Source: Gammaproteobacteria bacterium (GTDB taxonomy: Bacteria > Pseudomonadota > Gammaproteobacteria > Pseudomonadales > Azotimanducaceae). Taken from it: a DNA stretch of 64,000 nt. The notes under the pieces were generated by a model that was not told the origin of the DNA, did not search any database, and saw only the letters and a program-made list of their open reading frames with translations. The DNA lies in NCBI GenBank assembly GCA_004357385.1, contig SMWF01000060.1:1-64000 (forward strand), written 5' to 3'. Positions 1-64,000 of this stretch are shown here, one piece after another. The first letter of the stretch is position 1; each line of letters starts with the position of its first letter. The translations under genes and the position numbers were made by a program.

Positions 1-2
1 CC

Positions 3-203
3 GCGGATGCGAAACGCCAGCGCATTGCTCGACAACGCCGCAGCGTTTCCCGGGCGGCGGAGCGCCGCAAGCGCTGTGAGGGCGCAGTGTCGCGGGCCGG
101 CGCGCTGCGCGTGCAAAAGCGTCGCGGCTACGCTGCGAAGGATGCGCGACGATTGGACGCGGAACAGGCCAGGCTCGAATCCATCATCGACGCCGATTGC
201 TAG
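3..203 (+). CDS. C-terminal fragment of an unidentified basic protein (5' end outside window)
   Basis: The frame is open from the left edge of the window to a TAG at 201-203 and gives about 66 residues. The fragment is very rich in Arg and Ala, is predicted mostly helical or coiled, and ends ...ARLESIIDADC. It holds two cysteines, and a Tyr-containing basic stretch sits in the middle. I do not recognise a family. It is supported as real by the perfect palindrome that starts on its stop codon and by the convergent MaoC-type gene beginning to the right. With no upstream sequence, a chance open frame in GC-rich DNA cannot be excluded. Confidence 0.5.
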   Translation, partial: ADAKRQRIARQRRSVSRAAERRKRCEGAVSRAGALRVQKRRGYAAKDARRLDAEQARLESIIDADC

Positions 204-228
204 GGAGCCTCTTGATCAGAGGCTCCCT
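202..228. terminator. Perfect 11-bp hairpin between convergent genes
   Basis: Arms AGGGAGCCTCT (202-212) and AGAGGCTCCCT (218-228) pair perfectly around TGATC. The hairpin overlaps both the TAG of the rightward fragment and the stop codon of the leftward MaoC-type gene. It therefore fits a shared bidirectional terminator. There is no strong T-run on either side, so the termination role is inferred from position and symmetry. Confidence 0.6.
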
Positions 229-631
229 AACTCAGTCGCACCGTCGCTTCACCCTCCAGGGGTGGCTCTGTGCCTTCGCGTTCCAGCCAGACCCGGCAGT
301 CGGCCAGCCGCTCGCCCGCCTCTTCGCGAATGTCAGTGACCTCGCCCTTGGCGACGATGTAGTCGCCATCGAGTATCACCATCGGAAAGCGCATGACGAG
401 CCGGGCCAGGCTGGTCGGACCGGCCCAGGCATGGATCATGTTGACCATGTAGCTCAGGCCCAGCGGGCCCTGGTTGATGGTGTGGTCGCCGAAGCCCATG
501 GACTTGCAGGTCGCCCGGTCCCAGTGAACCGGATTGGGATCCCGCAGGATCGCGGCCATGGTTCGCATGCGCTCGGGTCGCACGCTCTCCATCACCCAGT
601 CGGGAATCTGATCGCCTACTTCAACCTTCAC
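227..631 (-). CDS. MaoC-like (hot-dog fold) dehydratase, C-terminal-type subunit
   Basis: 134-residue protein with a GTG start at 629-631. That start overlaps the stop of the preceding gene (GTGA), has GGGAGG upstream, and implies translational coupling. The sequence shows a hot-dog hydratase pattern: DPNPVHWD near residues 26-33, then GFGDHTINQGPLGLSYM, the segment that carries the catalytic Asp/His in MaoC and R-hydratases. With the upstream FAS1-type subunit it probably forms a two-gene heteromeric enoyl-CoA hydratase. In actinobacteria and proteobacteria such pairs hydrate unusual acyl-CoAs, including steroid side-chain intermediates. The substrate here is unknown. A second pair of the same architecture lies at 40616-41478. 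Confidence 0.85.
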   Translation of the reverse strand: MKVEVGDQIPDWVMESVRPERMRTMAAILRDPNPVHWDRATCKSMGFGDHTINQGPLGLSYMVNMIHAWAGPTSLARLVMRFPMVILDGDYIVAKGEVTDIREEAGERLADCRVWLEREGTEPPLEGEATVRLS

Positions 632-1080
632 AGTGTCGACCTCCCGTAGGTCCAGGTAATGGTACAGCGCGCGGCCAGGTCGCCCCCCGGCTCTGCGACC
701 TCGAAACAGAATTGGATTCGATCGAAAGTCCGTTTCCCTTCGCGACGCCGATCGGCTTCGGTCACCTGGGCGGTAATCTGGTAGGTGATGTCCTCGTGGA
801 GCATCTTCGGCATCTCCCAGACGTAGCTCTCGATGCCGATGGAGGAATCCGATTCCGCCTGACCCAGGGCGAACATCTCGGCGATGGACGTGTTCGCGCC
901 GAGGATAGGGACATGGAACAACGCGATCGGGTGGACCATGCCGTCGGGCAGCAGCTCGCCGCCGGTGCATTCGGTGAGCAGGAAGTTCTCCCAATGCTCG
1001 ATGGTGTACTCCCCACCAGGAAACTCATACCCGACGAGTGATTCGATCTCCGCCTCAGTAGGCACGCGAGCTGTATTCAT
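628..1080 (-). CDS. MaoC-like N-terminal (FAS1-type dehydratase) subunit
   Basis: 150 residues; ATG at 1078-1080 with GAGGA a few bases upstream. The protein has the extended N-terminal hot-dog layout (VGYEFPGGEYTIE, then a long hydrophobic helix region and GIESYVWEMPKMLHEDI). This is seen in the non-catalytic or structural partner of two-subunit MaoC hydratases. It ends TYGRSTL, with the stop overlapping the GTG of the next gene. Its 5' end faces the rightward luciferase-like operon across about 75 bases, so the gap probably carries divergent promoters. The specific acyl-CoA substrate cannot be read from sequence. Confidence 0.8.
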   Translation of the reverse strand: MNTARVPTEAEIESLVGYEFPGGEYTIEHWENFLLTECTGGELLPDGMVHPIALFHVPILGANTSIAEMFALGQAESDSSIGIESYVWEMPKMLHEDITYQITAQVTEADRRREGKRTFDRIQFCFEVAEPGGDLAARCTITWTYGRSTL

Positions 1081-1154
1081 TGGGTCCTCGGGTTGTATTC
1101 CGTATGGATGAGCACGGTATAGTAAAGCGCATAGCGGGATCTGAGGTAGTGCGG

Positions 1155-2324
1155 GTGAAGTTTGGGATCTTCTTCGAGTTGTCGACGCCGCGGCCATTCG
1201 GTCGCGAGGTCGAGGCATTGGTCTATCACAACGCGTTGGCCCAATGCCGACTTGCAGATGAACTGGGATTCGATCACGTCTGGGCCGTGGAACATCACTT
1301 TCTGGAGGAGTACTCCCACTGCTCGGCGCCGGAGGTGTTTCTGGCCGCGGTGGCCGCACAGACGCGCCGGGTGCGGATCGGTCATGGGGCCGTCGTGTGC
1401 GTCCCGGAAATGAATCATCCGATCCGGGTCGCGGAGCGCGCGGCGGCATTGGACATCATCTCCAACGGGCGGCTCGAGTTCGGAACCGCGCGCTCGTCCA
1501 CGTGGACGGAGTTGGGCGGCTTCGAAGTCAACCCGGATGACACCAAGAAGACCTGGGACGAGTTCGTGCGCGTTTTGCCGAAGATGTGGACCAGCGACGA
1601 GTTCGAGTGGCAGGGCAAGGCGTTCTCGATGCCGGCACGTAACGTGCTGCCGAAACCGTACCAGGATCCGCACCCGCCGATGTGGGTCACCGTGACCACC
1701 CCGGGAACGGAACTCGATGCTGCGGATCGCGGCCTCGGTTCGCTGGGCGTTTCGGCGGCCGGCTACGAGGAGCAGGAACGCCGCACCAAGGAGTATCACC
1801 GGCGCATTCAAGTCTGCGAACCGGTCGGCGGCGTGATCAACGACCAGGTGCACACCATGAACTTCCTGTACTGCCACGAGGACTATCGGCAGGCGCGAGA
1901 TCGGGGTGTGCCCATGATCAATGCCTTCAATGTGGCCAATACGCATCTGTACTGGACCCGTGAAGCCTATCCCACGCGCGCCTATCAGACGCTGGGCAAT
2001 GTGGGTGCCGGGATGAAAGCCAAGAAAACGGCACCCGACGATCCAAGTGTCGCCAAGGGCCTGCCCGAAGGTGTCGGCATCGGTGACCCGGAGCACCTGA
2101 TTGCGATCATCAAGCGCTGGGAGTCGATCGGCGTCACAGGCATCAACTTCCTGCTCAATGCCATGGAGATGGTCCCCCAGGAGCAGGTGCTGGAAAGCAT
2201 GCGTTTGTTTGCGCGGGAGGTGATGCCGAAGTTTCGCTCGGCCGAGGAAGCTGCCGCGCCGGTCTACAGTCCGGCGGCGGTTCCGTCGATTCCAGCGCTG
2301 CCGTCGACTGCGGAGGTGGCTTGA
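1155..2324 (+). CDS. Luciferase-like (LLM class) flavin-dependent oxidoreductase
   Basis: 389 residues from a GTG at 1155, with TGAGGT ending 7 bases upstream; a second GTG at 1149 is possible. The N-terminus MKFGIFFEL and the segments LADELGFDHVWAVEHH, GHGAVV and LDIISNGRLEFGTARS are typical of bacterial luciferase-fold TIM barrels that use reduced FMN or F420. It is the first gene of a tightly packed operon with an ADC-fold protein, a TauD dioxygenase, a CYP153-like P450 and a selenoprotein candidate. Its stop TGA overlaps the next ATG (TGATG). A monooxygenase role on a hydrophobic substrate is inferred from the operon, not shown by the sequence. It differs clearly from the two paralogues at 20.6 and 58.0 kb. 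Confidence 0.88.
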   Translation: MKFGIFFELSTPRPFGREVEALVYHNALAQCRLADELGFDHVWAVEHHFLEEYSHCSAPEVFLAAVAAQTRRVRIGHGAVVCVPEMNHPIRVAERAAALDIISNGRLEFGTARSSTWTELGGFEVNPDDTKKTWDEFVRVLPKMWTSDEFEWQGKAFSMPARNVLPKPYQDPHPPMWVTVTTPGTELDAADRGLGSLGVSAAGYEEQERRTKEYHRRIQVCEPVGGVINDQVHTMNFLYCHEDYRQARDRGVPMINAFNVANTHLYWTREAYPTRAYQTLGNVGAGMKAKKTAPDDPSVAKGLPEGVGIGDPEHLIAIIKRWESIGVTGINFLLNAMEMVPQEQVLESMRLFAREVMPKFRSAEEAAAPVYSPAAVPSIPALPSTAEVA

Positions 2325-3061
2325 TGCTGGTTGGCACCGCGGACCTCGACCAGCTGGTGCAGACAGCGGCGACCATCGACGCATTCCCGGTCGAGCCGCT
2401 GAATCTGGCGGACGTCCTCTGCCTGCAACTGACTGCGGAAATGCATAATCAGGCGCGCGAGGCGGTGCTGCCGCCCAGCCTGCACCCCACTGTGCCCGCG
2501 ATCCTGGGCTTGCAGGTTTGGCAAGTGGGTGAGAGCCCGTGGGGCGCGTTCGCCATGGCCGTTGCACGGGTAGCGTGCCGGTCCGGAGTGCGTGCGCGCG
2601 GCTATACGACCGCGGCTTTCGTTTCAACGGCCGCGGCGACCGAAGGGCTGCGATCGATGCTTGGGTTTCCAGCCGTGCAGGGCGATGTCACCATTCGGCA
2701 CAGCTACGACGGGACGCGAGCAAGCGTTGATTGGCAGGGCGCACGAATACTGGAGGTGGTCGGCCTGGACCCGGAACCGCTCGGCGCGGCGGACGTGCAG
2801 TACACCGGCACGTTGAATCTGGCGCACACGCCCAACGGATTGCGGTTGGTTCAGGTGGAAGCACATCATCAGGTTAACCGGGTCGAGCGCCTGACCGCCC
2901 GGCTCGACACGTTCGACGCATCGGCGTGGGGCAACCCGTTGCTGGATCCCTATCGGGTCGTGTCCTGTTCGGTGGCGTTGGAGGAGGTCACGTTCGCGCC
3001 GGTCCGCTTCGTCTGCAAGCCGGATGAACTCGCCTTCACCGGGACGGAGGCTGTCGCATGA
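2324..3061 (+). CDS. Acetoacetate-decarboxylase-fold protein, apparently lacking the Schiff-base lysine
   Basis: 245 residues; ATG at 2324 overlaps the previous TGA and follows GGAGG at 2312. The blocks LPPSLHPTVPAILGLQVW, SPWGAFAMAVARVACRSGVR and GFPAVQGDVTIRHSYDG resemble the ADC-like family. In true acetoacetate decarboxylases the segment after GFP carries the lysine that forms the Schiff base. Here it reads GFPAVQG with no lysine, so simple acetoacetate decarboxylation is unlikely. ADC-fold homologues can act as other lyases, hydratases or binding proteins. Overlap with both neighbours (ATGA at the 3' end) indicates co-translation with the flavoenzyme and the dioxygenase. Function unknown. 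Confidence 0.7.
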   Translation: MLVGTADLDQLVQTAATIDAFPVEPLNLADVLCLQLTAEMHNQAREAVLPPSLHPTVPAILGLQVWQVGESPWGAFAMAVARVACRSGVRARGYTTAAFVSTAAATEGLRSMLGFPAVQGDVTIRHSYDGTRASVDWQGARILEVVGLDPEPLGAADVQYTGTLNLAHTPNGLRLVQVEAHHQVNRVERLTARLDTFDASAWGNPLLDPYRVVSCSVALEEVTFAPVRFVCKPDELAFTGTEAVA

Positions 3062-3969
3062 CCATGCCCGGGGCCACGTTCCAGTACGAACAAATCGCAG
3101 TGCGGGCCAGTGGAGCTGTCGGGGCTGAGGTCTGTGAGGTTGATCTGAGCAAGCTGACCGATGCAATGGTCGCGGAGTTGCACCGCGCCCGCGGCGACCA
3201 CGGCGTGCTGTTCTTTCGCGATCAGGTGCTCAGCGAGGCCGATCACATCGCTGTGGCGGAGCGATTCGGCACCATCAACGTCAACCGGTTCTTCACCGCC
3301 GTGGATGGCTTCCCCCAGATCGCAGAGGTACGCAAGGAGGCCGAGCAGACGGCGAACATCGGGGGTGGCTGGCATACCGATCATTCCTACGATGAAATTC
3401 CGGCCATGGGCTCGATCCTCTATGCCCGTGAAGTTCCCGAGGTTGGCGGCGATACGCTGTTTGCCAGCATGTACGCGGCCTACGATTCATTGTCGGAGGG
3501 GATGAGATCCATGCTGTGCAGCCTCAATGCGGTGCACTCCTCGCGGCATGTGTTCGGAGCGCGCGCCGAACGCCCGGCTGAGCTCTCGGCGCGTCTCGGC
3601 AATCAGGCGGCCGCAACCCAGGACGCGGTGCATCCGATGGTGATTCGACATCCGGTGTCCGGACGGCCTGCGCTGTACGTCAATCCGGGTTTCACGCTGC
3701 GCATCGAAGGGTGGACGCCGGCGGAATCGGCCCCGGTGTTGGCGTTCCTCTACGCACACGCGTCGCGGCCCGAGCACACGTACCGGTTTCACTGGATGCC
3801 GGGCTCGGTAGCTTTCTGGGATAACCGGGCCACCTGGCACTATGCGGTGAACGACTATCATGGCGAGCGTCGTCTGATGCATCGCATTACGCTGGAGGGG
3901 GATGCCCTCTCGGCCGCCGTACCCGGTGGCGGCGCACCCAGTAGAGCGGTACACGCAGTAGGAGGTTGA
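3058..3969 (+). CDS. TauD/TfdA-family Fe(II)/2-oxoglutarate dioxygenase
   Basis: 303 residues; ATG overlaps the preceding stop (ATGA). The iron-binding HxD is visible in GGGWHTDHSYDE (about residue 102-110) and the distal His in FWDNRATWHYAVND (about residue 262). The 2-oxoglutarate-binding Arg is likely the R of HGERRLMHRITLEG. Length and motif spacing are normal for TauD/TfdA enzymes, which hydroxylate small acids such as taurine, alpha-ketoacids or 2,4-D and can cleave C-S, C-O or C-N bonds. The substrate is unknown. The gene sits between an ADC-fold protein and a CYP153-like P450, so it may act on a product of the same oxidation pathway. Confidence 0.9.
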   Translation: MTMPGATFQYEQIAVRASGAVGAEVCEVDLSKLTDAMVAELHRARGDHGVLFFRDQVLSEADHIAVAERFGTINVNRFFTAVDGFPQIAEVRKEAEQTANIGGGWHTDHSYDEIPAMGSILYAREVPEVGGDTLFASMYAAYDSLSEGMRSMLCSLNAVHSSRHVFGARAERPAELSARLGNQAAATQDAVHPMVIRHPVSGRPALYVNPGFTLRIEGWTPAESAPVLAFLYAHASRPEHTYRFHWMPGSVAFWDNRATWHYAVNDYHGERRLMHRITLEGDALSAAVPGGGAPSRAVHAVGG

Positions 3970-3970
3970 C

Positions 3971-5221
3971 ATGGATTTAGGCAACGCAACACGACTCGCC
4001 GAAGCCCGGGACCGGGCGTACTCGCTGCCGCTGGAGCGATTCGACGTCAGCGATGCGAGCCTATTTTCGAGCGATACGTTGTGGCCATACTTCGAGCGAC
4101 TGCGCGCTGAAGCGCCCGTGCACTACTGCGCCGAGAGCCACTTCGGCCCCTACTGGTCGTTGAGCCGGTTCGAAGACATCAAGCGCGTCGATTCGGATCA
4201 CGTGCGATTCTCTTCAGACCGCAGCATCACGATCAACGATGAGACGCAGGATTTCGAGACGCCGATGTTCATCGCCATGGACCGGCCCAAGCACCCCCAG
4301 CAGCGCAAAGTAGTCAGTCCGGCCGTGGCGCCGCGCAATCTCGTCAGGATGGAAGACACGATTCGTGGCCGGGTGGCGCGAATTCTGGACGATCTCCCAG
4401 TGGGCGAAACCATCAACTGGGTCGAGCGCGTGTCGATCGAACTCACCACCCAGATGTTGACCACATTGTTCGACTTTCCTTTCGAACAACGCCATCGCCT
4501 GACGCGCTGGTCCGACGTGGCGAGCGGCGGTCCGCGCACGGGCGTTGTGGAGTCGCATGAGCAGCGCAAGCGGGAGCTGCTCGAGTGCCTGGAAGTCTTC
4601 ACCGGGCTCTGGAACGAGCGCGTCAACCAGGAACCGGGCCCGGACCTGATCTCGATGCTGGCGCATGGCGAATCGACCCGGAACATGCCACCCATGGAAT
4701 ACCTCGGCAACGTGTTGCTGCTGATCATTGGCGGCAACGACACCACTCGCAACTCAATCACCGGCGGCGTGCTGGCGCTTAATCAGTTTCCGGATCAATA
4801 CCAGAAACTGCGGGACCGACCGTCGTTGATCCCGAACATGGTCTCGGAGATCATCCGCTGGCAGACCCCCGTTGCGCACATGCGCCGAACCGCGCTGGAA
4901 GACGTCGAGATTCAGGGTCAGCAGATCCGTAAAGGCGACAAAGTGGTGATGTGGTACGTCTCCGGAAATCGCGACCCCGATGAGTTCGAGCGTCCGGACG
5001 AGTTGATTATCGACCGTCCCAATGCCCGGCACCATCTGTCGTTCGGCTATGGCGTGCACCGGTGTATGGGCAATCGGCTGGCGGAAATGCAACTCAGAAT
5101 CGTGTGGGAGGAAATCCTCGAACGATTCGACCGGGTCGAAGTGGTTGGGGAGCCCGTGCGCATCAACACCAACCTGCTACGCGCCTATTCGGAACTACCG
5201 GTGCGCCTGCACCGCAGATAG
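3971..5221 (+). CDS. Cytochrome P450, CYP153-like (terminal alkane/fatty-chain hydroxylase family)
   Basis: 416 residues; ATG preceded by AGGAGG. The I-helix motif is GGNDTTRN (about residue 254), ExxR is EIIRW (about 296), and the haem loop is FGYGVHRCMGNRLAEMQLRI with the thiolate at Cys365. The unbroken HRCMGNRLAEMQLRI run, IAMDRPKHPQQRKVVSP, and the C-terminal SELPVRL are characteristic of CYP153 enzymes. These hydroxylate the terminal carbon of n-alkanes, fatty acids and some terpenes. No ferredoxin or ferredoxin reductase is adjacent; a 2Fe-2S ferredoxin lies at 42.2 kb. The gene is followed after 8 bases by a thioredoxin-fold selenoprotein candidate. Substrate assignment is by family only. 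Confidence 0.9.
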   Translation: MDLGNATRLAEARDRAYSLPLERFDVSDASLFSSDTLWPYFERLRAEAPVHYCAESHFGPYWSLSRFEDIKRVDSDHVRFSSDRSITINDETQDFETPMFIAMDRPKHPQQRKVVSPAVAPRNLVRMEDTIRGRVARILDDLPVGETINWVERVSIELTTQMLTTLFDFPFEQRHRLTRWSDVASGGPRTGVVESHEQRKRELLECLEVFTGLWNERVNQEPGPDLISMLAHGESTRNMPPMEYLGNVLLLIIGGNDTTRNSITGGVLALNQFPDQYQKLRDRPSLIPNMVSEIIRWQTPVAHMRRTALEDVEIQGQQIRKGDKVVMWYVSGNRDPDEFERPDELIIDRPNARHHLSFGYGVHRCMGNRLAEMQLRIVWEEILERFDRVEVVGEPVRINTNLLRAYSELPVRLHRR

Positions 5222-5229
5222 GAGGCCAC

Positions 5230-5571
5230 ATGACCAAGCGCGTCGATTGGTACTACTACCGCAATGGCTGAACCAGCTGCAATCGAGCATCCAAGTTTTT
5301 GGAGGCAGGTCACATCGAAGCTACGGAGAGGGTGCCGGCCAGCAGGAAGCTGCAGGCGGCCGATGCCCGCGCGCTGCTGAAGTCGGCCACGACGCTGAGG
5401 GTTGCGAAAGGCAAGAAGATCCGTGAGTTCACGGTGGCGGACAAGGTGTCGAAGGATGCCGTAGACGCCATGCTCGGACCCACGGGCAACCTGAGGGCGC
5501 CCACCGCGCGAGTCGGTAAAACGATACTCGTCGGGTTCAACGACGAGCTTTACCAAGGCGTATTCGGCTAG
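5230..5571 (+). CDS. Candidate selenoprotein: ArsC/Spx-like thioredoxin-fold protein with U-x-x-C motif (in-frame TGA at 5269-5271)
   Basis: An ATG at 5230 with AGGAGG just upstream opens a frame that meets TGA at codon 14 and then stays open to TAG at 5569-5571. Read through, it gives 113 residues beginning MTKRVDWYYYRNG-U-TSCNRA. The TGA falls exactly where the first cysteine of a redox CxxC would be, giving Sec14-x-x-Cys17. The rest resembles ArsC/Spx-type thioredoxin-fold proteins: FLEAGHIEATER after the active site, a cis-Pro-like RAPT near residue 97, and VGFNDELY near the end. A hairpin fitting a bacterial SECIS follows the TGA. It is the last gene of the CYP153 operon, so a peroxide- or thiol-linked repair or regulatory role during oxidation is possible. 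Without recoding, the product would be a 13-residue peptide. Activity on arsenate is not implied. Confidence 0.8.
5287..5306 (+). promoter_or_regulatory. Putative bacterial SECIS hairpin
   Basis: The RNA GCAUCCAA / GUUU / UUGGAGGC folds into an eight-position stem with one A-G mismatch. The four-base apical loop starts with G at 5295, 23 nt after the in-frame TGA. This matches the known bSECIS layout: a stem-loop inside the coding region just downstream of UGA, with G among the first two loop bases and a spacing of roughly 16-37 nt. It would recruit SelB with Sec-tRNA. Confidence 0.7.
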
Positions 5572-6746
5572 GCCCTCAACACACCGTCTGCAATCAGGGC
5601 TGTGATGTCGCCCTCCGGGTAGCCGTGCTCACTGAGGATCTCGCGGCCGTGCTCGCCGAGTCGCGGCGCCAGCGGCTCAGTGTTGGTCGGGGTGCGATCG
5701 AACTGTGCCGCTGAGCGCGGTTGGCGTACCCGGCCGAGCCCGGGGTGGTCATACTCGAACAGCAGCGCGTTGACTTTAACCTGCTCCTGCTCGATCACCT
5801 GGGGCCGGGTGAGCACCGGGGCGCACGGTACGCTGCGACTGTCCAGACGTTCCAGCCAGTAGGCGCTCGGTTTCGTTTTCAGGACCTCGGCGGTCATTTC
5901 GAGGCGCACGGGCGCGTTACGGATCCGGGTCGATGCGGTGCTGAACCGATCGTCATCGAGCCACTCCGGCTTTTCCAGTGCGTCACACATCCCCTGCCAC
6001 TCCTTGTCGCTGATGGCGCCCGCAGTGATGTAGCCATCCTGGGTCTCGAAAATCAGATCCCGGGTTCGCTGTCCGGTCTTCACGTTGGCCTCGTTGCCGA
6101 CCATGGTCAGTCCGCCCAGCGCCTCCGGCCAGAGGAAGGCAATCATGGCGTCCAGCATGGCAACCCTGATGTGCTGACCTTCGCCGCTGCGTTCCCGCTC
6201 CAGCAACCCGGCGGTAATCGCCTGAGCGACCGTCAACCCGGTCGTCTTGTCGGGAATGACGGTGCGCACAAGACGTGGCCGGTCGTTTTCGTTGGCGGCC
6301 TGCATGTCTGCCAGGCCCGAAAGGGCCTGGATCACGGGGTCGTAAACTCGTTTGTGGGCGTAGGGGCCTTTCTCGCCGAAGCCGCTGACGGACACATACA
6401 GCAACCTGGGATTGATCTTTCGAATCACGTCCGGCCCCAGCCCCATCCCTTCGATGGCGCCGGGTCGGAAGTTCTGAACGAACACGTCGGTGTCCCGGGC
6501 CAAGCGTTTGACCACGTCAATCCCGGCCGCGCTCTTCAGATCCAGCGCGATCGAGCGCTTGCCTCGATTGACCGTCAGGAAACCGGGCCCCAGTTCGGCG
6601 CCGCTCATCGCCCGGATGATGTCACCTGCGAGGGGCTCGACCTTGATGACATCGGCGCCCTGGTCGGCCAGAAGTGCGGTGGCGACCGGTCCGGAAAGCA
6701 CCCGCGACATATCGAGGATTCGGAAGCCTGACAGGGGTCCGCTCAT
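5568..6746 (-). CDS. CaiB/BaiF family CoA-transferase (type III)
   Basis: 392 residues. The N-terminal SGFRILDMSRVLSGPVATALLADQGADVIKVEPL and the GDIIR and FLTVNRGKRSIALDLKS blocks are classic type III CoA-transferase features. The catalytic Asp is expected in KRVYDPVIQALSG (about residue 137). These enzymes move CoA between carboxylic acids, as in formyl-CoA, carnitine-CoA and alpha-methylacyl-CoA racemase relatives. The stop overlaps that of the convergent selenoprotein candidate by a few bases. The ATG overlaps the stop of the upstream wax ester synthase gene, so the two are translationally coupled. It probably activates a carboxylic acid from a breakdown pathway; the acid is unknown. Confidence 0.9.
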   Translation of the reverse strand: MSGPLSGFRILDMSRVLSGPVATALLADQGADVIKVEPLAGDIIRAMSGAELGPGFLTVNRGKRSIALDLKSAAGIDVVKRLARDTDVFVQNFRPGAIEGMGLGPDVIRKINPRLLYVSVSGFGEKGPYAHKRVYDPVIQALSGLADMQAANENDRPRLVRTVIPDKTTGLTVAQAITAGLLERERSGEGQHIRVAMLDAMIAFLWPEALGGLTMVGNEANVKTGQRTRDLIFETQDGYITAGAISDKEWQGMCDALEKPEWLDDDRFSTASTRIRNAPVRLEMTAEVLKTKPSAYWLERLDSRSVPCAPVLTRPQVIEQEQVKVNALLFEYDHPGLGRVRQPRSAAQFDRTPTNTEPLAPRLGEHGREILSEHGYPEGDITALIADGVLRA

Positions 6747-8179
6747 GGCTCATCTCCTGACTCTTGCGGCTCCAGCAGGGTGCGCATCTCGTCGTAGGCT
6801 TCCTGCACGCAGCTTTCCATGAACTCGGGATCGGGCAGCATCTCGCGGCAGGCGGTGAACGAGACCATGATCTCGCCGTTGTAGCTGCCGACGGGAAACA
6901 TCAGGCCAACGCCGTCGGTCAGCGGCGCGAAGCCGAGCATGGTCTGTAGTTCGGCGCCCATGGAGTAGAGGGGAACCTGAGGCCCTGGAACATTGGTGAT
7001 GGTGACGTTGAAGGTGGGGTTCTGCTGGTTGGCCAAGCCCATCTGGGAGGCGTAGCGGGTACCCATGACCATCAGCGAGCCGGGGATGAACTGCATGGCG
7101 TCGGTCATCTGGCGCGCGCCGATGGCATTGGCGAGCGCCTTGGACTGGGTCGAGCTGGCGTGCACGTGCTGCAATCGTTGCAGCGGATCTTCAATGTGGC
7201 TGCCCACCGAGATCAACATGGCGGCGACTTTGTTGCCGAAGCTGCCCTGCTCGGTGTCCGAGCGGACGTTGATGGGTGCCATGGCGACCAGCGAATCCGT
7301 GGGCAGTTCCTGTTTGGCATCAAGGTAGCGGCGCAACGCGCCGCCGCAGACGGCAACCATCGCGTCGTTGACCGTCGCACCCTCGACCCGTTTCCGCCAG
7401 GCGCGGACCTCGTCAAGTGGGAAGCGCCGAAAGCCGATCACGCGGTGGCCGGTGATGACGCGGTTGAAACGCGTTTTCGGGACGGGCGCGACGGGTTGTG
7501 GGGGGCGGTTGGCCATCGTCTGCCAGAACCTACGCGCGGCGGGTATGGATTGGGTCAGCGCTTCGGCCATCTGCAGGGGCTTGGTGATGCTGTTGCCGAA
7601 GCTGCGCGCCATCAACTCCAGAGGTTGGGGGTCATCTTCGCCCCGCCAGGGAGTTTCCGGTGCTGGCACGGGTTGAGGCTCTGGCGTTAGGTCGTGCATC
7701 AGTTCGGCCAGCGCCACCGTCGAGGCACCGTCGATGGCGCAGTGGTGGGTTTTGGCGATTACGGCGAAGCAGTTGTCAGGCAATCCGTCGAGCTTCCCCA
7801 GGCCTTCGACGTAATACATCTCCCAGGGCGGCTTGGACATGTCCAGCGGTCGAGCCATGATGCGCGCGCCCAGGATGTACAACTGCCGCCAGTCACCGGG
7901 TTGGGGCAACCCGATGTGACGGATGTGATACTCCAGATCAAAGGTTTTGTCTTCGACCCAGTAAGGATGGTCCAGATCCATGGGCACGCGGACCACCTTG
8001 CGGCGCATGGTTCCAGACAGGTGAATGCGCTCCGCGTTGGACGCGAGGATGTCCGTGAAGCGCAGATAACCCCCAGGCACCTGGGCCTGGTCGTAGATCG
8101 ACAGCGTCGCCACGTGCATTGGCGCGTTCGGTGTCTCGGAGTACAGAAACGATGCGTCCTGGCCCGTCAGTTGTTCCAT
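6743..8179 (-). CDS. Wax ester synthase / diacylglycerol acyltransferase (WS/DGAT)
   Basis: 478 residues beginning MEQLTGQDASFLY, a usual N-terminus of bacterial WS/DGAT proteins. The catalytic HHxxxDG is present as THHCAIDGAS (about residue 144). PLDMSKPPWEMYYVEGL and the C-terminal NVPGPQVPLYSMGAELQTM are also family landmarks. These enzymes esterify acyl-CoA with long-chain alcohols or diacylglycerol to make storage lipid at the inner membrane. The gene is followed by the overlapping CoA-transferase. It is divergent from the SDR at 8291 across about 110 bases, where promoters are expected. Together they suggest storage of surplus acyl chains from lipid or hydrocarbon breakdown. Confidence 0.92.
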   Translation of the reverse strand: MEQLTGQDASFLYSETPNAPMHVATLSIYDQAQVPGGYLRFTDILASNAERIHLSGTMRRKVVRVPMDLDHPYWVEDKTFDLEYHIRHIGLPQPGDWRQLYILGARIMARPLDMSKPPWEMYYVEGLGKLDGLPDNCFAVIAKTHHCAIDGASTVALAELMHDLTPEPQPVPAPETPWRGEDDPQPLELMARSFGNSITKPLQMAEALTQSIPAARRFWQTMANRPPQPVAPVPKTRFNRVITGHRVIGFRRFPLDEVRAWRKRVEGATVNDAMVAVCGGALRRYLDAKQELPTDSLVAMAPINVRSDTEQGSFGNKVAAMLISVGSHIEDPLQRLQHVHASSTQSKALANAIGARQMTDAMQFIPGSLMVMGTRYASQMGLANQQNPTFNVTITNVPGPQVPLYSMGAELQTMLGFAPLTDGVGLMFPVGSYNGEIMVSFTACREMLPDPEFMESCVQEAYDEMRTLLEPQESGDEP

Positions 8180-8290
8180 GCCTTCCTCCCGGCGAGTCTC
8201 AGGTTATAGCCCGATTGGCGCGCGTTTGCGAGTTGGCGAACGAGCGCGTAACGGTTAGATTCCCCCGATCTCCCGGGGAGGGTCTCGACG

Positions 8291-9127
8291 ATGGCGCCAG
8301 CGCAGAACGAGCAGAACGAGCAGATCGAGCAGAAGGCGATCTTCATTACCGGCGGTGCAGGCGGCATGGGGCTCGCCACCGGACAGTTGTTCGCCGAACA
8401 CGGCTGGTTCGTGGGATTGTTCGACATTGATGAGGCAACCTTGGCGCAGTCGGCGGTTGCGTTCGATCCGGACAACTCCATGTATCGGCGCCTGGATGTA
8501 ACCGACGAATCCGACTTTACAGGGGCGATGGACGCCTTTGCCGCGGCCACCGGTGGCCGGCTCGACGTCATGTTCAACAATGCGGGGATTGCGCCCGGAG
8601 CGTGGTTTGATGAGATGCCGATGACAACGATCCGACAGATCATCGACATCAACGTGTTCGGCGTGATCATTGGCACGCGGCTGGCGCTGCCGTTGCTGAG
8701 GAGTACCGCGGGGTCGATCAATGTCAGCACGTCGTCGTCGGTAGCGACGTACGGGCATGCGTTGCGTGCTGTCTATGCGGCGTCGAAATACGCGGTCAAG
8801 GGGCTGACGGAAGCGTTGAGTCTAGAGTTCGAGCGATTCGGTGTGCGTGCGGCGGACGTGCTGCCCGGTTGCATCGACACGCCGATGCTGCGCAACGCCC
8901 TGGCTGCGGGCGCCGGGCGGCCCTTCGAGGAATCGATGTTCGACGGCATGCAGCAGGAGGGCGCCTATCGGCTGATGCCCGTGTCAGCTATTGCCGACGC
9001 CGTGTGGAACGCCTACCACGATCAGCACACGATTCACTGGTACGTGCCCGAAGAAGTGGGTGAGATCGACCGTATGGACATCGATGCTGCCCGGGCGCTG
9101 ACCAAGGACTTTCTGTTCAATCGTTAG
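8291..9127 (+). CDS. Short-chain dehydrogenase/reductase
   Basis: 278 residues. Cofactor motif TGGAGGMG starts near residue 20, the NNAG motif is FNNAGIAPG (about 97), and the catalytic pair is YAASKYAVKG (about 160). The N-terminus is extended by a glutamine-rich NEQNEQIEQ encoded by tandem 9-base repeats (8302-8328). GGGAGGG precedes the ATG. The FDIDEATL stretch after the first Rossmann beta-alpha-beta unit suggests NAD rather than NADP. The substrate is unknown. Its 3' end overlaps the convergent MFS gene by 11 bases. Confidence 0.88.
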   Translation: MAPAQNEQNEQIEQKAIFITGGAGGMGLATGQLFAEHGWFVGLFDIDEATLAQSAVAFDPDNSMYRRLDVTDESDFTGAMDAFAAATGGRLDVMFNNAGIAPGAWFDEMPMTTIRQIIDINVFGVIIGTRLALPLLRSTAGSINVSTSSSVATYGHALRAVYAASKYAVKGLTEALSLEFERFGVRAADVLPGCIDTPMLRNALAAGAGRPFEESMFDGMQQEGAYRLMPVSAIADAVWNAYHDQHTIHWYVPEEVGEIDRMDIDAARALTKDFLFNR

Positions 9128-10415
9128 CGCGGTCCGTGACGCTCTGGTAGCTCACGCCGTAGTGTCGACGGCCGTACGCCAGGAACCCGACGCCGATACC
9201 GCCGGCGATGGTCGTAACGCTCAGCAGCGACCAGCGCAAGCCGTCCGTGCCGGGGAACAGCGTGTCGCTGATCCAACCGGTAATGGGGGGCCCCAACGCG
9301 TTGCCGATCGCGCCGACCATCAGGTAGACCGCGGCAACCCGCGCGCGAAGCGGAGCGGGTGTGATGACCGGGAGGGCTGCCTGGGCCAGGCCGAAGGGTG
9401 AATTGACCAGGAACATGGCTGGCACGTACGCGACGTAGGCCCAGAATGCCGTGGGCGCGAGTTGCGTCAGCGCGATCGCGACGATCAACCCGATGCTGCC
9501 GAAAATGGTCGTTAGAATGATCGCGTCGGACCGTCCGCGATCCATCAGCTTGCGGGCAACCCACGCGGCGGACAATGTTCCGGCGGTGCCTGCAACGATG
9601 AAGATAATCCCAAACACCTGAGCCGCCTGTTCCGCCGGGACGTGGTGCACGCGCTCGAAGATCGACGGCGTCCAGAACACGAACGCGTACCCGGCCAGCA
9701 CCAGGAACGTAAAACCCGCGTGGTGGCTGAGAAACGTGCGCCAGTGATTGCGGTAAAATCCCAGCAACTCGCGGCCTCCGGATGACCCCGCGCCGCTGTC
9801 CGGACGCTGGCGACGCGGCTCTTTTATCGTGAACATCAGCAGTACGACCAACACCCCAGGCGCACCGACGTAGATGAACGTCAGTTGCCAGGCGAACAGC
9901 TCGCCGATGATCGGCCAGGTGACGGGCGGTGCGTAGCGCACGAATTCGACGACCATGCCGCCGATCAGAAAGGCAAGTCCGGAACCGATGACCGCGCCGA
10001 TCTGGAAGAAACTCATCGCCAGCGGCATGCGCTCCCGGGGCAGGATGTCGCCGAGCAGCGAGTGCGTGCTGGGGGTCAGTGACGCCTCGCCGACCCCCAC
10101 GCCGATGCGCGCGATGAACAACGTCCAGAAGCTTCGCGCCAGGCCGCAGGCCATGGTCATCAGGCTCCACAGGAAGATGCCCGCCGCGATGATGCCGCGC
10201 CGGCTCTTGCGATCTGCGAGCCAGGCCAGCGGAAAACCTGCGACCGCATAAAAGATCGCGAATCCCCCGTACAACCAACCGGCCTGGAGATCCGTCAGAC
10301 CAAAGTCGGCCTTCATGGGCTCGACCAGCAGGGCGACAATCTGGCGGTCGATGAATGAGACCAGCATGGCCAGGCTCAGGACAAAGACCACCCAGGATGT
10401 GTACCTGTTGCCCAC
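9117..10415 (-). CDS. MFS transporter (spinster/ACS-like)
   Basis: 432 residues with about 12 hydrophobic segments. The N-terminal region FIDRQIVALLVEPMKADFGLTDLQAGWLYGGFAIFY and the loop LADRKSRRG between helices 2 and 3 are typical of major facilitator carriers of organic anions or lipids (the spinster-like group). A central cytoplasmic loop KEPRRQRPD separates the two halves. It overlaps the convergent SDR by 11 bases and precedes nothing obviously co-regulated on its own strand. The neighbourhood suggests import of an organic acid or hydrophobic substrate, but the cargo cannot be deduced. Confidence 0.87.
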   Translation of the reverse strand: MGNRYTSWVVFVLSLAMLVSFIDRQIVALLVEPMKADFGLTDLQAGWLYGGFAIFYAVAGFPLAWLADRKSRRGIIAAGIFLWSLMTMACGLARSFWTLFIARIGVGVGEASLTPSTHSLLGDILPRERMPLAMSFFQIGAVIGSGLAFLIGGMVVEFVRYAPPVTWPIIGELFAWQLTFIYVGAPGVLVVLLMFTIKEPRRQRPDSGAGSSGGRELLGFYRNHWRTFLSHHAGFTFLVLAGYAFVFWTPSIFERVHHVPAEQAAQVFGIIFIVAGTAGTLSAAWVARKLMDRGRSDAIILTTIFGSIGLIVAIALTQLAPTAFWAYVAYVPAMFLVNSPFGLAQAALPVITPAPLRARVAAVYLMVGAIGNALGPPITGWISDTLFPGTDGLRWSLLSVTTIAGGIGVGFLAYGRRHYGVSYQSVTDRAND

Positions 10416-10454
10416 GCTAACTGTCGTGGGCGCCGCGCCGGACTGCCGGATTCT

Positions 10455-11717
10455 TCAACGGCGGCCCCGGTACGTGGCGACCAGTTCCTCATAGAGCTCA
10501 ACGTGGCGCGCCACGCTGGCATCCAGAGGCAGGCGTTCTTCCACCCACGCGCGACCGGCCGTTGCCAGCGTAGTTCGTGCCGCCGAATCGTCGAGCAGTT
10601 CGGTGAGCGCGGCGGCCAGTGCTTCGGGTGAACGTTCGCACAGCCTGAATTCCCGGTCGGCTCGCCCGAGATCGTCAGACAGACCGGCGAAGGGGGTCAC
10701 GATGACCGGCACGCCGCACGCCATCGCTTCGAGTACGGAGTTGGGCATGCCTTCCAGCTTCGATGCCAGTACGCACACGTCTGCCGCCTGAAGGTAGCGT
10801 GGGACATCGTCGACCATGCCGAGAAAGTGTACCCGGCTCGCAGCGTTGGGGTCACGCAGCAACGTGCCCATGCGGTTAGCGAACTCGGATTTATCGGTGT
10901 GGGCGGCGTCGTAGCCTGGCCCGACGAACACCAGATGAACGTGGGCGTCGTGCGCGGCCGTGCGCAGAAACGCATCCAGCAGTAGATCGCTCCCCTTGCG
11001 TGGCATCACCATGCCGACCGCGATGACCAACCGGTCGGTCGAGCCCATGCCGAGTTCCTCGCGTACCGACCGGCTGGTTTCGGGTGATGGGGCTGGACTG
11101 AAGCGCGCCAGGTCGACGCCATTTGGAATTACTTCGATGCGGGTCGAGACGTTCATTGCTCTGAGTGCATTGCCGACCGCACCGCTGTTGGTGACCACGC
11201 AGTCCATGCTGTTGAACAGGGTGCGAAATTTAGCCAGCCGGGTGTCGAAGTGTTGCCTTCTGCGTATCGTTTTCGAGGCGGAGGTTACGGAATACAGGGT
11301 CGGAATGCCGAGCTTCTGCAGACGCTTGACCCAGGGAATCGCGCCGAACCGGATGGCGCCGAGCAACTGCACGACATCGGGGCGCGTCGCCCGGTCGTGA
11401 CAGAAACGGTCGAGACCCCGGCTGAACGTCCAGCGCTGATACGGTCCCTTGCGGGTCGGCAAACGCACCCGATGCACGGGCGTTCCGTTGACCGTTTCCT
11501 GGGGAAGCATCGAGCCGACCGGGTGGTCGCGCCAGGTTTCGGCAGCATCACCGGGATTGATCTTTTTGTCGATTGCGGTGCCGGTGAACACGCGGACCGC
11601 AAGGCCCTGCTCGCGAAAAGCGGGCAGGTAGCGGAGGTAGCGTTGCTGCGAACCGCCGTAGGCCGGATGGAACAGGGGCGTCGCGAAGCACAGCCGCGTG
11701 GGAGTCTCGTCGCTCAT
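10455..11717 (-). CDS. Glycosyltransferase family 4 (GT-B fold)
   Basis: 420 residues from the ATG at 11715-11717 (MSDETPTRLCFATPLFHPAYGGSQQ). The frame extends further upstream, but that part lacks family similarity. GGSQQRYLRYLPAF is the acceptor-side loop of GT4 enzymes, VIPNGVDLARFSP the central landmark, and KLEGMPNSVLEAMACGVPVI the C-terminal donor-binding EX7E region. It transfers sugars from nucleotide- or lipid-linked donors and acts at the cytoplasmic membrane face. No other polysaccharide genes are nearby, so the acceptor is unknown; a glycolipid is possible. There is no strong ribosome site before this ATG. Confidence 0.85.
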   Translation of the reverse strand: MSDETPTRLCFATPLFHPAYGGSQQRYLRYLPAFREQGLAVRVFTGTAIDKKINPGDAAETWRDHPVGSMLPQETVNGTPVHRVRLPTRKGPYQRWTFSRGLDRFCHDRATRPDVVQLLGAIRFGAIPWVKRLQKLGIPTLYSVTSASKTIRRRQHFDTRLAKFRTLFNSMDCVVTNSGAVGNALRAMNVSTRIEVIPNGVDLARFSPAPSPETSRSVREELGMGSTDRLVIAVGMVMPRKGSDLLLDAFLRTAAHDAHVHLVFVGPGYDAAHTDKSEFANRMGTLLRDPNAASRVHFLGMVDDVPRYLQAADVCVLASKLEGMPNSVLEAMACGVPVIVTPFAGLSDDLGRADREFRLCERSPEALAAALTELLDDSAARTTLATAGRAWVEERLPLDASVARHVELYEELVATYRGRR

Positions 11718-11812
11718 GGGGGCGCAACTTACCTCAACGGCCCAGGTAGGGCCACGCAGGATTGGATCACGTTCTGGAACACGGCTGCGCACAAGCCTGT
11801 TAGGCTGGGTGA

Positions 11813-13117
11813 TTGGATCTCCGGCGGCGGTCAATCACTAAAGTTGAAACTCCGAACCAGGGCGCGGTTGGCGAATCGGTGCCGTTTCGCGGCTGGCTGA
11901 TTGTTGCCGTCGGGTTCTTTGCCCAGTTGTTGGCTTTCGGTTGTTCGATCGCAGTGTACGGTCTGTTCATTCCGATGTTGACCACCGAGTTTGGCGCTTC
12001 CTTCATGGTAGCGAATCTGGGGTTGTCGATTCTCGGCGTGGTGATGGCGCTGGCCGGTGTCGTGGTCGGCCCGCTGCTGGACCGCAGTTCGATTCGCGCG
12101 CTGATGGTAGCGGGCGCACTGCTCAACGGCCTTGCGTTCCTGGCGATGTCCCAGGCAACCACGCTGTGGCAACTCGGTATCTTGTTCGGGGTGGTGGTTG
12201 CCAGCGGTGCTGCTCTGTTCGGTCCGCTGGCGGCGAACACTGTCATCGCCAAGTGGTTCGACGCGCATCGCGGCCGCGCAGTGGGTATCGCGAGCATGGG
12301 ACCGCCCACGGGTGGCATGCTGTTGGCGCCATTGGCGGGCACCTTGATCGCCAGCTACGGCTGGCGGCCGACACTGCTGGTGTTTGCGGCGCTGCATGTG
12401 CTGATCATTCCGGCGATCTGGCTGGTGATCCGTAATCGTCCGGAAGATCTGGGTCAGCTTCCCGATGGCGTTGCCGCGAACATTTCGACACCGGCCGGAT
12501 CTGGTGTGGCGCCGGCGTCCCGGCAGTGGACGACGGGTGAAGTGCTGCGTGCACCGGTGTTCTGGGCGTTGGCGCTGGCGATGGGTTCCGCCGGGGCGGT
12601 TGCCGGGGCGTTCAATGCCAACGTGATCCCCTATGCCGCCGATATCGGCATCCGCTTGCAGGATGCGGCGTTCTTCGTGTCGGCCATCGGGGCAACGGCG
12701 ATCCTCGGTACGCTCGGCTTCGGATTGCTCGCCGACCGGGTCGATAACCGCGCCCTGTTCTGGGTCGTGGTGGCGTTGCAGGGGCTGACCTTTGCGTTTC
12801 TACGCTGGGTCGAGCCCGGCTACGGCTCGTTGTTCGGTGCGGTGCTGGTGTTCGGCCTGGCAGCGGGCGGATTGATGCCGCTGATGGCATCGGTGGTCGG
12901 ACAAGGTTTCGGTGCGCGGTCCTTCGGCCGGGTGATGGGCTATATCGGCCCGGTGACACTGCCCTTCGCGTTTCTGGGCCCACCGTTGACCGGGTGGTTG
13001 CGCCAGTCGACGGGCAGCTACGCGGCTGCATTTGAAATGTTCGTCGGCGTGTTCGTGTTCGCGGGACTGGCGCTGGTGTGGCTCAGGTTGCCAAAACGAG
13101 CAGGTCACGCAGGCTGA
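11813..13117 (+). CDS. MFS transporter (monocarboxylate/oxalate-type)
   Basis: Up to 434 residues with about 12 transmembrane segments. The start is uncertain: the longest frame begins with TTG at 11813, and a GTG just before PFRGWLIVAVGFF is also plausible. YGLFIPMLTTEFGASFMVANLGLSI, the loop GPLLDRSSIRALM, and KWFDAHRGRAVGIASMGPPTGG match MFS carriers of the monocarboxylate/oxalate-formate group. It is divergent from the glycosyltransferase and convergent with the GltS-like carrier. It is probably an uptake or efflux system for an organic anion. Confidence 0.82.
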   Translation: MDLRRRSITKVETPNQGAVGESVPFRGWLIVAVGFFAQLLAFGCSIAVYGLFIPMLTTEFGASFMVANLGLSILGVVMALAGVVVGPLLDRSSIRALMVAGALLNGLAFLAMSQATTLWQLGILFGVVVASGAALFGPLAANTVIAKWFDAHRGRAVGIASMGPPTGGMLLAPLAGTLIASYGWRPTLLVFAALHVLIIPAIWLVIRNRPEDLGQLPDGVAANISTPAGSGVAPASRQWTTGEVLRAPVFWALALAMGSAGAVAGAFNANVIPYAADIGIRLQDAAFFVSAIGATAILGTLGFGLLADRVDNRALFWVVVALQGLTFAFLRWVEPGYGSLFGAVLVFGLAAGGLMPLMASVVGQGFGARSFGRVMGYIGPVTLPFAFLGPPLTGWLRQSTGSYAAAFEMFVGVFVFAGLALVWLRLPKRAGHAG

Positions 13118-13167
13118 CGCAGTCCCCACGACCGCGCGGCGAAACCTGCGGAAACAAAGCGACGGGG

Positions 13168-14547
13168 TTAGAAGTCCGGGTTCGCCTTGGCGACGCGACC
13201 GCCAAGATATAATGCCGCCGCCGCACCCACCACGAACGTTGCGCCGTAGACCGACACGATCGTTCCCAGGCTGAAGCTGGGCAGAATGGGCGCCATCAGC
13301 ATCAGGACGTGAAAGCTGATCACCAGGATCGCGATGTTGAAGAACGCGAGTTCCTTGGCGATTGGCGTGCTCAACGTCGGGTCGAGCATACGCAGCAACA
13401 GCAGACCGCTGCCGGTAGAGCCGCAGCAGCAACCGAAGATGGTCACCGCGCGTTCAATGCCGAGCGCGCCGAGCCGACGGGCGAGCCCGAAGCAAAGTAG
13501 CGCGGTGCACGCGGCCGCTGCCACACACACCAACGCGATAGGTACGAAGTAGGTCGCCAGCATGGCGAATTCGATGCTCATCAGCGTCGCCACCACCATC
13601 AGGTCTACGGAAGAACCGGTGATGCGTTTCTGGGTTTCGTTGTCGATGTAGTGACCGAACCCCAATGCATCGATGAGCGCGCGCAGCGCCACGGTGATCA
13701 TTAAACCGTGAAAGAAAAACAGGTTGTGGCTGAAGATCAGTCCGAAGTTGACGCCGGCCAGGGTCACCTCGGATGCCATGGGCTGCATGAATTTCAGGTA
13801 TTGATCGGTCAGCACGTACGCCACGGCGAGAATGCTCAGGTGGAACGCGAGCGTGTCTACGTTGCCCGAGTGCGTGATCTGTCGCCCGGCGGAAACCTGC
13901 GAGTCGCGCGCCAGCATGCCGCTCAAGAATTCGTCATCGATTCGTGCCGCGGGATTGCTGTTGAGCCCGTGGCGGATGGCGTAACGGACGACGGGGATGC
14001 CGATGGCGAAAGCCGCGACGAATCCTATCGAGGCGTAGATCAGTCCGAAACTGATCGCGTGGTCGACGCCAAGCTCGCCTTCCCAGATCGCGCCCATGGC
14101 CAACGCCTGACCGGGGCCTTGCGTGAAGCCATGGGTTACCAGTATGCCCAGATACTCCGAAATGGGCTGCTCGCTGAGCGAGTTGTAGCCAACGATCACC
14201 GCGAGTCCGACCAGCGCCTGCAGCACCAGGCTGGTCACCCAGACCACCGAGAGCCAACTGCCGCCAGGAATGATCGATGTCCCCACACTCGATTTTTCTC
14301 TTCCGGTCAGCACCAGCGACATGAAGCTCAGGGTGAAGAAGTGAAAGGTGAACGCGGTGAAGTCGCTGCTTTGATAGCCAAGACTCCAGTCCAGGCTGAC
14401 CAGGGCGAAGCCCACGCCGCCGCCGATCAGGCTGGCGGGCAGCAGTGCGTTGCGGAACATGCCGATCCGGGCCCGGAGCACCGTGCCGATCAGCAGCATG
14501 CAGGCCATCAAGGCAAAGGCCGTCACGCCCGAAAAAGTTGAGCCCAT
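13168..14547 (-). CDS. Sodium/glutamate symporter family (GltS-like) carrier
   Basis: 459 residues from the ATG at 14545-14547, preceded by GGAGGA. The protein is highly hydrophobic with about 10-12 membrane spans. Two inverted halves carry motifs such as GGGVGFALV, THGFTQGPGQALAMG and the second-half GCCCGSTGSGLLLLRMLDP, which correspond to the GltS re-entrant loops. GltS imports glutamate with sodium. The loop residues here differ from E. coli GltS, and the gene ends a six-gene operon of lipid-type oxidation enzymes, so another carboxylate may be the cargo. Confidence 0.82.
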   Translation of the reverse strand: MGSTFSGVTAFALMACMLLIGTVLRARIGMFRNALLPASLIGGGVGFALVSLDWSLGYQSSDFTAFTFHFFTLSFMSLVLTGREKSSVGTSIIPGGSWLSVVWVTSLVLQALVGLAVIVGYNSLSEQPISEYLGILVTHGFTQGPGQALAMGAIWEGELGVDHAISFGLIYASIGFVAAFAIGIPVVRYAIRHGLNSNPAARIDDEFLSGMLARDSQVSAGRQITHSGNVDTLAFHLSILAVAYVLTDQYLKFMQPMASEVTLAGVNFGLIFSHNLFFFHGLMITVALRALIDALGFGHYIDNETQKRITGSSVDLMVVATLMSIEFAMLATYFVPIALVCVAAAACTALLCFGLARRLGALGIERAVTIFGCCCGSTGSGLLLLRMLDPTLSTPIAKELAFFNIAILVISFHVLMLMAPILPSFSLGTIVSVYGATFVVGAAAALYLGGRVAKANPDF

Positions 14548-14594
14548 CTCGAGTCCTCCGATTCCCTCAGATGCGGCCGTGCCGCGATGTTTTT

Positions 14595-15884
14595 CTAGAA
14601 AGCCGATGCGCCAGGCAGGTGATGTCCGCGGTTGCGCACATCGAAGGTCAGCTTCAGCTGCACCAGGCCGCGCAGGAAGCTGCTGGGGACGTGCTCGAAC
14701 CGGTCGTTCGGATCCTCGAGCTGAATGTTCTCCAATCGATTCAGCAAAATGGTGAACGTGGAGAACATTTCCTGGCGGGCCAGTGCGGCGCCGGGGCAGT
14801 GATGTGGACCCGAACCGAAGGCGAGGTGCGCGCCGGGTTTGCTGCGCTCGACGTCGAATGTCTCGGAATCGTCGAATACGGCCTCGTCCCGGTTGGCGGA
14901 GGCGTAACCGAGCGCGACGCTCGAGCCTTTGGGCAGTTGCATACCACCGAGTTCCGTGTCCTGGGTTGTGACCCGCCACAGGTACAGCACCGGCGTTTCG
15001 TAACGCAACGATTCCTCGATGAGGTTGCGCAGCACCTTGGGTTCGTCACGCAACCGGCCCGCAAGGCCGGGACGTTGCAGCAACAACATCAGCGCAGAGC
15101 CGATCGCATTGGTGGTGGTTTCATTGCCCCCGGTGAGCAGTTGATCGAGCAGATCCTGGAGCTCGTTCATGGTCAGATGTCGAGCCGGCCCGCCATCCTC
15201 GTCGATCACCTCGGCGTGGACGAGGTCGCTGATGATGTCGTCTCGGGGATCGGCGCGACGTGCCTCCATTACTTCGGCGAAGAACCGCTGTGCCTCCACC
15301 ACCAGCTTGCCGCACTCCAGCGCCTGCGCCTCGTCGGTGAAGCCGCCGCCCGGCGCCAGCATTGCGTCCGACCACTCCTTGAGTCGCCAGATCTTGTCCC
15401 GCGGTACGCCCAGTTGATCCGCGATCACGGTGCAGGGAAGGGGGATGGCAAAGTCGTGCATGAATTCGCATGCTCCCGCATCGATGAACTGATCGAGCAG
15501 GTCGTTCACCGTCGTTTCGATGTAGTGCGTCATGGTGCGAACGCGTTTGACGGTGAATGCGTGGTTGATCAGTTTGCGGTACTTCGTGTGCACCGGCGGG
15601 TCGGTGCGTTGCAGGGTTGAGACGCGCTCCCAGCCGTGCTCGGTGCGATATTCCTCAGCGATGTCGCGTGCGCGGCCACGCTGGGCGCCCAGCGCGAAAA
15701 TGTCGTTGGAGAAGATCTCGGGGTGCTTCTTGACGTAGCGAACGTCTTCATAGCGGCTGACGTACCAGGCATCCAGTTCCGCCATGAAGTACACCGGCTG
15801 TTCTCGACGAATGGCCTGCAGATACGGAAACGGGCACTCCCGCGTTTCGTCGTCGAACAGGTTGAAGTCGGACGGTTGTGCCAT
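14595..15884 (-). CDS. Cytochrome P450 (class I bacterial)
   Basis: 429 residues. The I-helix motif is TGGNETTTN, ExxR is ESLR, and the haem loop is FGSGPHHCPGAALAR with the thiolate Cys near residue 360. The N-terminal FNLFDDETRECPFPYLQAIRREQPV and RTDPPVHTKYRKLINHAF are usual in soluble bacterial P450s that need ferredoxin and a reductase. No redox partner is adjacent. It lies between two crotonase genes and a GltS-like carrier in a leftward operon, implying hydroxylation of an acid or lipid that is then degraded as a CoA ester. The substrate is unknown. Confidence 0.92.
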   Translation of the reverse strand: MAQPSDFNLFDDETRECPFPYLQAIRREQPVYFMAELDAWYVSRYEDVRYVKKHPEIFSNDIFALGAQRGRARDIAEEYRTEHGWERVSTLQRTDPPVHTKYRKLINHAFTVKRVRTMTHYIETTVNDLLDQFIDAGACEFMHDFAIPLPCTVIADQLGVPRDKIWRLKEWSDAMLAPGGGFTDEAQALECGKLVVEAQRFFAEVMEARRADPRDDIISDLVHAEVIDEDGGPARHLTMNELQDLLDQLLTGGNETTTNAIGSALMLLLQRPGLAGRLRDEPKVLRNLIEESLRYETPVLYLWRVTTQDTELGGMQLPKGSSVALGYASANRDEAVFDDSETFDVERSKPGAHLAFGSGPHHCPGAALARQEMFSTFTILLNRLENIQLEDPNDRFEHVPSSFLRGLVQLKLTFDVRNRGHHLPGASAF

Positions 15885-15920
15885 TTTGCTGGGTCCTCTC
15901 AGGTGTTCTCGTCGCCGAAC

Positions 15921-16700
15921 TCAGTGGTTACCGAACTGGGGCGGCCGTTTTTCGACGAATGCGCGGAACGCCTCCTTTGCGTCGTCGTGGGCCATCACTT
16001 CGATGTGACGTTCGGTCTCGACGCCGATGTAGCTGGCCAGATCGAGCCGTTCAGCGTCGAGGAAGTTCTGTTTCATGATTCGCAGGGCATGGGGTGAAGC
16101 CGAGGCCAGACGTTCGGCGATCCCATCGATCTCGGCGCTGAACACGTCGTCGTCGAATACCTGGCTCACCAGGCCCATGGCGAGGGCGTCGCTGGCGCGA
16201 AATTTGTCGGGAAGGAAGTACAGCTCCCGGGCCTTCGCGGCGCCCACTAATCGCGGTAGCGTCCAGGGTCCGGCCATGTCTCCAGCCGAAGCGACGTTCA
16301 GAAACGCCGAATTGAAATTGGCGGACGTAGCCGCGAAGCGCAGGTCGCAGGCGCAGGCCCAGCCGAAGCCCGCCCCCGCACACATGCCGTTGATCGCGGC
16401 GATCGTTACCTGAGCCAGGGTGTGCAGCAGCAACGGTACCTGAAAATCGTCGGGGGTCGAGCGATCATCCGGTTCGCCGGCGCTGTAGTGTTTGAGGTCG
16501 GCGCCGGGACAGAAACCACGGCCTTCGCCCGTCAAGACCAGGACTCGTACATCATCGCGTTCGGCAAGCGCTTGCAGACACATACGGGTCTCGATCAGCA
16601 TCCGATTGGTCATGGCGTTCATGCGCTCGGGCCGGCTGAGCGTCAACCGGCCGATTCCACCGGCAGCCTCAAAACGAATGGTTTCGTAGTCGTTAGCCAT
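15921..16700 (-). CDS. Enoyl-CoA hydratase/isomerase (crotonase) family protein
   Basis: 259 residues. Oxyanion-hole segments are FCPGADLKHYS (about 63-73) and AAINGMCAGAGFGWACACDLRFA (about 100). The first catalytic Glu position of classical crotonase, in the segment after FNSAF, reads F instead of E. A Glu is kept in AKARELYF. This suggests isomerase, thioesterase or another crotonase chemistry rather than ordinary hydration. It is the second of two adjacent crotonases, after a 3-base gap. The gene is part of the operon from 18952 down to 13168. Substrate undefined. Confidence 0.86.
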   Translation of the reverse strand: MANDYETIRFEAAGGIGRLTLSRPERMNAMTNRMLIETRMCLQALAERDDVRVLVLTGEGRGFCPGADLKHYSAGEPDDRSTPDDFQVPLLLHTLAQVTIAAINGMCAGAGFGWACACDLRFAATSANFNSAFLNVASAGDMAGPWTLPRLVGAAKARELYFLPDKFRASDALAMGLVSQVFDDDVFSAEIDGIAERLASASPHALRIMKQNFLDAERLDLASYIGVETERHIEVMAHDDAKEAFRAFVEKRPPQFGNH

Positions 16701-16703
16701 GGG

Positions 16704-17537
16704 TCAGTCCTCCCCGGGGCTTGCGCCGAGGCTTTCGCCGAGTCGCTTGAACTTCGGGGCGCGCTTCTCGAGCAGCGCCGCGGCGCCTTCACGCGCATCG
16801 GCGCTGGTGACGAACCTGTTCTGTGAGACCTCGGCTTCGCGGAGCGCCTCGGTGTAGTTGGTGCCCAGATGCCGATAGACCAGGCGCTTGGTTTCGGCGA
16901 TTGCCGCTGGTGCGGACGTTTGTGCCAGACGCGTGACATAGTCTCGTGCGGTATCGAGAAGCTGGTCGGGGTCCGCGAGGTGTTCGACCAGGCCGATCGA
17001 ATGTGCCGTCTCGGCGTCTATCCTGTCGCTCATCCACAGCAGATCCAGGGCGCGTCCGGTACCGACCAGGCGGGGCAGCAGCCAACTGGAGCCGTGTTCG
17101 GCAATCAGCCCGCGTTTCAGGAAGATCGTGACGAAGCTGGCGTCGCGCGATGCGATCCGCAGATCGCTCATCAACGCAAGGATCAGGCCGCCACCGGCCG
17201 CCACACCGTTCACCGCGGCAATCACGGGTTTCGGCACTTGAAGCAGATAACTGAACAGCCCGGGTAACTCATCGGAGTCGACCGGGGTCGGCTCGGCCGG
17301 CGTGTCGCGACTGGTGACCTCGGCGAGCACCTGGGAGTCGAGCCCCGCGCTGAAGCCCCGGCCGTTGCCGGTAATGATGATGCCGACCACCCGTGGGTCG
17401 ATGCTGGCGGCGTCTATGGCACTGCGAATCTCGCCGAGCGTGTGATAGGTGAATGCATTCAACTTGTCGGGGCGATTGAGTTTGATCAGCGCCACGGGAT
17501 CTTCGATCTCTACCTCGATGTCGGTGTAGTCGCTCAT
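16704..17537 (-). CDS. Enoyl-CoA hydratase/isomerase (crotonase) family protein
   Basis: 277 residues. FSAGLDSQVL and AAVNGVAAGGGLILALMSDLRIA form the CoA-binding oxyanion hole. GLIAEHGSSWLLPRLVG follows, a form frequent in crotonases annotated as delta-isomerases or hydratases of unusual acyl-CoAs. As in its neighbour, the classical first Glu is replaced, and the second acidic position appears as Asp in RALDLLWMSD. The ATG overlaps the stop of the VOC gene (ATGA), so the genes are co-translated. The pair may act as isomerase and hydratase in one pathway. Confidence 0.86.
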   Translation of the reverse strand: MSDYTDIEVEIEDPVALIKLNRPDKLNAFTYHTLGEIRSAIDAASIDPRVVGIIITGNGRGFSAGLDSQVLAEVTSRDTPAEPTPVDSDELPGLFSYLLQVPKPVIAAVNGVAAGGGLILALMSDLRIASRDASFVTIFLKRGLIAEHGSSWLLPRLVGTGRALDLLWMSDRIDAETAHSIGLVEHLADPDQLLDTARDYVTRLAQTSAPAAIAETKRLVYRHLGTNYTEALREAEVSQNRFVTSADAREGAAALLEKRAPKFKRLGESLGASPGED

Positions 17538-18301
17538 AGCAGATTCATCCGCATGCCGCAGAGATAGACCTGGTCAGAACCAGAAACCACGCCGCGTGCC
17601 TCGGCGGCGGCGAGAATTGCGTCTTTGTCGCTGGTGGTGATGTCCAGCGCACCCAGTCCCTCGGGGCGCCCGTCACTACATGCAACGAAACGCAGGGTGG
17701 CGTTGTCCAGCGGTAAGGTGGGGATGCCGCCGTCCACAACCAGCTCGATCTGGGCGATCTCCGACCAGCGGCTGGCCGTTGCCTCGGGGTCGTCGCATTG
17801 CATTTCCGCGGCGGCGATGCCGGTGACACGATCCAGCCGCCGCCCCGCCTTCCAGTCCGGACCCGCAGGTTCCCACGGACCGTCCGGGTCGTGCGCGTTA
17901 GCGCCCACCTGTTCGTCGATCTCGAAGAACGAGCCCCCCGTGTCGCGGGGATGCATCTGCATGTTCTTGAATTCGTCTGTGTTGAATTGATTGACGATGC
18001 GCACGCCCAACTCCTCGACCCGGGCGCGGCGCGGCGCGTGATCATCACACTGAGTGATCACCATGTAGCCGCCGTTGCCGCCGCGACGCTTGAGATACCG
18101 TCCGCCGGCGGTGTTTTCCTGAATCGGCGCCACCACCTCGAGTAGCTGATTGCCGATCGGCAGCAGCGCATTCTCCAGTCCGAAATGCGCCACTCCGGGG
18201 TCGTTGTAGCAGACTGCGATGCCCAGCACATCGGTGAGTTCTTCTTCCACCGGGGCGAGTTTTTCCGCCACGAGGGCGATCTGACGTAGACGAAGCCACA
18301 T
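17534..18301 (-). CDS. VOC (glyoxalase/bleomycin-resistance fold) protein
   Basis: 255 residues with two VOC-like halves: LRQIALVAEKLAPVEEELTDVLGI starts the first and DRVTGIAAAEMQCDDPEATASRWSE the second. FEIDEQVG lies between, with an acidic residue at a position that often binds metal. VOC enzymes include dioxygenases, isomerases, epimerases and glyoxalases; no specific activity can be claimed. ATGA overlap with the downstream crotonase and 12 bases to the upstream DJ-1-like gene place it in the same operon. Confidence 0.78.
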   Translation of the reverse strand: MWLRLRQIALVAEKLAPVEEELTDVLGIAVCYNDPGVAHFGLENALLPIGNQLLEVVAPIQENTAGGRYLKRRGGNGGYMVITQCDDHAPRRARVEELGVRIVNQFNTDEFKNMQMHPRDTGGSFFEIDEQVGANAHDPDGPWEPAGPDWKAGRRLDRVTGIAAAEMQCDDPEATASRWSEIAQIELVVDGGIPTLPLDNATLRFVACSDGRPEGLGALDITTSDKDAILAAAEARGVVSGSDQVYLCGMRMNLL

Positions 18302-18313
18302 GGGTTGGTCCTC

Positions 18314-18952
18314 CTAGCTGTTCTGAGCACTGAACATGGTTTTCACGAGTTCCACCGTCTCCGGTCGGGCTTCTGCCGGGTTACCGGACGCGAAGGGTGG
18401 TTTTGGCGAGTACTCGATCGCCAGCTGGACGGCGCGTGCCAGATCTTCGCCGGCGATCTCCGCCATTAGCGCCAGGCCGAAATCGATGCCTGCGGTGACC
18501 CCACCTCCCGTTGCCCTGTTGCGATCGATCACCCAGCGTTCCTGCACGGCTTGGGCACCGAAGTTCGCAAGCCTGTCCAGCGCCATCCAGTGCGTAGTGG
18601 CCTTGTAGCCGTCCAGCAAGCCGGCGGCGCCCAACACCAGGGCGCCCGTGCAGACACTGGTCACCCATTTCGCCTTGCTGCCCCGGTCGCGCATGAAATC
18701 CAGCACCGTCTCGTCCTCGAGCAGCGCGAACGTCCCGGCGGTGCCACCGCCAGCGAACAGAATGTCCGGATCGGCCCAGGTGTCTGCAAAGCTATGGGTG
18801 GGAACCAGAATCGCCGCGCTGTCGGTGGAAACCGGATGGGTATCCTTCCAGACCAGGTGGGTCTCACTGTCGGGCCAGAGGCTCCAGACCTGCAACGGCC
18901 CGACCAGGTCCAGCAGGGTCATTTGCGGGTAAACCAGCATTGCGATCTTCAT
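18314..18952 (-). CDS. DJ-1/PfpI family protein (isonitrile-hydratase-like)
   Basis: 212 residues from the ATG at 18950-18952 preceded by GAGGG; a longer frame upstream is unlikely. MKIAMLVYPQMTLLDLVGPLQVW, FAGGGTAG and the nucleophile elbow VTSVCTGALVLGAAGLL (Cys near residue 105) are typical of class I glutamine-amidotransferase-like proteins of the DJ-1/PfpI superfamily. ATTHW and GGGVTAGIDFGLAL match the isonitrile hydratase and AraC-like N-terminal domain subgroup. It is the first gene of the leftward operon, divergent from the small membrane protein at 19065. Function: probably a hydratase or stress enzyme; the substrate is open. Confidence 0.85.
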   Translation of the reverse strand: MKIAMLVYPQMTLLDLVGPLQVWSLWPDSETHLVWKDTHPVSTDSAAILVPTHSFADTWADPDILFAGGGTAGTFALLEDETVLDFMRDRGSKAKWVTSVCTGALVLGAAGLLDGYKATTHWMALDRLANFGAQAVQERWVIDRNRATGGGVTAGIDFGLALMAEIAGEDLARAVQLAIEYSPKPPFASGNPAEARPETVELVKTMFSAQNS

Positions 18953-19064
18953 CAGCGCGCCCTCGTTCTTATCCCGACATCCCAAACGGGGGAGTGTGCC
19001 ACACTAGCGCGAATGGCGGCCATGCGTCGGGTCGTTCACGGTTCAGGAGGGGGAACCTGCAGTC

Positions 19065-19691
19065 ATGAGTAATCGCATCTGGATCGTCATCGCCGTGATT
19101 TACGCGGCCTTTTTCTACTGGTACACGTCCTTCGGCGGTCCGTTGAGCGATGAGGAGATTGAGGATTCCCTGACGGTGCTGCGCGAGGCAGGCATGGAAC
19201 CTGAGCGCCTCGAGGTGTGGGAGCAATTCATGCGCAGCGACACGGGTGACGATTTTGCGATGCTGAACGCCCTCGACCTGCGCGACGAACCGTTGCAGGT
19301 CGAAGGTGTGGAGCCGGGTGATACCGCCGAGGACGTGATGGCGCGATACAGCGAACCGTTCCTTGGTCGAGCGCTGCTCAGCGCCGCCCACCCAGTGATG
19401 TTTGGTACCGCGGCAGCGCCTGCCATGGATCTATGGGGTATCGAAGGCGCGCACGACTGGACGGCCGGTGCCCTGGTGCGTTACCGGAGCCGCCGCGACC
19501 TCATGCAGCAGGCGGTTTACGCCAGCAGCCTGGACATCCACCGGTTCAAAACCGCGTCGCTCGAGAAGACCATCGCCTATCCGCTCGACCCTTGGTATCA
19601 ACTCGGCGACCCACGCCTGGTGCTGGGAATGCTGCTGCTGATCCTCGGGCTCGCGTTGCAGCTTCGCCGGACGGCACGCGGCGCAGGCTGA
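19065..19691 (+). CDS. Unidentified protein with an N-terminal and a C-terminal membrane helix
   Basis: 208 residues. Residues 4-20 (IWIVIAVIYAAFFYWYT) form a signal anchor and residues about 182-198 (LVLGMLLLILGLALQL) a second helix. A soluble domain of about 150 residues lies between them and starts with an acidic helix (LSDEEIEDSLTVLREAGM). The central part, DDFAMLNALDLRD and later DLMQQAVYAS, looks like an alpha/beta ferredoxin-like arrangement. I do not recognise a family and assign no function. It is divergent from the DJ-1-like gene and convergent with xthA (8 bases apart). Confidence 0.75.
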   Translation: MSNRIWIVIAVIYAAFFYWYTSFGGPLSDEEIEDSLTVLREAGMEPERLEVWEQFMRSDTGDDFAMLNALDLRDEPLQVEGVEPGDTAEDVMARYSEPFLGRALLSAAHPVMFGTAAAPAMDLWGIEGAHDWTAGALVRYRSRRDLMQQAVYASSLDIHRFKTASLEKTIAYPLDPWYQLGDPRLVLGMLLLILGLALQLRRTARGAG

Positions 19692-19699
19692 TTGGCGTG

Positions 19700-20473
19700 C
19701 TAGGCCAGCTCGGTAATCACCGGTGCGTGATCCGAGGCGGTGAGCCCTTCTTTCTTCTTGCGGAAATCGCGATCGATCCGGGTATCGAGCAACCGTTCGC
19801 GGACGCTCGGCGAGCCCAACATGAAATCGATGCGCAGACCCTGGCCCCGGTGAAACGCCCCGCCGCGGTAGTCCCACCAGGAGAAGGCTTGCTCGTCGGG
19901 GTGCTGCGCGCGGTACAAGTCGACTAACCCGCAGTCCATCAGCCGGGCGAATCGCTCCCGTTCCTCGACGCTGTGAAATACGTGGCCGTCCGCCTGCTCG
20001 CCCTGCCAGCTGTCCAGCGCGGTAGGAACGATGTTGAAGTCGCCGCACAACACGGCCTGCTCGTTTGCGTCTCGGCGGCTGGACCAGTAATCGATCAGCG
20101 TGTCGTACCAGGCGAGCTTGCGCGGAAAATCGTCGTGGTCGATGTCCTTGCCGTTAGGGCAGTAGACGGTAGTGAAATTCAGGTGCTCCACCTGGGCGCT
20201 GATTAGGCGCGCGCCGAAGTCTTCCTGCCCCGGCAGGCCGCGGTCTGTAACGCTTATCGGTAGACGGCTGGCGATGGCGACGCCGTTCCAGCTCTTCTGG
20301 CCGTGGGTTACCACTTCGTAACCCAACTCGGTGAACAGTTCATGGGGAAAGTCGGCGTCTTGGACCTTGAGCTCCTGCATACCCACAACGTCGGGTTCGC
20401 GTTCGATGAGCCAGGCGCGTACGAAATCCAGTCGTGCACGCAGGCCGTTGACGTTCCAGGTTGCTATACGCAT
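19700..20473 (-). CDS. xthA: Exodeoxyribonuclease III
   Basis: 257 residues from the ATG at 20471-20473 (MRIATWNVNGLRAR). The AP-endonuclease/exonuclease III motifs are complete: WNVNGLRAR, the metal-binding Glu in MQELKVQD (about residue 34), CGDFNIVP with the Asn/Asp pair, DYRGGAFHRGQGLRIDFMLGS, and the C-terminal catalytic SDHAPVITE. It cleaves DNA 5' to abasic sites and removes 3' blocking groups during base excision repair. It is the one clear housekeeping gene in this part of the window and is unrelated to the neighbouring catabolic operons. Confidence 0.95.
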   Translation of the reverse strand: MRIATWNVNGLRARLDFVRAWLIEREPDVVGMQELKVQDADFPHELFTELGYEVVTHGQKSWNGVAIASRLPISVTDRGLPGQEDFGARLISAQVEHLNFTTVYCPNGKDIDHDDFPRKLAWYDTLIDYWSSRRDANEQAVLCGDFNIVPTALDSWQGEQADGHVFHSVEERERFARLMDCGLVDLYRAQHPDEQAFSWWDYRGGAFHRGQGLRIDFMLGSPSVRERLLDTRIDRDFRKKKEGLTASDHAPVITELA

Positions 20474-20558
20474 ACGATATCCTAGCGATTTCGACGGGTC
20501 GGAATCTATCCACCGTGCGAATAAGATGGGTTCTTTTTTCGAAAGACGGGCACCAGAG

Positions 20559-21422
20559 ATGAAAATCGGCGTTTTCGCGACCTTCATGTCTCCAATCGGG
20601 ACACCTCAGATGATTCAGGACCTCGGTCGGCGCATCGAAGGCGCAGGCATGGACTCACTGTGGATGGGCGAGCACGTCGTGCTGTTCGACGAGATGGAGT
20701 TCCCCTATCCGGGATCCAAGGACGGTCGCATCCCGGTGCCCGCCGGCGGCGGCTTGCTCGACACCGTGGCCACTTTTGGCTTTCTTGCGAACGCGACGAC
20801 GACGCTGCGCTTCGGTACGGGTATCACGCTGGTCCCGCAACGCAACCCGATCTACACGGCCAAGGAGTTTGCCACCCTCGATTGGCTCAGCGGCGGGCGG
20901 ATCGACTTCGGTATCGGCGTGGGCTGGTGCAAGGAAGAGGTCCTGGCTTGCGGCTATTCCTGGGAAGATCGGGGCGCGCGCTGTGATGAGTTTCTGGAGG
21001 TCATGAAGCGCCTGTGGACGCAGCCCGTTGCGTCTTTCGAGGGGCAGCACTTCAACCTCTCCGAGTGTCGGATGGATCCCAAGCCCATTCAGAATCCGCA
21101 CATCCCAATCATCGTCGGAGGCCACAGCAAGCGGGCATTCCGGCGCGCCGCCGAGTTCGGCAATGGCTGGTACGGGTTCGGGATCAATCCCGAGCAGACC
21201 GCTGCGGTTCTGAGAGACGTGGATGCCGCGCTCGAGCGGGCGGGGCGCTCGCGCGACGGCTTCGAGATCGTCATCACGCCGGACGTGGCCGATGCCGATG
21301 CCATCCGACAGTTCCAGGACCTCGGCGTCGATCGACTGGTGATGCATCTGGGTTCCCAACGACCGGAGAAGGTTGCCGCTCGGCTCAGCGAACTCGAAGG
21401 GTTCGCCAAGATCGCTGCCTGA
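20559..21422 (+). CDS. Luciferase-like flavin-dependent oxidoreductase (F420-type subgroup)
   Basis: 287 residues from ATG 20559, chosen by alignment with its paralogue at 58032; an in-frame ATG at 20526 would add 11 residues. The block GEHVVLFDEMEFPYPGS, GTGITLVPQRNPI, LDWLSGGRIDFGIGVGWCKEE and PHIPIIVGG is shared almost unchanged with the 58-kb copy. It matches luciferase-fold enzymes of the class often called F420-dependent, although FMN use is equally possible. It heads an operon with the AhpD-like selenoprotein candidate, an SDR, an acyl-CoA dehydrogenase and a dienelactone hydrolase. Physiological substrate unknown. Confidence 0.9.
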   Translation: MKIGVFATFMSPIGTPQMIQDLGRRIEGAGMDSLWMGEHVVLFDEMEFPYPGSKDGRIPVPAGGGLLDTVATFGFLANATTTLRFGTGITLVPQRNPIYTAKEFATLDWLSGGRIDFGIGVGWCKEEVLACGYSWEDRGARCDEFLEVMKRLWTQPVASFEGQHFNLSECRMDPKPIQNPHIPIIVGGHSKRAFRRAAEFGNGWYGFGINPEQTAAVLRDVDAALERAGRSRDGFEIVITPDVADADAIRQFQDLGVDRLVMHLGSQRPEKVAARLSELEGFAKIAA

Positions 21423-21485
21423 TCAGAAACACGAGCCGTGTGATAGCCTTGTTAGTCGCGTTTTTCTGTACGGATTGGGGGACTC

Positions 21486-22031
21486 ATGAGCCGGATACGA
21501 CTACTCGAAGATGATGAGCTCTCGCCTGAGGTCAGGACTCAGGTTGAGCAGCTCGAGGCGTCGGGCGCCGATGCGTCCGTGCTGCGGGCCTTGGCGCATC
21601 GCCAGGAAATGTTTGACGAGTACTTCAGATTCTACTACCCGGCGCACCAGGGTGGGCTCGTGGAACCCGACCTCAAGGAGCTCGTCAGGCTCAAGATTGC
21701 GCGGCTCAACGATTGCTTTACCTGACTGGGCGCAAGATTTCCATCGGCGATGGAAAACGGTTTGACGGAAGAGAAGATTGCGGAGCTCGACGCGGAGGAG
21801 AACAATTTTTCGGATCGTGAGCGACTGGCGCTGGAGTATGCGGAACGGCTCGCGGTCGATCACCACACTATGGATGATGGATTTTTCGACCGGCTGCGCA
21901 CGCAGTTCGACGATGCTGAAATTCTGGAGCTTGGCATGATGGCTGGCCAGTACATCGGCTTCGGGCGATTGTTGATGGTGCTCGACCTGACGCCGAAGTC
22001 ATGTCCGGTGGACGGCGGCGACGTCATCTAA
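21486..22031 (+). CDS. Candidate selenoprotein: AhpD-like / carboxymuconolactone-decarboxylase-fold protein with C-x-x-U motif (in-frame TGA at 21723-21725)
   Basis: ATG at 21486 follows GGGGGA. The frame meets TGA at codon 80 and then continues to TAA at 22029-22031, giving 181 residues. Around the TGA it reads LKIARLNDC-F-T-U-LGARF, so TGA takes the place of the second Cys of the AhpD CxxC (Cys77, Sec80). Both halves belong to one domain: DLKELVRLKIARLND before it, then GLTEEKIAELD, SDRERLALEYAERLAVDH, and ILELGMMAGQYIGFGRLLMVLDL. These are the standard helices of this all-alpha peroxidase-like family. An 8-bp perfect hairpin with loop GGC follows 20 nt after the TGA. It probably acts as a thiol- or selenol-based reductase or peroxidase. 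A pseudogene is unlikely because the reading frame and domain are otherwise intact. Confidence 0.87.
21738..21756 (+). promoter_or_regulatory. Putative bacterial SECIS hairpin
   Basis: UUUCCAUC / GGC / GAUGGAAA is a perfect eight-pair stem. Its apical loop opens with GG at 21746, 20 nt after the in-frame TGA (21723-21725). Position, stem strength and G at the loop start agree with the bacterial SECIS rule for SelB binding. The hairpin is within the coding sequence and encodes residues just after Sec80. Confidence 0.8.
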
Positions 22032-22053
22032 CGTATTAGTTTTGGGGGAAATA

Positions 22054-22995
22054 ATGGCATTCGGACACGATACGACTACCGATGAAGTTCTGGATGGCGT
22101 CGACCTGACCGGCAGGACGGCCTTTGTTACCGGCGCCTCGGGCGGCCTTGGCGCGGAGACTGCGCGGGCGCTTGCGGCCCGGGGTGCCGCGGTGACGATT
22201 GCGGCGCGCGATCTTGCGAAGGCGGAAGGGGTGGCGGCCTCAATTCATGAGTCGACGGGATCAACGGTCGACGTCGTGCAGTTGGAGCTGATGGATCTAG
22301 ACAGCGTGCGGGCGTGCGCGCAAGGGTGGCTCGCCACGCACGGGCCGCTCAATCTGCTGATCAACAACGCGGGAATCATGGCCTGTCCGCTGGATCGAAC
22401 GGATGCAGGCTGGGAGATTCAGTTTGCGACCAATCACCTGGGACACTTCCTGCTGACGGGACTGCTGCTGCCGGCGCTCAAAGAGGGCGCACCCGCGCGC
22501 ATCGTCAACCTGAGTTCTGGGGCGCACCGGTTCGGTAATATCGATTTTGATGACCTGCACTTCGAGAATCGCGAATACAACAAGTTTGCGGCCTACGGTC
22601 AGTCGAAAACGGCCAACGTGCTGTTTGCGCGGGAACTGGGTCGGCGCCTGGAAGGCACCGGTGTCACCGCCAATGCGGTGCACCCGGGCATCATTCAGAC
22701 CGAACTGGGCCGCCATCTGACCCCTGAAGACCTGGCGGCGTTCCCCGGCGACACGCCGCCGGAAGAGATGCGTTTCAAGACGGTCGAGTCGGGCGCGGCG
22801 ACCAGCGTCTGGGCGGCGACCAGCGCCGAACTCGACGGACGCAGCGGCTTGTATCTCGAGGACTGCCAGATCGGTCTGCCGGAGGATGAGGTCGAGGGCA
22901 TGGGCGGTTATGCGCCGTGGATCATGGATGATGACGCCGCGCACACGCTCTGGGGCGTGTCCGAGGAGCTGGTCGGCACACGCATCGACGTTTGA
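22054..22995 (+). CDS. Short-chain dehydrogenase (retinol-dehydrogenase-like)
   Basis: 313 residues; ATG at 22054 preceded by GGGGGAA. Cofactor motif TGASGGLG, INNAGIMACP, then QFATNHLGHFLLTGLLLPAL and the catalytic YGQSKTANVLFARELGRRL, with VHPGIIQTELGRH after it. This is the pattern of the retinol dehydrogenase/WWOX-like SDR subgroup, which oxidises or reduces hydrophobic alcohols and ketones with NADP(H). It follows the AhpD-like gene by 22 bases. Its stop lies 35 bases before the acyl-CoA dehydrogenase start. The substrate is presumably an intermediate of the operon's pathway. Confidence 0.9.
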   Translation: MAFGHDTTTDEVLDGVDLTGRTAFVTGASGGLGAETARALAARGAAVTIAARDLAKAEGVAASIHESTGSTVDVVQLELMDLDSVRACAQGWLATHGPLNLLINNAGIMACPLDRTDAGWEIQFATNHLGHFLLTGLLLPALKEGAPARIVNLSSGAHRFGNIDFDDLHFENREYNKFAAYGQSKTANVLFARELGRRLEGTGVTANAVHPGIIQTELGRHLTPEDLAAFPGDTPPEEMRFKTVESGAATSVWAATSAELDGRSGLYLEDCQIGLPEDEVEGMGGYAPWIMDDDAAHTLWGVSEELVGTRIDV

Positions 22996-23030
22996 CCGAT
23001 GATTGCAACCAGACGCCGACAGGGGGTGAC

Positions 23031-24329
23031 ATGAGTTGGGGATTTGACACCGATCCGGAGTTTCAACGCGAACTCGACTGGATGGAGGACTTCGTTGCAA
23101 CGGAAGTGGCGCCGATCGAGATGGTGCTCAGCGATTCCTACGACGTGACCAACCCGAACTTCATCAAGCTGGTCCGGCCGTTGCAAGCCATCGTCAAGGA
23201 GCGGGGCCTGTGGGCCTGCCACCTGGGTCCAGAACTGGGCGGTCCGGGTTTCGGCCAGCTGAAGCTGGCGTTGATGAACGAGATTCTCGGCAAAGCATCC
23301 TTTGCCCCGATCGTATTCGGCTGCCAGGCGCCGGACTCCGGCAACGGTGAGATCCTGGCTCACTACGGCACCGAAGAGCACAAGGAAAAATATCTGCGGC
23401 CGTTACTGGACGGCGAGATCGTATCCTGCTTTTCGATGACCGAGCCACACGCCGGTGCGGACCCGACCATGTTCAAGTGTGCCGCGGATCAGGATGGCGA
23501 CGAGTGGGTGATCAACGGCGAAAAGTGGTTCTCCTCCAACGCCAAGCACGCCTCGTTCCTGATCGTGATGGCGGTATCAGATCCGGATGCGCCGCCCCAC
23601 TCGCGCATGTCGATGTTCATCGTTCCGACTGACACGCCCGGCATCAACATCATCCGCAACGCGGGAATCGGCGGCGAGCCGATGGGCGAGGGTCACCACG
23701 CCTACATCCGCTATGAGAACGTGCGGATTCCCGCCGCCAACATGCTCGGCGAGCGGGGTCAGGCGTTCATCGTTGCTCAGACACGTCTCGGCGGAGGCCG
23801 CATTCATCACGCGATGCGCACCGTCGGACAGCTTCACAAAGCCTTCGACATGATGTGTCAGCGGGTACTTTCCCGGGAAACCAAAGGGGAAGTGCTGGCG
23901 CAGAAGCAGAGCGTTCAGGAGAAGATTGCCGACTCGTGGATCGAGATGGAGCAGTTCCGCTTGCTGGTCCTGCGCACGGCCTGGCGGATCGATAAGTATC
24001 AGGACTACCGCCGTGTGCGCAAGGATATCGCCGCGATCAAGGCATTGATGCCGAAGGTCTATCACGACGTGATTTCACGGGCGTTGCACCTGCATGGCTC
24101 GTTGGGAATCTCCAACGAGATGCCGTTTACCGGCATGCTGTTGGGTTCCTATGTCATGGGGCTTGCGGATGGCCCGACCGAGGTGCACAAGGTGACCGTG
24201 GCGCGCCAGGTACTGGCTGAATACACACCCACCAACGATCTGTTTCCGGACTATCACCTGCCGCGGCGACGCGACGCCGCGCTCGCGAAATTCGCGGATC
24301 TGATCGATCTGGAGATCGGGCAATTATGA
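23031..24329 (+). CDS. Acyl-CoA dehydrogenase (ACAD10/11-like)
   Basis: 432 residues from ATG 23031 with AGGGGGT upstream. CFSMTEPHAGADPTMFKC binds FAD, and GEKWFSSNAKHASFLIVMA and VPTDTPGINIIRNAG follow the family. The C-terminal LHGSLGISNEMPFTGMLLG and LADGPTEVHKVTVARQVL carry the likely catalytic Glu region. The subgroup is similar to ACAD10/11 proteins that accept unusual or hydroxylated acyl-CoAs. It transfers electrons to ETF. The operon also holds an SDR, a flavin oxidoreductase, a dienelactone hydrolase and an AhpD-like protein. Confidence 0.92.
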   Translation: MSWGFDTDPEFQRELDWMEDFVATEVAPIEMVLSDSYDVTNPNFIKLVRPLQAIVKERGLWACHLGPELGGPGFGQLKLALMNEILGKASFAPIVFGCQAPDSGNGEILAHYGTEEHKEKYLRPLLDGEIVSCFSMTEPHAGADPTMFKCAADQDGDEWVINGEKWFSSNAKHASFLIVMAVSDPDAPPHSRMSMFIVPTDTPGINIIRNAGIGGEPMGEGHHAYIRYENVRIPAANMLGERGQAFIVAQTRLGGGRIHHAMRTVGQLHKAFDMMCQRVLSRETKGEVLAQKQSVQEKIADSWIEMEQFRLLVLRTAWRIDKYQDYRRVRKDIAAIKALMPKVYHDVISRALHLHGSLGISNEMPFTGMLLGSYVMGLADGPTEVHKVTVARQVLAEYTPTNDLFPDYHLPRRRDAALAKFADLIDLEIGQL

Positions 24330-24338
24330 GGACACTAG

Positions 24339-25067
24339 ATGCAGGAATTTCACGTAGAGGTCACCACGCGGGACGGGCAGATGGAGTGTTTCGCCGCGCA
24401 TCCGGACGGAGAGGGCCCATTTCCTGCCGTGATCCTTTACATGGATGTCGTTGGCATTCGCGAGGAGCTGCGCGACATGACCCGACAGATCGCGGCCCAG
24501 GGGTATCTATGCCTGCTGCCGGACCAGTATTACCGGGATGGCAAGGTGCGGTTCGATCTGTCCAAAGGAGCCGAGGAAATGCAGCGGATGTTCGCCATGG
24601 GCGGCAGTCTGACCGTGGACAGGGTGATGCGTGATACCCGCGGCATGCTGGAGTATCTGGAGTCCAATCCGGTGGTTGCCGGTCCTACCGGGTGTGTCGG
24701 TCACTGCATGGGCGGGCAGTTCGTCGTTGCCGCCGCCGGGACGTTCCCGGATCAGATTGGCGCGGGGGCTTCGTTGTACGGCCCGCGCATCGTGACGGAT
24801 CAACCGGAGTCGCCGCACCTGCTGGCTGATCGGATCAAAGGCGAACTGTACCTGGGTTACGCCGAACACGACCCGTACGTGGAAGACAACGAGATTCCCG
24901 ATCTCGAGGCCGCATTGGACGCCCACGGCGTGACCTACACGCTCGAGACCCATCCCGGAACGGAACACGGGTTTTGCTTTCCCGAACGTCCGGCCTATGC
25001 CCCGGCGGCGGCCGAGAAGGTCTGGGATACCATATTCGAGATGTTCCAGCGGACGCTGAAGGCCTAG
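24339..25067 (+). CDS. Dienelactone hydrolase family protein
   Basis: 242 residues. Alpha/beta-hydrolase fold with a Cys nucleophile in the elbow VGHCMGGQF (about residue 127), Asp in YAEHDPYVED and His in GTEHGFCFPER: the Cys-Asp-His triad of dienelactone hydrolases. A Glu in the segment DVVGIREELRD is likely the one that deprotonates the Cys. These enzymes open dienelactones of chloroaromatic breakdown, but many homologues hydrolyse other esters and lactones. It ends the operon and converges with the Rieske genes. Confidence 0.9.
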   Translation: MQEFHVEVTTRDGQMECFAAHPDGEGPFPAVILYMDVVGIREELRDMTRQIAAQGYLCLLPDQYYRDGKVRFDLSKGAEEMQRMFAMGGSLTVDRVMRDTRGMLEYLESNPVVAGPTGCVGHCMGGQFVVAAAGTFPDQIGAGASLYGPRIVTDQPESPHLLADRIKGELYLGYAEHDPYVEDNEIPDLEAALDAHGVTYTLETHPGTEHGFCFPERPAYAPAAAEKVWDTIFEMFQRTLKA

Positions 25068-25089
25068 CGAAGGTACGACATCGATCTGA

Positions 25090-26424
25090 TTACGGCCGTA
25101 CGCCCTCGATGTAGTCATCGATCAGTTCGTGATAACGGCGCACACGGCTCTCCTGTCCGGAGAGATAGGCGCCCTTGAAGCCCCGCGAGCGAAACCCGGC
25201 TTGCTGCAATGGGAAAATCTCCAGATCCTGATCGATGGTCCTGCCCATGCTCTTCTCGCCCGGTTTGAACACTTCGTGCTCGACCTCGATGTCCCGTGCG
25301 ACGATGCCAACGGTGGTTCTCACCGGTGCGGTTTCACCCTCCGGCTGACTGGCGTACCACCAGTTGTCGAAAATGCACTGCTCAGGATCAGTTGGATGTG
25401 GTCGCGCCCGCAGGAAATGAAAGCCGTCCGACCAGAGCGACACGGCGAAGTTCGGAAACAGGGTGTAGTGAAATGCGTCGGTGAATTGCTCGTCTGCGAG
25501 CTTGGCGTAATGGGTATAGCCGCGCCCGGGACCGAGTCTGCGCTGCGCCTCCTGGAGCGCCTTGCGCGTATCCTGGCCGCGCCCTTTGAACGCCTCCGGG
25601 TCCAGCTCCCACTCGCGCATGATGGTCGCCAGTGGTTCGCCGATGGTGCCGTCTTCGTCCAGGGACACGCCGGCATAGCCACCGGGCATGATCATGCGGT
25701 TGTGGCCCTGGTCGGATAGATCGAAACGGGTGTTCTTGTAGTTGGTGTCAACGCCGGAGTGCATGCGTTTGCGCTCGGCCGCCGTCCCCATGGGCCGGTG
25801 CACCGTTGGTACGTGATAGGACTCGTTGAAGTTGTCCAGCACGACCTTCCAGTTGCAGGGTGCGGTGGTGGTGAGGGCGACGTAGCGCTTCCACGATTCG
25901 AGATCGTAGCGTGACCAGTCGTCCCAGATCGGGCCCAGGAACTCCTTCAGGCTGACGCAATCAGGGTCCATGTTGACCCAGATGAAACCGGCGAATGACT
26001 CGCAGGGAAGCCCCTCCAGGTTCAACTTGCCGCAAGGATTGCCTTCGGGGAAATCTTCGGGATCCTGGACGTAATCCAGCGTGCCATCGGTCAGGTATGC
26101 CCAGCTGTGGTATTTGCAGACGAATCGTCGAACGTTGCCGGTCTCCTCGCTCACCAGCCGGTTGCCGCGATGTTGGCAGACGTTGTAGAAGGCTTTGATG
26201 CTGCAGTCGGCCTGGCGGACCATGAGGATCGACTCAGGGCCGACGTCCTCGCGTTGCCAGTCCCCGGGGTTGGGCATCTCATCTTCGCGCCCGAGCAACA
26301 GCCAGACCTTGGTCCACATGTGCTCGAACTCTTCGGCGAAGAACTCCCGCGAGGTATAGCGATGCCCCTCCAGGCGGTGTCCGCGCAGTGTTTGTTTGGG
26401 CCAGTCGGGAAGCTCCGCGCTCAT
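25090..26424 (-). CDS. Rieske non-haem iron oxygenase, alpha subunit
   Basis: 444 residues. The Rieske cluster ligands are CQHRGN (about residue 83) and CKYHSW (about 103), the C-x-H...C-x-x-H pattern. The mononuclear iron site is seen in DNFNESYHVPTVHR (about 207-220), with the bridging Asp. No ferredoxin, reductase or beta subunit is adjacent, so it is probably an alpha-only enzyme fed by a remote reductase. It is the downstream member of a tandem pair with the gene at 26431, 6 bases away, and clearly a duplicate of it. Substrate unknown; hydroxylation or demethylation are both possible. Confidence 0.92.
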   Translation of the reverse strand: MSAELPDWPKQTLRGHRLEGHRYTSREFFAEEFEHMWTKVWLLLGREDEMPNPGDWQREDVGPESILMVRQADCSIKAFYNVCQHRGNRLVSEETGNVRRFVCKYHSWAYLTDGTLDYVQDPEDFPEGNPCGKLNLEGLPCESFAGFIWVNMDPDCVSLKEFLGPIWDDWSRYDLESWKRYVALTTTAPCNWKVVLDNFNESYHVPTVHRPMGTAAERKRMHSGVDTNYKNTRFDLSDQGHNRMIMPGGYAGVSLDEDGTIGEPLATIMREWELDPEAFKGRGQDTRKALQEAQRRLGPGRGYTHYAKLADEQFTDAFHYTLFPNFAVSLWSDGFHFLRARPHPTDPEQCIFDNWWYASQPEGETAPVRTTVGIVARDIEVEHEVFKPGEKSMGRTIDQDLEIFPLQQAGFRSRGFKGAYLSGQESRVRRYHELIDDYIEGVRP

Positions 26425-26430
26425 ACGAGG

Positions 26431-27798
26431 CTACTTGATGGGACTCACCGACCTCGCGTTCAGCCGCCCGTGCGGCCGCACCCCCTGAATGTATTCGTCG
26501 ATCAATTCGTGATAGCGACGCACGCGAGCTTCCTGACCGGACAGGTAAACGCCTTCGAATCCCCGTGAGCGGAATCCGAGTTGCTGTCCGGTGGTGATTG
26601 ACATGTCCTGATCCATGCCCCGGCCAATGCTCCTATCCCCGTAGTCCAGCACTTCGTGCTTCACCGGCGCGTCCCGCGCGACCAGGCCGGCCGGGGTTCC
26701 CACCGGGCGCGTCTCACCTTCGGGCACGGCGCCGTAGTACCAGTTGTCGAAGATGCATTGCTCCGGGTCCGTCGGATGGGGCCGCGAGCGCAGAAAGTGA
26801 AATCCGTCCGCCGTCACTGAGACCGAAAAGTTCGGAAAAATGTTGTAGTGGTAGAAGTCCGTGAGTTGTTCGTCGCGCAGGTTGTCGAAATATTCGTAGC
26901 CGCGCTGCGGTCCGAGCGTACGCTTCTGCTGCTGCAGGGCGACGCGGATATCGCGTTCGCGGCCACGAAAATCTTCCGGATCCAGTTCCCACTCTTTCAT
27001 CATGGCCATCAACGGGGCACGCATTTTTTCGCCTTCCAGTGAGCGAGCCGGGTAACCGGCATGCATGATCATCCGCCCGTGGCCTTCGGCGCACATGTCG
27101 AACTGGGTTTCCTTGTAGCCTTCCTCGATCTGCACGGCAGCTTCCGGGTGTACCGAGCGCAGATGATAGGACTCGTTGAAGTTGTCCTGGATCACCTTCC
27201 AGTTGCACGGTACGCGCACAGTCAACGCGAGATAACGTTTCCAGTCGGCAATCGGGTATTGATTCCAGTCGTCCCAGATCGGACCCAGGTAGTCGCGTAG
27301 CGAACCGGCATCGGGATCCATGTTGATCCAGATGAAGCCCGCAAAGGTCTCACACTTCACGTCCTTGAGCCGTACGTTGTCGCACGGATTACCCTGGGGA
27401 AAATCTTCCTGGTCCTGGGCAAAATTCAGGGTCCCGTCGGTCAGATATGCCCAGCTGTGATACTGACAGACGAAACGTTTGACGTGGCCCTTCTCGTCGA
27501 ACACCAGCCGGTTGCCGCGGTGCTGACACACGTTGTAGAAGGCCTTGATGCTGCCGTCGTCCTGGCGGACCATGAGGATCGATTCGGGACCCACCTCTTC
27601 GCGCTGCCAGTCGCCGGGGTTGGGCAGCTCCGCTTGGCGACCAAGCAGCAGCCAGGTTTTGGCGAACACGTGGTCGAATTCGCGCTGGAAGAACTCCCGC
27701 GAGGTATAGCGATACCCTTCGATCGGATGATTGCCGATTTCCGGTCGTTCCCAGGCGGGGGCGGGCTCGCTGCGCCAGTCCGTCGCGGTGCTCGACAT
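26431..27798 (-). CDS. Rieske non-haem iron oxygenase, alpha subunit
   Basis: 455 residues; ATG preceded by CTGGAG. Rieske ligands CQHRGN and CQYHSW, mononuclear site DNFNESYHLRSVH. It shares long blocks with the downstream paralogue (GDWQREEVGPESILMVRQ against GDWQREDVGPESILMVRQ), but the substrate-pocket half and the C-terminus differ, so the two likely accept different molecules or form a mixed oligomer. The C-terminal extension GRLNARSVSPIK is absent from the paralogue. It is divergent from the GNAT gene at 27881. Confidence 0.92.
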   Translation of the reverse strand: MSSTATDWRSEPAPAWERPEIGNHPIEGYRYTSREFFQREFDHVFAKTWLLLGRQAELPNPGDWQREEVGPESILMVRQDDGSIKAFYNVCQHRGNRLVFDEKGHVKRFVCQYHSWAYLTDGTLNFAQDQEDFPQGNPCDNVRLKDVKCETFAGFIWINMDPDAGSLRDYLGPIWDDWNQYPIADWKRYLALTVRVPCNWKVIQDNFNESYHLRSVHPEAAVQIEEGYKETQFDMCAEGHGRMIMHAGYPARSLEGEKMRAPLMAMMKEWELDPEDFRGRERDIRVALQQQKRTLGPQRGYEYFDNLRDEQLTDFYHYNIFPNFSVSVTADGFHFLRSRPHPTDPEQCIFDNWYYGAVPEGETRPVGTPAGLVARDAPVKHEVLDYGDRSIGRGMDQDMSITTGQQLGFRSRGFEGVYLSGQEARVRRYHELIDEYIQGVRPHGRLNARSVSPIK

Positions 27799-27880
27799 GC
27801 TCCAGATCTCCGCTGCTATGCTGCGACCAAACTAGCAGGACGAGAACGCTCTGTCGCTCTCGAAACCCATAGGAAAGACG

Positions 27881-28420
27881 ATGATCGTGCGTCCGACATT
27901 GACCACACAGCGGCTGGTGCTGCGGCCTTACCGGGAGGAGGATGCGGCCGACGTTCTGCGCGTGGCGGGCGATCGCGCGATCGCCGATACCACGATGCGA
28001 ATCCCGCATCCATACGCGCACAGCGATGCGGTCGCATTCATCGCGCGGCAACAGGAGAACTTTGCCGGCGGCCGTTCGATTCAATTCGCAATGACCGGTG
28101 GCGCCGATGGCGAACTATTGGGAGGCATTGGCCTGGAGATTGACCCGGACCACGCGTCTGCGGAACTCGGGTACTACGTGGCCGTGCCTCACTGGGGCAA
28201 AGGCTATGCGTTCGAGGCGGCTGCGGCGGTGGTGGCATATGCGTTCGAGGTCAAACACCTCAACCGGGTCCATGCCCACCACATGTCGCGGAATCCGGCC
28301 TCGGGGCGGATACTTCAGAAGCTCGGCATGCGCCACGAAGGGACGCTGCGCGAGCACATCATGAAGTGGGGCGTGCCCGAAAATGTCGAGGTATACGCCA
28401 TTCTGGCTTCCGACCGATGA
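27881..28420 (+). CDS. GNAT family N-acetyltransferase (RimJ/RimL-like)
   Basis: 179 residues; AGGAA precedes the ATG. TQRLVLRPYREEDAADV opens the domain and the acetyl-CoA pyrophosphate loop is VPHWGKGYAFEAAAAVVAYAF. HMSRNPASGRILQKLGMRHEGTLREHI is the hallmark C-terminus of RimJ/RimL-type enzymes, which acetylate protein N-termini or small amines. Divergent from the Rieske pair and convergent with an acyl-CoA dehydrogenase. Its target is unknown and its link with the neighbours is probably only positional. Confidence 0.9.
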   Translation: MIVRPTLTTQRLVLRPYREEDAADVLRVAGDRAIADTTMRIPHPYAHSDAVAFIARQQENFAGGRSIQFAMTGGADGELLGGIGLEIDPDHASAELGYYVAVPHWGKGYAFEAAAAVVAYAFEVKHLNRVHAHHMSRNPASGRILQKLGMRHEGTLREHIMKWGVPENVEVYAILASDR

Positions 28421-28441
28421 CGGTCTGTGGCGCGTTGAATG

Positions 28442-29677
28442 CTATAGGTCGGTATCGCCTTTGAGCAGACGTTGGGCGATGGTGCGGTTGAGAATTTCGT
28501 TGGTGCCGTCGGCGATATTGACGATGCGCAGCGCATGCCAGGCCTCGGTCAGCCCCAGTTCGTTGGTTAGTCCCATGGCGCCATGCGTCTGGATGGCCCG
28601 ATCGACCGCGCGGAAGCCGATCTGTACCGAGTAGGCCTTGGTCATGCTCAGTTCCTTGATTGCAGGCTGACCGGCATCCAGTAGCTGGGCGACGTTCAAT
28701 CCCATCAGGTGAGCGGCATGCAATTCGGTCGCGGATTCGGCCAGGGGAAAACTCACACCCTGATAGTCGGCGATCGCGTTGCCGAAGGCCCGTCGGATCT
28801 TGGCGTAGTCCAGAGCCCGCTCGATGGCCCAGCGCCCGTAGCCCACCGCGCGCGCTGAATTGTAGATGCGTCCCAGCGAGACGCCATACAAGGCAGCGGC
28901 GAAACCTTTGCCGAGCTCACCGAGGATCTGCCAGGGCTCCACGTACAGGTCGTCTATCGCGAGTTCCGCCTCGTCGCCGCCGATGTGACCGAACAGTCGA
29001 ATGATGCGCTGCACCGTGAACCCGGGTACGTTCGTTGGGACGATGAAGGCTGTTATGCCGCCTTGTTTTACCGCGGCCCGCTGCGCATCGGTCACGGCGA
29101 ACAACACACAGTAGTCCGCGACCGGAGCGTTGCTGGTCCAGATCTTGCGACCCGAAATCCGCCAACCATCGCCATCTTTGACGGCTTTCGTGGTGATCAT
29201 GCTGGCGTCGGACCCGGCGTCGGGTTCGGACAGTCCGAAGCACATCGACCGGCTGCCATCCATCAACCCCGGCATTATTTCGGCGCGCGCCCGTTCGGTA
29301 GTCTGCTCCAGCAGTCGGCTGGGTCCAAACGCCCAATGGGCCAGCGCGTAGAGCATCAACCAGTTCTGCGGCCCGCAGTGATGGAACAGCGCTTCCCAGG
29401 CGACGTAGTAGGCGAGATGCCCCAGACCGCCGCCCCCGAGTGCCTCGGGGACACACATCTGGTAGAAACCCGCGCGGGCCGAAGCGGTTCGCACTTCGTC
29501 GATCAATCCGGCCAGAGCGTCTGAAAACCGGCCATCGGGCCGATATAAGGCGCGCGGGTCTTCGAACAGCTCGCGATTCGCGCGATGGCGGGGAACGACT
29601 TCCTGATCGGCGAACGCAAGAATGCCATCGCGCGCGGCAATTACATCCTCTCCCAGCTCGGCAGCGACGGCGCTCAC
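28442..29677 (-). CDS. Acyl-CoA dehydrogenase
   Basis: 411 residues from a GTG at 29675-29677 with AGAGGA upstream. FGLSEPDAGSDASMITTKA and GRKIWTSNAPVADYCVLFA bind FAD and substrate, and QTHGAMGLTNELGLTEAW and IADGTNEILNRTIAQRLL are the C-terminal landmarks. The Glu of GTNEI lies in the catalytic region. It oxidises an acyl-CoA and passes electrons to ETF. It stands alone between a convergent GNAT gene and the lytic transglycosylase, about 55 bases downstream of it. It differs clearly from the ACAD10/11-like enzyme at 23.0 kb. Confidence 0.92.
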   Translation of the reverse strand: MSAVAAELGEDVIAARDGILAFADQEVVPRHRANRELFEDPRALYRPDGRFSDALAGLIDEVRTASARAGFYQMCVPEALGGGGLGHLAYYVAWEALFHHCGPQNWLMLYALAHWAFGPSRLLEQTTERARAEIMPGLMDGSRSMCFGLSEPDAGSDASMITTKAVKDGDGWRISGRKIWTSNAPVADYCVLFAVTDAQRAAVKQGGITAFIVPTNVPGFTVQRIIRLFGHIGGDEAELAIDDLYVEPWQILGELGKGFAAALYGVSLGRIYNSARAVGYGRWAIERALDYAKIRRAFGNAIADYQGVSFPLAESATELHAAHLMGLNVAQLLDAGQPAIKELSMTKAYSVQIGFRAVDRAIQTHGAMGLTNELGLTEAWHALRIVNIADGTNEILNRTIAQRLLKGDTDL

Positions 29678-29731
29678 GGTGGTGTCCTCTCGCGCTTGAT
29701 ACGCCCGCGGTATGTTGGACGTGCGCTGAGT

Positions 29732-31738
29732 TTACATCGTCTGGCCTGGGTTGGACTCCATGGGGCGGGTGCCGCTGGCGATCAGCGGGACAACCAGCGT
29801 GTGGCCAGGGCGGATGCGGCGCAGATCGAGATCCGGGTTGTACTGCCGCAGCAACCACACGGGCACGTTGTAGCGAACCTCGGAGAGTTCCCACAACGAG
29901 TCGCCGGTTTCGACCACATGGCGGGTGGTGCCGGTGATGTGGCGGCGCGCGAAGAACGCTTCCTGCAACTCCCGATGAAATGCTCTGCGGCGCGACTCGA
30001 AGACCGCAACGTCGACCTTGGAAAAGTCCAGTTCCAGACGGCGCCCGACGACGACCGGCTTGCCGTAGCGCATGCCGTTGCGCTGGCGAAGCTGAGCGGC
30101 GCGGATGTCCAGCCATTCGGCGTAGTGGCCGAGCGTCTCAACAGGTTGGATCTCGATCGTGCCATCGGCGGCGACGGTGTAGTCGGATGGATCCGCACTC
30201 AGGTCCATCTCCGGCAGGATCAACGCGGTGGCCGGCTCCTCGATGTTCGCTTCACGGACGGGCGATACGGGCTCCGGCGTCGCCACGCTCGCGCTCAGCA
30301 GGGCTGCATCGGCGATTTCGCGTGTCAGGACTGCTTGTTGGGCGCGCGCTGAACCCGCGGGAATAGGCAGACGCAGCACGGTTCCCGCGCGGATCCTATC
30401 CGGGCTGCGCAGATCGTTCATCGCCACCAGTTGCCGTACGCTGACGCCATATTGACTGGCAATGATCGACAGCGCTTCACCGCGTTGCACGCGGTGAAAT
30501 TCGTCCGGGCGTTGCGTGTCGTAGTGCTCTGCGGCGGCTAGGTTCGCGGACCGTTTGGTGGTTTCGAGGGACCGCGGCGTCCGGATCGGAAAGCCCTTCG
30601 GGACATACTTGTCGCCTAACCAGACCGGTTCGCGCAGCGCGGGATTGTAGCTGCGCAGGGTGCTGAACTCGACGCCGAGTGCGCCGGACAGAGACCTGAC
30701 CGGATAGTAGGTATCGGTCTCCAGCACGGTGTGATCGGCGGCCGGGTGACGTTGCAGCGGTCCGAAGTAGTGTTCTGGATCGGCGTCGATGTCAACCGCC
30801 GCGAGAAAGGCGGGATAGAAGTTGCGCGAGGCGAAACCGAAGGTCCGACCCCGGTACTGCTCGATGATCACTCCGATGTCCTTGGTCTTCAGGACGTTGG
30901 AGGCGCGCCGCATTCCGGCGGCACCGTGGTTGTATGCGGTGATCGCCAGCGGCCAGGCGCCGGTCATCTGGTAGTCGTGGCTGAGCAGTTGGACGGCCGC
31001 GTCGGTGGCGAGGAACGGGTCGAGGCGCTCATCCACCACATGGTCGATGCGCATGTAACGTCGGCCGGTCGAGCGGGTGAATTGCCACATGCCGGTCGCG
31101 CCGACATTAGATCGGGCACCGGGGTTGAAGGACGACTCGACGTGCGGGAGGGCAGCGAGTTCCACCGGTAGCCCGGCATCCGCAAATCGCTGCCGGATAT
31201 ACGATCCCCAGGCGCCCGAGCGCATGAGGCCCTCGCGGAAGCGGTCAGACTGACCGAGTTGAAAGCGCAACCGTCCGACCGCATCGGCGAGTTCGTCTGG
31301 CTTGTGCTGCCACAGCGCAAGCACCCGTTGCGCGTCGCTGTCCAGGCCGGATCGTCGGCCGCTCGCCAGCGTATTGAGGATCGCGCGGTAGCGCTTTTTG
31401 GCCGCTTTGACTACCCGCGAGCGCGTCCTGCGGGATGCGTTGTCGGGCAACTCGATCACTTCGTAGACGACGTCCAGGTGACGTGCGTCGTGGATCAGTC
31501 CGGCGCTCGTGTCGACTTCCGTGTAGACCTGGGTCCAGAATTTCACCGCGGTTGTGACGACTTCTGGACGTGGCAGCAGCGACTCGTTCGAGCGCTGAAC
31601 AGGTTCCGATGCAGGGACACAAGGCGGCAGCTCGTCTGGGCCGCGCGTGCTGACGCCCCAGAAGGTGGTCGCGTGCGCGGTTCCGGCCAACATCGCGGCC
31701 GCCACCGTAAAAAGCACACATTTTGCCCATCGCGCCAT
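29732..31738 (-). CDS. mltD: Membrane-bound lytic murein transglycosylase with LysM repeats (MltD-like)
   Basis: 668 residues from the ATG at 31736-31738. Residues 1-23 form a signal peptide (MARWAKCVLFTVAAAMLAGTAHA). The SLT domain has the catalytic Glu in ALPHVESSFNPGARS (about residue 206) and ATGMWQFTRSTGRRY, AITAYNHG and RNFYPAFLAA. Three LysM-like segments follow: YPVRSLSGALGVEFSTLRSYN, FHRVQRGEALSIIASQYGVS and HVVETGDSLWELSEVRYNVP. The enzyme cleaves peptidoglycan glycans to 1,6-anhydromuropeptides in the periplasm. There is no lipobox Cys, unlike E. coli MltD, so it is probably soluble or retained by its LysM repeats. Confidence 0.9.
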   Translation of the reverse strand: MARWAKCVLFTVAAAMLAGTAHATTFWGVSTRGPDELPPCVPASEPVQRSNESLLPRPEVVTTAVKFWTQVYTEVDTSAGLIHDARHLDVVYEVIELPDNASRRTRSRVVKAAKKRYRAILNTLASGRRSGLDSDAQRVLALWQHKPDELADAVGRLRFQLGQSDRFREGLMRSGAWGSYIRQRFADAGLPVELAALPHVESSFNPGARSNVGATGMWQFTRSTGRRYMRIDHVVDERLDPFLATDAAVQLLSHDYQMTGAWPLAITAYNHGAAGMRRASNVLKTKDIGVIIEQYRGRTFGFASRNFYPAFLAAVDIDADPEHYFGPLQRHPAADHTVLETDTYYPVRSLSGALGVEFSTLRSYNPALREPVWLGDKYVPKGFPIRTPRSLETTKRSANLAAAEHYDTQRPDEFHRVQRGEALSIIASQYGVSVRQLVAMNDLRSPDRIRAGTVLRLPIPAGSARAQQAVLTREIADAALLSASVATPEPVSPVREANIEEPATALILPEMDLSADPSDYTVAADGTIEIQPVETLGHYAEWLDIRAAQLRQRNGMRYGKPVVVGRRLELDFSKVDVAVFESRRRAFHRELQEAFFARRHITGTTRHVVETGDSLWELSEVRYNVPVWLLRQYNPDLDLRRIRPGHTLVVPLIASGTRPMESNPGQTM

Positions 31739-31860
31739 AAGGCAATCCTGCCACACGGGTCCGATCGTGGTGCCGGACCGTAAACCCCGAGTGTTTCTAA
31801 CTTGTAAGGTCACAATTCGCTGCGGCAAGGGTCACACTAACGCCAAAAGGTGTGAACGAT

Positions 31861-32388
31861 TCACCCCAGAAACTCATACAAGGGGTCGTCCGGGACGCGC
31901 CCACCCCGGGCGATTCCGTCGAAGGTCGGGCCTTCCCAGACCGCGGTGGCGTCCACCGTCTGGTTCCAGTCCATCACGATCTTGCGATTGCTGATCTTCC
32001 AGACGTTGTCGCGTTTCTTCATCGTGTCCAGATAGCGGCCGAGGTAGGTCATTTCTGTGTCCGGACCGTCGTCATTGGCTCGGTAGTGGTAGGCCGTAAC
32101 GTAGGACTCGACCCGGGCGTCGTCACCGGCCTGGTCGATCGCGACGTTAGTGACGCGGTGCTGGGTGCGAGCGTATTGGGAGATCGCCGCGGGCAGAATT
32201 GCGCAGAATTCATGTGCGGAACCCTGAAACCCACCGTACTCGACGGTGGCATCAGGCCAGTAGGCGGACTTCAGGATCGCCTCGTCGGCACGATCGATGC
32301 CGCGACTGTGTTTGGCCAGAACGTCATGCATGGCCAGTCGGTCGGCGACCTCGGCGAGGTCGGGTACGCGGCCGGTCTCGGTGGTCAT
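31861..32388 (-). CDS. SnoaL-like / NTF2-fold protein
   Basis: 175 residues from the ATG at 32386-32388 with AGGAGA upstream. The helix ADRLAMHDVLAKHSRGIDRADEAILKSAYWPDATVEYGGF and the strand TYLGRYLDTMKKRDNVWKISNRKIVMDW are typical of the SnoaL_4-type NTF2 fold, found in dehydratases, isomerases and small subunits of ring-hydroxylating oxygenases. It is divergent from the Rieske gene at 32569, so it could act in the same pathway. The relation is by position only. Confidence 0.82.
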   Translation of the reverse strand: MTTETGRVPDLAEVADRLAMHDVLAKHSRGIDRADEAILKSAYWPDATVEYGGFQGSAHEFCAILPAAISQYARTQHRVTNVAIDQAGDDARVESYVTAYHYRANDDGPDTEMTYLGRYLDTMKKRDNVWKISNRKIVMDWNQTVDATAVWEGPTFDGIARGGRVPDDPLYEFLG

Positions 32389-32514
32389 GGTTTCTCCTGA
32401 TTCGCTATCGGCAGATCGGCCCGCAACGACACCACATCGTGCGGGGTAAATCCAGGTGCCGCGATCGGTCCACTGCTCGGCGAGACCCATCGCCAGCCCC
32501 TCGCGCTTGAGGTG

Positions 32515-32544
32515 TTGGGTCGGACATCCTATTCGGATTAGACT
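32515..32544 (+). promoter_or_regulatory. Possible sigma70-like promoter before the Rieske gene
   Basis: TTGGGT (32515-32520) and TAGACT (32539-32544) are separated by 18 bases and lie about 25 bases before the Rieske start codon. Both hexamers deviate from consensus (TTGACA, TATAAT), so this is a guess from spacing and position in a divergent gap of about 180 bases. Nothing else is seen in the gap. Confidence 0.25.
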
Positions 32545-32568
32545 CATTGCATAACGAGGGAGGACATT

Positions 32569-34107
32569 ATGGCGAACACATCCAATGGCTCGGTCCGAAC
32601 GATGGACGCGGCGTATCACAAATTGTTGGACAGCGACCCGCGCCCGATTCCCGAATCTTATCGGCGCGATTCGCCGATCGAGCCGGGGCCGACGTTCGTC
32701 CCCGTGGAGCGCTACATCTCCCGTGAGTTTCACGATCTGGAAGTTGAAAAGCTCTGGAAACGCGTCTGGCAGATGGCCTGTCACGAAGACGACATGCCGG
32801 ACGTTGGGGACTACGTTCCCTACGACATCGCCGGGATGTCTTTCCTGGTGGTTCGGGTCGCCGAGGACGAGTTCAAGGCGTATTACAACGCGTGTCTGCA
32901 TCGGGGACGCAAGTTGCGCGAAAATCGTGGCAAACACTTGGTTGAGTTGCGCTGTCCGTTCCACGGCTGGTGCTGGAACCTCGACGGAACGCTGCGTGAG
33001 ATTCCCTGCCAGTGGGACTACCCGGAGCTGAAGCCCGAGGAACAGAGCCTGCCGGAAGTGAAGGTGGGACGGTGGGGACGCTACATCTTCATCAATCCGG
33101 ATCCGAACTGCGAACCCTTCGAAGATTTCATTGGCGACCTGTCCAGCCACTTCGAGCTGCTGCCCTACGAGCGTCGCTACAAGGAGGCGCACGTTGCCAA
33201 AATCGTCCGCTGCAACTGGAAGGTTGCCTCCGAAGCGTTCATGGAGTCCTACCACGTAATCGCGACCCATCCGCAGATTCTGCTGGGGGGTGCCCATGAC
33301 GTGGATACCAAATACGACGTGTTCGGCAACTACTCACGCGCCATTCGTTGCGGTGCGCTGGAAAGCAGCGGCTTGCCGGAGTGGGAACCGATGCCCGACG
33401 ATGGCCGCGGCCGGCTGCGCCATCCACTCAACGGTTACGTATACGAAGCCCGTGACGATGGCTTGGTCCAGGTGACGGCGCCGGATGGAACAACCGGCGT
33501 GTTCAACACCAATGCGCAGTGGATCGAAGGGGAACTTGGTGACGTGAACCCGCACCTGTGCAACTGGGTGGGGGGCCGGCAGTTGCCGCCGTCGGACATG
33601 CCACCAATGCCGAAACCTTCGGGCGACGACGGCGTGGCGAAACATCCGCGGGTGTTGATGGCGGATATGCAGCGCGAAGCACTACGGCCGATAATCGGCG
33701 ACCTTGCGGACCAGGTGGCGGATGTTGAATTCTCCTCTGTGTTCTTCACGCTGTTTCCGAACTTCCATCCCTGGGGTTCGTTCAATCGGATCAACTACCG
33801 GTTCAGGCCCAACGGCAACAATCATGAGGAGTGCATCATGGAATGCATTTACCTCGCGCCGATTCCCGACGACGGTAACTACACGCCCGTGTCGGAAATT
33901 CACTGGCTGGGGCCCGATGACGACTGGATGGACGCACCTGAACTGGGCATGCTGTCCAAGGTCTTCAATCAGGATTTCCGTAACCTGCCTTACGTTCAGC
34001 AGGGCTTGCATGCCACGGCGAAAGAGTTCCTGCAGCTGTCGGACTATAACGAGACCAAGCCGCGACACTTCCACATGAAGCTCGAGGAGTGGCTGGCGAA
34101 GCCCTGA
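32569..34107 (+). CDS. Rieske non-haem iron oxygenase, alpha subunit (long form)
   Basis: 512 residues; GAGGGAGGA before the ATG. Rieske ligands CLHRGRKL (about residue 109) and CPFHGWCW (about 129); mononuclear iron site in EAFMESYHVIATHPQ (about 223). The protein is about 60 residues longer than its two paralogues at 25-28 kb, with an insert between residues 250 and 330 carrying GYVYEARDDGLVQVTAPDG. It belongs to a different branch. It has no adjacent electron-transfer genes. Substrate undefined. Confidence 0.92.
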   Translation: MANTSNGSVRTMDAAYHKLLDSDPRPIPESYRRDSPIEPGPTFVPVERYISREFHDLEVEKLWKRVWQMACHEDDMPDVGDYVPYDIAGMSFLVVRVAEDEFKAYYNACLHRGRKLRENRGKHLVELRCPFHGWCWNLDGTLREIPCQWDYPELKPEEQSLPEVKVGRWGRYIFINPDPNCEPFEDFIGDLSSHFELLPYERRYKEAHVAKIVRCNWKVASEAFMESYHVIATHPQILLGGAHDVDTKYDVFGNYSRAIRCGALESSGLPEWEPMPDDGRGRLRHPLNGYVYEARDDGLVQVTAPDGTTGVFNTNAQWIEGELGDVNPHLCNWVGGRQLPPSDMPPMPKPSGDDGVAKHPRVLMADMQREALRPIIGDLADQVADVEFSSVFFTLFPNFHPWGSFNRINYRFRPNGNNHEECIMECIYLAPIPDDGNYTPVSEIHWLGPDDDWMDAPELGMLSKVFNQDFRNLPYVQQGLHATAKEFLQLSDYNETKPRHFHMKLEEWLAKP

Positions 34108-34135
34108 CCCGGGACAGCAGTGACCCGGGCCACCT

Positions 34136-34552
34136 CTACGACGTGAGGGCGTCGCGCGCTCGCGCGATGGCGCCGGTATAGATTCCGGTCACCACGGCGA
34201 CCGCGGCTTCCTCGGGTCCCTGGGGTTCGTAGGTACCGGTCCACTCGACCGTCGTGTTGCCGTCGCCGGTGTCGATGATGATCACCGTGGCTGAATAGCC
34301 CGTGACGGGCAGCGGCGAATCGTCGTTGAGGATGCTGTAGGTGAAGGTCCCAGCCGCGGCGTCGTGAATATCGAGGCGCTCGATGACCACGCCGTTGGCG
34401 AGGCCTATGGTACGGACGGCGCCCACGCCTTCACCTTCGATCTCGAAGGATTCGATCGGACCGCCGACCTCGATGCCGGCGAAGTCGCTGAGTTGGTCCC
34501 ACACGGCATCGGCGGAAGCGGCGATGGTTTCCACAACCTGGGTAGTTGTCAT
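34136..34552 (-). CDS. SRPBCC (START-like) superfamily protein
   Basis: 138 residues from the ATG at 34550-34552 with GGAGA upstream. VVETIAASADAVWDQLSDFAGIEVG is the typical first strand-helix of polyketide-cyclase/dehydrase-type SRPBCC proteins, and the rest alternates strands (VRTIGLANGVVIERLDI, TYSILND, TTVEWTGTYEP) before a final helix. The fold forms a hydrophobic ligand pocket and is used by cyclases, lipid carriers and plant PR-10 proteins. It is convergent with the long Rieske gene and divergent from the P450 at 34645. Ligand unknown. Confidence 0.82.
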   Translation of the reverse strand: MTTTQVVETIAASADAVWDQLSDFAGIEVGGPIESFEIEGEGVGAVRTIGLANGVVIERLDIHDAAAGTFTYSILNDDSPLPVTGYSATVIIIDTGDGNTTVEWTGTYEPQGPEEAAVAVVTGIYTGAIARARDALTS

Positions 34553-34644
34553 GAGATTCTCCGGTTTGTGGTCTATAATTTCTGGCTCGCGGTCCACTTT
34601 AGCCCCGGTAACAGCAGAAAGAACAGCAGAATGGGAGTTCCCCG

Positions 34645-35922
34645 ATGACGAGTGTCCTCGAGCACGCGCGTACGTGTCCGATTGACGAGATCATCCCGAT
34701 GAGTCCGGAGATGTTGAAGTGTCCGTCCATCATGAACCGGCGCTTTCATCACGAGGCACCGGTGTTCCAGGACCCAACGACGGGGATATTCTTCATCTCC
34801 CGCTACGACGATGTGGTCGCTATGTCGATGGACCACAAGACCTTTTCGAGCGTGATGCCGGGTGGCCAGGCGGGTACCGGGTCGATGGTGTCCGACGACC
34901 CTGAGATCAAGGCCATCATGGATCAGGGGTATCCCGGCGTATCGACCATGTTGACCGCAGATCCGCCGGTGCAGCGCCACTATCGGAAGTTCGTCAACGG
35001 CGCCTTCTCGCCTGAGAGCCTCAAGGTGCTCGAACCCTTTATCGACCGGGTTTCAAACGAACTGGTCGATGCGTTCATCGACGAGGGACACTGTGAGTTC
35101 CTGTCGGCGTTCGGCGTGCCGTTGCCGCTGACGGTGATCGCCTCGCAGATTGGCGCGCCGCAATCCGACTTGCCGCTGCTGCGTAAATGGACCAATGCGT
35201 TCATCGGCAACCTGAGCCAGCAACTCGACCGCGACGGTTTGCTGCAGGCGGCGAAGGACGTGCTCGAATTCCAGTTGTACTTCGTGGAGAAAATGGAAGT
35301 GCGGCGTGCTCACCCTGAGGACGACATCCTGTCGAAGCTGGTCAACGCCAGCATCGATGGTGAAAAGCCACTGAACAACTCGGAGTGTCTGTCGATGCTC
35401 TCACAGATCATGGTGGCCGGGAACGAAACCACCTCCGCTGCGCTGACGCAAGGGATGCAGTTGCTGATCAACAATCCGGACCAGTATGAAATGGTGCGCA
35501 AGGACCCGTCGCCCGAGATGATCCATTGTCTGGTCGAAGAAGTGCTCCGATACACGAGCCCCTCATCGAACATGTTTAGGCGGACGACCCGTGAGGTGGA
35601 GGTCAATGGTGTGGCGATCCCGGAAAATTCGGTGTGCTTCGCGCGGTTCGCCGCGGCGAACCAGGACGACGAGCGGTTTCCCGATGCGCTCAAATTCGAC
35701 ATCACCCGACCGAATCTCAAGGATCACGTGGCGTTCGGCAAGGGCGTTCACCACTGCCTCGGCGCGGCGTTGTCCCGGCGTGAGATGAACGGTGGCTTCA
35801 AGGTCATCTTCGAGCGAATGGAGAACTTCCGCCTGACCCCCGGTGCTGGGGAACCGGAATTCTCGGCCAATGCGCTGCTGCACGGGCTGACCGGATTCGA
35901 CCTGTCCTTCGACAAGAAATAG
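34645..35922 (+). CDS. Cytochrome P450 (class I bacterial)
   Basis: 425 residues; GGGAG before the ATG. I-helix VAGNETTSAALTQG, ExxR as EEVLRY, haem loop FGKGVHHCLGAALSRREM with the thiolate Cys near residue 371. LTADPPVQRHYRKFVNGAFSP and DILSKLVNASIDG are usual in soluble bacterial P450s of the CYP107/CYP125-like kind. It is distinct from the other two P450s in the window. Nine bases separate it from a lipoprotein gene, suggesting co-transcription. A ferredoxin that could serve it is at 42.2 kb. Substrate unknown. Confidence 0.92.
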   Translation: MTSVLEHARTCPIDEIIPMSPEMLKCPSIMNRRFHHEAPVFQDPTTGIFFISRYDDVVAMSMDHKTFSSVMPGGQAGTGSMVSDDPEIKAIMDQGYPGVSTMLTADPPVQRHYRKFVNGAFSPESLKVLEPFIDRVSNELVDAFIDEGHCEFLSAFGVPLPLTVIASQIGAPQSDLPLLRKWTNAFIGNLSQQLDRDGLLQAAKDVLEFQLYFVEKMEVRRAHPEDDILSKLVNASIDGEKPLNNSECLSMLSQIMVAGNETTSAALTQGMQLLINNPDQYEMVRKDPSPEMIHCLVEEVLRYTSPSSNMFRRTTREVEVNGVAIPENSVCFARFAAANQDDERFPDALKFDITRPNLKDHVAFGKGVHHCLGAALSRREMNGGFKVIFERMENFRLTPGAGEPEFSANALLHGLTGFDLSFDKK

Positions 35923-35930
35923 GAACAGCT

Positions 35931-36440
35931 ATGCGTTATCTGGTTGGGATCTCAGCGCTGGCTTTCGTGCTGGTGGCATGCGGTGGTGGTTCGCCCGCGG
36001 CCGTGCCGACCGCGGCAGGACCGACGGTCCCGACGGTCGAAGAGGATGTCACCGCGATTCGAGCGCTCTATGCGGGCTGGAACGAGGCGGTGGAAGCGTC
36101 CAACGTGGCGGGCTACGTCAGCGTGCTCGATCCGGAGGTTGAGCTGCTGCCCACGGGTGCCCCGCCCATTGCCGGTTCAGCCGGCTATGCGGACATGCTC
36201 GAAGGCGTGTTCTCGACGAACACCTACAAGATAGTCCCACTGACGCCCGCCACGATCGAGGTCGCCGGGGATTGGGCCTGGACGCGCTACAACTACGTCA
36301 TCCACCGCACACCCATCGGGTCCGAGGAAACATTCAGTCCCGAACGGAAATTTCTCGACATCCTGCGCCGCCAGCCGGATGGCAGCTGGGGCGTGTACCG
36401 CCACATGTGGAACTACAACTCCCCCGACGCAACCCCCTAG
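35931..36440 (+). CDS. Lipoprotein with SnoaL/DUF4440-like (NTF2-fold) domain
   Basis: 169 residues. Signal peptide MRYLVGISALAFVLVAC with the lipobox LVAC and Cys17 followed by Gly-rich sequence; processing by signal peptidase II is expected. The mature part starts after a Pro/Thr-rich linker. It contains ALYAGWNEAVEASNVAGYVSVLDPEVELLP, a typical start of NTF2-like domains, and ends with a strand-rich DGSWGVYRHMWN. Probably an outer-membrane or periplasmic ligand-binding or enzymatic protein. It closes the P450 operon. A GGACATCCATCA repeat array starts 4 bases after its stop. Confidence 0.82.
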   Translation: MRYLVGISALAFVLVACGGGSPAAVPTAAGPTVPTVEEDVTAIRALYAGWNEAVEASNVAGYVSVLDPEVELLPTGAPPIAGSAGYADMLEGVFSTNTYKIVPLTPATIEVAGDWAWTRYNYVIHRTPIGSEETFSPERKFLDILRRQPDGSWGVYRHMWNYNSPDATP

Positions 36441-36444
36441 ATTT

Positions 36445-36498
36445 GGACATCCATCAAAGTTCGGGACACCCATCAAAGACTTGGACATCCATCATCTG
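36445..36498. repeat. Three direct repeats, 19-base period (GGACATCCATCA family)
   Basis: Copies begin at 36445 (GGACATCCATCAAAGT), 36464 (GGACACCCATCAAAGA) and 36483 (GGACATCCATCATCTG), all in the same direction. The array fills the gap between two convergent genes, and the third copy overlaps the stop of the leftward gene. The 31 bases 36443-36473 recur exactly at 53645-53675, where they are part of a hairpin. No inverted partner is present here. Function unknown; a REP-like element or transcription-end signal is possible. Confidence 0.8.
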
Positions 36499-37556
36499 GC
36501 TCCCTCACGATCGGGGGGTGTGTCCAGTAGTACCTGGTAGATCCCTGCCGCGTCCCGGCCGTGTGGACGCTCGATTGTGGTGTAGAAGCTTCGTCCATCG
36601 CGTGCGAAGGCCGCAGCCTCCTGCTGATGTGTGCGCGGCAGCGCGACGCGTTGGGGAATTCGCGCGAAAGCAGCGGACCAGGCCTCGTTGGCCTGACGTT
36701 CGAACAAAAAGGCGTCTTTGTAGGTCAATACCAGCGCGCTGTTCCCGTGGACGTCCAGTGCGGTGGGTGTCGATCGGCCGGATCCGTGATCGGGGTCCTC
36801 GTAGAGATCCCGTTCTACCGGCTGTGGAATGCCGGTGAGCAGCGCGATCCGTTCGGCGGTGACGACGTAGTCTTCTGGCGCATCCAGCGGAAGGCGATAG
36901 ACCTCCGCGGGAATCACACGTTTGCTCAGGATCAGAATCTCCCGCGTGGCCGTGTCGACGGCGACGGCTTCCGAATCGCGCGGACCGTCCGGATAGGTAA
37001 ATGCGATCGTTCGTTCAGCGTGCAGAATCGTGCTATCCGTTAGGTCCCGTAGTAGCGGCTCTCGCAGAATGTATAGATTCAGCACGCGACGCCAGCGGAA
37101 GTTGTCCCCGACGTCCGCGATCAGCAGATAGGACGTGCCGTCGATCTTGAAGCTGCTCAGGTCCTCCCAGTCGCCCAACGCCGGCAACGCGACCGCCCAC
37201 GAACCCAGGTGTGCGCCCTGGGGGGAGAGCGCAAACAACCGGGGCTCGTTGGCGCTGTCGTTGATCGCCCAGAGTAGCTGCGGGTCGCGCGTGGACACGT
37301 CCAGCCCGCTGGCTTCGTCGAGATCGAGGTTGTCGATGTTGCCGAGCCAGCGCACGTCTACCTGTCGATACGGGACCTGCTCCGGAGCGATGGTCGTTCC
37401 GGTGGGTTTAACGACCAGGGCGTAGAAAGCGTTTCCCACGTCCAGCCCATACCACAGCCCGAAACCGACGAAGGCCGAAAGCGGCAACAGCACGGCGATG
37501 CCGGCCAGGACCAACAGCCAGCGTAGCACTCGAATCACGATTTTCAATCCCGACAA
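36492..37556 (-). CDS. Membrane-anchored beta-propeller-like protein, unidentified
   Basis: Up to 354 residues. One N-terminal hydrophobic anchor spans roughly residues 11-38 (LRWLLVLAGIAVLLPLSAFVGFGLWYG). The rest looks like repeated strands: LDLDEASGLDVSTRDPQLLWAINDS, DWEDLSSFKIDGTSYLLIADVGDN, RDSEAVAVDTATREILILSKR and ALVLTYKDAFLFER. This recalls phytase- or NHL-like propellers. The start is uncertain: the first frame codon is TTG, with further TTG and GTG codons nearby. It converges with the lipoprotein gene through the repeat array. I do not assign a reaction. Confidence 0.7.
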   Translation of the reverse strand: MSGLKIVIRVLRWLLVLAGIAVLLPLSAFVGFGLWYGLDVGNAFYALVVKPTGTTIAPEQVPYRQVDVRWLGNIDNLDLDEASGLDVSTRDPQLLWAINDSANEPRLFALSPQGAHLGSWAVALPALGDWEDLSSFKIDGTSYLLIADVGDNFRWRRVLNLYILREPLLRDLTDSTILHAERTIAFTYPDGPRDSEAVAVDTATREILILSKRVIPAEVYRLPLDAPEDYVVTAERIALLTGIPQPVERDLYEDPDHGSGRSTPTALDVHGNSALVLTYKDAFLFERQANEAWSAAFARIPQRVALPRTHQQEAAAFARDGRSFYTTIERPHGRDAAGIYQVLLDTPPDREGAR

Positions 37557-37669
37557 ATTCGCGCGACATTATGTGGGGCTGATACCCTCCAGTTCAACGC
37601 GCTGCTGGTCGGCCTGAATTTCCCCGGCCGGTCGACTATCCTGGCGTGCATCATACCGAGGTAGGAACC

Positions 37670-38902
37670 ATGTCCGAATCCGATCGAGAATTCGACGTTG
37701 TTGTCTTTGGTGCGACCGGTTTTACCGGCCAGCTGGTCGCAGAGTACATGGGCGAACAGTACGGGCCTCCAAGCGATCTGCGCTGGGCGATCGCAGGACG
37801 TAGCCAGGCCAAGCTCGACGCCGTCGCTTCGGGTTTGCCCGGAGAGATCGAATGCCTGGTTGCCGACAGCGCGAATGCCGAAGACATGCGAACCCTGGCC
37901 GCTAGAACCCGAGTCGTGTGCACCACCGTCGGGCCCTATGCGAAGTATGGATCGGAGTTGGTCGCTGCCTGCGTCGAGCAGGGTACCCATTACTGTGATC
38001 TGGCGGGCGAGATCCACTGGATGCGACGCATGATCGACGCCCATCAGTCGGCAGCGGAGCGCAGCGGTGCGCGCATCGTCCATACTTGTGGATTCGACTG
38101 CATTCCTTCAGATCTCGGGACCCTGTTCGTACAAAACGCGATGCGCGAGCGTGCCGGTGAGCCGGCGAATCACGTCAAGTTTCGGGTGGTGGCGTCAAAG
38201 GGCGGGGCCAGCGGAGGCACCATTGATTCCGGCGTCAACATGATGGAAGAAGCCCGCGACGATCCGCAGATCCTGGAGCTGAACGCCGATCCCTACGCGC
38301 TCAATCCGCTCAACATGCCGCGGGGTCTCGACGGGCTCGATCAGACGAGCGCCGAGCAGGATCCTGACTTTCGGCAGTGGACCGCCCCATTCGTCATGGC
38401 GAGCATCAACACCCGCGTGGTCCGGCGCAGCAATGCGCTCATGAACTACGCCTATGGACACGACTTCCGGTACGACGAGGCGGTGCTGACGGGTACGGGG
38501 GCCGCCGGGTTCGCCAAGGCAGCGGCGTTGGCCGCGGGGACGGCGATGATGATGGGCGCGATGGCGATCGGTCCGATACGTAACTTGGTGTTGCCGTTGC
38601 TTCCGAAACCCGGCGAGGGGCCATCAAAGGAAACACGGGAGAATGGTTACTTCGAGATCGCATTGCTGGGTCTGAACCCGAACGATCCCGAAGGAAACGT
38701 TCGCGCAACGATCAAAGGCGACCGCGATCCGGGCTACGGATCGACGGCCAAAATGCTGGCCGAAAGCGCGGTGTGCCTCGCCCGGGACGCGCTTGAAGTG
38801 GCTGGTGGCTTCTGGACACCGGCCTCCGCCATGGGCACACAACTGATCGAACGGCTCGACAGTAACGCCGGCGTAACCTTCACCTTGGACACCGTTAACT
38901 AG
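37670..38902 (+). CDS. Saccharopine-dehydrogenase-like / trans-acting enoyl reductase family
   Basis: 410 residues from ATG 37670 with AGGTAGGA upstream. FDVVVFGATGFTGQLVAEYMGE is an N-terminal Rossmann motif. TTVGPYAKYGSELVAACVEQGTHYCDLAGE is the family signature of the saccharopine dehydrogenase-like proteins that include the mycobacterial trans-acting enoyl reductase and the eukaryotic SCCPDH. A Gly/Ala-rich segment at about residues 275-305 may contact the membrane. It likely reduces a double bond in a long-chain or polyketide-like CoA or lipid. It precedes the thiolase-like gene and DUF35 partner across a hairpin-containing gap of 83 bases. Confidence 0.87.
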   Translation: MSESDREFDVVVFGATGFTGQLVAEYMGEQYGPPSDLRWAIAGRSQAKLDAVASGLPGEIECLVADSANAEDMRTLAARTRVVCTTVGPYAKYGSELVAACVEQGTHYCDLAGEIHWMRRMIDAHQSAAERSGARIVHTCGFDCIPSDLGTLFVQNAMRERAGEPANHVKFRVVASKGGASGGTIDSGVNMMEEARDDPQILELNADPYALNPLNMPRGLDGLDQTSAEQDPDFRQWTAPFVMASINTRVVRRSNALMNYAYGHDFRYDEAVLTGTGAAGFAKAAALAAGTAMMMGAMAIGPIRNLVLPLLPKPGEGPSKETRENGYFEIALLGLNPNDPEGNVRATIKGDRDPGYGSTAKMLAESAVCLARDALEVAGGFWTPASAMGTQLIERLDSNAGVTFTLDTVN

Positions 38903-38919
38903 CTCCGGGACTGGATTTG

Positions 38920-38950
38920 GACAGCCATCATTTGCAAGATGATGGCTGTC
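38920..38950. repeat. 12-bp perfect hairpin of the same repeat family
   Basis: GACAGCCATCAT (38920-38931) and ATGATGGCTGTC (38939-38950) pair perfectly around TTGCAAG. With the flanking TTTG it reads TTTGGACAGCCATCAT, a one-base variant of the TTGGACATCCATCA unit at 36.4 and 53.6 kb. It lies 17 bases after a TAG stop and ends 35 bases before the thiolase-like gene, so it may attenuate or process the transcript. Confidence 0.75.
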
Positions 38951-38985
38951 GAGATGTTCCTTGCAGATATCAAAAGGAGTAGCAC

Positions 38986-40179
38986 GTGGCTGCACAGGGC
39001 CGAGACGCCGCGATTGTCGGCATTCACGAGTATCCGTCGCGGGACGTCGAGGGCGAGTTCAGCCCCTTGCAGATCAAGGCGGAGAGCGCGGCCCGTGCGC
39101 TGGAGGATGCCGGGTTGAACTGGTCGGATGTCGATGCGATATACGACGCCGGCGACGGCGGCGGCATGGCGGGTCTGACGATATCGGAGTACTTCGGTTT
39201 GCATCCGAGAATCATCGACACGACCAATGTCGGCGGCAGTTCGTATGAGTACCACGCCGCGCACGCGCGCCGTGACATCGCAGCCGGGAAAGCGCGGGTC
39301 GCGCTGCTGACGTACGGCTCCACGGCGCACAGCAACGCCATGGCGATTGGCGTAGGCGGCCGCGGTGGCGGGGTGCATCCGGTCGACAACATGGAGTCGT
39401 TCGCGGGCATGACACTGGTGTCCAACTACGCCATGGCGGCGCGGCGGCACATGCACCAGTACGGCACCACCAGCGAGCAGCTTGCGGAAATATCCACCGC
39501 GACCCGCTATCACGCGATGCGCAATCCGCAAGCCGTCCAGGCGATGCAGGACCTCGAGTTTCTCGACATCCGTGAGACCACGGTCGAGGATGTGGTGAAC
39601 TCGCGGATGATCGCCGATCCGCTGCACCTGCTCGAATGCTGCATGATTTCGGACGGAGGTGGGGCGGTGGTCATCGCCGCGCCCGATGTGGCGCGCGACT
39701 GCGCCAAGAATCCGGTCTGGATTCTCGGTACCGGTGAGGCCACCAAGTATCCCGAAATCGGTGGCGATATCACGATCAGCGCCGCCGCCGCCTCGGGCCC
39801 GTCGGCCTTCGCCGAGGCCGGCGTTGCGCCGGACGAAATCGATGTTGCGATGATCTACGACTCGTTCAGCATTACCGTACTGACGCTGCTGGAAGACCTT
39901 GGGTTCTGTGCGAAAGGCGAGGGCGGTGCCTGGGTCGAAGGGGGTCGGCTGCGGTTTGACCGGCCCGAGGATGGCCCCGCGCTGAATACCGATGGCGGCG
40001 GGTTGTCGTCGAATCATCCGGGCATGCGCGGCATCTTTCTGTTGCTCGAGGCAACCCGGCAATTGCGGGGCGAGTCGACATCCCAGGTGTCGGATGCGCG
40101 CCTGGCGGTGGCGCATGGCAACGGCGGTATGTTGGGCAGTCGGCACTGCGCGGGCACCGTAATCCTCGGGAGAGATTGA
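38986..40179 (+). CDS. Thiolase-fold protein lacking the nucleophilic Cys (lipid-transfer/Ltp2-like)
   Basis: 397 residues from a GTG with AAGGAG upstream. The fold is that of SCP2-type thiolases (EYPSRDVEGEFSPLQIKAESAARALEDAGL, GDGGGMAG, NTDGGGLSSNHPGMRGIF). In active thiolases the segment after the first core strand carries Cys (as NGCATGG in the 56-kb copy), but here it reads TNVGGSSYEYHAAHA. Cys-less members such as Ltp2 act as retro-aldolases on sterol side chains and need a DUF35 partner. A DUF35 gene follows one base later. Aldolase activity is inferred from these two features. Near the C-terminus GSRHCAGTVIL holds a Cys where many thiolases have a Gly. Confidence 0.85.
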   Translation: MAAQGRDAAIVGIHEYPSRDVEGEFSPLQIKAESAARALEDAGLNWSDVDAIYDAGDGGGMAGLTISEYFGLHPRIIDTTNVGGSSYEYHAAHARRDIAAGKARVALLTYGSTAHSNAMAIGVGGRGGGVHPVDNMESFAGMTLVSNYAMAARRHMHQYGTTSEQLAEISTATRYHAMRNPQAVQAMQDLEFLDIRETTVEDVVNSRMIADPLHLLECCMISDGGGAVVIAAPDVARDCAKNPVWILGTGEATKYPEIGGDITISAAAASGPSAFAEAGVAPDEIDVAMIYDSFSITVLTLLEDLGFCAKGEGGAWVEGGRLRFDRPEDGPALNTDGGGLSSNHPGMRGIFLLLEATRQLRGESTSQVSDARLAVAHGNGGMLGSRHCAGTVILGRD

Positions 40180-40180
40180 T

Positions 40181-40606
40181 ATGGCCGAACAGCCGAGAGA
40201 GCCGCAAAGGCCACTGCCGCGCCTGAAGGAACTGGACACCCGGGCGTTCTGGGAGGCTACCCGGAACAAGGAATTGCGCTATCAGCGTTGCGACGATTGC
40301 GAAACGGTCGTGTTTTATCCGCGGCGCCACTGCACGGGATGCCTCGGCTCCAACCTGTCCTGGTACACCGCCTCGGGCAAAGGGTCGATCTACAGCTTCA
40401 GCGTGGTGCGTCAGAGTTATCACCCGTTTTTCCGGTCCCGGGTGCCGTACGCGGTCGCCTGGATCGATCTGGACGAGGGCCCGCGCCTGCTCTCCAACAT
40501 CGTCGGTGTCGAGGATCCCGGGGCAGATCTGACCATCGGCCAGCAGGTGGTCGTCGAATGGGAGGAACACGAAGAGCTTTCGATCCCCCTGTTCCGGCCG
40601 GCCTGA
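40181..40606 (+). CDS. DUF35 / OB-fold protein with rubredoxin-like zinc ribbon
   Basis: 141 residues. The zinc ribbon is CDDC...CTGC (about residues 37-57), and the OB-fold begins SGKGSIYSFSVV, with VPYAVAWIDLDEGPRLLSNIVG. DUF35 proteins bind thiolase-fold enzymes or MaoC-type hydratases and complete or position their active sites. The gene begins one base after the thiolase-like stop codon, so the two are a unit. A second DUF35 gene (57475-57906) accompanies the other thiolase. Confidence 0.92.
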   Translation: MAEQPREPQRPLPRLKELDTRAFWEATRNKELRYQRCDDCETVVFYPRRHCTGCLGSNLSWYTASGKGSIYSFSVVRQSYHPFFRSRVPYAVAWIDLDEGPRLLSNIVGVEDPGADLTIGQQVVVEWEEHEELSIPLFRPA

Positions 40607-40615
40607 GGGGTCGGT

Positions 40616-41029
40616 TTAGCTGGGCAGTTTAACCCGCGCGGTTCCGAACACGCGCGTCTCGCCGGCTTCGTTGCTGACCGTCAGATCAATTTCGACCTTG
40701 CCCGCGTCCTCGTCGATGTCGGTCACCACACCGCTGATGGTGTACGACTGATCGACGATCACCGGTGCGCGGAACACGGTGTCGACGTTCTCGATCTGAG
40801 CCTCCGGCGCCCAACGGTGGATCATCGCCGCCAGAAACCCCTGGCTCATGATCCCGGGCACCAGCGCGCCCGGAAGCCCTTCAGCGCGCGCGGCCTCGTG
40901 GTCGGTAAACCTCGGTCCGTCCCAACCCGCGGCGAGGGCGAAGCGCTTCACATTGGCAAGGCCGGTATCGGGCGCGAACACCGGCAGTTCTTCGCCAAAC
41001 TCGACATCTTGGAGACGTTCGATGGTCAT
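40616..41029 (-). CDS. MaoC-like dehydratase, C-terminal-type subunit
   Basis: 137 residues. The hot-dog core is seen in GWDGPRFTDHEAARAEGLPGALVPGIMSQGFLAAMIHRWAPE, with a histidine in FTDHEAA replacing the more usual HxD spacing. DTVFRAPVIVDQSYTISGVVTDI is the second half. With the gene upstream (ATGA overlap) it forms the second MaoC pair of the window. It is convergent with the thiolase/DUF35 operon. The pair may hydrate the enoyl-CoA that the thiolase-like protein then cleaves, but this is inference. Confidence 0.82.
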   Translation of the reverse strand: MTIERLQDVEFGEELPVFAPDTGLANVKRFALAAGWDGPRFTDHEAARAEGLPGALVPGIMSQGFLAAMIHRWAPEAQIENVDTVFRAPVIVDQSYTISGVVTDIDEDAGKVEIDLTVSNEAGETRVFGTARVKLPS

Positions 41030-41478
41030 TCGCTCGGTCGCTCCCGAATCACGATGCTCGTGTCGGCGGTGGCCACTGGAACGTCGTCGGGATCGAACAG
41101 TTCCAGGCGGATCACCATGAAGACCATCCGCCCGGAGCGTCCGGTTTTGGTGTACACGTCATGAAGATGCTTGCGGCCGGTCAACGGCACGCCGGGCCGG
41201 ATCGGTTTCATCGCGGTGACGGCCTTGCCGGCGTCCATGCCGAGACCGGGCAGCTTGGGGAAGCCGTCCGGGAGGCGCTTGCCGCCTTGGAAACTGGTGG
41301 GGAAGGTGGGCGGCGCTTGAAAGTCCGGGTCGTTCGGATCGGTGTAGCGCGGGGCCAGCTCGCCGCAGCTCAGGGCGTACTCGACGCACTTTTTCGCGTC
41401 GACCGCGTAAGACCGCTCGTCGAACACCTCCCCAAGGAACGATTCGCGCAACGCGTCGATGTCCAGTGGTTCAGTCAC
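41026..41478 (-). CDS. MaoC-like N-terminal (FAS1-type dehydratase) subunit
   Basis: 150 residues from a GTG at 41476-41478 that overlaps the end of the PHP gene by 8 bases (GTGACTGA). The segments SYAVDAKKCVEYALSCGEL, APPTFPTSFQGGKRL and GRKHLHDVYTKTGRSGRMVFMVIRLELF match the FAS1-DH-type N-terminal hot-dog partner. The overlap and lack of any intergenic space show translational coupling with the PHP gene before it and the MaoC gene after it. Confidence 0.78.
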   Translation of the reverse strand: MTEPLDIDALRESFLGEVFDERSYAVDAKKCVEYALSCGELAPRYTDPNDPDFQAPPTFPTSFQGGKRLPDGFPKLPGLGMDAGKAVTAMKPIRPGVPLTGRKHLHDVYTKTGRSGRMVFMVIRLELFDPDDVPVATADTSIVIRERPSE

Positions 41479-42142
41479 CGGCGGGCTCCCTGAACGTAAG
41501 CGCCTCGAAGTCACTGCCACGCAGCGCTTCGGCGAGTTCCGATTCCGACGTAATGTCCGCTGGAAAGCGTGTGGCGCAACGGCCGATGTGGCTGACGATA
41601 TGCGCATCGCTGCCGCCGATGCCGAGGTAGTTGAGCTCCGTAGCCATGGCTTGAGCGACCTCGTCCTCGGTGGCCCGGCTGCCCCCGTTGTAAATCTCCA
41701 CGATGCGCACACCTTCGGGAACGCCGTGTTCTTCGAGATGCGCGCTCATGCCCACTCGTTTGCGGCCCGGATGACACGGCACGGGCACGGCGCCATATTG
41801 CGCGCAGGCCTCGACGACCCGCGCCAGGGGCAGGTAAATGTCGGTGAAATCGAACGCCCGAACCAGTGCATCGGTGACCCCGAAAACCAGCACGTGCCCA
41901 TACTCGGTTTCCACTTCGCTGCCTTTCAGAATGCACAGCCCGTGTTTCTCGGCGAGCGCCTGGTAGTCGGACTCGGCGTCGAACTGCCGGTGTTCGGTCA
42001 GCACGAATCCGTCGATCGGAATCTCCCGGGCACGAATCCACTGGCAATAGTTCTGCACCTTGGCGCGACCGTCGTCGGACTTGATGGAGTGGGTGTGCAA
42101 GTCGAGGATCAAAGCGCACGCTACCGTAGAGAAAGGGTGCAC
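41471..42142 (-). CDS. PHP-domain phosphoesterase-like protein
   Basis: About 223 residues, or fewer if a TTG at 42110-42112 is the start. The PHP metal ligands are clear: DLHTHSIKSDDG, a second His in VLTEHRQFD, Glu in GSEVETEYG, VPCHPGRKR and the late GIGGSDAHIVSHIG. PHP enzymes bind two or three metals and hydrolyse phosphoesters of nucleotides, histidinol or lipids. It overlaps the MaoC partner gene by 8 bases and is divergent from the ferredoxin. Its task in this cluster is unknown. Confidence 0.87.
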   Translation of the reverse strand: MHPFSTVACALILDLHTHSIKSDDGRAKVQNYCQWIRAREIPIDGFVLTEHRQFDAESDYQALAEKHGLCILKGSEVETEYGHVLVFGVTDALVRAFDFTDIYLPLARVVEACAQYGAVPVPCHPGRKRVGMSAHLEEHGVPEGVRIVEIYNGGSRATEDEVAQAMATELNYLGIGGSDAHIVSHIGRCATRFPADITSESELAEALRGSDFEALTFREPAGD

Positions 42143-42171
42143 ATGTTAACGGCCGGATCGTCATTGTGCAC
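42137..42171. repeat. 7-bp inverted repeat in a divergent gap
   Basis: GTGCACA (42137-42143) and TGTGCAC (42165-42171) are inverted copies 21 bases apart, between the divergent PHP and ferredoxin genes. The first arm overlaps the proposed GTG start of PHP. It could be an operator for both directions or simply chance; no regulator gene is nearby. Confidence 0.35.
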
Positions 42172-42208
42172 TCGGCCCGAGGCCGCCGATCCGTTAGCAT
42201 CCTCAGCC

Positions 42209-42550
42209 ATGCCTAGCGTCACGTTCCTGCATCCTGGCGGTCGCCGGGAAACCCACGAGGCACCGGTCGGCGATTCGGTGATGGATTGCGCCCTGGACAA
42301 CCACGTCGAGGGCATTGGTGGTCAGTGCGGCGGCGCCTGTAATTGCTCGACGTGCCATTGCTACGTGGCCTCACCCTGGTTCGAACAACTGCCGGCCCGC
42401 GGCGAAGCGGAAACCGAGCTGCTCGACTATGTGCAGACCCGCCGGGACAACAGCCGTTTGGGCTGTCAGATCGTGCTGTCGGACGAGCTCGATGGCATCG
42501 TGGTGCGCGTTCCCCGCCCCGAGCGCGCAGGGCTCGCATTCGAAACGTAA
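42209..42550 (+). CDS. 2Fe-2S ferredoxin (adrenodoxin/bacterial P450-type)
   Basis: 113 residues from the ATG at 42209. Cluster ligands follow the C-x5-C-x2-C...C spacing in QCGGACNCSTCHCYV (about residues 39-50) and LGCQIVLSDELDGI (about 88). The GDSVMDCALDNHVEGI stretch is typical of vertebrate-type ferredoxins that feed P450s. Two additional Cys lie close to the cluster. No reductase is adjacent. It is the only ferredoxin in the window and a candidate partner for the three P450s or the Rieske enzymes. Confidence 0.92.
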   Translation: MPSVTFLHPGGRRETHEAPVGDSVMDCALDNHVEGIGGQCGGACNCSTCHCYVASPWFEQLPARGEAETELLDYVQTRRDNSRLGCQIVLSDELDGIVVRVPRPERAGLAFET

Positions 42551-42639
42551 AAGAAGCGCCAGGCCGTTGTTTGCCAATTGCGGCCAATGTTGTGACCATG
42601 CGCGGCTGATCAGACAACGGTATCCGAAGGAAACTCGAC

Positions 42640-43443
42640 ATGGCCGAAGTAGAATCCGAAGCGCAAGCAGTCTCCATGGAACGCATGGTCCAGGAGGCGG
42701 GATATCCAAGCGCGCTGGCGTCGGTTGAGGATGTGCGCCGGGAACGCAAGCAGAAGCTCGCGGCGACGTTTCGGATTTTCGGGCGATACGGTTTCGATGA
42801 AGGCGTGGCGGGGCACGTGACGGTTCGCGACCCCGAACGCACGGATCATTTCTGGGTGAACCCATTCGGGGTGTCGTTCAAACAGATTAAGGTCTCGGAC
42901 CTGATCCTGGTGAATCATCAGGGTGACGTCGTCGAGGGCGACGGTTTGCTGAACACGGCGGCGTTTGCGATTCACTCGCAGATCCACAAACACCTTCCGC
43001 AGGTCACGGCTGCGGCCCACACGCATTCGCTGTACGGCAAGGCCTGGTCATCGCTCGGCCGCCTGCTCGATCCGCTGACCCAGGATTCGTGTGCCTTCTA
43101 CAACGATCACGTGCTGTTCGATAGTTTTACCGGCGTAGTGCTGGACACCGACGAAGGCGCACGGATCGCGGCCGCACTGGGCCAGAACAAAGCCGCTATC
43201 CTGCAAAACCACGGCCTGCTCACCGTGGGTGCCACGGTGGACGAAGCGGCCTGGTGGTATATCACCATGGAGCGGACGTGTCAGGCGCAGCTTCTGGCCG
43301 AGGCTGCCGGTGATCCGATCAGGATTGCGCCCGACGTGGCCGCGGCGACTCACGCGCAGATCGGTCAGCCCATGGCCGGCTGGTTCAGCTTCAAGCCGCT
43401 CTACGACGTGATCACGGCCGAACAACCGGATCTGTTTGACTGA
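42640..43443 (+). CDS. Class II aldolase/adducin family protein
   Basis: 267 residues with AGGA before the ATG. The zinc ligands are in AAAHTHSLYGKAWSS (about residues 126-136) and LQNHGLLTVG (about 189). GVAGHVTVRDPERTDHFWVNPFGVSFKQI carries the phosphate or carboxylate loop. Members cleave fuculose- or rhamnulose-phosphates, decarboxylate, or act in ring oxidation; the adducin-like branch often lacks aldolase activity. It follows the ferredoxin by 89 bases and precedes the sulfotransferase. Confidence 0.9.
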   Translation: MAEVESEAQAVSMERMVQEAGYPSALASVEDVRRERKQKLAATFRIFGRYGFDEGVAGHVTVRDPERTDHFWVNPFGVSFKQIKVSDLILVNHQGDVVEGDGLLNTAAFAIHSQIHKHLPQVTAAAHTHSLYGKAWSSLGRLLDPLTQDSCAFYNDHVLFDSFTGVVLDTDEGARIAAALGQNKAAILQNHGLLTVGATVDEAAWWYITMERTCQAQLLAEAAGDPIRIAPDVAAATHAQIGQPMAGWFSFKPLYDVITAEQPDLFD

Positions 43444-43456
43444 ACAGGTATCGCGC

Positions 43457-44365
43457 ATGAGCACAGCAGTCGGGTTGAGCCGCGCCACGACCCTGGAGGA
43501 GTTCGAGGAGAAGCTGGGGCGCATGATCGTGATGGACGATGTCATTCAGGCGCTGTCCTTCGAACCACGGCCGACGGACATCATCATCACGCCTTTCGCC
43601 AAGTGTGGCACGACATGGCTCCAGCAGATCGTTCACACCCTGCGCACGCGGGGCGATACCGACTACGACGATATTTCTGCGGTCGTACCCTGGATTGAGA
43701 CGTCGGTCGCGCTCGGCGTCGATCTGAATGCGCCCCAGCGTGGTGAGCCTCGGGCATACAAGAGCCACCTCGCCTGGGATCTGGTGCCTAAGGGTGGGCG
43801 CTACATCGTCGCCATCCGGGACCCCAAGGATGCGCTGGTTTCCATGTACCGATTCATGGAAGGTTGGTTCTTCGAGCCGGGTAGCGTGACGATCGATCAG
43901 ATGGCGCGCGGTCGGTTCATGCGACGAAGTGACCCCCAGCACTACTGGCACCACCTGATCAGCTGGTGGGAGCAGCGCCACAACGACGCGGTGTTGATGC
44001 TGTCGTACGAAGAGATGAAACGCGATGCGGAAACGGCGATTCGGCGCGTGGCTTCGTTCGTCAATATCGAACTCGACGCGGACATGCTGGCCCTGACATT
44101 GTGCAACTCATCGCTCGACTACATGCTGGAGCACAAAGACCAATTCGATGATCGAATGATGCGTGAGCGTAGCGAACAGGTCTGCGACCTGCCGCCCGGC
44201 GGCGACTCGGCCAAGGTTCGCAAGGGCCTCGTGGGCGAACATCGCGAGGCGCTGCCGGACGATGTCGCAGGGGAAATGGATGCGATCTGGGCCGAGGAAA
44301 TCGAGACCCGATTAGGCTTTGCCGATTACCAGGCGCTGGAAGCGGCGCTTGTTCGAGGACCCTGA
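43457..44365 (+). CDS. Sulfotransferase (PAPS-dependent)
   Basis: 302 residues from ATG 43457. The 5'-phosphosulfate loop is TPFAKCGTTWLQQI (about residue 46), the 3'-phosphate loop RDPKDALVSMYRFM (about 121-134), and RKGLVGEHREAL near the C-terminus binds the nucleotide. A catalytic His is expected in AYKSHLAWD (about 101). The family sulfonates hydroxyls of steroids, lipids and small phenols with PAPS. In a bacterial degradation cluster it could sulfate a hydroxylated intermediate or a lipid. The target is unknown. Confidence 0.92.
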   Translation: MSTAVGLSRATTLEEFEEKLGRMIVMDDVIQALSFEPRPTDIIITPFAKCGTTWLQQIVHTLRTRGDTDYDDISAVVPWIETSVALGVDLNAPQRGEPRAYKSHLAWDLVPKGGRYIVAIRDPKDALVSMYRFMEGWFFEPGSVTIDQMARGRFMRRSDPQHYWHHLISWWEQRHNDAVLMLSYEEMKRDAETAIRRVASFVNIELDADMLALTLCNSSLDYMLEHKDQFDDRMMRERSEQVCDLPPGGDSAKVRKGLVGEHREALPDDVAGEMDAIWAEEIETRLGFADYQALEAALVRGP

Positions 44366-44392
44366 ACACGAATTGAATTGCGAGGGATTCTG

Positions 44393-45157
44393 ATGGGACG
44401 AGTTGACGACAAGGTGGCCATCGTAACGGGTGCTGCATCCAACCCGGGGCTGGGCTATGCGACGGCGCTGACGTTGGCGCGCGAAGGGGCCAAGTTGATG
44501 GTGACGGATGTGGACGAAGCCGGCGCCCAGGCGTGTGCCGCGGCAATATGCGATGCCGGTGGAATGGCCGAGGCGATGCATCAGGATGTGACCGACGAAC
44601 AGCGCTGGAAGGCGGTCGTCGAGCAGACCGTCGCGTCCTTTGGCAAGCTGGACGTGCTGGTGAACAATGCGGGCATCGCGGTGCTCATGCCGATTTCGGA
44701 GATGACCCTGGCGGATTTCAACCGTCAGATCGAGGTCAATCTCACCAGCGTCTTTCTGGGCTGCAAGTATGCGATGCCTGCGATGCGGTTGGCGGGGGGC
44801 GGCTCGCTGATCAACTTGTCGTCCGTGGCTGGCCTGGTTGGCATCGCTTCCTGTGTTGCCTATGGCGCGGCCAAGGGCGGCGTGCGGATCATGTCGAAGT
44901 CCGTCGCCGTGGAAGGTGCGAAGGACAACATCCGTTGCAACTCGGTGCATCCTGGGGTGATCTGGACGAACATGCAGGCCCAGGCCACTGGCCAGAGTGA
45001 TCCCTCCGGCGTCGACGTCTCGCCCGAGCGGGTACCGCTGGGCCGTATTGGATACGCTGAGGACATCGCTAATTGCGTGCTCTATCTGGCGTCTGACGAA
45101 TCCAGTTACGTCACTGGTGCAGAGTTCACGGTAGACGGCGGGATGACCACCCAATAA
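44393..45157 (+). CDS. Short-chain dehydrogenase (hydroxysteroid-dehydrogenase-like)
   Basis: 254 residues; GAGGGA before the ATG. TGAASNPGLG is a variant of TGxxxGxG with two extra residues, then DVDEAGAQA (NAD preference), NNAGIAVLM and the catalytic YGAAKGGVRIMSK (about residue 157). C-terminal YLASDESSYVTGAEFTVDGGM is classical-SDR. Similar enzymes oxidise hydroxysteroids, cyclic alcohols and hydroxyacyl-CoAs. It lies between the sulfotransferase and the PLP enzyme, 24 bases from the latter. Confidence 0.9.
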   Translation: MGRVDDKVAIVTGAASNPGLGYATALTLAREGAKLMVTDVDEAGAQACAAAICDAGGMAEAMHQDVTDEQRWKAVVEQTVASFGKLDVLVNNAGIAVLMPISEMTLADFNRQIEVNLTSVFLGCKYAMPAMRLAGGGSLINLSSVAGLVGIASCVAYGAAKGGVRIMSKSVAVEGAKDNIRCNSVHPGVIWTNMQAQATGQSDPSGVDVSPERVPLGRIGYAEDIANCVLYLASDESSYVTGAEFTVDGGMTTQ

Positions 45158-45181
45158 CTCGTAGAGTTCGGAGGCAAGGCC

Positions 45182-46405
45182 ATGAACGATCGAGACCCCG
45201 TTGAATCGTTAGCCGACATCCGCCACGAATTTGGTGAGCACGGTGGCGTCAACATGTCGGTGGAGGCCAGCACCACGTTCACGGTCATGGACCCCGAGAC
45301 GATTCCGGAGATATTCGAGGGTGGCAAGGGGCCTGACCAGGGTGGTTGTTACCTTTATGGGCGACATTACAACCCAACGGTGTACAACCTGGGCCGGCAG
45401 CTTGCGGCCATTGAGGGCTCTGAGGCTGCGTACTGTACGTCCAGCGGCATGGGTGCGATCGCAGCCGCCATCCTGCAGGTTTGCAAAACCGGCGACCACA
45501 TTGTGGCTTCGACCGCGATTTATGGTGGCACGTACGCATTGCTGCACGACTTTCTGCCGTCGCGCGCCAACATCACCACGTCGCTTGTGGATATCAATGA
45601 CGCCGATGCGGTAACGGCTGCCGTCACTTCACGCACCCGGGTGATCTTCGCCGAGAGCTTTTCCAATCCGACACTGCGCGTAGCGGACGTTCCAGCGCTT
45701 GCGCGGATCGCACACGGTCACGGCGCAAAGCTGATCATCGACAATACCTTCAGCCCCCTGCTGATGGCACCGCTCGACTGGGGCGCGGACGTCGTCGTGC
45801 ACAGCATTACGAAGTTCATCAGTGGTGCATCGGACATCATCGCGGGGGCCGTTTGTGCTGAGGAGAAATTCATCGGAGGCCTGATGGACGTGCAGACGGG
45901 TCCGCTGATGCTACTCGGCCCGACCATGGACCCGAAAGTCGCCTTCGAGATCAACACCCGCTTGCCCCACCTGTCGTTGAGAATGGCCGAGCATGGCCGG
46001 AGGGCTGGCGCGATTGCTCGGGAGTTGGACGCCCTCGGCCTCGAGGTCGTCTATCCAGGGCTGCCCCAACATCCAGATCACGAACTCGCGGTGCACCTGT
46101 GCCGTGAGGGTTACGGGTTCGGCGGCGTGCTGGGCCTGGATGTGGGCAGCGAGGACACCGCCAACCGGCTGATGGAACGCCTCCAGAACGGTTATCGATT
46201 CGGCTACATGGCCGTGAGCCTGGGCTATTTCGACACGTTGATGTCGTGTTCGGGCAGCAGTACGTCGAGCGAACTCACCGATGCCGACAAAGCGGCGGCC
46301 GGCATTCCGCCCGGGTACATCCGGATTTCTGTGGGCTATACCGGCTCGTTGGAACAGCGGCTCGATCAGCTGCGCGGGGCGCTGGCGGAGGTCGGGTTGA
46401 GTTAG
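45182..46405 (+). CDS. PLP-dependent Cys/Met-metabolism enzyme (methionine gamma-lyase-like)
   Basis: 407 residues; GGAGG before the ATG. YGRHYNPTVYNLGRQLAAIEG binds PLP phosphate across the dimer, AESFSNPTLRVADVPAL carries the SNP motif, and the Schiff-base lysine is HSITKFISGASD (about residue 213). The family includes cystathionine gamma-synthase and beta-lyase and methionine gamma-lyase. Residue identity alone does not separate these, and no sulfur-assimilation genes are adjacent apart from the sulfotransferase two genes upstream. Confidence 0.9.
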   Translation: MNDRDPVESLADIRHEFGEHGGVNMSVEASTTFTVMDPETIPEIFEGGKGPDQGGCYLYGRHYNPTVYNLGRQLAAIEGSEAAYCTSSGMGAIAAAILQVCKTGDHIVASTAIYGGTYALLHDFLPSRANITTSLVDINDADAVTAAVTSRTRVIFAESFSNPTLRVADVPALARIAHGHGAKLIIDNTFSPLLMAPLDWGADVVVHSITKFISGASDIIAGAVCAEEKFIGGLMDVQTGPLMLLGPTMDPKVAFEINTRLPHLSLRMAEHGRRAGAIARELDALGLEVVYPGLPQHPDHELAVHLCREGYGFGGVLGLDVGSEDTANRLMERLQNGYRFGYMAVSLGYFDTLMSCSGSSTSSELTDADKAAAGIPPGYIRISVGYTGSLEQRLDQLRGALAEVGLS

Positions 46406-46446
46406 TATGCGTTCGGGGCGGGATTCGATCACGCGCAAGGGGCGTT

Positions 46447-47466
46447 ATGCAATACACCACGGAACTTGAAGCCACGATCGCCGATGTGGCACAGCCCGGC
46501 CGCGGGATTCTTGCGGCGGACGAAAGCAACCCGACGATCGCCAAACGCTTCAAGGCCATCGAGGTCGAGTCGAGCGAGGACAACCGTCGCGCATGGCGCA
46601 GCCTGCTCGTGACGGCCGCCGGGTTGGGAGAGTACGTCAGCGGCATCATCCTGTTCGAAGAAACCCTGCAACAACAGACCGATGCAGGCGAGTCCATTGC
46701 CGGGTCCGCCTGGCGGCAGAAGATCGTACCCGGGATCAAGGTGGACAAGGGCATCGTCGCGCTGGCGCTGTCCGAAGGAGACACCGTGACTCAGGGGCTG
46801 GACGGACTGGCCGAGCGCCTGCGCGGCTATCGGGAACAGGGCGCGCGCTTCGCCAAGTGGCGCGAGGTCTATGCCGTCGATGCGCACGCGCCGACCCGAC
46901 ACGGCATCGAGGTCAGCGCCGAGATGCTGGCTCGCTATGCCGCGGTCTGCCAGGCCGAAGGCGTGGTGCCGATCGTCGAGCCGGAAGTGCTGATGGACGG
47001 TAGTCATGACATCGAGCGTCACGCCGAGGTCACCGAAGCCGTGCAACACGCCGTCTTCCACGCCCTGCAGCGACACCATGTGGTGCTCGAGCTGATCATT
47101 CTGAAGCCCAACATGGTGCTGCCGGGCCAGGATCGCCGCCGTGCGGAACCCGACGAAGTGGCAGAGGAGACGTTGAAGGTGCTGCGCCGTACCGTGCCGC
47201 CGTCCGTCCCGAGTATCAATTTCCTGTCCGGCGGCCAGGATCCCGAAGAGGCGACCGCCAATCTCCAGGCGATCAACGAGCAGGCCGCCAATGCACCCTG
47301 GGCGCTGAGCATTTCCTACGGGCGGGCGTTGCAGCAGCCGGCGCTAAAGGCCTGGCCCGGCGAGCCGTTCAACCTTGACGCGGCGCAGGACGCGTTGGTG
47401 AAACGCGCGCGCCTGAATCACCTGGCCATGCGGGGCGACTATCGGGCGGAACTGGAACAGGACTGA
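46447..47466 (+). CDS. Class I fructose-bisphosphate aldolase
   Basis: 339 residues from the ATG at 46447 (MQYTTELEATIADVAQPGRG). GRGILAADESNPTIAKRF is the class I aldolase signature. The Schiff-base lysine lies in LELIILKPNMVLPG (about residue 221), and NFLSGGQDPEEATANLQAIN is the substrate phosphate loop. Length and motifs are like the eukaryotic-type class I enzyme. It cleaves fructose 1,6-bisphosphate in glycolysis and gluconeogenesis; gluconeogenic use would suit an organism living on lipids. Confidence 0.95.
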   Translation: MQYTTELEATIADVAQPGRGILAADESNPTIAKRFKAIEVESSEDNRRAWRSLLVTAAGLGEYVSGIILFEETLQQQTDAGESIAGSAWRQKIVPGIKVDKGIVALALSEGDTVTQGLDGLAERLRGYREQGARFAKWREVYAVDAHAPTRHGIEVSAEMLARYAAVCQAEGVVPIVEPEVLMDGSHDIERHAEVTEAVQHAVFHALQRHHVVLELIILKPNMVLPGQDRRRAEPDEVAEETLKVLRRTVPPSVPSINFLSGGQDPEEATANLQAINEQAANAPWALSISYGRALQQPALKAWPGEPFNLDAAQDALVKRARLNHLAMRGDYRAELEQD

Positions 47467-47470
47467 GCGT

Positions 47471-48445
47471 TCAGGCCGAGAGCGCGAGGTCGATGCGCCC
47501 GATCAGCGACGGCTCGAGGTCAGGCGCGGCTTCGGCTGCCAGGCACTCAGTTAACTCTCTTCTGTTCTTCACGCCCAGGACCACAGTGTCCACGCCTGCC
47601 ATGGCCAACGCGTACTGATGGGCGAGCATGGCCGGCGCGACCCCGATGTCCGCCGCGATCGCTCTGAACGGCCGCGCGCGCTCGAAATCCACCTGGTCGG
47701 GAGAGTCGGGGGCAACTTCGCGGTCAATCCGGTCTGTCAGCGATCCCGCGGCGACCGCACGAATTCCCATGACTCCCACCGATGAGGCATTGGCTTCGCG
47801 AATCACCGCCCTTGGGTCCGGGCGCTCCAACGTGATCGCCATATTGCCGGGCGAATCCAGCACGTTGGCAATGCACTGAATGACGTCCGGGCGCCGCTCC
47901 GCTTCCAGAACCTGAAGGTTGGTTTCCTGCGTGCTCGCCGCGGTGACGCCCCACGCGCCAATTCTCCCGCTCTTCTTGAGGTTCTCGAACACCGGAACGA
48001 CATGATCGCGATAGGTTGACCACTCGACGGCGATCCGTGGCAACAGCTTCGCACGAGGCGAATCTGTCCAGCCGTCGGGTATCACGTAGCCGTGCAGGAT
48101 GTAGATGTCGACATAGTCGCGCTGCAAACGCGCCAGACTCTCTTCGAGCGAGGTCGTCAGTCGAGCTTCGATGTCGTGCGCGCTGGCGTTGCCCAGCATG
48201 CATTTCGTGGTGACTCGAACGTCGTCGGGATAGCCATCCGCGAAGGCCAGCCCCATGACGGTCTCGGCCTCGCCGTTGCCGTAGAGGGGCGCCATGTCGA
48301 ACAGGTTCACGCCCGCCTCATGCGCCGCCCGAACCGTTGCAATGGCCTCGTCGCGTGATGTCGACCCCCATACCTGTCCGATGCCGCCGCCCCCCAGTGT
48401 GAGGCGACTGACCTCGGACAGGTCACCCAGCGCCCGCGTCTTCAT
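47471..48445 (-). CDS. Aldo/keto reductase
   Basis: 324 residues. The catalytic set is visible: Asp and Tyr in NLFDMAPLYGNGEAE (about 48-60), Lys in VTTKCMLG (about 79-86) and His in YILHGYV (about 117). The C-terminal VDTVVLGVKNRRELTECL is the NADP-binding end of AKRs. The start MKTRALGDLSEVSRLTLGGGGIG is usual for the family. It is convergent with the aldolase (4 bases). Substrate unknown; sugar-like or keto compounds are typical. Confidence 0.9.
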   Translation of the reverse strand: MKTRALGDLSEVSRLTLGGGGIGQVWGSTSRDEAIATVRAAHEAGVNLFDMAPLYGNGEAETVMGLAFADGYPDDVRVTTKCMLGNASAHDIEARLTTSLEESLARLQRDYVDIYILHGYVIPDGWTDSPRAKLLPRIAVEWSTYRDHVVPVFENLKKSGRIGAWGVTAASTQETNLQVLEAERRPDVIQCIANVLDSPGNMAITLERPDPRAVIREANASSVGVMGIRAVAAGSLTDRIDREVAPDSPDQVDFERARPFRAIAADIGVAPAMLAHQYALAMAGVDTVVLGVKNRRELTECLAAEAAPDLEPSLIGRIDLALSA

Positions 48446-48499
48446 GCCTGAAGCAGTCGCGGTGACGCGAACTGCCTGACCGGATCCCCGGCGAAACGC

Positions 48500-48802
48500 T
48501 TACGCGAGGTGCTCGGCACCACTCAATTTCGCCATCAGATCGGAAATTTCGATTGCGGGCGACGTCATGATGTTGACGGTCTTGCGCGCACCGAGATCAA
48601 TCACAAGATGGGCCACCGTTTCGTTGTCCGGACCCTCGATGATCGTCAGGAAGTCGTACGGCCCCATCAGGGCGTACTGCGTCAAGACCTTGCAACCCAG
48701 TTTCTCGATCTCGTCGTTCACGGCGGTCAATCGATCAGGAGATTTGTGTAGTGTTTCTCGCCCTTCGGGAGTGAGCGAACTCAGCAGAACATAGGTGCCC
48801 AT
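48500..48802 (-). CDS. GYD domain protein
   Basis: 100 residues from the ATG at 48800-48802 with GGAGGA upstream; the frame extends upstream but without similarity. The GYD/ferredoxin-like pattern is clear: YVLLSSLTPEGRETLHKSPDRLTAVNDEIEKLGCKVLTQYALMGPYDFLTIIEGPDNET with the GPYDF motif. Small proteins of this kind are widespread and of unknown function, possibly ligand-binding dimers like dabb-type proteins. Confidence 0.88.
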   Translation of the reverse strand: MGTYVLLSSLTPEGRETLHKSPDRLTAVNDEIEKLGCKVLTQYALMGPYDFLTIIEGPDNETVAHLVIDLGARKTVNIMTSPAIEISDLMAKLSGAEHLA

Positions 48803-48927
48803 GGCTGTCCTCCGTAGATCCAAAGTTGCGCCCAGAGTTGCGAGTAGGCGCGCCAGAGAATTGTAGACCCATGGCAGCGAAAATACTCTTCGCCCGGGCG
48901 TGCTGCGCGCGGTCTGGCAAGCCTCGA

Positions 48928-50424
48928 TCAACCGGCGGTGGCGCCCACCCTGCGCCCCTCGGATCGGCAACTCGATTCCGTGCCGGCGAGAGTTTCCAGG
49001 TCGGGCACTGGGCGCGCCAGCCGATCATCTTCTTTGAACGCCTGTTCCAACGCGTGCGCGGCGCACAGCAGACGATGATCTTCGTATATCGGGCCGACGA
49101 GCTGAATGCCGAATGGCGTGCCGGATTCGTCGAGGCCACAGGGCAGCGCGACCACCGGATGGCCGACCACGGTCAGCGATGAAGTAAGCGCCAGCCAGGC
49201 CATGTAGTTTTCCACGGGAGCACCGTCGATGGTGGCTGGGTTCAGTTCGCGCCATGGAAACGGGGGAACGCTCACCCCGGGGCAGATCAACAGATCGAAA
49301 TCCTCGAAGATTCCGCAGAATTGTCGATACAGCTCGAGCTGCCGGCGCCGGGCGCGCGCAATGTCCAGCATGGGCGTCTGCAGCGCGGATTCGTATGTCG
49401 CGCGAATGTTGGGGTTAAAGCCTTCGTCCCAGTCCGCGGCGGAGTTTACCCATTGACTGACGAACAGGTCCTGGCGCAGATGCCAATCAACGTCCGGAGC
49501 ATCGCGCAGATCAATCTCGTGCCAATCACAACAGCCGACCAGAGGGGCGATTGCTGCAACGCGCTCGGTGAAGCTGCGGCGAATCGAGTCCGAAACCAGC
49601 ACGCCGCCGAGGTCTGCGCTGACCGCAACGCGAAGGCGCGTCGGATCCACCGTTTCGAGCCTCGCGAATTGACCTGCGTCCAGGGGAAATGCCATCGGGT
49701 CGCGACGCGCTCGCCGACGCGCGGCGATTACGGACAAAAGCAGCGCGCAATCGGCCACCGACCGGGCCATCGGGCCCTGTACACCGTAATTGGTGTGGGG
49801 GGTCGTGCGTTGCTCGTTCGGAACGACGCCAGGAGTGGCGCGATACCCCACCACGCCGCAGTAGCTGGCCGGTATGCGAAGGCTGCCGCCGTGATCCGAG
49901 CCCGTTGCCAGCGGCACCATGTTCGTCGCTATCGCAACCGCGGAGCCCCCGGAGGAACCGCCACAGGTGAGTTCGACGTTGAACGGATTGCCGGTCGCAC
50001 CGAACAACCGATTGACGGTGTTGGCGCCTATGCTGAGTTCCGGCACGTTGGTTTTACCGATGACGATGCCACCGGCTTCGCGTATGCGGGCAACGATTCC
50101 GGCATCTTCGGTGGGAACGTTGTGTTCGAACTCGGCGCTGCCGAAGGTGGTAGGAATGCCCGCCGTGGCCTGAATGTCTTTGATCGCCACAGGCAGCCCG
50201 TGTAACGGACCGAGTGCGTCTCCATTGCGAACCGCGGCTTCGGCTTGGGCTGCCTCGTGCAGCGCACGCTCGTCGGCCCGAACCACCATCGCGTTCACCG
50301 CCGGATCGACGCGCTCGATGGCGGTGATGCAGGAACGGACCAGCTCAACGGGAGACAACGCGCCCGTTGCGATCGCCTCGCGCGCTTCCTGTGCTGAGAG
50401 GGCCGCAGGTTCTGCGGGATTCAT
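48928..50424 (-). CDS. Amidase (amidase-signature family)
   Basis: 498 residues from the ATG at 50422-50424. The catalytic Lys is in [18 protein letters not shown] (about residue 83), the cis-Ser in the [11 protein letters not shown] block (about 157), and the nucleophilic Ser region is [22 protein letters not shown] (about 178). The C-terminal [21 protein letters not shown] is family-typical. It hydrolyses amides or esters, as in aryl amidases, GatA-like enzymes or fatty-acid amide hydrolases. It is divergent from the DUF255 protein, with starts about 53 bases apart. The start could be 11 codons further upstream. Confidence 0.9.
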
Positions 50425-50477
50425 CGGCGCAAATTGGCATACTTGAGACCGCATTGACAAGGGATGGCCGGGCAAGC

Positions 50478-52853
50478 ATGAGCAGAGTAATGCCGTTCCT
50501 GGTCGCGTTGCTGCCAGTTCTGTTTTCGACCGCGCGCGCCGACGATCCGCCGGGCGCGGTTCATTCGGCCGAGTTGAATCAACGCACCCGCGCGGCGACG
50601 ATTGCCAAAGGCCCCCAGTACCGGCCACGCACCCGGCACCTCCGCGCTGACGGGTCACCGCTGTACACCAACCGCCTGATTCTCGAGGATTCACCGTATC
50701 TTCTGCAGCATGCTCATAACCCGGTGGACTGGTACGCCTGGGGACCCGCGGCGTTTGACAGGGCGAGCCGCGAGAACAAGCCGGTGTTTCTCTCCATCGG
50801 CTACTCCACCTGCCACTGGTGCCACGTCATGGAGCGAGAAAGTTTCGAAGACCCCGAAGTTGCACGGTTCCTGAACGAGCATTTCATCTCCATCAAGGTA
50901 GATCGCGAACGCCGCCCCGACATCGACGCCATCTACATGATGGCCGTACAACTGATGAGCGGACGGGGTGGCTGGCCAATGTCCAGCTTTCTGAACCCGG
51001 CGGGCCAGACGTTCTTCGGCGGCACCTATCTTCCTCGGGCGCGGTTCCTGGATCTGCTGCGGCGGGTGGAAGTCGCGTGGCGTGAGAATCGCCAGGAACT
51101 CGACGAGCAGGCCAACCAGGTGGCGGCCGCGGTGCGAGCCAGCACCCGCAGCGCTGCCATCGCCGGTACCGTGGATGATGACGCCGTACAACGGGCGGTG
51201 ATCGATCTGCACCGGGCGCATGACGAGCAGCGAGGCGGGTTCGGTCCTGCGCCGAAATTCCCGAATGAGTCGAAATATCTGTTCCTGCTCGACCATGCGC
51301 TGCGCGTTGTCGACGTCACCAGCCGCAACCTTGTCCGCTTCGACCTGCAGATGATGGCGCGCGGGGGCATTTACGATCAGGTTGGGGGTGGCTTTCATCG
51401 CTATTCAACCGATGACGCCTGGCTGGTGCCGCACTTCGAGAAGATGTTGTACAACCAGGCACAACTCGCCCGCATCTATACCCAGGCCTGGCGTCTTACA
51501 GGTGACGCCGGTTTCGCCCGCATTGCCCGTCAGACATTAGATTACGTGCTGCGTGACATGACCGCGCCGGGGGGTGGGTTTTATTCCGCCACCGACGCCG
51601 ACAGTCCTGGTGGCGAGGGACGGTTTTTTCTCTGGACCCCAGCGCAGATTCGTAACGTGCTCTCCCGGTCCGAGGCTGACCTGGCCATCGATCTGTATGG
51701 CGTGACCGAGGGCGGAAACTTCGAAGGCGCGAGTATCCTATACGTGTCGGTACCGTTGGCTGAGTTTGCAGCGCGACGGGACCTGTCTTTGCCTGCACTG
51801 CAACTGCGTGTGGCGGATATCCGTGCGGCTCTTTACGCACACCGGGCCCAGCGCGTGCACCCGGACCGGGACGAGAAGATCGTGACCGCCTGGAACGGCA
51901 TGATGATCGTCGCGCTGGCCGAGGCAGCGGACATCCTTGGTGAGCCGCGTTACCAGGCTGCCGCGTTGCGCGCCGCCGATTCTGTCTGGCGAAACGTCCT
52001 TGGTGAGAATGGGGAGCTGTGGCGCGCGCGCCTGGCCGGACATTCCTCCGTGGCCGCGGGTCAGGAAGACTACGCCTGGTTGGCGGACGGATTCATCCAT
52101 CTTTACGACATCACCGGGGATGCTCGTTGGCTGGAGCGGGCCGAATCCCTTGTTGCAACCATGAACCGGTTGTTCTGGGATGCCGAAGCGGGCGGCTATT
52201 TCATGAATATCAACGGCACAGGCGTCACGACCATGACGCGCCCGAAGGACCTTTATGACGGTGCGGTGCCTTCCGGCAATGCTGTGGCGCTGCGTGTGTT
52301 AGCGGAACTGGTGCACCGCACGGGCGAGCAGGCATACCGCAGGACCGCCAATGATTTACTGGCGTCGTATGCAGGTTCCATCAATCAGCAGCCGAGCGCG
52401 TACGGCTATACACTGCATGGCGCGCAGTTACTCGCCAATGGAGCAGCGGGACCGATGCAATATGCGGCGCGTGGTGCGGTCAGGGTGAGCGCTGAATTGC
52501 GAACAGACACGCTGGTGGTCGACCTTGCCATACGCCCGGGGTGGCACATCAATGCAAACCGGACACTTCAGGAGGATCTGATACCAACCGTCGTGAGTAT
52601 CGACGGGGACATCCCGGGGTGGCGTGCCGAGCGGTTGTCTTACCCACCACCGGTACTGAAAGCCCTGGGATTTCAAAGCGAGGAGTTGGCGTTGTATGAA
52701 GGACAGGTACGAATCACGATGGACTTGAAGCAGACGATCGGATTCGCCGATGCCGCGTCGTTGATTCCGATTGCATTGCAACTGCAGGCTTGTGACGAGC
52801 GCGTGTGTCTGCCACCAGAGCGGCACCTTCTGCAGGTGCCGGCGATCCAATGA
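50478..52853 (+). CDS. DUF255 / thioredoxin-domain protein (YyaL/SPATA20-like) with a C-terminal DsbD-N-like domain
   Basis: 791 residues from ATG 50478. A signal peptide [21 protein letters not shown] is followed by the thioredoxin-like domain [16 protein letters not shown] and [37 protein letters not shown] (CxxC about residue 118). A (alpha/alpha)6 barrel follows ([32 protein letters not shown]). The last about 110 residues ([34 protein letters not shown]) resemble the periplasmic N-terminal domain of DsbD, including a Cys pair. The fusion and the export signal suggest a periplasmic thiol-disulfide protein. Its stop overlaps the next start (ATGA). Confidence 0.88.
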
Positions 52854-53641
52854 AGGTAATCGTTGTGACCGGCGGCGCGACGGGCATGGGCGCGGCAACC
52901 GTGACTCGATTGGTTGCCGCTGACTGCGAAGTTCACGTCCTGGATGTGAATCCGCCTGAGGCAATCGAGGTTCGTTTCCATCGCTGCGACCTGGGTAGCC
53001 CTGCGGCTATTGATGCCACCGTTGCGAACCTGCCCGCGGCCATCGACGGATTGATCAACGTCGCTGGGATAGCGCTGGCCGAACCGCCGGAGCAGACGCT
53101 GGCGGTGAACTTTCTTGGATTGCGCCATCTGACGGAGGCGTGCCTGCCACGAACCAGGGAAGGCGGTAGCGTGGTCAACGTGGCGTCCACGGCCGGTTGG
53201 GATTGGCGTAAGCGTGAGCCGGTGGTTCGGGAACTGCTCGCTACCCCTGACTTTCCCGCTGGGCTGGACTGGCTGCGTGCCAATGAGGCGGAGTGGATAG
53301 ACAATCCGTACAAGTTCTCCAAGCAGTGCGCTGCGGCGTATACCTACCGAGCAGCTGGCCTTGCTCTGAACGGGCGCGTGCGCGTGAATTGTGTCAATCC
53401 CGGTGCCGTGGAGACTCAACTCACGCCCGCTTTTCGCGAGCTGGTGGGCCCGGCGTTGTACGATTGGGGGGTCGAACAGATCGGCAGGCAAGGCTGCCCC
53501 GACGACGTGGCCGAGGTGATCGAGTTCCTCAGCATCGGCCAGTGCGGCTGGTTGAACGGCGTCGAGATCCCCGTCGATGGCGGCTATCTCGCCGGCCTGA
53601 CGGGCGGTTGGATCAACCCCGACGAATCACCCAAAGACTAG
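52850..53641 (+). CDS. Short-chain dehydrogenase (3-alpha-HSD/carbonyl-reductase-like)
   Basis: 263 residues, co-translated with the DUF255 gene (ATGA overlap). [37 protein letters not shown] (an INVAG variant of NNAG) and the catalytic [20 protein letters not shown] identify the group represented by 3-alpha-hydroxysteroid dehydrogenase/carbonyl reductase, which often lacks the usual long helix segment. The C-terminal [18 protein letters not shown] closes the family pattern. A perfect hairpin follows 5 bases after its stop. Confidence 0.9.
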
Positions 53642-53646
53642 GAATT

Positions 53647-53702
53647 GGACATCCATCAAAGTTCGGGACACCCATGGATGTCCCGAACTTTGATGGATGT
53701 CC
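53647..53702. terminator. 24-bp perfect hairpin in the convergent gap (repeat-family member)
   Basis: Arms 53647-53670 and 53679-53702 are perfect inverted copies around the 8-base loop CCCATGGA. The left arm begins GGACATCCATCAAAGTTC and its surroundings (53645-53675) are identical over 31 bases to 36443-36473. It lies between convergent SDR and CobW genes, which suits a bidirectional terminator. An 11-base stem would suffice, so the length and its repetition elsewhere point to a mobile REP-like unit. Confidence 0.7.
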
Positions 53703-53722
53703 AGATCTTTACAGATCTTTAC
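53703..53722. repeat. Two tandem copies of AGATCTTTAC
   Basis: AGATCTTTAC occurs at 53703-53712 and immediately again at 53713-53722, abutting the large hairpin. The second copy overlaps the stop codon and last codon of the leftward CobW gene. It may be a target-site-like duplication or a slipped repeat next to the hairpin. No function is assigned. Confidence 0.7.
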
Positions 53723-54594
53723 GAGCTGAGGCGGCGCAGGGGTTCGGACGCGAGGTGCGGGGCGTCGTTGGTGCCGATCAGTACCAGCTGGTTGGCGGGG
53801 TTGTGGGCTTGTGCGGCGGGCGTCATTGTCACGCGGTGGCCGGCGAGTTGCACCACGAACGGGCCACGTTCGGTTTCCACCCACCCCTTGATTCGTTCGA
53901 GCCGGTTGGCGAGTGCCGACAGCACGTCCAGCAACGGTTGGTGTGGCAAGGTCACTCGGGATTCGAACACTGTGCTCGTCAACGCGGGTCGGGTTGAGGA
54001 CACGTCGCTGGGGAGCGCGCCACCCCGGTCGTCGCCAAAGATGAGCCCCGGCTCGACCTGACCGCTTGCCGATGGGTGCGCGCGGCCGAATTCGCGCTGA
54101 ATGGCGTCGAGTTCGCGATCCGGCTGGTCACATAGATCGAGTTTGGTCACCAGGCGCAGGCCGGCACCGTGCAGTTGGGCGCGCACCAGATGTCCGATGT
54201 ATTTGTCGTTGAGTTGACGACGCCAGTCCGTCGCGTCGACGAGTACCCGGGTGCCGGCCAGACGGTAGCCCGGCCAGGTCTGGGCAATGTCTGCCACTTT
54301 GCTCGGCACGGCGGCGCCGCTGGCTTCCACCAGAACATGGTCGATGTTCGAGTCCCGCAACCGTTCCAACGCGCTGCCGAAATCGTTCGCAATCGAACAG
54401 CATACGCAACCGTTGGTCAGGGTCAGGGTCTCGCCTTCATGGGCCGCGATCAGCTCTGCGTCGACGTTGATCGCGCCGAAGTCGTTAATCAGTACGCCGA
54501 GGGTTCGATCAAGGGGTCCAGCCAGCAAGCGGTTGATCAAGGTGGTCTTACCTGCGCCGAGGTAGCCGCCGATGATCGTGACCGGGACGCTCAT
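53719..54594 (-). CDS. CobW/P47K-type GTPase (COG0523 metallochaperone family)
   Basis: 291 residues. Walker A is GGYLGAGKTTLINRLL (about residue 9), the metal-binding CxCC is TNGCVCCSIAND (about 62-70), the Walker-B region is VLVEASGAAVPSKVAD, and a base-recognition TKLD lies in LRLVTKLDLCDQ. This family binds zinc, cobalt or iron and delivers it with GTP, or activates metalloenzymes such as nitrile hydratase. It is the last gene of the leftward DUF35-thiolase-amidohydrolase unit, where the amidohydrolase is a metalloenzyme. Metal and client are unknown. Confidence 0.92.
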   Translation of the reverse strand: MSVPVTIIGGYLGAGKTTLINRLLAGPLDRTLGVLINDFGAINVDAELIAAHEGETLTLTNGCVCCSIANDFGSALERLRDSNIDHVLVEASGAAVPSKVADIAQTWPGYRLAGTRVLVDATDWRRQLNDKYIGHLVRAQLHGAGLRLVTKLDLCDQPDRELDAIQREFGRAHPSASGQVEPGLIFGDDRGGALPSDVSSTRPALTSTVFESRVTLPHQPLLDVLSALANRLERIKGWVETERGPFVVQLAGHRVTMTPAAQAHNPANQLVLIGTNDAPHLASEPLRRLSS

Positions 54595-54604
54595 GGATAC
54601 GTAA

Positions 54605-56269
54605 TCATGATTCGGCAGGCTGTGTGGGATAGTGCGTGCCTTCGAACATCGTCCCGAGGATCCGGATATCTTTCAGCTGCTCCGGCGGCACCTCGAGCGG
54701 GTCGGCCTCGAGGATCGCGAAATCGGCCTTCTTTCCGGCGCGAATGCTACCCACATCGCTTTCCCGGCCGAGCACCCACGCGGCGTTGATAGTGATGGCA
54801 GCCAGCGCCTCGTAGGGCGTCAGGCATTCCGGCTCGGCCATGACCTCGCCCTCTGCGTTGATGCGATTCACCGCGACCCAGGCGCTGTTCAGCGGCTCCG
54901 CAGGCGCCATGGTGAAGTCCGAGTGCAGGGCGGTGGTAACGCCGGCATCGAAGCAGGACTTGAGCCGGGCGATCTGGCTGGCGCGCTCGAAGCCGATGCC
55001 CTGGCGAGCATAGATCGCCGAGAGTTCGTGCAGGTAGTACACGTTGGCGGATACGTTGGCCCCGAGCCGGGCAATTCGTTGGACCTGCTCGGAAGTTGAG
55101 AAACCGAAGTGTTCAATGGTGAAGCCGTGATTGAAGCGCGGCCGTTCCCACTGCATTTTCTCGAGGATGTCGAGGGTGAGCTCCACCGCGAGGTCGCCGC
55201 AGCAATGCACGTGAATTTTGAAACCTGCGTTCCAGTACAGCCGGACCTGCTCCTCCAGCAGATCGGGCGGGCTCAGCCATTCTCCATGGTGGCCGTCGAT
55301 GTAGCCGGGGGGTTGCATCTGCGCAAGCTGGGAGAACATCGCGCCGTCGGCAAACAGCTTGACGTGGTCGGAGAAGCGTAGCCGGTCCGTGTTGCGCTCA
55401 GGTAGCGCGCGGATGAACTCCAGCGCAGCTTCGTTGCTTTGTTTGGCCCCGAGGGCCGCGAGGCCGCTGGCGATCAGCTCGGTGCGAAAGGGCGTTTGCT
55501 CGTCGTTCAGGCACTCCAGGAAAGACGACCATTCCAGATCGAAATCGAAGATCCCCACCGCCATGTCGCCGATGGTCGTATGCCCGCCTGCATGCGCGAC
55601 TGCGCGTAGCCGATGGAGGCCCCCGCGGAACCGGGACGGCGCGAGAATGTGCGGATTGAGCCGATTGATGGCGTAGCCGAGACCGGTTTCGAAGAAATGG
55701 CCCTTCGCCAGGTCGATGTGTTTTCGATTGCCGGCTTCTGCCTCGGTGATTTCCAGCCAGTCGAGCGCGGCGTCGTTGAGATACAACTCGTGGAAGGATC
55801 GATGCCAGACGACGATTGGCCGGACAGGGTCTATGGCGTTGATGCGCTGCCGTGCCATCGCGCCGTGCCACAACTGGTGGTAGCCCCACACCAGCAGGGG
55901 TTCGCCGGCTGCGCGGCCTCGATGCAGTTCCATCAGGCGGGTATCGAACGCGTCCGCGGTCAGCGTGGGGGTCACCCTACCCCAGGGCAGCTTCCACTCC
56001 ATTGCAGTGATGAACTCCATCGGCAACAGGACCGCGGCCATGGCGGGGTGCAGATGTGGATCGATGAAACCGGGCGTCAGGACAGCATCGCGGAAGCGAT
56101 CGTCGATGCTGTGCGGGTGTGCATCGAGCCACGGCTGCATGGATTCCAGCGTGCCTACTTCGACTATTTGATCGCCGCGCACCGCCACGGCATCGGCCGT
56201 TGGCAGTGCACGGTTCATGGTAACGATGCGGCGCGCGGGATAGACGACAATCCGTGTCGAGTCGGTCAT
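54605..56269 (-). CDS. Amidohydrolase (YtcJ-like, imidazolonepropionase-type fold)
   Basis: 554 residues. The metal-binding HxH is FIDPHLHPAMAAV (about residue 70-82). A late lysine-like position falls in RLRFSDHVKLFADGAMF. IHVHCCGDLAVELTLDILEKM and FNHGFTIEHFGFS give the following His ligands, and TTALHSDFTMAPAEPLNSAW the Asp. The N- and C-termini form the beta-sandwich (AVRGDQIVEVGTLES; VGSIRAGKKADFAILEADPLEV). YtcJ-type proteins hydrolyse amides in a mostly unknown substrate range. The next gene downstream, a CobW GTPase 10 bases away, may supply its metal. Confidence 0.9.
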   Translation of the reverse strand: MTDSTRIVVYPARRIVTMNRALPTADAVAVRGDQIVEVGTLESMQPWLDAHPHSIDDRFRDAVLTPGFIDPHLHPAMAAVLLPMEFITAMEWKLPWGRVTPTLTADAFDTRLMELHRGRAAGEPLLVWGYHQLWHGAMARQRINAIDPVRPIVVWHRSFHELYLNDAALDWLEITEAEAGNRKHIDLAKGHFFETGLGYAINRLNPHILAPSRFRGGLHRLRAVAHAGGHTTIGDMAVGIFDFDLEWSSFLECLNDEQTPFRTELIASGLAALGAKQSNEAALEFIRALPERNTDRLRFSDHVKLFADGAMFSQLAQMQPPGYIDGHHGEWLSPPDLLEEQVRLYWNAGFKIHVHCCGDLAVELTLDILEKMQWERPRFNHGFTIEHFGFSTSEQVQRIARLGANVSANVYYLHELSAIYARQGIGFERASQIARLKSCFDAGVTTALHSDFTMAPAEPLNSAWVAVNRINAEGEVMAEPECLTPYEALAAITINAAWVLGRESDVGSIRAGKKADFAILEADPLEVPPEQLKDIRILGTMFEGTHYPTQPAES

Positions 56270-56291
56270 CTCCCGGCGTGCGCTCGCCCGT

Positions 56292-57437
56292 TCAACGGCT
56301 CAGGATCGTGACCCCGCTGATGCCCGGTGCCCCATAGACGTGGGTATAGGCGACCTTCGGATCGTTCGGGACCTGCCGCGCTCCGGCGTCGCCGCGCAGT
56401 TGCAGCACGTTCTCGTAGACCTGACGCAGGCCTGACGCGCCGACCGGCTCGCCGTTTGCGAGACAGCCGCCGTCGGTGTTCACGGGGAACCGTCCGCCAA
56501 TCTTCGTCTCCCCTTTCTCCAACATCGATTCCTGCTCGCCGTGTTCGCAGAAGCCGTTCTCGGCCATGTGCATGATTTCAGCGCCCGATTCGGTGTCCTG
56601 CAGTTGGGCCAGATCGATGTCGTCGGGGCCGATGCCCGCCATTTCGAACGCGGCTTTGGATGCATCCACCGTCGGCCCTGCTCTGTGCTCCAGTGCCAGC
56701 GATGGGGCGAGCACCTCGAAGCTGCCGAAACGGCGCGAACGTACCACGGCCGATTTCAGGAAAATCGGTTTCTGCGTGTATTTATGTGCCTGGTCCGCAC
56801 GCGCCAGAATCAACGCGACACCGCCTTCGCCGGGCGAGCAGAACATGTACTGGGTCAACGGGTAGGACAGCATCTGCGACTGCAGAACCTCTTCTTCGCT
56901 GAATGGCTGGCGCCGCCAGGCCATCTCGTTCAGGGCGCCGTTGTGAAACGCCTTCGACGCCACACGCGCCAACGAGTTTTGCGTGATCCCGTATTCCTGC
57001 ATGTAGCGGTTGATCTTCATGCCGAAGAACTGGGTGGTCAGGGCCATGCCGCTGCCGCCGTACCAGTCGCGTCCGCCGCCGTTCCCGGCCTGGATGCGAA
57101 ACGCGCCACGCTCATGCTTATCGAAACCGATGGCGATGCCGAGGTCGTAGGCACCGGACATGATCGTGTTGGCCGCGGCAAACAGCGCCGAGCCGCCGGT
57201 GGCGCAACCGTTCTGGACATTGATGAACTGCAGTCCGGTCAAGCCGAGCTGGGCGACCATGGTATCCGGCGCTCCGGCCGCACTGCTGCCGCCGAAGGCG
57301 AACTCGACGTCCTGCCACTCGACGCCCGCATCCTTGCAGGCTTCGCGCACCGCGTGCGCGCCTTGTTCCATCCCCGAGACACCTTCGTGGCGGCCGAACG
57401 GGTGCATGCCGATACCGACGATTGCTACGTCGCTCAT
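56292..57437 (-). CDS. Thiolase / lipid-transfer-protein family (SCP2-type, with nucleophilic Cys)
   Basis: 381 residues; GAGGAG precedes the ATG. The nucleophile is in INVQNGCATGGSALFAAANTI (Cys near residue 80), unlike the Cys-less homologue at 38986. Other SCP2-thiolase blocks are GGSSAAGAPDTMVAQ and the C-terminal VNTDGGCLANGEPVGASGLRQV. In that last block the usual catalytic His position reads E in NGEPVG, as in several lipid-transfer-type thiolases. It acts with the DUF35 protein encoded upstream, probably cleaving or condensing an acyl-CoA. Substrate unknown. Confidence 0.9.
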   Translation of the reverse strand: MSDVAIVGIGMHPFGRHEGVSGMEQGAHAVREACKDAGVEWQDVEFAFGGSSAAGAPDTMVAQLGLTGLQFINVQNGCATGGSALFAAANTIMSGAYDLGIAIGFDKHERGAFRIQAGNGGGRDWYGGSGMALTTQFFGMKINRYMQEYGITQNSLARVASKAFHNGALNEMAWRRQPFSEEEVLQSQMLSYPLTQYMFCSPGEGGVALILARADQAHKYTQKPIFLKSAVVRSRRFGSFEVLAPSLALEHRAGPTVDASKAAFEMAGIGPDDIDLAQLQDTESGAEIMHMAENGFCEHGEQESMLEKGETKIGGRFPVNTDGGCLANGEPVGASGLRQVYENVLQLRGDAGARQVPNDPKVAYTHVYGAPGISGVTILSR

Positions 57438-57474
57438 TCTCGATCTCTCCTCTGTTCCGTGTTCGTTCGTGTGT

Positions 57475-57906
57475 CTATTCGGTAGCCACCGGCGCGAAGG
57501 CGAAGGTGACGATTTCGTTGCCGTCGTCGTCGGTGCACAATGGCTGCGCTACCAGTTCCATGTCCATGCCAGCGCTCAGCTTGGTCGGGTCGGCCTCGGT
57601 CAGGCGCGCTTCGATCTTGGCCTGGCCCGGAATTTCGATGTAACCCACTCCGTAGGGTTCGAACTTCGCGGGATCGACTTCACCGAGATAGGGCGGTGCC
57701 TTGGGTGGGAAACCCTGGATCGTCCAAGCCCACAGCGTGCCGCGCGTGCCGAGTTCGATCGGTTCGATGTCGGTTCCCGCGCATTTGGGACAGCCCTTCT
57801 GCGTTGGAAACATATGGTTGTCGCAGCTCTTGCAACGCACGCCCAGCAGTTTGGGCGAGCCGCTCGAGATATCGAGCACACGCTCGTTGATCGAAACCTG
57901 TGTCAC
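57475..57906 (-). CDS. DUF35 / OB-fold protein with zinc ribbon
   Basis: 143 residues from a GTG (57904-57906) with GGGAGGA upstream. Zinc ribbon CKSC...CPKC (about residues 25-42), then RGTLWAWTIQGFPPKAPPY starts the OB-fold, with VGYIEIPGQAKIEARLTE in the middle. It is the first gene of a leftward unit and pairs with the Cys-containing thiolase 37 bases downstream. It probably stabilises the thiolase active site. Divergent from the luciferase-like operon at 58032. Confidence 0.9.
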   Translation of the reverse strand: MTQVSINERVLDISSGSPKLLGVRCKSCDNHMFPTQKGCPKCAGTDIEPIELGTRGTLWAWTIQGFPPKAPPYLGEVDPAKFEPYGVGYIEIPGQAKIEARLTEADPTKLSAGMDMELVAQPLCTDDDGNEIVTFAFAPVATE

Positions 57907-57925
57907 CTGATCCTCCCTATCTTTT

Positions 57926-57950
57926 CTATTGCTCTTTGCTATTGCTCTTT
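57926..57950. repeat. Two tandem 12-base repeats in a divergent promoter region
   Basis: CTATTGCTCTTT is present at 57926-57937 and again at 57939-57950 (13-base period). The repeats lie upstream of the DUF35 start and of the divergent luciferase-like gene. A TATACT at 57989-57994 and its reverse-strand counterpart (57964-57969) could be -10 elements on either strand. A shared regulator site is possible; no -35 match is convincing. Confidence 0.45.
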
Positions 57951-58031
57951 CCCATTGCGCCGAAAGTATAGCGCGTACCTGTTCTATATATACTCACGCG
58001 CTCTTCGAACTCCGGAATGGGATTGCCCGCG

Positions 58032-58901
58032 ATGAAAATTGGTGCGTTTGCCTCCTTCATGACCCCCGTCGCTTCGCCGCAGAGCATCCTCGAAATCGGT
58101 CGTCATGCAGACGCCGCAGGGCTCGACTCGCTTTGGATGGGCGAGCACGTGGTGCTGTTCGACGAGATGGAGTTTCCCTATCCGGGGTCGCCGGATGGGA
58201 AGCTGCCAGTGCCCGAGGGCGGTGGGCTCGTGGATACGGTCGTGACCCTCAGCTTTCTGGCGGGCGTTACCGAGAACATCCGTCTCGGCACCGGCGTGTC
58301 GCTCATCCCGCAACGCAATCCGATCTACACCGCCAACGAGTTCGCGACCCTGGACTACCTGACGGGCGGGCGTCTCGATCTGGGCATTGGCGTCGGCTGG
58401 TGCAAGGAAGAGGTCACGGCCTGCGGGTACACCTTCGAGGATCGCGGTGAGCGTTGCGATGAGATTCTGGACATTATGAAGAAGCTCTGGACCGAGCCCG
58501 TGGTGACCCACGAGGGTAAGCACTTTCAGTTCAAAGACTGTCGAATGGATCCAAAGCCGGTGCAGAAACCGCACATTCCGATCATCGTCGGCGGCTTCAG
58601 CAAGCCGGCAATGCGTCGCTGCGCCCGCTACGGGGATGGTTGGCTCGGTTTCGGGATCAACCCGGAGATCACGGCGATGGCGCTGGAAGGCATCGATGCG
58701 GCATTGGCGGCCGAAGGGCGCACCCGGGAAGGGTTCGAGATTATCGTGACGCCTGGGGCTGCGCTCGATCTGGATACCGCCCGCGAGTTTCAGGCGCTGG
58801 GTGTCGATCGGCTGGTACCGCTGCTGGGTTCAGACGAACCCGACCTGGCCCGACGCCGTATCGACGATCTCGTCGAAATTGCCAACACAGTAGGAGGCTG
58901 A
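58032..58901 (+). CDS. Luciferase-like flavin-dependent oxidoreductase (F420-type subgroup)
   Basis: 289 residues from ATG 58032; an ATG at 58017 in frame would add five residues and has slightly better upstream sequence. It shares GEHVVLFDEMEFPYPGS, PQRNPIYTA and GIGVGWCKEEV with the enzyme at 20.6 kb, so the two are recent paralogues. Luciferase fold with a TIM barrel and expected flavin or F420 phosphate loop in PHIPIIVGG. Seven bases later an FMN-barrel protein starts, so both may share a cofactor. Its substrate is unknown. Confidence 0.9.
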   Translation: MKIGAFASFMTPVASPQSILEIGRHADAAGLDSLWMGEHVVLFDEMEFPYPGSPDGKLPVPEGGGLVDTVVTLSFLAGVTENIRLGTGVSLIPQRNPIYTANEFATLDYLTGGRLDLGIGVGWCKEEVTACGYTFEDRGERCDEILDIMKKLWTEPVVTHEGKHFQFKDCRMDPKPVQKPHIPIIVGGFSKPAMRRCARYGDGWLGFGINPEITAMALEGIDAALAAEGRTREGFEIIVTPGAALDLDTAREFQALGVDRLVPLLGSDEPDLARRRIDDLVEIANTVGG

Positions 58902-58907
58902 ACCACC

Positions 58908-59465
58908 ATGACCGACCAATCCACCAACTATGACGACGTCAAACAGTACCGTCTGGATCCGGAGCGGGAGCAGGAACTGGTCAACACGGCCGGCGAGTGC
59001 GTGTTCATCTGGGCGAACAAGGCCGGCCACCCCATTGGTGTGATTACCGCCTATGTGCCGGTCGACGGCAAGATCTGGATGACCGCTACTCGCGAGCGGG
59101 TGCGCATCAAGGCGATCGCGCGGGACCCCCGGTCGTCCGTGGTGATGACCAGCAAGGGCACGCCCATGGGCGGCGGCAAGACCGTCACCTACAAGGGGCA
59201 TACCGAAATCCATGATGATCCTGAAACCAAGCTGTGGATGTACAACCTGCTCGCTGCGGGCATGGCCATGGCCGGCGATGACGGCAACGCATTCACAGCG
59301 GGGCTCGACCCCGACCTGTTCGTTCGCTTTCTCGACACCCCGGACCGTGTAGTGCTCGAATTCACGCCAGAGATGTCGATCCCCTTTGATGGCGACAAGA
59401 TGGCTGCCGGCACGGCCTCGGCCTATGCGGAGTTTGCGGCCGAGGACGCGGCCAAGGGTGGCTGA
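58908..59465 (+). CDS. Pyridoxamine-5'-phosphate-oxidase-like split-barrel flavoprotein
   Basis: 185 residues; TAGGAGG before the ATG. The split-barrel core is seen in CVFIWANKAGHPIGVITAYVPVDGKIWMTATRERVRIKAIARDPRSSVVMTS, with KIWMTATRERVRIKAI forming the FMN or F420 phosphate contact. YKGHTEIHDD and DRVVLEFTP follow. Members of this fold reduce F420, FMN or haem-type substrates. Being 7 bases behind a luciferase-like gene suggests a two-protein flavin or deazaflavin system. Confidence 0.88.
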   Translation: MTDQSTNYDDVKQYRLDPEREQELVNTAGECVFIWANKAGHPIGVITAYVPVDGKIWMTATRERVRIKAIARDPRSSVVMTSKGTPMGGGKTVTYKGHTEIHDDPETKLWMYNLLAAGMAMAGDDGNAFTAGLDPDLFVRFLDTPDRVVLEFTPEMSIPFDGDKMAAGTASAYAEFAAEDAAKGG

Positions 59466-59561
59466 GCGCCTGACTGGCTGGGCCTGTATTCCAGTCCGGG
59501 CTGGTTTAAGCTCGCTGGCAGGGACAGCAATACTTCTAACAACTACCGGGAGGGGAATTTC

Positions 59562-59942
59562 GTGATCATCGTTTCCGCGACGCTGGATTTTGCAAGTGAG
59601 GCCGACCGCGACCGGGCGGTTATCCTTACCGCGCCTGTTCAGGCGGCCACGCGCAGCGAAGAAGCGGGCTGCCATGCCTACTGTTTTGCTGCGGACCCAG
59701 CAGTACCGACGCGCATTCAGGTGTACGAACTGTGGGAGGATGAGTCATCCCTGGTGGCACATTTCAAGCATGCCAACTATGAGGCGATGAAGGATGCGCT
59801 GGGTGGGGTGGGTATCGTCGATACTGAAAACCAGATGTACCTGATCGCGCGTCACGAACCGGTGTACGACGCGCAGGGCTTACCGCGCGAGAGGTTGTTC
59901 GACGACCCGGCAAAGGCCGGGGCTTCCTCGCGGCCTGCCTGA
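59562..59942 (+). CDS. ABM (antibiotic biosynthesis monooxygenase-like) domain protein
   Basis: 126 residues from a GTG with GGGAGGGG upstream. The dimeric alpha/beta barrel pattern is IVSATLDFASEADRDRAVILTAPVQAATRSEEAGCHAYCFAADPAVPTRIQVYELWEDESSLVAHFKHANY, with the usual E-W and H of quinone monooxygenases. Such proteins oxidise quinols without cofactor or bind haem. A longer acidic tail follows. It sits in the middle of the operon, before the amidohydrolase. Confidence 0.87.
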   Translation: MIIVSATLDFASEADRDRAVILTAPVQAATRSEEAGCHAYCFAADPAVPTRIQVYELWEDESSLVAHFKHANYEAMKDALGGVGIVDTENQMYLIARHEPVYDAQGLPRERLFDDPAKAGASSRPA

Positions 59943-60004
59943 TCGGTAACGCGCAACGGGTATTGCGAATACAATGAACCGGCCGATACGGCGCGGGAGG
60001 CATT

Positions 60005-61348
60005 ATGCGTAATCAATTTCTGCTGACTGATGTGCGGTTGTTTGCGGGCGTGAGCGACGAGGTGATCGACCACGCCAGCGTCTGGATCGATGGTCGGATG
60101 ATCCGCTTCGCGGGACCGAGCTGTGATCTTCCCGAGGTGCCCGGCGATGTGCCGCGGCTGGATCTGAACGGGCGGTTCGTCATGCCCGGCATGACCGAAT
60201 CCCACGCGCACCTGTCCTACACCAATAACGGCCCCACGGAACTCGACAAAACCGCGGTTGAGCCGGCGATGGTTCAGTCCATTGCCAACGCGCGCCTGAT
60301 GCTGGGGTCCGGCTTCACCTCGGCCATCAGTTTCGGCTCGGTCCACCGCATCGATGTGACGTTGCGCGATGCCATTGACAGGGGCCAGATACCTGGGCCG
60401 CGGCTGGTGGCGTCCGGCCGCGACGTGGGAGCAACGTCCAGCAACGCGGATTTGCATCCGGACCACGCACGGCCTCAGATCGAAGGGCTGGGGATGCTGG
60501 TCGATGGGCCGTGGGCCGTGCGTCGCGCAGTACGCACGCTGCGCAAGAACGGCGCGGACATCATCAAGCTGTTCCTGGATGGCGAGGGCTTGTCGGATCA
60601 CGCACCGCCGGGTGAACTCACGTACACGGACGAAGAGGTGGCTGCCGCGTGTGACGAAGCGCACCGTCGAAACATGCGCGTGGCCTGCCACTCGCGTTCG
60701 GCGGCGGCGGTGAAGCAGGCGGTGCGGTTCGGGGTCGATGTGATCGGTCATGCGAATTACCTGGACGACGAGGCGGTGGAAATGCTCAAGCGGAACCGCG
60801 ATCGACTCGCGGTTGGGCCGGCCATTGCCTGGGAGATCAAGTTGCTGGAGAACTGCGAGTCCATGGGCTATTCGCGCAAGGCCGTCGAGGATAAGGGCTA
60901 TGCGCGCGAGGTGGACGAAACCGTCATCGCGGTCCGGCGTATGAAAGAAGCTGGAGTGCGCGTGCTGATCGGCGGCGACTACGGCTTGAACATCACCCCC
61001 CACGGCACCTATGCGAAGGACCTCCAGTACTTCGTGGAACTCTTTGGCATGTCGCCCGCGGAGGCGCTGCTGTGTGCCACCCGGGACGGTGGCGCGGTCG
61101 CGGACCCATCCGGCATGGTCGGTACGCTGGAAGAAGGCAAACTCGCCGACCTGGTGGTGGTTGATGGCGATCCGCTCGCCGATGTGACGGTGCTGCAGGA
61201 TCACGAGCGGCTCTCGGTGATCAAAGACGGCCGTCGGTATCGGGATCTGACCCGGGATAATCCGTATCTCGAGCCTCTGGCACGCGGCGGTGCAAACGAA
61301 TCGGTGCGCCAGGAGAACCTCGAACCCGTGTTGGAAACCTCCGGCTGA
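60005..61348 (+). CDS. Metal-dependent amidohydrolase
   Basis: 447 residues; GGGAGG before the ATG. Metal ligands are visible in order: HxH in ESHAHLSY (about residue 66-68), Lys in GADIIKLFLDG (about 188), His in VACHSRSA and VIGHANYLDD, and Asp in LIGGDYGLNITPHG (about 325). This is the subtype I amidohydrolase arrangement of the imidazolonepropionase/cytosine-deaminase-like branch. The edge beta-sandwich is formed by VWIDGRMIRFAG and GTLEEGKLADLVVVDGDPL. It hydrolyses amides or lactones of unknown structure in the third luciferase-like operon. Confidence 0.9.
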   Translation: MRNQFLLTDVRLFAGVSDEVIDHASVWIDGRMIRFAGPSCDLPEVPGDVPRLDLNGRFVMPGMTESHAHLSYTNNGPTELDKTAVEPAMVQSIANARLMLGSGFTSAISFGSVHRIDVTLRDAIDRGQIPGPRLVASGRDVGATSSNADLHPDHARPQIEGLGMLVDGPWAVRRAVRTLRKNGADIIKLFLDGEGLSDHAPPGELTYTDEEVAAACDEAHRRNMRVACHSRSAAAVKQAVRFGVDVIGHANYLDDEAVEMLKRNRDRLAVGPAIAWEIKLLENCESMGYSRKAVEDKGYAREVDETVIAVRRMKEAGVRVLIGGDYGLNITPHGTYAKDLQYFVELFGMSPAEALLCATRDGGAVADPSGMVGTLEEGKLADLVVVDGDPLADVTVLQDHERLSVIKDGRRYRDLTRDNPYLEPLARGGANESVRQENLEPVLETSG

Positions 61349-61400
61349 GGCCGATCAGCCGGGTCCTCCAGTCGCTTCAAACTTTGCGAGGGGATGCGAA

Positions 61401-61952
61401 ATGAGCAAGATCTTTGGCCCCGTGGTGCAACAGGGATACGTGGTTCCGAATGCACAGGACGCGATGCAGCATTGGCTTGCTCGCGGAATTGGACCCTTCT
61501 TTGTCGAGCAGCTGGACAACTTCGAAGCTACCGTCGATGGGACGGCAACCAAACTGGACTTGACCGCGGCGTTTGCATACTCGGGTGATCAGCAGATCGA
61601 GGTGATCGAGCCGCGCGGCAACGCCCACTCGATCTACAATGACTATCTCAAGCGCTACCCCGACGGCGGATTGCAGCATCTGGCGGTCTGGGTGGACGAC
61701 ATCGACTCGAAGCTTGCCGAACTTGAGGCCGCTGGGCACAACTACGAAGTGAAACAGCGCTATGGCGATGGCCATGCGTACCTCGAATCGGTCGACCGTC
61801 CCGGGGTCATGATTCAGCTCATGGCACACAACGAGGCGATCGATGAGCTGTTCGGCATCATCAGGGCCGCGGCCGACACCTGGGACGGCGAGACCGATCC
61901 CATCCGGAGAATCGACTGGTCTACCGGGCGTCCGGTGGTGCGCGCGGCCTGA
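61401..61952 (+). CDS. VOC (glyoxalase-fold) protein
   Basis: 183 residues from ATG 61401 (upstream frame extension is not supported). QGYVVPNAQDAMQHWLARGIGPFFVEQLDNF opens the VOC fold, and DGGLQHLAVWVDDIDSKLAELEAAGHNYEVKQRY carries a metal-type His. YLESVDRPGVMIQLMA supplies a likely acidic ligand near the end. It resembles 4-hydroxyphenylpyruvate-dioxygenase/glyoxalase-like proteins of unknown specificity. It is the last gene of the rightward operon and converges with the MFS carrier. Confidence 0.85.
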   Translation: MSKIFGPVVQQGYVVPNAQDAMQHWLARGIGPFFVEQLDNFEATVDGTATKLDLTAAFAYSGDQQIEVIEPRGNAHSIYNDYLKRYPDGGLQHLAVWVDDIDSKLAELEAAGHNYEVKQRYGDGHAYLESVDRPGVMIQLMAHNEAIDELFGIIRAAADTWDGETDPIRRIDWSTGRPVVRAA

Positions 61953-61969
61953 CTAACGTGCGGCTTCCC

Positions 61970-63331
61970 TCACCCTTCCGCCGCGGCGGAGTCCAGGCTC
62001 TCCGGCGACTGGGAACGCTGATTCAATTCGGCGCGCATCTCGGCATGCCGTTGCTCGGTGATCGGGTACTTCCAGATGATCGCGCCGGCGAGCAGGAAGA
62101 ACGCCGACGGTAGCAGCGCGAACAGGAAGCGCAGACCGAACAATGCGTCTGGGTCGTTGAGGGCGTCGGGCGCGGCGTTGAAACTGAAGAACGCAAGCCC
62201 GGTGAGCGCGATATAGCCACCGATCGAACCCGACATCTTGGCCGTGAACGACCAGGTCGAAAAGAACAGCGCTGCGCGATTTTCGCCGCTCTTCAGCGTG
62301 TCGAGATCGATCACGTCCGCTTTCATCGAATTAGGCAGCGCCGCGAAACCGCCGGCCGAAAAGCCGGTGGCCACGGTAATTGGCAGCATCCACCAGAAGT
62401 CGCCCTCTCCCAACAGCAGGTAGAAGGGGTGAGCGATGGCAATGATGGCAAAGCTCCCGATATACGCTTTGTGCTTTCCGATATGACGCGACAACCAGAC
62501 CCAGAAAGGGACCGCGATGAAGTTTGCGAGGTAGAAGAAGGTCAGCATGAAAATCGCCATCTCTTCGGCGTGCAGCACGAAGGTGATGAAGAACAGATAC
62601 AGCGGGGTGGTGATCGACAGCGCGATCGAGCCGACCATGAACGTCAGAATCAGACGTTTGAACGGGCCGTTGGACAGCATCAGCTTGAAGCCGGCGATCA
62701 TGGGTGTCACGGAACTCACGAAATCCCGGGTCTCAGGCACGCGCGTCAGGGTCAGGAATACGCAGATCGGCATGATGATCACCATGGCGATACCCACAAT
62801 CGTCAGTACCGCGCTGCTGCCGCCGTAGCCGAAGAAGATGAGTGCTGCGCCGGGGACGAGTTGCGCCGCCAGACTGCCCACGACGCCCAGCATCGAGCGC
62901 CAGCCGGTGATGCGCGAGCGTTCGTGATAGTCCGGTGACAGCTCCGCCGCCCAGGCGTAGTAGGGGATCATCATCATGGTGGTGCCCAGCGACAGGAACA
63001 GCATCCAGCCGAACATGTAGGACGCACCCGCCCCGTCGGGCGGAAGGAAGAGCATATAGAAGCCGAGCATCATGATCGGGGTGGCGGCGGCGATCCAGGG
63101 ACGGCGCCGGCCCCAACGTGTGGTCGTGCGGTCGCCGAGGTAGCCTGCCAGAGGATCGGTGAACACGTCGAAAATGCGCACGATCAGGATGATGTTGGCG
63201 GCCAGCGCGAGGGGCACGCCCATTTCGCTGGTGTAGAACTTCGGCACGAACACCATGACCGGAAACAACGCCATGGTCACGGGCAGTTCCGTCAGGCTGT
63301 AGTAAAACAGCGTGGACTTCTTCAACTTCAA
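61970..63331 (-). CDS. MFS transporter of the GPH (glycoside-pentoside-hexuronide:cation symporter) type
   Basis: About 453 residues. The start is taken as TTG at 63331 (TTGAAGTTGAAG) with AGGAA 8 bases upstream; no ATG is suitably placed and the neighbour's stop lies at 63358. Twelve membrane spans. IFDVFTDPLAGYLGDRTTTRWGRRRPWI carries the GPH cation-binding Asp motif, and SPDYHERSRITGWRSMLGVVGSLAAQ is also family-typical. Carriers of this group co-transport glycosides with Na+ or H+. It follows the truncated amidohydrolase gene after 26 bases. Confidence 0.85.
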   Translation of the reverse strand: MKLKKSTLFYYSLTELPVTMALFPVMVFVPKFYTSEMGVPLALAANIILIVRIFDVFTDPLAGYLGDRTTTRWGRRRPWIAAATPIMMLGFYMLFLPPDGAGASYMFGWMLFLSLGTTMMMIPYYAWAAELSPDYHERSRITGWRSMLGVVGSLAAQLVPGAALIFFGYGGSSAVLTIVGIAMVIIMPICVFLTLTRVPETRDFVSSVTPMIAGFKLMLSNGPFKRLILTFMVGSIALSITTPLYLFFITFVLHAEEMAIFMLTFFYLANFIAVPFWVWLSRHIGKHKAYIGSFAIIAIAHPFYLLLGEGDFWWMLPITVATGFSAGGFAALPNSMKADVIDLDTLKSGENRAALFFSTWSFTAKMSGSIGGYIALTGLAFFSFNAAPDALNDPDALFGLRFLFALLPSAFFLLAGAIIWKYPITEQRHAEMRAELNQRSQSPESLDSAAAEG

Positions 63332-63357
63332 ATTTGGGTTCCTGTCGGGCCTGGGGG

Positions 63358-64000
63358 TCAGTCGAGTTGTAGAACTCTGCGCGCGTTGTCGCGCAGAAAT
63401 TTGGGCCACACCTCGTCCTTAAACGGGACCTTGGGCATATCGGTCATGATCCGCTCTAACGACAATCCCATGGGGAAGTAACCGGCGTAGATGATCTTGT
63501 CCGCGCCGCGGGAATTAGCGTACTTGATAATCGCTTCGGGATAGTACTTTGGCGCAAACGCTGAGGTGGAGTAATAGAGGTTTGGCCACTTCAGCATCAA
63601 TTTCACGGCCAGGTTCTCCCAGGGCTCGCAGCCGTGACGGGTGACGAACACCAGTTCGGGAAAGTCGTACATCACCTTGTCGATGCGCTCGACGTGCTGT
63701 GGCCACATCGGAAAACGCGGGCCCGGCACGCCGGCGCAGGAAAAGATCGGCACATCGAGTTCCACGCATTTTGCGTAAATCGGGTACATCAGCGCATCAT
63801 CGATGCCGATCTGGGGATTGAATCCCGCGTTAAACGACCCGAAGGAGCGCACACCGTACTCTTCGTACTGCCGTACCATGCTCCGGATCCCCTCCATACC
63901 CTTGTTGGGGTCCACCGAGCCCTGTGCGACGAATCGATCGGGGTGATCTTTCATGGCCTTGCGGCTGACGTCTCCCCCCACGCCGATCAACCCGATCTCG
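63358..64000 (-). CDS. Amidohydrolase family 2 protein, N-terminus beyond the window
   Basis: About 214 residues are visible and the frame is open to the right edge. FGSFNAGFNPQIGIDDALMYPIYAKCVELDVPIFSCAGVPGPRF and PELVFVTRHGCEPWENLAVKLMLKWPNLYYSTSAF match the TIM-barrel of amidohydrolase_2 proteins (decarboxylase/lactonase branch of ACMSD-like enzymes). NSRGADKIIYAGYFPMGLSLERIM supplies the late loop. The N-terminal HxH cannot be seen. Such enzymes decarboxylate or hydrolyse products of ring cleavage. Confidence 0.85.
   Translation of the reverse strand, partial: EIGLIGVGGDVSRKAMKDHPDRFVAQGSVDPNKGMEGIRSMVRQYEEYGVRSFGSFNAGFNPQIGIDDALMYPIYAKCVELDVPIFSCAGVPGPRFPMWPQHVERIDKVMYDFPELVFVTRHGCEPWENLAVKLMLKWPNLYYSTSAFAPKYYPEAIIKYANSRGADKIIYAGYFPMGLSLERIMTDMPKVPFKDEVWPKFLRDNARRVLQLD

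Follow-up and report, generated by a model that had tools for sequence, protein, structure and literature searches.

The window, by which we mean the whole 64,000-nt stretch of DNA that was analyzed, carries a gene run that ends in a small reading frame (Table 1). The frame starts at ATG 5230, reaches an in-frame TGA after 13 codons and then continues for 99 sense codons to a TAG at 5569-5571, as read directly from the sequence. Its AGGAGG motif overlaps the stop codon of the preceding cytochrome P450 gene (TAG, 5219-5221). When the TGA is translated as U, the N-terminus reads MTKRVDWYYYRNG-U-TSC..., i.e. the TGA codon opens a UxxC motif. A gene call under the standard code would truncate this gene at codon 14, and the locus is a clean example of such a case. 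A rough filter for further recoded genes in the window, based on a single TGA, third-position GC and limited ORF overlap, gave no candidates; the filter is crude, so that further cases may have escaped it, and it also missed the selenoprotein gene itself, which is covered by an antisense ORF. Rfam at gathering scores and ARAGORN gave no matches within the window.

Table 1 Features of the selenoprotein locus and the upstream gene run in the window
Feature	Position	Strand	Remark or basis
Luciferase-like monooxygenase, same gene run	1080..2324	+	domain search
Acetoacetate-decarboxylase-like protein, same gene run	2321..3061	+	domain search
TauD-type dioxygenase, same gene run	3058..3969	+	domain search
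CYP153 cytochrome P450, directly upstream of the selenoprotein gene	3971..5221	+	sequence match
Shine-Dalgarno sequence AGGAGG	5220..5225	+	ends 4 nt 5′ of ATG 5230; sequence
ArsC/Spx-related selenoprotein gene (NF041106)	5230..5571	+	113 aa, predicted Sec at residue 14
In-frame TGA, codon 14, predicted U of U-T-S-C	5269..5271	+	sequence and conservation
TGC, Cys17, final UxxC residue, presumed resolving Cys	5278..5280	+	invariant in 34-row alignment
SECIS-type hairpin	5287..5306	+	upper stem CCAA/UUGG, loop GUUU (5295-5298), outer GC/GC pairs

An NCBIfam profile search placed the read-through protein in NF041106, 'ArsC family (seleno)protein' (ArsC_rel_Se_1), at a score of 110.7 bits (cut-off 85) and with residues 5-108 matching positions 1-107 of the 107-position profile; the Spx and arsC_related models also matched, both below their cut-offs. 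The protein resembles NF041106 over the whole profile, in its UxxC motif and in the place of Sec at the first motif position, and no substantive difference was found. It is thus a member of a catalogued family, and the suggestion that it represents an undescribed kind of protein is unsupported: the excerpted text of a 2026 review already lists an 'Arsenate reductase-like protein, NF041106, UxxC' and describes nearly all such proteins as largely uncharacterized in function (PMC13188914). Excerpts of earlier papers hold an 'Arsenate reductase-like protein, COG1393, UxxC' (2022 review, PMC9312934) and an 'Arsenate reductase 2, cd03032, UxxC' (2008, PMC2398784), which are likewise bacterial UxxC selenoproteins with an ArsC/Spx-type domain. 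As far as these excerpts go, they appear to be the same proteins as NF041106, a likening made by description rather than by sequence. The selenoprotein would lend itself well to initial biochemical work, and it leaves the general picture of bacterial selenoproteins unchanged.

When 100 genomes from the window's taxonomic family were searched, the NF041106 gene was found in 53, spread over 26 of 37 genera, so that roughly half of the family members sampled keep a small redoxin with Sec. These genomes held 54 matches, 53 with one internal TGA and one in which the position is TGT (Cys; motif CPAC), and the protein was conserved on either side of the TGA in 61 of 62 extracted rows (two of them duplicates; 59 distinct sequences entered the hairpin tests described below). 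Because the arrangement recurs in this way, the frame across the TGA is not a chance one; the single frame and U-T-S-C motif of the original prediction hold up, with relatives that span the TGA in frame and carry TGA or Cys at that position. Positions 5230-5571 thus very probably constitute one gene whose codon 14 would be read as selenocysteine. In a 34-row alignment, the invariant columns were Y9, R11, G13, U14 (shown as C), T15, C17, A37, G61, G83, G86, R89, P91 and G102. A sample across the class gave a match at E 0.001 in 84 of 274 genomes, but one above the NF041106 cut-off in only a single genome, the window's own, which among the genomes listed is also the only one from its taxonomic family; among the matches listed, an internal stop occurred only in the window's own gene. 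A profile search of genome contigs returned eight loci, including KSB1, Poribacteria and Desulfobulbus records. Two of the family loci stand out in other respects: L078 (genome G076, contig C152) carries two copies of the gene ~2.2 kb apart, each with its TGA, and L079 (genome G033, contig C22), the sole Cys form, belongs to a genome that still has SelB above the cut-off.

The AlphaFold2 model of the selenoprotein had a mean pLDDT of 93.7. VIA-align ranked the Spx chain 3ihq first (Z 8.9, 2.6 Å over 87 residues), followed by 2m46 (8.7), 3gkx (8.7), Spx 3gfk (8.6) and YffB 1rw1 (8.6); glutaredoxins and NrdH followed with Z from 7.6 down, so the lead of the Spx and ArsC folds is modest. Foldseek placed Spx first as well (E 5.8e-4, TM 0.54). 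Together with the NF041106 match, these nearest folds support the earlier view of a UxxC thioredoxin-fold protein akin to ArsC and Spx. The gene product, predicted to be a small thioredoxin-fold protein, most likely acts as a glutaredoxin-like selenol-thiol oxidoreductase, judging by its motif and modeled fold: Sec14 would attack a disulfide or another oxidized substrate, and Cys17 would then resolve the adduct.

Given these neighbors in fold space, the protein could instead be a selenocysteine version of the Spx regulator, with a UxxC that senses oxidants in a protein that binds RNA polymerase. The fold and the place of the CxxC motif are common to Spx (3ihq, 1z3e, 7f75) and the selenoprotein, Spx heads the fold list and, in the profile search, Spx chains rank behind the top hit. 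Yet Spx has Cys where the selenoprotein has Sec, and the scores fall far below those of the Spx models (29.3 bits for TIGR01617, whose cut-off is 75.05, and 18.5 for PRK01655, whose cut-off is 123). Moreover, the stretch around Spx Gly52, a residue with a role in binding the α-CTD of RNA polymerase, corresponds to a four-residue gap in the selenoprotein's profile alignment with 7f75_G, a comparison at the level of sequence alignment only. We therefore regard a regulatory, Spx-like function as unlikely.

A genuine selenocysteine arsenate reductase (ArsC) is quite unlikely. The selenoprotein shares superfamily and fold with ArsC and YffB (3f0i, 1rw1), and ArsC-named chains were found at VIA-align Z scores of 6.7-8.7. 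However, the Pfam ArsC model (PF03960) gave no row at E 0.1 and TIGR00014 was absent from the six NCBIfam rows at E 1, in searches where the HMMER filters drop weak matches. The Arg that precedes the conserved Pro has a catalytic role in ArsC; it is also present in Spx and in 2m46 in their profile alignments with the selenoprotein, whereas all 34 rows of the alignment have Ala at this position, apart from a Ser in one. Nor was there an arsenic gene among the four upstream genes scanned. Relatives do carry the name 'arsenate reductase' in print, as in the entries excerpted above, but the selenocysteine ArsC described there is of the UxxS type (UXXS in the excerpt of a 2005 paper, PMC1088965), as opposed to UxxC in the selenoprotein, where the +3 residue is Cys in 34 of 34 rows.

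The gene immediately upstream matched the CYP153A7 structure 3rwl with an E-value of 3.9e-173 over 14-414. The original prediction had singled out the pairing of the selenoprotein with a CYP153-type hydroxylase, a TauD dioxygenase and a luciferase-like enzyme; the upstream CYP153 is real, but the pairing is not a conserved unit. When ORFs within 5 kb were clustered across the 62 rows (two duplicates), no conserved partner emerged, and a P450 cluster was present in four rows, the window included. The commonest cluster at this distance comprised 12 loci, in varying places and on varying strands (frames within or antisense to the gene were excluded), and its window member at 8291-9127 looks short-chain-dehydrogenase-like by eye. 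At one relative (L100), a P450 is likewise encoded directly upstream, with 28% identity to that of the window. A conserved operon of CYP153 and the selenoprotein gene was rejected, as gene order is not kept in relatives. In excerpts of the open-licence literature, the CYP153 adjacency was not found; one genome paper mentions CYP153 and selenocysteine separately.

At a wider radius, the picture is that of a weak regional trend. Nine of 52 relatives had CYP153-like genes within 19.5 kb of the selenoprotein gene (L162-L243), where the genome-wide density predicts 2.4 (simulated P 0.0004); by genus, the count was 6 of 25, with 1.36 predicted (P 0.0015). The excess is post hoc in that the radius was set after the coordinates were known. 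A selB-centered control gave one strong CYP153 match in 40 regions, covering 0.63 Mb as compared to 1.32 Mb. P450s were the commonest neighbor family at 19.5 kb, found in nine genera (a count that includes the window and non-CYP153 P450s) against two in the smaller control set; the next clusters were, by eye, acyl-CoA-ligase-like, reductase-like and CoA-transferase-like. This hints at a regional tendency rather than an operon and is best treated as a lead.

That the selenoprotein works specifically as redox partner to the upstream CYP153, or to the lipid-oxidation pathway of this enzyme, seems very unlikely to us. The overlap of its ribosome-binding site with the CYP153 stop codon and the regional excess speak for such a link. 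Against it, CYP153 was directly upstream only in the window among the neighborhood rows compared, with distance and strand varying elsewhere; one of the nine nearby genes is a contig-edge fragment and the radius was, as said, a post hoc choice; the genera with a nearby CYP153 may share an ancestral gene order; and CYP153-like genes (E 1e-60) are common in these genomes anyway, occurring in 89 of 100. The adjacency in the window mostly looks incidental. A broader role of the redoxin in the oxidative breakdown of lipids or hydrocarbons in this bacterial family, e.g. through the repair of enzymes from CYP153-bearing regions, is also improbable. If true, such a role would explain both the regional CYP153 excess and the operon-like position of the gene in the window.

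Returning to the predicted recoding of codon 14, we considered the RNA downstream of the TGA. Bacterial SECIS elements follow a spacing rule of 16-37 nt and have a loop-initial G. The hairpin in the window has its loop G at position 5295, 23 nt after the TGA. Its folding energy does not stand out against synonymous recodings (z = -0.18; 38% of recodings reach it). Since energy was weak for the window alone, a position-specific test was adopted: a stem of at least four contiguous pairs together with a loop G at exactly +23 was present in 51 of the 59 distinct sequences, as compared to 2.8 expected from synonymous recoding of the same proteins, with the caveat that the sequences are related and the counts not independent. 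At six other offsets, the same stem and loop-G requirement was satisfied by zero or one sequence each. Across the 59 sequences, hairpin energy had a mean z of -0.9 to -1.0, and six of them reached a rank of at most 0.05; mean z elsewhere was -0.39 to 0.13 at seven places and -0.63 at an eighth, the latter from four sequences. The proposed SECIS hairpin with its G-initiated loop is thereby supported by position, energy alone not being decisive.

Codon choice and base-pairing could be followed along the same element. Among the 49 codons examined, counting rows with the majority residue, choice was most frozen within the hairpin (Ser TCC in 42 of 43, Lys AAG in 49 of 49 and TTG in 45 of 56), and weaker bias appeared outside the stem at codons -3, +2, +13 and +24. 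Base pairs of the hairpin were standard in 45 to 57 of the 59 rows, with the exception of one inner mismatch position (18/59). In four distant homologues (L006-L009), hairpins form with different stem letters and with loops that start at +20 to +24. These loop starts come from a looser scan that allows mismatches and requires the loop G by construction; it placed a hairpin in 59 of 59 rows, has no null and serves for loop positions only.

The selenocysteine machinery, which the original prediction had proposed to look for, is complete in the window's genome, each component scoring above its cut-off. Contig C91 holds selA (E 7.5e-153), selB (E 1.3e-121) and the tRNA-Sec gene selC (71.2 bits against a gathering score of 47), and two selD matches are present in the genome. 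Among the 100 family genomes, 81 had SelB above the cut-off, namely 47 of the 53 that bear the gene (the Cys-form genome included) as compared to 34 of the 47 that lack it; because selB is this common without the gene, co-occurrence by itself is weak evidence. The six gene-bearing genomes without selB above the cut-off were G015, G017, G073, G078, G090 and G086. The first five are 81-91% complete, and G073 has a 183-bit selB piece. SelB was above the cut-off in four of five further gene-bearing genomes (L003, L005, L006, L008 and L009), and the fifth has a C-terminal SelB piece below it.

That translation truly ends at the TGA, so that only a short peptide is made and the frame behind it is decayed or unrelated, is extremely improbable: the standard code does end the frame after 13 codons, but protein sequence on both sides is conserved in 61 of 62 rows, the family match is full-length and the Sec machinery is present. 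From the conservation and the machinery, the UGA would be decoded by SelB, which together with Sec-tRNA would read it at codon 14, aided by the hairpin 16-35 nt downstream. Taken as a whole, we hold with high confidence that the locus encodes an NF041106 selenoprotein with a SelB- and hairpin-decoded UGA, most likely a glutaredoxin-like redoxin.

Two observations on the machinery genes deserve separate mention. Genome G086, which like the other five exceptions speaks against this reading, carries the TGA gene (L074, contig C1) without SelB above the cut-off in an assembly that is 93% complete and consists of eight contigs. In the window's own genome, one of the selD matches (L049, contig C114) lies inside a 745-residue open frame in which, by eye, NADH-dehydrogenase-type flavoprotein-like sequence with Cys rather than Sec in its CGGCGSK motif occurs together with the selD part and precedes it.
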